Below, piece after piece: positions 1-13,282 of a stretch of DNA of 13,282 bases. The notes beneath the pieces are model-generated. The model was not told where the DNA came from, searched no databases, and worked only from the letters and a program-made list of their open reading frames with translations. The DNA lies in the NCBI GenBank assembly GCA_903821905.1, contig CAIJMQ010000038.1:1-13282 (forward strand), in the 5' to 3' direction. Origin of the DNA: an uncultured bacterium. GTDB taxonomy: Bacteria > CAIJMQ01. The translations under genes were made by a program, and so were the position numbers. Within the stretch, counting starts at the first letter, position 1, and the number at the start of each line of letters is the position of its first letter.

Positions 1-937
1 TACCAACAGCTTTTTCTATTTCAACTCCCATTGAAGACGCAATAGCTAAAGAAGCCAGAACATTATATATATTCCCTCTGCCGAGAAACGGAAGTTTTAT
101 TTTTACCTCCCCATTTAAATAAAAAGATGCTCTCCCTAACGAATCAAAATTTATTTTTTCTGCACGGAAATCACTTTCTTTATTCGTGCCAAAAGTAACT
201 ATTTCCCCTTTTATTTGGGAAGCAAAATATGGAAAAAATTTATCATCTCGATTCAATATTACAATTTTAACTCTTGCATATGACTGGAAAATTTCCGCTT
301 TAGCTTTTGCAACATCCTTCAAAGAATTAAAAAATCCAATATGTGCTTTCCCAATATTCGTTATAACTGCTATATGGGGTTGGGCCATATCCGTCAATCT
401 TCTAATTTCTCCCAGATGTGACATGCCCATTTCAACTACTATTACTTTATATCTGTGTGTAAGATTAAATAGAGTAAGAGGTAATCCTATAAGATTATTG
501 TAATTAGATAGCGTTTTTAGAACTTTAAATTTTGATGATAGCATCGATGATGTTATTTCTTTTGTAGTTGTTTTTCCGCAACTTCCCGTAATAGCAACTA
601 GTGGTATTTTGAATTTTCCTCTGTAATACTTAGCAATATCTCCCAAAGTTTTGAGTGTATCGGGAACTTGAATAATTAAATGGTGATTGGCTTTTAGCTT
701 TTTATTTTTAGTTTTCAATACGATTGCTCCGACAGCACCTTTTTTAAAAGCATCCAGAATAAAATTATTACCGTTGAATCTGTCGCCCTTAAGAGCAACA
801 AATAATTCGCCTTTTTTTAATTTTCTTGAGTCTGTGGAGATTCCAGCTATCATAACGTCAAGATTAAAATCTTTGTATTTCGGGCAAAGTGTTTTTTCCC
901 CTGTTAATTTTATTATTTCAGCAAGTTTTAGTTCCAT
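1..937 (-). CDS. murF: MurF, UDP-MurNAc-tripeptide:D-Ala-D-Ala ligase (partial, C-terminus off the window)
   Basis: This cytoplasmic Mur ligase adds D-Ala-D-Ala to UDP-MurNAc-tripeptide, using ATP, in the last soluble step of peptidoglycan precursor synthesis. I translated it by hand from ATG at 937; the frame is open to the left edge, giving about 312 of the roughly 450 residues usual for the family. Visible are the N-terminal substrate domain (GISTDSR at 32-38, FVALKGDRFNG at 46-56), the P-loop ITGSCGKTT (116-124), the SNYNNLIGLPLTL segment (144-156), VEMGMSHLGEI (168-178), TNIGKAHIGFF (193-203) and KAKAEIF with the likely carbamylated Lys213. The C-terminal domain is missing only because the window ends. 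The start overlaps the end of murE by 20 bp, and AAGGA lies 7 bases upstream inside murE, so translation is probably coupled. The order murE-murF and the single-D-Ala-D-Ala-type motifs separate it from MurC, MurD and MurE. Confidence 0.95.
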   Translation of the reverse strand, partial: MELKLAEIIKLTGEKTLCPKYKDFNLDVMIAGISTDSRKLKKGELFVALKGDRFNGNNFILDAFKKGAVGAIVLKTKNKKLKANHHLIIQVPDTLKTLGDIAKYYRGKFKIPLVAITGSCGKTTTKEITSSMLSSKFKVLKTLSNYNNLIGLPLTLFNLTHRYKVIVVEMGMSHLGEIRRLTDMAQPHIAVITNIGKAHIGFFNSLKDVAKAKAEIFQSYARVKIVILNRDDKFFPYFASQIKGEIVTFGTNKESDFRAEKINFDSLGRASFYLNGEVKIKLPFLGRGNIYNVLASLAIASSMGVEIEKAVG

Positions 938-2384
938 TAAGAATTCCTTTTAAAATTTCGATATCGCTGAAAGGGATAACTGTATCCTTTAAAATCTGAT
1001 AATTCTCATGCCCTTTACCTGCGATAAGTAAAACATCTCCGGTTCTTAACATTTTGATACCCTGCATAATGGCTTTTTCTCTGTCATGTTCTACACACCA
1101 GTTATTCCCAATAAGTCCTTTCTTTATATCTTCAATGATCATTAATGGTTCTTCAGAACGAGGATTATCCGAAGTTACAATAGTATAATCAGACATTTCT
1201 GATGATATTTTCCCCATAATAGGTCTTTTACCTCTATCCCTTTCTCCTCCACATCCAAATAGTGTTATCAATTTGCCTTTTGTAAGTTCCCTGGTAGTGC
1301 TAATTACTTTCTCCAAAGCATCAGGCGTATGAGCATAATCTACTATAGCCGTTATCCCATTCTTTTTGAAAACTTGGAAACGACCTATTACTTGACCAGT
1401 ATTGGAGATACTTTCAATAATTTTATCTATATTAAATCCATCCATACCAGCCCAAGATATACTGGCAAGAATATTATAGAGATTAAAATTACCAACTAAT
1501 GGAACTTCCACCTTACCTTTATACCAAGGTGAATTGAGATTAAAAGTTATACCATCCCAATTGAATTTTACTTCTGAAGCATAAATATCGTTTGTATTTT
1601 TTAAGCCGTAGAATATACAAGGTAAATTGGGTAGAGAAAAACTTCTTAAAGTCTCATCGTCACCATTCATAACTAAGAATTTTTTATCTTTTTTACTTAA
1701 GACAAGTAATTCTATTAACCTTTTTTTCGCCGAAATGTAATTAGAACCAGTAGAATGATAATCAAGGTGGTCTCTAGTAATATTGGTGAAAACACATGAA
1801 TCGAATTGTATTGCGTCTGCCCTCTTTTGTGCAAGAGAATGAGAAGATACTTCCATTACTACAGTTTTTACTTTATCCGCCTGCATTTTACTGAAAAATT
1901 CACTTAAAAAAAGAGGAGGTGGAGTAGTATGAGAAGATGGGATAACTCTTCCCCCCCAAGAATAATCAATTGTTCCTATTCTGCCAGTTTTGAACCCATG
2001 AGTTTTAAGTATATTCTCTATGATATAGGAAACAGTAGTTTTCCCATTTGTTCCCGTAATTCCGATCATTTCCATATTATTAGTGGGATTATCATAAAAA
2101 TTGTCTGCTATTTTAGCGAGAGCTTCTTGTGTATCTTGTACATAAATGTATGTTATCCCATTAATAGGGAGATTGAATTTTGTATCTATTACAACCGCTA
2201 TTGCACCTTTTTGAATTACTTGATGGACAAAATCATGCCCGTCATGTGTATTACCTCTTAACGCCACAAACATATAGTCTTTCTTTGTTTCTGCAGAAGA
2301 GGATGATATTGCTTTAATTTTGATATCTCTTGCACCAACTATTTTTTCAATAGGTATATCTTTCAGAAGTCTATTTAGTTGCAT
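918..2384 (-). CDS. murE: MurE, UDP-MurNAc-L-Ala-D-Glu:meso-diaminopimelate ligase
   Basis: This cytoplasmic ATP-dependent ligase adds the third stem-peptide residue to UDP-MurNAc-L-Ala-D-Glu. The 488 residues are full length for the family. They show the N-terminal uridine-binding domain (SSSSAETKKDYMFVALRG, 27-44), the P-loop GITGTNGKTT (108-117), EVSSHSL (178-184), FTNITRDHLDYH (199-210), YISAK with the likely carbamylated Lys220, DYAHTPDAL (349-357), FGCGGERDRGKRP (376-388) and GKGHE (456-460). The specificity motif DNPR (406-409) is the one found in meso-diaminopimelate-adding enzymes; lysine-adding enzymes differ here. The ATG start overlaps the 3' end of ftsI by 14 bp and has a modest AAGAGA element upstream. 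A run of seven G in the coding strand (plus-strand 1951-1957) encodes part of SWGG and is a possible slippage site, but the frame is intact. Confidence 0.97.
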   Translation of the reverse strand: MQLNRLLKDIPIEKIVGARDIKIKAISSSSAETKKDYMFVALRGNTHDGHDFVHQVIQKGAIAVVIDTKFNLPINGITYIYVQDTQEALAKIADNFYDNPTNNMEMIGITGTNGKTTVSYIIENILKTHGFKTGRIGTIDYSWGGRVIPSSHTTPPPLFLSEFFSKMQADKVKTVVMEVSSHSLAQKRADAIQFDSCVFTNITRDHLDYHSTGSNYISAKKRLIELLVLSKKDKKFLVMNGDDETLRSFSLPNLPCIFYGLKNTNDIYASEVKFNWDGITFNLNSPWYKGKVEVPLVGNFNLYNILASISWAGMDGFNIDKIIESISNTGQVIGRFQVFKKNGITAIVDYAHTPDALEKVISTTRELTKGKLITLFGCGGERDRGKRPIMGKISSEMSDYTIVTSDNPRSEEPLMIIEDIKKGLIGNNWCVEHDREKAIMQGIKMLRTGDVLLIAGKGHENYQILKDTVIPFSDIEILKGILNGTKTC

Positions 2385-4074
2385 AGTAAATCTCTTTTTT
2401 ATCTTGTTGTGGTGGAATTTCTAAGTACCTTAAAGTTTTTTCCACTATATTTCTAAAAGAAGGAGCAGCTACCTGTGCACCATAATAAGCACCATGAGGT
2501 TCATCCACCATTAATAAAACTACTACCTTAGGATCATAGGCAGGCGCATATCCCACAAAAGAAGATATAAATTTAGCATGGGAATATCCTTCTCCAGGAA
2601 TATATTTCTGAGAAGTTCCGGTTTTCCCAGCAATACTATAACCTTTTATAATTGCTGGTTGCCCAGTTCCATTTTCTACAACATCAATAAGTAAACTTGT
2701 CAAGAGTTTTGCACAATCTTCAGAAATTACTCTTCTTTTTATAGTCGGATAGTTTTTCTTTATAATTGTTCCTTTTTCATTTACAATTTCATCTACGATA
2801 AATGGTTTCATAAGTACACCGCCATTTGCCACAGCGGCCACCGCTGATACCATTTGTATTGACGTAACACCTATTTCTTGACCATAGGGTATTGAGCCTA
2901 TAGATAATCCTGACCATTCACTAACATCTCGTAACAATCCATTCGCCTCTCCTTTTAAATCTACCCCTGTTTTTTCTCCAAACCCAAATTTTTTGATATA
3001 TTGATACAATTTCTTTTCCCCTAATTTCTGACCAACTTTTGTAAAAGCGATATTGGAAGAATATGATAAAGCTTCTTTAAAAGTCAGCCATCCATATGAA
3101 TGAGTATCATGAATAGTGCGTCCAGCTACTCTATAGTCACCATTCTCACAGAATATTTTATCCTTAGGAGAAATTATCTTTTCCTCCAATGCTGCAGAAG
3201 CAGTAATTATTTTAAATATAGAACCTGGTTCGTAAAGGTCTGCAATATCTCTATTGCGAAAATCAGATGTAGAAAATTCCCTAAATTTATTAGGATCGTA
3301 GGAAGGATTATTTGCCATCGCAAGAATCTTCCCTGTTTTTGGTTCCAAGACAATAGCAACAATTGTTTGGGGATCAAATTTTTGTTGGATTTCTTCTACT
3401 TCCTTTTCTACAATGTACTGTATAATTTTGTCAATTGTAAGATGGATATCGTATCCTGGCTCAAGATTAGATGTCTCTTCTCTCAATGTATAAAGAATAT
3501 TCCCCCTTGCATCTCTTTCTACCAACTTAAATCCAGATTTTCCTTGTAGATAATCTTCATAATCTCGTTCTATGCCTTCCAATCCATGATCTGTTCCAAC
3601 AAATCCCAGAACATTAGAGGCTAATTTCCCACAGGGATAAATCCGGTTTTTATTCTCTTCCCACTCTATGCCTTTTATTAGATTCTTCTTTATTGAGCTT
3701 AGGGTTTCTTCGTTAGCAGAACGATTAAGATATATAAAATTTGCACCTCCATCAATCTTTTCCTCTACTAAAGACCAGTCTTCTTGTCCTGCAATAGTAA
3801 AGAGTTCCCTTAATTTTTCCTTATCAATAACGTTACATGTTCTTCTCCAAAAAATTTCATAAGAAGGAATATTTAAAGCCAGAGGATTGCCATTTCTATC
3901 AAAAATCCCACCCCTTTTAGCTTGTATTTTTATGGTGGTATTATGAAGGTTATTCGCGTCTTGAGCAAAATTATTCCCATTGACTATTTGAAGGACAACC
4001 AATCTCAATATAAGAGAAAGAAGAGTACCTATAATGATAATAACGACAAAATATAGCTTTCTTTGATTAATCAT
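2371..4074 (-). CDS. ftsI: Class B penicillin-binding protein, FtsI/PBP3-type septal transpeptidase
   Basis: This is probably the septum-specific D,D-transpeptidase that cross-links peptidoglycan with FtsW, anchored in the inner membrane with its catalytic domain outside. The 567 residues begin with a short cytoplasmic tail and one membrane segment (about 7-31), then the dimerisation domain with RGGIFDRNG (54-62) and the transpeptidase domain (about 235-550). All three active-site motifs are present: S285-I-F-K288 (most relatives have STFK, so Ile is a small variation), S339-S-N341 and K484-T-G486. No PASTA repeats follow the catalytic domain, so it resembles Gram-negative FtsI more than SpoVD or PBP2x. 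It overlaps ftsL by 8 bp and murE by 14 bp. No clear Shine-Dalgarno precedes the ATG, which fits coupling from ftsL. The position between ftsL and murE is the classical place for ftsI. Confidence 0.93.
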   Translation of the reverse strand: MINQRKLYFVVIIIIGTLLSLILRLVVLQIVNGNNFAQDANNLHNTTIKIQAKRGGIFDRNGNPLALNIPSYEIFWRRTCNVIDKEKLRELFTIAGQEDWSLVEEKIDGGANFIYLNRSANEETLSSIKKNLIKGIEWEENKNRIYPCGKLASNVLGFVGTDHGLEGIERDYEDYLQGKSGFKLVERDARGNILYTLREETSNLEPGYDIHLTIDKIIQYIVEKEVEEIQQKFDPQTIVAIVLEPKTGKILAMANNPSYDPNKFREFSTSDFRNRDIADLYEPGSIFKIITASAALEEKIISPKDKIFCENGDYRVAGRTIHDTHSYGWLTFKEALSYSSNIAFTKVGQKLGEKKLYQYIKKFGFGEKTGVDLKGEANGLLRDVSEWSGLSIGSIPYGQEIGVTSIQMVSAVAAVANGGVLMKPFIVDEIVNEKGTIIKKNYPTIKRRVISEDCAKLLTSLLIDVVENGTGQPAIIKGYSIAGKTGTSQKYIPGEGYSHAKFISSFVGYAPAYDPKVVVLLMVDEPHGAYYGAQVAAPSFRNIVEKTLRYLEIPPQQDKKEIYYATK

Positions 4075-4372
4075 TTTTTTTGTATTGAATTTCCCTAACC
4101 TGCCAATTCTTAGGATAACTCATGCCAAAACGGATGGCTTCTTTCTCTATTTTAGAAGGTGACTTTAGGGATTCTAATTCTCTTTTAAAGTTTTCATTAT
4201 CTTTTAAAAGTTGTTTCTCTTCGCTTCCCTTTTTCATGTTTTCATATTTCAAATTGTCTGTAAGTACACGTATGTGAACAAGAAGTAAAGCAACTATTAA
4301 GACACAGCTCGTTATAACGAAGGTTTTAACATTTGCCTTAAGATTTATTTTTTTCTTTACAACTTTCCTCAT
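4067..4372 (-). CDS. ftsL: FtsL-like cell division protein (small bitopic coiled-coil protein)
   Basis: FtsL is a small divisome protein that acts with FtsB/DivIC and FtsQ to activate the FtsWI septal synthase. The family has little sequence conservation, so the call rests on architecture and position. The 101 residues have a Lys/Arg-rich cytoplasmic N-terminus (1-15), one membrane helix (about 17-35) and a charged, heptad-like coiled coil (about 38-70). A C-terminal segment around SPSKIEKEAIRFGMSYP (72-88) resembles the 'iE..A...gm..p' region common in FtsL/DivIC proteins. It sits 29 bp after rsmH and overlaps ftsI by 8 bp, exactly where ftsL is found in most dcw clusters. No strong ribosome binding site is seen before the ATG. 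Confidence 0.82.
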   Translation of the reverse strand: MRKVVKKKINLKANVKTFVITSCVLIVALLLVHIRVLTDNLKYENMKKGSEEKQLLKDNENFKRELESLKSPSKIEKEAIRFGMSYPKNWQVREIQYKKND

Positions 4373-4401
4373 ATTTTTTATCTCATCAATTAGAAAATCT
4401 A

Positions 4402-5352
4402 TCAGTTATAGTTCTCAAACCTCTTATTAGATTCCAAAACAAAGTTTATTTTTTCTGCCACTCTCAGTTTGGCTGAACGTGAGCGTGGATTTTTAAATAT
4501 TTCCTCAGGAGATGACCTGATTGGTTTTTTTGTAATAATTTTCAATATCCCATTCTCTTTTGCTGCCCTGAAACCCCATTTAACTAATCTATCTTCCAGA
4601 GAATGATATGATATTGCACAAACTTTTCCTTTCTCTTTTAAAAAGTTCGGAATCTGGGGTAATATTTTCTCTATAGATTCTATTTCTCTGTTTACAGCAA
4701 TTCTGAATGCCTGAAATGTCCTCGTTGCAGGATCTATCTTCCCTTTTCCTCTGCCTAGGGTTTTACTTGCCAGTTCAGATAATTCAAAAGTAGTGTTAAT
4801 TCTTTTTTCTTCACGTTTTCTGACTATGTTTCTAGCTATCAATGAAGCTCTTCTTTCCTCTCCAAAATCTTTCAGTATTCTGCAAAGTTCAAGATATGGA
4901 GCTTGATTTATTAATTCTTCGCATGTCAACGGAGAAGATACATCAAACCGCATATCTAAAGGTCCATTGTTTTTGAAAGAAAATCCCCTAGATAAATCTT
5001 CAATCTGCAATGAAGATACCCCAAAATCGAATAGTATCCCTTCTACTTTGTCAATCTTAAGTCTTTTAAGATGAAAAGAGAGATTAAGAAAATCACTATT
5101 TATTAATATAAAATTTCTACTTATCCTCGAAAGCCTTTCTTCCGCTATATTCAAAGCTTTCTTGTCTTTATCTAATCCGATAAGCAAACCTGTTTCACCA
5201 ATATTTTCTAATATCGCTTCAGAGTGTCCCCCTTCCCCAATAGTGCAATCTATATAAATACCATCTTTTTTTAATGATAAGTGCTGAAGAACTTCATCGA
5301 GCAAAACAGGAACATGAAAAACTTTTGGACAGCCTGGGATTTGAGTAATCAT
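4402..5352 (-). CDS. rsmH: RsmH (MraW), 16S rRNA m4C1402 methyltransferase
   Basis: RsmH uses S-adenosylmethionine to N4-methylate C1402 of 16S rRNA in the ribosomal P site. At 316 residues it is the normal family length. Recognisable blocks, in order, are HVPVLLDEV (13-21), the SAM-binding loop DCTIGEGGHSEAIL (35-48), FDFGVSSLQ (108-116), SRGFSF with PLDMRFD (121-137), FQAFRIAVNREI (213-224), ISYHSLEDRLVK (247-258) and the basic C-terminal signature NPRSRSAKLRVAEK (288-301). The gene lies 16 bp after mraZ and 29 bp before ftsL, the usual second place in the dcw operon. The ATG used has no good Shine-Dalgarno, but the conserved N-terminal block follows within 13 residues, so the start cannot be far off. 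Confidence 0.97.
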   Translation of the reverse strand: MITQIPGCPKVFHVPVLLDEVLQHLSLKKDGIYIDCTIGEGGHSEAILENIGETGLLIGLDKDKKALNIAEERLSRISRNFILINSDFLNLSFHLKRLKIDKVEGILFDFGVSSLQIEDLSRGFSFKNNGPLDMRFDVSSPLTCEELINQAPYLELCRILKDFGEERRASLIARNIVRKREEKRINTTFELSELASKTLGRGKGKIDPATRTFQAFRIAVNREIESIEKILPQIPNFLKEKGKVCAISYHSLEDRLVKWGFRAAKENGILKIITKKPIRSSPEEIFKNPRSRSAKLRVAEKINFVLESNKRFENYN

Positions 5353-5368
5353 TGTTTTTTTACTTATA

Positions 5369-5824
5369 CTAAATTCGGAATTCTTCTAATTTTGCAGCTA
5401 TATCATCAACTTTATCTTCTGTATTTTTGAAATAATTCTCCCATTTTTGCTTTGCCCATACTTCTATCCGATTTGAAACCCCAATGATTACAACTTCTTT
5501 GTTAATCCCTGCATACTCTTTTAAAGAAGGGGGGAAAGGAATTCTTCCCTGCGTATCTACAATACACAAGGAAGCACCCGAAAAGAGATGACGTGTAAAT
5601 GAGCGAGCATCCCGGGCAGTAATTGGCAAAGACTTAGCTTTATCTTCTAAGTTCTGCCACTCCCCTTGCGGAAAAAGAAAAAGACATCCATCAAGTCCTC
5701 TTGAGAGAACAAGTTTTTCTCCCTTCTTAAATGCCTTTCTGAGTTTTGCTGGAATAAAAAGTCGATTCTTCTCATCAAGAGTATGGCAATACTCCCCATA
5801 AAGGTGTTTAGTATTTTTCCCCAC
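5369..5824 (-). CDS. mraZ: MraZ, SpoVT/AbrB-fold transcriptional regulator of the dcw cluster
   Basis: MraZ is a DNA-binding regulator of its own operon, built of two tandem SpoVT/AbrB-like half-domains that assemble into rings. The first half shows GEYCHTLDEKNRLFIPAKLR and the second shows VDTQGRIPFPPSL followed by IIGVSNRIEVW, each with the family's D-x-x-x-R-(I/L) pattern. I start it at GTG 5824 (151 residues). A GGAG element lies 9 bases upstream of that GTG, and the conserved GEY block follows soon after, as in relatives that begin close to 'MFxGEY'. An in-frame GTG at 5839 would give 156 residues, but it falls at the predicted transcription start of the promoter at 5846-5873, so it would need leaderless initiation. 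It is first in the cluster and is very probably autoregulated through the TGGSG repeats at its 5' end. Confidence 0.93.
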   Translation of the reverse strand: MGKNTKHLYGEYCHTLDEKNRLFIPAKLRKAFKKGEKLVLSRGLDGCLFLFPQGEWQNLEDKAKSLPITARDARSFTRHLFSGASLCIVDTQGRIPFPPSLKEYAGINKEVVIIGVSNRIEVWAKQKWENYFKNTEDKVDDIAAKLEEFRI

Positions 5825-5843
5825 TTTCCCCCACTCCACGCCA
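5819..5843 (-). promoter_or_regulatory. Putative MraZ operator: three TGGSG direct repeats with 5-bp spacers
   Basis: On the minus strand TGGCG (5843-5839), TGGGG (5833-5829) and TGGGG (5823-5819) occur with exactly 5 bases between them, a 10-bp period on one face of the helix. MraZ proteins of E. coli are known to bind TGGGN repeats separated by 5 bases upstream of mraZ. The repeats start 2 bp after the -10 box and run over the transcription start to the mraZ start codon, a position suited to repression. That MraZ binds here is an inference from the pattern and its place. Confidence 0.75.
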
Positions 5844-5845
5844 CA

Positions 5846-5873
5846 ATTATAGTCTATCTTTAAAATCTGTCAA
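5846..5873 (-). promoter_or_regulatory. Consensus sigma-70-type promoter of the mraZ/dcw operon
   Basis: The minus strand carries a perfect -35 hexamer TTGACA (5873-5868), a 16-bp spacer and a perfect -10 hexamer TATAAT (5851-5846). The predicted transcription start is near 5839, about 15 bases before the chosen mraZ GTG. Such a strong core promoter next to operator-like repeats suggests that control is by repression. Confidence 0.85.
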
Positions 5874-5916
5874 GTATTGAAATTTTCCCCTTGCAATAGC
5901 TTTAAAAATTTTTTGG

Positions 5917-5945
5917 ATTGTACACAATATATAGAGGAAAAACAA
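5917..5945 (-). promoter_or_regulatory. Possible second, upstream mraZ promoter
   Basis: On the minus strand TTGTTT (5945-5940) is followed after 17 bp by TACAAT (5922-5917). Both hexamers are imperfect, but the spacing is ideal, and the site lies 44 bp upstream of the strong promoter. It could give a second transcript start for the dcw operon; in AT-rich DNA a chance match is possible. Confidence 0.35.
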
Positions 5946-5996
5946 GTCCATACCTCAACCTGATGGGGGGGGATTCTCCGCTAAAACTTATTGCTT

Positions 5997-6791
5997 TTAT
6001 TTTTGATATTCTTTTGGGTGTGGCACTACTATTACATAAGGTTTATTAGAAATTGGATTTTTTTGCACTACTAGAAGCGTATTATAAACTTCCTCCAGAA
6101 TTTGATATGTCAGGACTTTCTCGGGGCTATCAATCGAATGAACTCTTCCGTCTTTTAGAAGCAACAACCTATCACAATATTCACTCGCAAGATTAAGATC
6201 ATGAAAGATGGCTATAATTGTTAAGAAGTTATCCCTGTTTAATTGCCTTAATAAATCTAAAAGTCTAATTTGATGTCCTATATCTAAATGAGACGTTGGT
6301 TCATCTAATAAGAGGAGTTGTGGTTTTTGAGCTAAAGCACGTGCTATCGCAACACGTTGAATTTCCCCACCACTTAAATTACTAATAGCCCTTTCCTTTA
6401 GTTCAAATGTTTCAGTTAATCTCATCACATCTCGAGTAATTTCTTCATCAAGCGGAGTCTCTAGGAACTGAAATGTTTTCCTATGGGGAATCCTACCAAG
6501 GGAAACAAATTCTTCTACACTCATATCAAATTCCATGTTAAAAGTTTGAGGAACTACAGCAATTTTTTTAGCAATATCTTGAAAATTCATCTCGCCAATA
6601 TTTTCCCCATCCAGAATAATTTCACCTCTTACAGGTCGAATAAGTTTAGTTATCGTTTTAATTAGAGTTGTCTTCCCGGAACCATTAGGCCCAACAATCC
6701 CTAAGAATTCATTTCCCTTAACTTCAAAACTAATATTTTTTATAGTAAATCCCGATGGATAACCGCAAACAAGATTCTTTATCTTAAGCAT
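5997..6791 (-). CDS. btuD: ABC transporter ATPase, BtuD/FecE type (corrinoid import)
   Basis: This is the cytoplasmic ATPase that powers the type II importer formed with the permease just upstream. The 264 residues contain every catalytic element: Walker A GPNGSGKT (34-41), Q-loop Gln82 in VPQTF, the ABC signature LSGGE (139-143), Walker B LLLLDEP (159-165), a D-loop SHLD (167-170) and the switch His197 in IFHDLN. About 20 residues beyond the core (240-264) form a family-typical tail. It is the last gene of the operon, 9 bp after the permease. Sequence alone cannot tell cobalamin from haem or siderophore importers in this family; the upstream cobalamin riboswitch and the corrinoid-dependent methyltransferase genes favour cobalamin or a related corrinoid. 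Confidence 0.88.
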   Translation of the reverse strand: MLKIKNLVCGYPSGFTIKNISFEVKGNEFLGIVGPNGSGKTTLIKTITKLIRPVRGEIILDGENIGEMNFQDIAKKIAVVPQTFNMEFDMSVEEFVSLGRIPHRKTFQFLETPLDEEITRDVMRLTETFELKERAISNLSGGEIQRVAIARALAQKPQLLLLDEPTSHLDIGHQIRLLDLLRQLNRDNFLTIIAIFHDLNLASEYCDRLLLLKDGRVHSIDSPEKVLTYQILEEVYNTLLVVQKNPISNKPYVIVVPHPKEYQK

Positions 6792-6800
6792 ATTTCTCTC

Positions 6801-7844
6801 TCACTTAAACAGCAATCTTCTCTTGAGTATAGTATAAATAAAAAGAACTCCCCCAAGAATTCCTGTAATTACTCCTACAGGTAATTCCAATGGTGCAATA
6901 ACTGTTCTTGCCAGCAGGTCGCAAAAAATCAGGAAACCTCCACCTAGAAGAAAAGAAGAAACATTGAGTATACGATAGTCATTCCCAACAAACATCCTCA
7001 TAAGATGAGGGACCAAAAGCCCTACAAATCCTATTATCCCAGCAACAGATACGCAAAGCCCCGTCAAAATAGACGCTAGAATAAAAAGCAACTTTTTGGT
7101 TCTCTCTAAATTTACCCCTAAATGTATAGCTTCCTCTTCCCCTAAAAGTAGTGCTTTAAGATCGAAACAGAAAAAATAAGAAACAATCAGACCCAAAATA
7201 GATATAATAACTGTCCACCAAATTAAATTTGTATTGGGTTCTTCCAAAGAACCCATCATCCAGAAGACAATACCTTGTAAATTTTCAGTTTTAGAAATAG
7301 CCATAATAAGCATAAGAACGGAAGAACATATAAAACTTATCATTACTCCGCAAAGAAGAAGTTCATGCATCTCGAGGATTTTCTTTTTTATACTTAAAAA
7401 ATATAAAACTATAATTACAACACCAGCTCCTAAAAATCCAGACATAGGCATAGATATCACCCCGAAAATTTTCGCTATCCTGAATACAATATTCAAAGCT
7501 ACACCCAATGCTGCACCACCAGAAATTCCAAGAGTATATGGCTCAACCAAAGGATTTCGAAAAATTCCTTGTAGAATTACGCCTGTAAGAGATAGAGCTC
7601 CACCCACAGCAAAACCAAGCAGTATTCGCGGCAGACGAATATTGAAAAGGATAGAATATTCGGGTGTGTTTCTAGCGGAAATAACTGATATTATCTTTTC
7701 AAAGAAAAATCCACCTGAGCCTATGCAAAATGAAAGAAAACTAACTACAAAAACAAAGATTAATAAAATACATATTATGCTAAACCAGCGTATTAATCTC
7801 TTATTCCGATTTTCAGAAGGCTTTTTAGTTTTTGATGTGTTCAT
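6801..7844 (-). CDS. btuC: FecCD/BtuC-family ABC importer permease (corrinoid import)
   Basis: This inner-membrane permease probably forms a homodimer that moves corrinoid into the cytoplasm. The 347 residues are rich in hydrophobic helices, about ten as in BtuC, after a basic N-terminal tail (1-18). Family blocks are RLPR (70-73), LQGIFRNPLVEPYTLGISGG (91-110), GEEEAIHLGV (235-244), which forms the coupling region that meets the ATPase, GIIGFVGLLVPHLMR (269-283) and ELPVGVITGILGG (320-332). The start overlaps the 3' end of the binding-protein gene by 20 bp, which suggests translational coupling, and the ATPase follows after 9 bp. The riboswitch and the metH-like genes of the same operon support corrinoid over iron-siderophore as the cargo, though the fold is shared by both groups. 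Confidence 0.88.
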   Translation of the reverse strand: MNTSKTKKPSENRNKRLIRWFSIICILLIFVFVVSFLSFCIGSGGFFFEKIISVISARNTPEYSILFNIRLPRILLGFAVGGALSLTGVILQGIFRNPLVEPYTLGISGGAALGVALNIVFRIAKIFGVISMPMSGFLGAGVVIIVLYFLSIKKKILEMHELLLCGVMISFICSSVLMLIMAISKTENLQGIVFWMMGSLEEPNTNLIWWTVIISILGLIVSYFFCFDLKALLLGEEEAIHLGVNLERTKKLLFILASILTGLCVSVAGIIGFVGLLVPHLMRMFVGNDYRILNVSSFLLGGGFLIFCDLLARTVIAPLELPVGVITGILGGVLFIYTILKRRLLFK

Positions 7845-8688
7845 ATTCTACTTCTGGATGAAGAAGTTGAAATATTCTTTCCAAGGTTTCAACAAAACTT
7901 AATGGTGTTGGACTACATACATCATAAGAATCAATGATATATATCCTTTTGTTTGCTACTGCATTTATGGTGTCGAATTTTGACCAGATTTCTTTTTCAT
8001 TATTTGCTAATATCCCCATTTCTATAATAATAATTACATCTGGATTTTCTTTAATAATATATTCCCTACTAACGAGTCCATTTTCTCCAGCAGGACCAAT
8101 ATTAATACCACCAGCCAATACAATAAAGTCATTTATTAGAGAACTTTTTGTTGCAACCCAAAGAGGGTCTGCACCTATTTGAACAATAGCTTTTTGTTTA
8201 GACAGCCCTGTAGCTTCTTCCTCAAGCTTTGTTAATTTCCTCTTAGCAGTTAAAATAATTTCCCTCCCAACTTGTTCCTTGTTAACAAGTTTAGCTAAAC
8301 TTAAGAATTGTTCACCGAGTTGGTTAAAATTTTTGGCATCTTCAAAAATTTCTACTCTTATATTAAAACTTTTCAATCTTATTATAGTTTTGGGATTGGT
8401 TAAAGCCGTAGCAATCACTAAATCCGGTTTAAGTGTCAAAACCTTTTCTAAATTGACCTCCGTGACCGTTCCTATTTTCTCTCTATTCTCAAGTTGAGGA
8501 ACATTACAATATGTTGTAATACCCACAATCCTATCCTCTACTCCCAGAATTGAGAGTTGTCTGGTAACGGTTGGACCTAAAGAAATTATACGTTTTGGGA
8601 AATCATTGTTCTGGCAGAAAAGTGTTTCGGAAAGTAAAATAAGAAATAGGAAAAGGATAAAAAATATAATTTTCTTTGGATATTTCAT
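7825..8688 (-). CDS. btuF: BtuF-like periplasmic corrinoid-binding protein of the ABC importer
   Basis: This is a cluster A-II substrate-binding protein (periplasmic binding protein type III fold) that should capture corrinoid outside the membrane and deliver it to BtuCD. The 287 residues begin with a clear export signal: KYPKK followed by a hydrophobic stretch (about 8-20). A Cys occurs at 25, but TLFC is a poor lipobox, so it may be soluble or anchored by its signal. Family blocks follow: PKRIISLGPTVTRQLSILG (31-49), the VGITTYC segment (54-60), KIGTVTEVNLEKVLTLKPDL (71-90), and a long linking helix around 120-160. The C-terminal lobe holds GADPLWV and later NPDVIIII. It lies 18 bp after the methyltransferase gene and overlaps the permease gene by 20 bp. 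Haem or siderophore binding cannot be ruled out from sequence. Confidence 0.85.
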   Translation of the reverse strand: MKYPKKIIFFILFLFLILLSETLFCQNNDFPKRIISLGPTVTRQLSILGVEDRIVGITTYCNVPQLENREKIGTVTEVNLEKVLTLKPDLVIATALTNPKTIIRLKSFNIRVEIFEDAKNFNQLGEQFLSLAKLVNKEQVGREIILTAKRKLTKLEEEATGLSKQKAIVQIGADPLWVATKSSLINDFIVLAGGINIGPAGENGLVSREYIIKENPDVIIIIEMGILANNEKEIWSKFDTINAVANKRIYIIDSYDVCSPTPLSFVETLERIFQLLHPEVEYEHIKN

Positions 8689-8706
8689 TATTGTTTACTA
8701 AGAGTG

Positions 8707-9507
8707 TTATTTTAACTTGCCTTCTCTATATGCAGATATATATTCAATACCATACTCGTCAAATCCCGCAATTGCTCTTGCTGAAAAAAGGGCGTTTATC
8801 ATCCCTGTTTCAGTTGGGTCAATAATAGCCGCATCACATCCGGCTTCAATCAGCATCGCAAGAAAAGCTTTATTCAGGTTATTTCTTCGAGGTAAACCGA
8901 ATGATATATTTGAAAGTCCTAAGCAAATATGCACGGCTGCAAATTCTTGCTTAATAGTCCTTATTGCTTGGAGAATAAACCGCACCTGATTAGGTTCCGT
9001 AGAGATTGGTCTAACCAAAGGATCAATATATATTTTATCCTGACGAATTTTTTCTGTCTCTAAAAATTCCACCATTCTCCTTGCAATTTCTATCCTCCCT
9101 TCATAATCAGAAGGCATTCCTTTATCATCCATTGTCAACATTACGACAGACGTTTTGTATTGTTTGACAAGAGGCAAAATTTCTTCAATCTTTTTTTCTT
9201 CAGCTGTAATTGAATTTATTATAGTCCCCTCTCGATTGCAAATTTTCAGCCCTTCTTCAATTGCTTTCTCATTCGTAGAATCAAAAACCAAAGGCAGTTT
9301 CGTAGTTTTAGATACGACCTTGGTAAGCCAACTCATATCTTCAACCTCTTTCTTGGGATCGCCTCCAGCATTTATATCTATATGTGTAGCTCCGATTTTC
9401 TCTTGTTTATTTACCTCGGCAACAATAAACTTTTCATTTCTCTTCCATACTTCTTCCCTTATCTTTTCCCTCGTCATATTGATTCTTTCGCCAATTATTC
9501 TGAACAT
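8707..9507 (-). CDS. Stand-alone methyltetrahydrofolate:corrinoid methyltransferase (MetH pterin module / AcsE-like)
   Basis: This soluble TIM-barrel protein should transfer the methyl group of 5-methyltetrahydrofolate to cob(I)alamin on a partner corrinoid protein. The 266 residues match the length of AcsE and of the pterin domain of MetH. Visible blocks are IIGERIN (4-10), HIDINAGGD (42-50), FDSTN (75-79), the conserved Asn98 region IINS, YIDPLV (160-165) and GLSNISFGLP (197-206), all typical of pterin-binding methyltransferases rather than of folate-making dihydropteroate synthases. An AGGAGG lies 7 bases before the ATG, and the gene follows the homocysteine methyltransferase gene with a 1-bp gap. 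The pairing favours methionine synthesis; a Wood-Ljungdahl role with a corrinoid iron-sulfur protein is the main alternative, but no acs genes are near. Confidence 0.88.
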   Translation of the reverse strand: MFRIIGERINMTREKIREEVWKRNEKFIVAEVNKQEKIGATHIDINAGGDPKKEVEDMSWLTKVVSKTTKLPLVFDSTNEKAIEEGLKICNREGTIINSITAEEKKIEEILPLVKQYKTSVVMLTMDDKGMPSDYEGRIEIARRMVEFLETEKIRQDKIYIDPLVRPISTEPNQVRFILQAIRTIKQEFAAVHICLGLSNISFGLPRRNNLNKAFLAMLIEAGCDAAIIDPTETGMINALFSARAIAGFDEYGIEYISAYREGKLK

Positions 9508-9508
9508 G

Positions 9509-10435
9509 CTATATCCTCCTGCTATTTGTAAGATATTCGTCTACTTTTTTTCTAATTTGTTTTATATGCTCTGGAGTAGTCCCACAACAACCCCCAATAA
9601 TTTTCACTCCTGCTTCTATCAACTGAGGTACAAAAGAAGCTGTATCTTCAGGAGTTTGGGGATATAATGTCTTCCCATTTCTAAATACAGGCAGCCCAGC
9701 ATTCGGTTTTATCCACAAAGGGATAGATGTATATTTTTTCATTATCTTTGCAATAGCAACCATATCCTCAACTGTAACCGAACCACAATTTGCGCCAATT
9801 ATGTCCGGTTTTTCTTTTGCAATAGCCAAAATCGCCTGCTCAGGAGTTACTCCCATAATTGTCGCAAAACCTTTTTGAACCTTATTGAAACTAAAAGTTA
9901 CACCTACAGGTAAAGATGAGTTTTTCCTCACTGCTTTTAAAGCACACAAAGCTTCTTTTATATCGCTCATTGTCTCAATGATTACTCCATCGGCACCACC
10001 ACAAGTAACTCCTTTTCCACCATCAATAATTCCTTTCACCTGTTCAGAGTAAGCCTCGATAAATTCTGCCTCTTCAAAATTTCCCACTGGTTTCAAAAAT
10101 TTACCTGTCGGCCCAATAGAAGCAAAAACTAAAGATTCTCTTGCTTCTTCTTTGGACAACTCAACACCTATCTTGTTTATATGATTTATGCTAAGGGGAG
10201 ATATTTTTAGTTTTAAACTATTGGCTCCAAAGGTATTTGTAAGAATAATATCAGCGCCAGCTTCTATGTAACTTTTAGCAATCCATTTCACAAGAGATTG
10301 ATTCTGACGATTCCACTCTTCAGGAATCTCTCCTGTTTTAAGGCCTTTTTTTATCAATTCAGTTCCCCAGCCACCGTCAGCAACGAGGACTTTTTTCTCT
10401 TCCAGAAGTTTTTGTAATTTGTTCATGGGATTCAT
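9509..10435 (-). CDS. Homocysteine S-methyltransferase domain protein (MetH N-terminal module)
   Basis: This is a zinc-dependent enzyme of the family covering the MetH N-terminal domain, MmuM and betaine-homocysteine methyltransferase. It should pass a methyl group to homocysteine to make methionine. The 308 residues include ADGGWGTEL (19-27), ILTNTFGAN (64-72), ASIGPTG (105-111), the first zinc ligand Cys217 in GANCGS, and the paired ligands Cys283-Cys284 in GGCCGTTPEH (281-290), so the metal site is complete. Between helix and strand at 139-146 there is an unusual short stretch, GGKGVTCG, that I do not expect at this point in relatives. The neighbour one base downstream encodes the MetH pterin module, so the natural methyl donor is probably methyl-corrinoid. 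A corrinoid-binding domain is not fused to either protein. There is no clear Shine-Dalgarno; a second Met at residue 4 is an alternative start. Confidence 0.88.
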   Translation of the reverse strand: MNPMNKLQKLLEEKKVLVADGGWGTELIKKGLKTGEIPEEWNRQNQSLVKWIAKSYIEAGADIILTNTFGANSLKLKISPLSINHINKIGVELSKEEARESLVFASIGPTGKFLKPVGNFEEAEFIEAYSEQVKGIIDGGKGVTCGGADGVIIETMSDIKEALCALKAVRKNSSLPVGVTFSFNKVQKGFATIMGVTPEQAILAIAKEKPDIIGANCGSVTVEDMVAIAKIMKKYTSIPLWIKPNAGLPVFRNGKTLYPQTPEDTASFVPQLIEAGVKIIGGCCGTTPEHIKQIRKKVDEYLTNSRRI

Positions 10436-10478
10436 TTTACAATCTTAAGTAATTTTTAACAACAATTAACCCGAGTTA

Positions 10479-11195
10479 TTATTCTAAATCGTATAAATTG
10501 TCGTCTACAGATAAGTCTCCTAAAGAAGAATCATTAACACTTATATTATATTTTTTCTCTGTTGATTCTACGTGGCCATCACAAAAATCAGCATTTGCAA
10601 ATCCGCTATGCCTAAAATGAACATTGGGCCCATAGTAATAGCTAATATCTCCAGGAGCACGTAGATAACTATTGGCAATAATTTCACTTGAAAAAGAGGA
10701 CCATATAGCACTGTCAGCTAAAAGAATCGTTCCGGTAGGATTTATGATTTGGTTTGGTTTTATCGGAGGGACTGCTTGTCCATCCCACACCGAGTATCCA
10801 CCACCAATATATGTGGCATTGTATGCATAGCCTGTAAAAGGTCTGTCATATGATTTTACGGATTTTCTCGTGGGGCACTCAAAGATTTTGTTCTCCGATA
10901 AATAATCTCCAAGAATGCCCAATCGATAGTTTGCCCACCAATCATCGGTAGAGAAATCCCATGCAATTTCAGAGGTAGAAGTAAAATAGTATGCAGTCGG
11001 GAAATAGTCATTGTCATCCTGAAGATATTCTAAGAAAGATAGAGATAGCTGTCTTAAATTATTCTTGCATACTACTCCTCTCGCTTTTTCTCTTGCCTGA
11101 TTTAAAGCGGGAAAAAGTACTGCAGCGAGAATACCGATGATAGCAACAACAACTAGCAGTTCAATTAATGTAAAACCTACTCTATTCTTACCCAA
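10479..11195 (-). CDS. H-X9-DG (DUF1559-type) prepilin-like protein
   Basis: This is a type IV pilin/type II secretion pseudopilin-like protein of unknown specific role. The N-terminus is a class III signal: NRVG|FTLIE, with cleavage expected after Gly7 and the conserved Glu12 at mature position 5, followed by a hydrophobic helix to about residue 30. Then come [20 protein letters not shown] (31-50), a form typical of this family, and a large exported domain with Cys43 and Cys107. The H-X9-DG motif near the C-terminus is His196 to Asp206-Gly207. The family is expanded in Planctomycetes, Lentisphaerae and related uncultured groups. The TTG start at 11195 has AGGAGGTG (11213-11206) 10 bases upstream and places the prepilin signal correctly. 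It is the first gene behind the cobalamin riboswitch, 43 bp before the homocysteine methyltransferase gene, with no terminator between them. Confidence 0.9.
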
Positions 11196-11205
11196 ATAAA
11201 AATCA

Positions 11206-11213
11206 CACCTCCT
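11206..11213 (-). promoter_or_regulatory. Strong Shine-Dalgarno (AGGAGGTG) of the prepilin gene
   Basis: AGGAGGTG on the minus strand is a near-perfect complement to the 16S rRNA 3' end and decides the TTG start at 11195, although the spacing of 10-12 bases is on the long side. It follows the riboswitch and its downstream hairpin closely, so access to it could be what the riboswitch controls. Confidence 0.7.
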
Positions 11214-11220
11214 TTTCCAC

Positions 11221-11241
11221 GAAGAAAGCTATGATTTCTTC
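11221..11241 (-). other. Hairpin between riboswitch aptamer and Shine-Dalgarno (possible expression platform)
   Basis: The minus strand can form a 7-bp stem, GAAGAAA (11241-11235) with TTTCTTC (11227-11221), around a 7-base loop. Its 5' edge overlaps the last bases of the aptamer's closing P1 stem, so the two folds could compete. No U-tract follows, which argues against an intrinsic terminator and leaves translational control as the more likely mode. The stem is AU-rich and weak, so this is tentative. Confidence 0.35.
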
Positions 11242-11393
11242 TTCTGGGGAATATCCTGACTTAAGGAATCTTTCTACTCACCCTCGCCTTCTTCCGACTG
11301 TAACGCCGGGATGGCTTATCTTGAGGGCTTTCGTCCTCCTCTTACAGTAGCGGGACTGTCACCGATTCTCACGGTGTTCCTCACTCCAGAAAA
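11240..11393 (-). ncRNA. Cobalamin riboswitch (B12 element)
   Basis: This RNA leader binds a cobalamin and, when bound, usually lowers expression of downstream genes. On the minus strand the hallmark core appears in order: ACCGTGAGAATCGGTGACAG (11375-11356 region), then GTCCCGCTACTGTAA (11356-11342), a GCC-containing arm near 11315, and the 3' B12-box variant AAGTCAGGA (11262-11254). The ends pair as a P1 stem: TTCTGG (11391-11386) with CCAGAA (11247-11242). The element lies between an extended -10 promoter and a prepilin gene; the homocysteine and corrinoid methyltransferase genes and a BtuFCD-type importer follow in the same direction, an expected regulon. Exact ends and ligand preference (adenosyl- or methyl/hydroxocobalamin) cannot be set by eye. 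Confidence 0.9.
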
Positions 11394-11418
11394 GAATACT
11401 ATATTTAATTGTGATGCA

Positions 11419-11446
11419 ATTATAACAGGAAAATTTTAATTATCAA
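11419..11446 (-). promoter_or_regulatory. Extended -10 promoter of the cobalamin-riboswitch operon
   Basis: On the minus strand TTGATA (11446-11441), a 16-bp spacer and TATAAT (11424-11419), with TG one base upstream of the -10 (11427-11426), make a good sigma-70-type promoter. The predicted start near 11412 lies about 20 bases before the riboswitch P1 stem. The intergenic stretch 11196-11539 thus holds a Shine-Dalgarno, a riboswitch, this promoter and a hairpin; I see no further gene in it. Confidence 0.75.
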
Positions 11447-11456
11447 ATCAACATAA

Positions 11457-11520
11457 ACCCCGCAACGTAAGGCATCGGAAAAATTTCCCGAAGGGATATT
11501 TTTCCGATACTCTGCGGGGT
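11457..11520 (-). terminator. Nested hairpin downstream of pheS (terminator or palindromic repeat)
   Basis: An outer 8-bp repeat ACCCCGCA (11457-11464) pairs with TGCGGGGT (11513-11520). Inside it an 11-bp stem ATCGGAAAAAT (11474-11484) pairs with its exact complement (11498-11508), and inside that TCCC/GGGA closes a 3-base loop, with one mismatch between. It begins 20 bp after the pheS stop codon. The U-tract expected after an intrinsic terminator is poor on either strand (GGGGTTTATGTT on the minus strand), so it may instead be a REP-like palindrome or a 3'-end stabiliser. Confidence 0.5.
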
Positions 11521-11539
11521 AATCGTCACTACGTTCCGA

Positions 11540-12550
11540 TTAAAATTGATTTAGAAATTGCAGATGATTTTGATAGAAAAGACGGATATCACTGATACCA
11601 TATTTCAGCATCGCTATTCTTTCTACTCCCATACCAAAGGCAAATCCCGTATATTTTTTAGGGTCATAATTTACTTTCTTGAAAACATTAGGATGAACCA
11701 TGCCTGCACCAAGCACTTCAAGCCATCCGCTCCTGCCGCAAGTTGGACATCCTTTGCCGCCACATATAATACATGAAATAGCAACTTCTGCTGATGGCTC
11801 TGTGAATGGGAAGAATGAGGGAACAAAACGCATCTTTATTTCTTTCCCGAACATTTGATGTATAAACTCTCCCAAAATACCCTTTAAATCGGTGAAATGT
11901 ATATCGGTATCAACAGCTAACCCTTCCATCTGATGAAACATCGGTGAGTGCGAAGCATCAGGATTATCTCTCCTATAACATGCACCGGGAGATATTATTC
12001 GAACCGGAGGTTTCGTCTTCTCCATAACTCTTATCTGCACCGGTGAGGTCTGAGTGCGAAGCAAATATTTTCCATTATCAATCTGGAAAGAATCCTGCTC
12101 GTCTCTTGCGGGATGGTCTGGAGGAAAATTTAAAGCTTCAAAATTATAGTAATCTGTTTCTATTTCAGGCCCTGTAGCCACTTGAAAACCCAAAAGTGAA
12201 AAAATACCCACTATCTCTTGGATCGTTTTAGTTATAGGGTGTTTTTTACCAAGTGATAGAGGAAGACCCGGAAGAGTATGGTCAATAGAAACTTCCCCAC
12301 CTGTTTTTTGATTAAGATTATGTTTTATTTCCTCTAACCGAGCTTCAATCTCCTTGCGTAAAGTGTTTGCTTTTTGACCTACCAAAGCACGTTCTTCTTG
12401 GGAAATTGTTCCTAACGAACGCAGAACAGAAGTTAGCTCACTCTTACGTCCTAAAAACTTAACTCTTAAATCTTCTAAAGATTGGCTATCCTTTGCAGTT
12501 TTAATAGAATCTGAAAATTCTTTCTTGATTTTTTCAAGTTCGTTGAGCAT
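11540..12550 (-). CDS. pheS: PheS, phenylalanyl-tRNA synthetase alpha subunit
   Basis: PheS is the catalytic subunit of the alpha2beta2 class II synthetase that charges tRNA-Phe. The 336 residues are normal for the bacterial alpha chain. The N-terminal coiled coil that binds tRNA spans about 1-80. Catalytic blocks are RTQTSPVQ (165-172), motif 2 around [18 protein letters not shown] (193-210) and motif 3 [14 protein letters not shown] (302-315). A Cys-x2-Cys-x4-Cys-x2-Cys knuckle (260, 263, 268, 271) lies between motifs 2 and 3, as in many bacterial PheS proteins, and may bind zinc. pheT, commonly the next gene, is not downstream here: a hairpin and the cobalamin operon follow. No Shine-Dalgarno precedes the ATG, and the promoter predicted at 12561-12590 would give only about 4 bases of leader. 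Confidence 0.97.
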
Positions 12551-12560
12551 ATTTTTGTGA

Positions 12561-12590
12561 AGTATAACATTCTCGATATCGGGGAAGCAA
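12561..12590 (-). promoter_or_regulatory. Putative pheS promoter with extended -10
   Basis: On the minus strand TTGCTT (12590-12585), an 18-bp spacer and TATACT (12566-12561), with TG one base upstream (12569-12568), form a plausible extended -10 promoter. The predicted start, near 12554, would leave a leader of about 4 bases before the pheS ATG at 12550. This agrees with the lack of a Shine-Dalgarno. Confidence 0.55.
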
Positions 12591-12651
12591 GAAAGGAAGA
12601 GATAGAAACTATAAGTAATAACTTAAATTCTCAGCCCTAACTCGCAATTGA

Positions 12652-12680
12652 TTGCCAATTTTCTGGTTGGGGAATATAAT
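12652..12680 (+). promoter_or_regulatory. Putative plus-strand promoter of the receiver-PAS gene
   Basis: TTGCCA (12652-12657), 17 bp and a perfect TATAAT (12675-12680) form a good sigma-70-type promoter that diverges from the pheS promoter. The predicted start near 12687 gives a leader of about 60 bases to the ATG at 12747. I see no convincing Shine-Dalgarno in that leader. Confidence 0.6.
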
Positions 12681-12746
12681 AGTTTTGGATAGTATGTTTT
12701 AATATTAATCTCGTTTTTATATATGTGAAAGTTAATTTTAGAACCT

Positions 12747-13282
12747 ATGCGTATACTTATTGTGGAAGATGAGAAAAAAATCGCTAATTTTATTAAGCGT
12801 GGGTTGAGAGAAGAAAATTACTCTGCAGATATTACTTACGACGGAGAGATGTTACGGAAAAGCGAACAAATGCTTCAAATGGTCCTGGATAATTTTCCTG
12901 GAGTGGTATTTTGGAAAGACAGACATTCGAATTATTTGGGATGTAATCAGTCTTTTGCAACCGGAGCAGGATTAAATAGTCCGGCTGAGATTGTTGGAAA
13001 AACTGACTTTGAATTACCATGGGCATCAACAGAAGCCATTAATTACCGTAAAGACGATTTTGACGTCATGGAACATGGTAAAGGAAGATTGCACATTATT
13101 GAAATGCAGCATCAATCCGATGGTAAGGTAATATGGTTGGACACAAGCAAATTTCCTTTGCGAAATTCACTTGGTCAAGTCGTTGGTGTGATTGGTGTAT
13201 CCAATGACATTTCCATGCTCAAGATGGCAGAACAAGAATTAATTAATACGAACAAGGAACTTGCCTATCAAAATAGGGAGAA
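12747..13282 (+). CDS. Chimeric receiver/PAS protein, partial (runs off the right edge)
   Basis: The frame opens at ATG 12747 and stays open for 178 codons to the window end. Residues 1-34 read as the start of an OmpR-type response-regulator receiver (MRILIVEDEKKIANFIKRGL, then YSADITYDGE), with acidic residues Glu7 and Asp8. The receiver then stops: the phospho-accepting Asp expected near 50 and the remaining strands are missing. From about residue 37 the protein is a PAS sensor domain: LRKSEQMLQMVLDNFPG, VFWKD (54-58), a Trp-rich middle and GVIGVSNDIS before a coiled coil (about 155 onward). Such a PAS-coiled-coil usually leads into a histidine kinase, here off the edge. The joint lies near 12845-12855. 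A receiver of about 120 residues would be expected, so this is a deletion fusion, a pseudogene start or an assembly misjoin. Confidence 0.7.
   Translation, partial: MRILIVEDEKKIANFIKRGLREENYSADITYDGEMLRKSEQMLQMVLDNFPGVVFWKDRHSNYLGCNQSFATGAGLNSPAEIVGKTDFELPWASTEAINYRKDDFDVMEHGKGRLHIIEMQHQSDGKVIWLDTSKFPLRNSLGQVVGVIGVSNDISMLKMAEQELINTNKELAYQNRE

Follow-up and report, generated by a model that had tools for sequence, protein, structure and literature searches.

A pilin-like gene stands directly behind a cobalamin riboswitch, at the head of a B12 operon, in the 13,282 nt stretch of DNA from an uncultured bacterium that was analysed here as a whole (the window). On sequence grounds, its product belongs to a clade of pilins that accompany cobalamin riboswitches. 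The first-pass annotation had suggested that the pilin may belong to the B12 regulon, and this is now strongly supported by the conserved pairing of riboswitch and pilin and by the distinctness of the clade. We think it probable, though well short of certain, that this is a dedicated B12-regulon pilin that captures corrinoid, passes it to BtuF and fills the slot of the receptor BtuB. Such pilins stand directly behind cobalamin riboswitches in several phyla, usually heading B12 uptake genes and nearly always where no outer-membrane B12 receptor of the usual type was found, and this distribution suggests an unrecognised, pilus-based form of B12 acquisition.

Corrinoids exceed ordinary porins in size, a problem for which Gram-negative bacteria are known to use the TonB-dependent receptor BtuB. 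Whole lineages nevertheless possess BtuFCD and cobalamin riboswitches with no TonB-dependent receptor found, and have the pilin clade in its place. If the pilin binds corrinoid, this would explain how these bacteria get B12, would add pili to the nutrient-uptake devices for small molecules, and would give the DUF1559/H-X9-DG pilins, which are present in tens of copies per genome and for which we know of no function, a first ligand that can be tested.

The riboswitch-led operon of the window

The window belongs to a 1.3 Mb assembly (G000) that is 84% complete. Its family is Ratteibacteria-like, the named MAG relatives L072 and L073 being Omnitrophota and Ratteibacteria. The operon lies on the minus strand and begins with a sigma-70-like, TG-extended promoter-like site (TTGATA-16-TATAAT, 11419-11446), a consensus match at 11 of 12 positions and the best of eight sites in a consensus scan. 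Behind it lies a cobalamin riboswitch aptamer (11229-11405, minus strand), which the covariance model RF00174 matched in full (model positions 1-189) at 66.1 bits, against a gathering score of 31.5 (E 8.8e-15); an RF00174 search of the genome returned this single match. Between the aptamer and the pilin gene, the minimum-energy fold contains a hairpin (11198-11239, minus strand; energy of the folded stretch -20.7 kcal/mol, z -2.87) whose 3′ arm contains the pilin Shine-Dalgarno sequence AGGAGGU (11213-11207) and terminates in a U-run (UUUUUAUUU). Because of these two features, this stable hairpin is likely to be the expression platform, as either a terminator or a Shine-Dalgarno-sequestering switch, and a hairpin with the Shine-Dalgarno sequence is also readable in the relatives G001, G002 and G003.

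The promoter, cobalamin riboswitch and Shine-Dalgarno sequence that the first-pass annotation had read ahead of the prepilin gene are thus borne out; the location of its interval (10479-11393) stands, but its extent does not, as the riboswitch reaches 11405 and the promoter 11446. Its account of methyltransferase and BtuFCD-type genes on the same strand, with no intervening terminator, agrees with the Pfam matches and with a terminator scan of the window, which found no terminator-like site on the minus strand between the riboswitch and the methyltransferase; the sequence gives no sign of what the annotation had set against its own proposal on this point, a pilin with its own promoter and a transcript that does not respond to B12.

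The pilin gene (10479-11195, minus strand) has a TTG start and encodes 238 aa. We assign it to the type A B12-regulon pilins (N_methyl plus DUF1559, with H-X9-DG) from its Pfam matches and its membership of the linked clade. The N-terminus carries a class III signal, consisting of the GFTLIE cleavage/methylation motif and a hydrophobic helix, and matches PF07963 (N_methyl; 32.6 versus 21.2 bits) and TIGR02532 (27.0 versus 16.3). The match to DUF1559/SBP_bac_10 (PF07596; 34.5 versus 23.3 bits) aligns residues 33-88 only, and the H-X9-DG letters were read directly near the C-terminus (H196, D206 and G207); no model named for H-X9-DG was among the NCBIfam matches of the protein. By Pfam it has neither a plug domain nor a beta-barrel, and so is no BtuB or TonB-dependent receptor. 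Structure prediction of the linked pilin from seven sequences gave a pLDDT of 34, and a PDB sequence search with the linked-pilin profile found no solved relative of the ectodomain, the matches to known pilins being confined almost entirely to the pilin helix.

The pilin gene is followed on the minus strand by genes for a homocysteine S-methyltransferase (9509-10435; PF02574, 212 bits) and a methyltetrahydrofolate:corrinoid methyltransferase-like protein (8707-9507; PF00809, with NF005719 over its cut-off), which represent the N-terminal and pterin parts of a split MetH. Next comes a BtuFCD-type importer, with Peripla_BP_2, FecCD permease and ABC ATPase in order: a BtuF-like periplasmic binding protein (7825-8688; PF01497), a BtuC-like (FecCD) permease (6801-7844; PF01032) and a BtuD-like ABC ATPase (5997-6791; PF00005), all on the same strand. 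The best NCBIfam matches of the first two were to BtuF and BtuC, and the third matched a heme/corrinoid ATPase; all fall below the equivalog cut-offs, so the assignment of a corrinoid substrate rests on the riboswitch and synteny.

Several further observations concern the operon and its surroundings. The split methionine synthase (8707-10435) comprises homocysteine and pterin parts with no cobalamin-binding domain, and its corrinoid-binding part must be encoded elsewhere or be provided by another corrinoid protein. Upstream, direct reading places the boundary of the operon at a large inverted repeat (approximately 11459-11520) after pheS. Downstream, the operon runs straight into mraZ and the division cluster, mraZ-mraW-ftsL-ftsI-murE, on the same strand (window 5369-5996; L033, L034 and L137), and the B12 operon precedes mraZ in each of the four family genomes. 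At the window end, a partial ORF on the plus strand (12744-13282) starts like a response-regulator receiver and becomes PAS sensor-like after about 30 residues; it is possibly a fused or truncated receiver.

Conservation of the pairing and of the pilin

The first-pass annotation had made its proposal turn on whether relatives keep the pairing and whether the pilins concerned are distinct from others, and both were found. A cobalamin-class riboswitch leads into a pilin gene at 26 loci in 25 genomes of several phyla: those of the window's family, 15 genomes of a second phylum and six genomes of other families. The aptamers ahead of the linked pilins represent three cobalamin riboswitch models (RF00174, RF01482-like and RF01689). 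The gene sets behind the pilin differ (BtuFCD with or without the methyltransferase, CobU-CobT, CobS-CbiB-CbiA-CobU-CobT, MetE, or none), and where an operon follows, its genes are B12-related. Relatives with the operon but without the pilin, which the annotation had named as counter-evidence, did not occur, every close relative found with the operon having a pilin at this position.

The pilin heads the operon in all four family genomes (G000-G003), as type A in G000 and G001 (C19), as a pair with A ahead of B in G002, and as type B in G003, where the riboswitch is cut by the contig end (35 bits, 5′ truncated). A second, stronger riboswitch of G001 (119 bits), on another contig, also heads a pilin, followed by the B12-independent MetE (PF01717/PF08267), a small ORF, the flavin-dependent thymidylate synthase ThyX and a type B pilin fragment; RNA folding places a strong terminator-type hairpin between this riboswitch and its pilin. 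Pilin-type genes make up approximately 1% of all genes in the family genomes, where five of five riboswitches lead pilins, as against none of 29 riboswitch loci of other phyla. Chance adjacency was rejected on these counts and on the conservation of the arrangement.

Some details of these loci deserve mention in their own right. In G002 (L034 8715-10296), the type A and type B genes stand in tandem behind one riboswitch, and relatives retain just one of the two, suggesting differential loss from a duplicated pair. ThyX recurs near the pilin in B12 riboswitch operons, in G001 before the type B fragment (L032 8784-9964) and in G258, a genome of another family, between the pilin and BtuF (L189 4333-6850).

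Scanning named genomes with the methyltransferase yielded three more distant carriers (L074, L075 and L081), which each have RF00174, pilin, methyltransferase, BtuF, BtuC and BtuD. The phylum of L081 (G062) differs from that of the window, since its member G064 is the same as G302, which is rated ‘same domain’ only. This second phylum was represented by 35 genomes, 26 of them with RF00174, and in 14 of the 26 a type A pilin is the first gene after a riboswitch; G066 adds a linked pilin whose riboswitch is truncated at the contig start (31.2 bits). After the pilin come the methyltransferase plus BtuFCD, BtuFCD directly, CobU-CobT (G082 and G086) or CobS-CbiB-CbiA-CobU-CobT (G070), and in three further genomes (G069, G083 and G089) the pilin lies at a contig end, next to genes for the methyltransferase, BtuF or CobA. 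As a separate observation, G070 (L136 1879-3297) and G071 (L112) have an unknown protein of 410-470 aa first behind a strong cobalamin riboswitch, followed in G070 by a gene resembling a CobD/CobC-type aminotransferase.

Other lineages were sought with a linked-pilin profile (A4) over 386 genomes. Outside both phyla, six of the genomes among its best matches have the pilin in a cobalamin riboswitch unit. The pilin is alone behind the riboswitch in G317 (RF00174, 90.8 bits), G332 (52.5 bits) and G010 (AdoCbl-II, 38.7 bits). RF01482 is the best model in G258 and G116, at 49.9 and 46.2 bits slightly below its gathering score of 50, and the riboswitch-like element is followed by the pilin and BtuF-C-D, or by the pilin and BtuF-C up to the contig end. 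The sixth genome, G247, has RF00174 at 109 bits, with two predicted secreted proteins ahead of the pilin and BtuC-BtuD just upstream. Since they came from a linked-pilin profile, the linked pilins beyond the two main phyla represent a sampling that favours the clade, and many of the sampled genomes are incomplete assemblies. The G247 locus (L188 5109-6922) is of interest in itself: one of its secreted proteins carries a PEP-CTERM sorting motif, and the pair is followed by a type B pilin and an OmpA/LysM protein. Tested as relatives of B12-capture proteins, the two gave no significant Pfam or PDB match other than that PEP-CTERM, and it is possible that they are further B12-capture proteins.

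The linked pilins are also set apart by their sequences. In a maximum-likelihood tree of 65 pilins, a single branch (support 90/95) separates all 28 linked pilins from the rest, which include unlinked paralogues from the same genomes. The label linked or unlinked (28 versus 37) changes once on this tree, versus 21 times in shuffles, and none of the 500 shuffles needed so few changes. Run over 42 genomes, the A4 profile gave 21 matches of at least 287 bits, all adjoining B12 genes, and the next match scored 196; the window pilin, itself in the profile, scored 402 bits against at most 196 below the gap. Between the two phyla (window versus G062), the pilin ectodomain is 62% identical, and so is more conserved than any neighbouring enzyme or transporter (methyltransferase (HMT) 54%, BtuD 44%, BtuC 42%, BtuF 35%). 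The motif HFRH (aa 193-196 of the window pilin; 10608-10619, minus strand), at the start of the H-X9-DG region, is present in 24 of the 28 linked pilins and in none of the 37 unlinked ones, and a second hallmark of the linked pilins is GYxYNxxYIGG. Both are candidate ligand positions.

A putative pilus route for corrinoids

A search for the TonB plug domain (PF07715) found none in G000-G003, which for the window's own genome upholds the earlier statement that BtuB is not present here. The domain occurred in one of 28 linked-pilin genomes versus 10 of 23 other tested genomes (Fisher p 0.0012, with kinship ignored and many assemblies incomplete). The exception, G332, has a linked pilin and one TonB-dependent receptor that does not adjoin a riboswitch. 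In five relatives (G004, G072, G085, G087 and G092), none of which has a linked pilin, a receptor stands directly behind a cobalamin riboswitch. As the receptor takes this position in these non-carriers and was found in only one carrier, the pilin and the TonB-dependent receptor appear to occupy the same slot. The locus in G004 (L035 2060-4713) has two tandem cobalamin riboswitches, followed by a BtuB-like receptor with ExbB/ExbD/TonB-like genes, and no TonB plug domain other than that of this receptor turned up in the window's class.

A secretin was present in all 31 genomes searched, 27 linked genomes among them. The window's own genome encodes GspD (516 versus 351 bits) and PilT (TIGR01420; 449 versus 319 bits) over their cut-offs, PilB/GspE-type ATPases (one over the GspE cut-off), GspF/PilC and PilQ matches below theirs, and a PilM-like protein, and so has the gene content expected of a retractable type IVa pilus (secretin, PilB, PilC and PilT). 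With secretin, ATPases and PilT present, pilus extension and retraction through the outer-membrane secretin are possible. The literature searched held no example of small-molecule passage through a secretin.

The distribution of TonB-dependent receptors and the presence of secretin and PilT fit a model where the pilin stands in for BtuB. When corrinoid is scarce, the riboswitch, presumably OFF with B12, would permit transcription or translation; the pilin would be made, processed by prepilin peptidase, and inserted into a type IV pilus or type II machine as a minor or (pseudo)pilus subunit. The secretin of that machine would cross the outer membrane and could bring the pilin to the surface, where its conserved ectodomain would capture corrinoid and hand it over to BtuF, the corrinoid presumably passing through the secretin, and BtuCD would then import it. 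The pilin would thereby take the slot held elsewhere by the TonB-dependent receptor BtuB.

Pilins are commonly adhesive, and the linked pilin could instead equip a B12-regulated attachment pilus that binds cobamide-producing cells or particles without contacting corrinoid, uptake proceeding through an unrelated porin. The genomes with the pilin alone behind the switch (G317, G332 and G010) would suit such a role. However, the pilin gene often stands immediately before btuF, overlapping or abutting it in G116 and G078, carriers almost wholly lack a detected TonB-dependent receptor, which replacement explains better, and so highly conserved an ectodomain would be unusual for an adhesin that meets changing partners; we regard this explanation as unlikely. 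We consider it rather improbable that the protein is a B12-regulated pseudopilin that exports other B12-capture or envelope proteins and has no corrinoid contact itself: most loci have no secreted cargo, only the pilin with transporter or salvage enzymes, and a pseudopilin for a single cargo should need no ectodomain so conserved, even though a type II machine is present (GspD over cut-off) and G247 has its two predicted secreted proteins, one with PEP-CTERM, between riboswitch and pilin. The ligand might also be another B12-related one, such as cobalt, a lower-ligand base or a siderophore-like compound, as HFRH resembles a metal ligand and the riboswitch says only that the gene is wanted at low corrinoid, but the genes around the pilin encode corrinoid importers and salvage enzymes (BtuFCD, CobU and CobS) and not cobalt importers or lower-ligand enzymes, which leaves this reading with little probability. 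Finally, the plain alternative raised at first pass, the late insertion or hitch-hiking of a multi-copy pilin gene with no B12 function, is scarcely credible and was rejected, for although pilin genes are plentiful (approximately 12-20 pilin-type matches per small genome in the window's class), the position is kept across 25 genomes and several sets of downstream genes, the linked copies form one distinct clade and are in no case a random paralogue, both separate G001 riboswitches lead pilins, and a cobalamin riboswitch was found at none of 20 unlinked paralogue loci tested.

We therefore prefer the reading of a corrinoid-capturing pilin. A wider proposal, which we put forward tentatively and rate at somewhat less than an even chance, is that a pilin that binds corrinoid and is extended and pulled back through a secretin constitutes a new vitamin route across the outer membrane, replaces the receptor in several phyla, and may serve as a model for the H-X9-DG/DUF1559 families, with one substrate-specific pilin per nutrient.

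Comparison with known systems

Our searches found no paper in the open literature that links cobalamin riboswitches with these prepilins, and no earlier ligand or riboswitch link for DUF1559/H-X9-DG prepilins in the literature searched. The nearest functional counterpart is B12 uptake of the Escherichia coli type, with a btuB riboswitch, the TonB-dependent receptor BtuB and BtuFCD (PMC10404256). Common to that system and the window are control of the first gene by a cobalamin riboswitch, a BtuF-C-D-like importer and the need to bring a large corrinoid over an outer membrane; the window differs in having a pilin at the place of btuB, and no TonB plug domain was found in its genome.

The surface B12-capture lipoproteins BtuG and BtuH of Bacteroides show that B12 loci recruit such proteins (PMC6143338, PMC8941943, PMC10404256). 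Like them, the pilin would be an accessory surface protein from a riboswitch-led B12 locus, its surface location being presumed. In contrast, neither Bacteroides protein is a pilin (one is a beta-propeller, the other a lipoprotein of another kind), and BtuG partners a BtuB receptor, whereas the window has a pilin without a receptor.

The window pilin shares its N-terminal helix, DUF1559 match (SBP_bac_10, PF07596) and H-X9-DG letters with the prepilins of Planctomycetes and their relatives, but unlike the other DUF1559/H-X9-DG paralogues it belongs to a separate clade marked by GYxYNxxYIGG and HFRH. The name solute-binding family has been applied to DUF1559 (PMC2754498), and the pili-like fibres of planctomycetes bind dextran, possibly before its internalisation (PMC5394234). 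These fibres offer a precedent for a pilus-like structure that binds a nutrient, although that nutrient is a macromolecule and not a vitamin, and the fibre protein has not been identified as a member of the linked clade. Taken together, a family described as solute-binding and fibres that bind dextran make a nutrient-binding pilin plausible by analogy.
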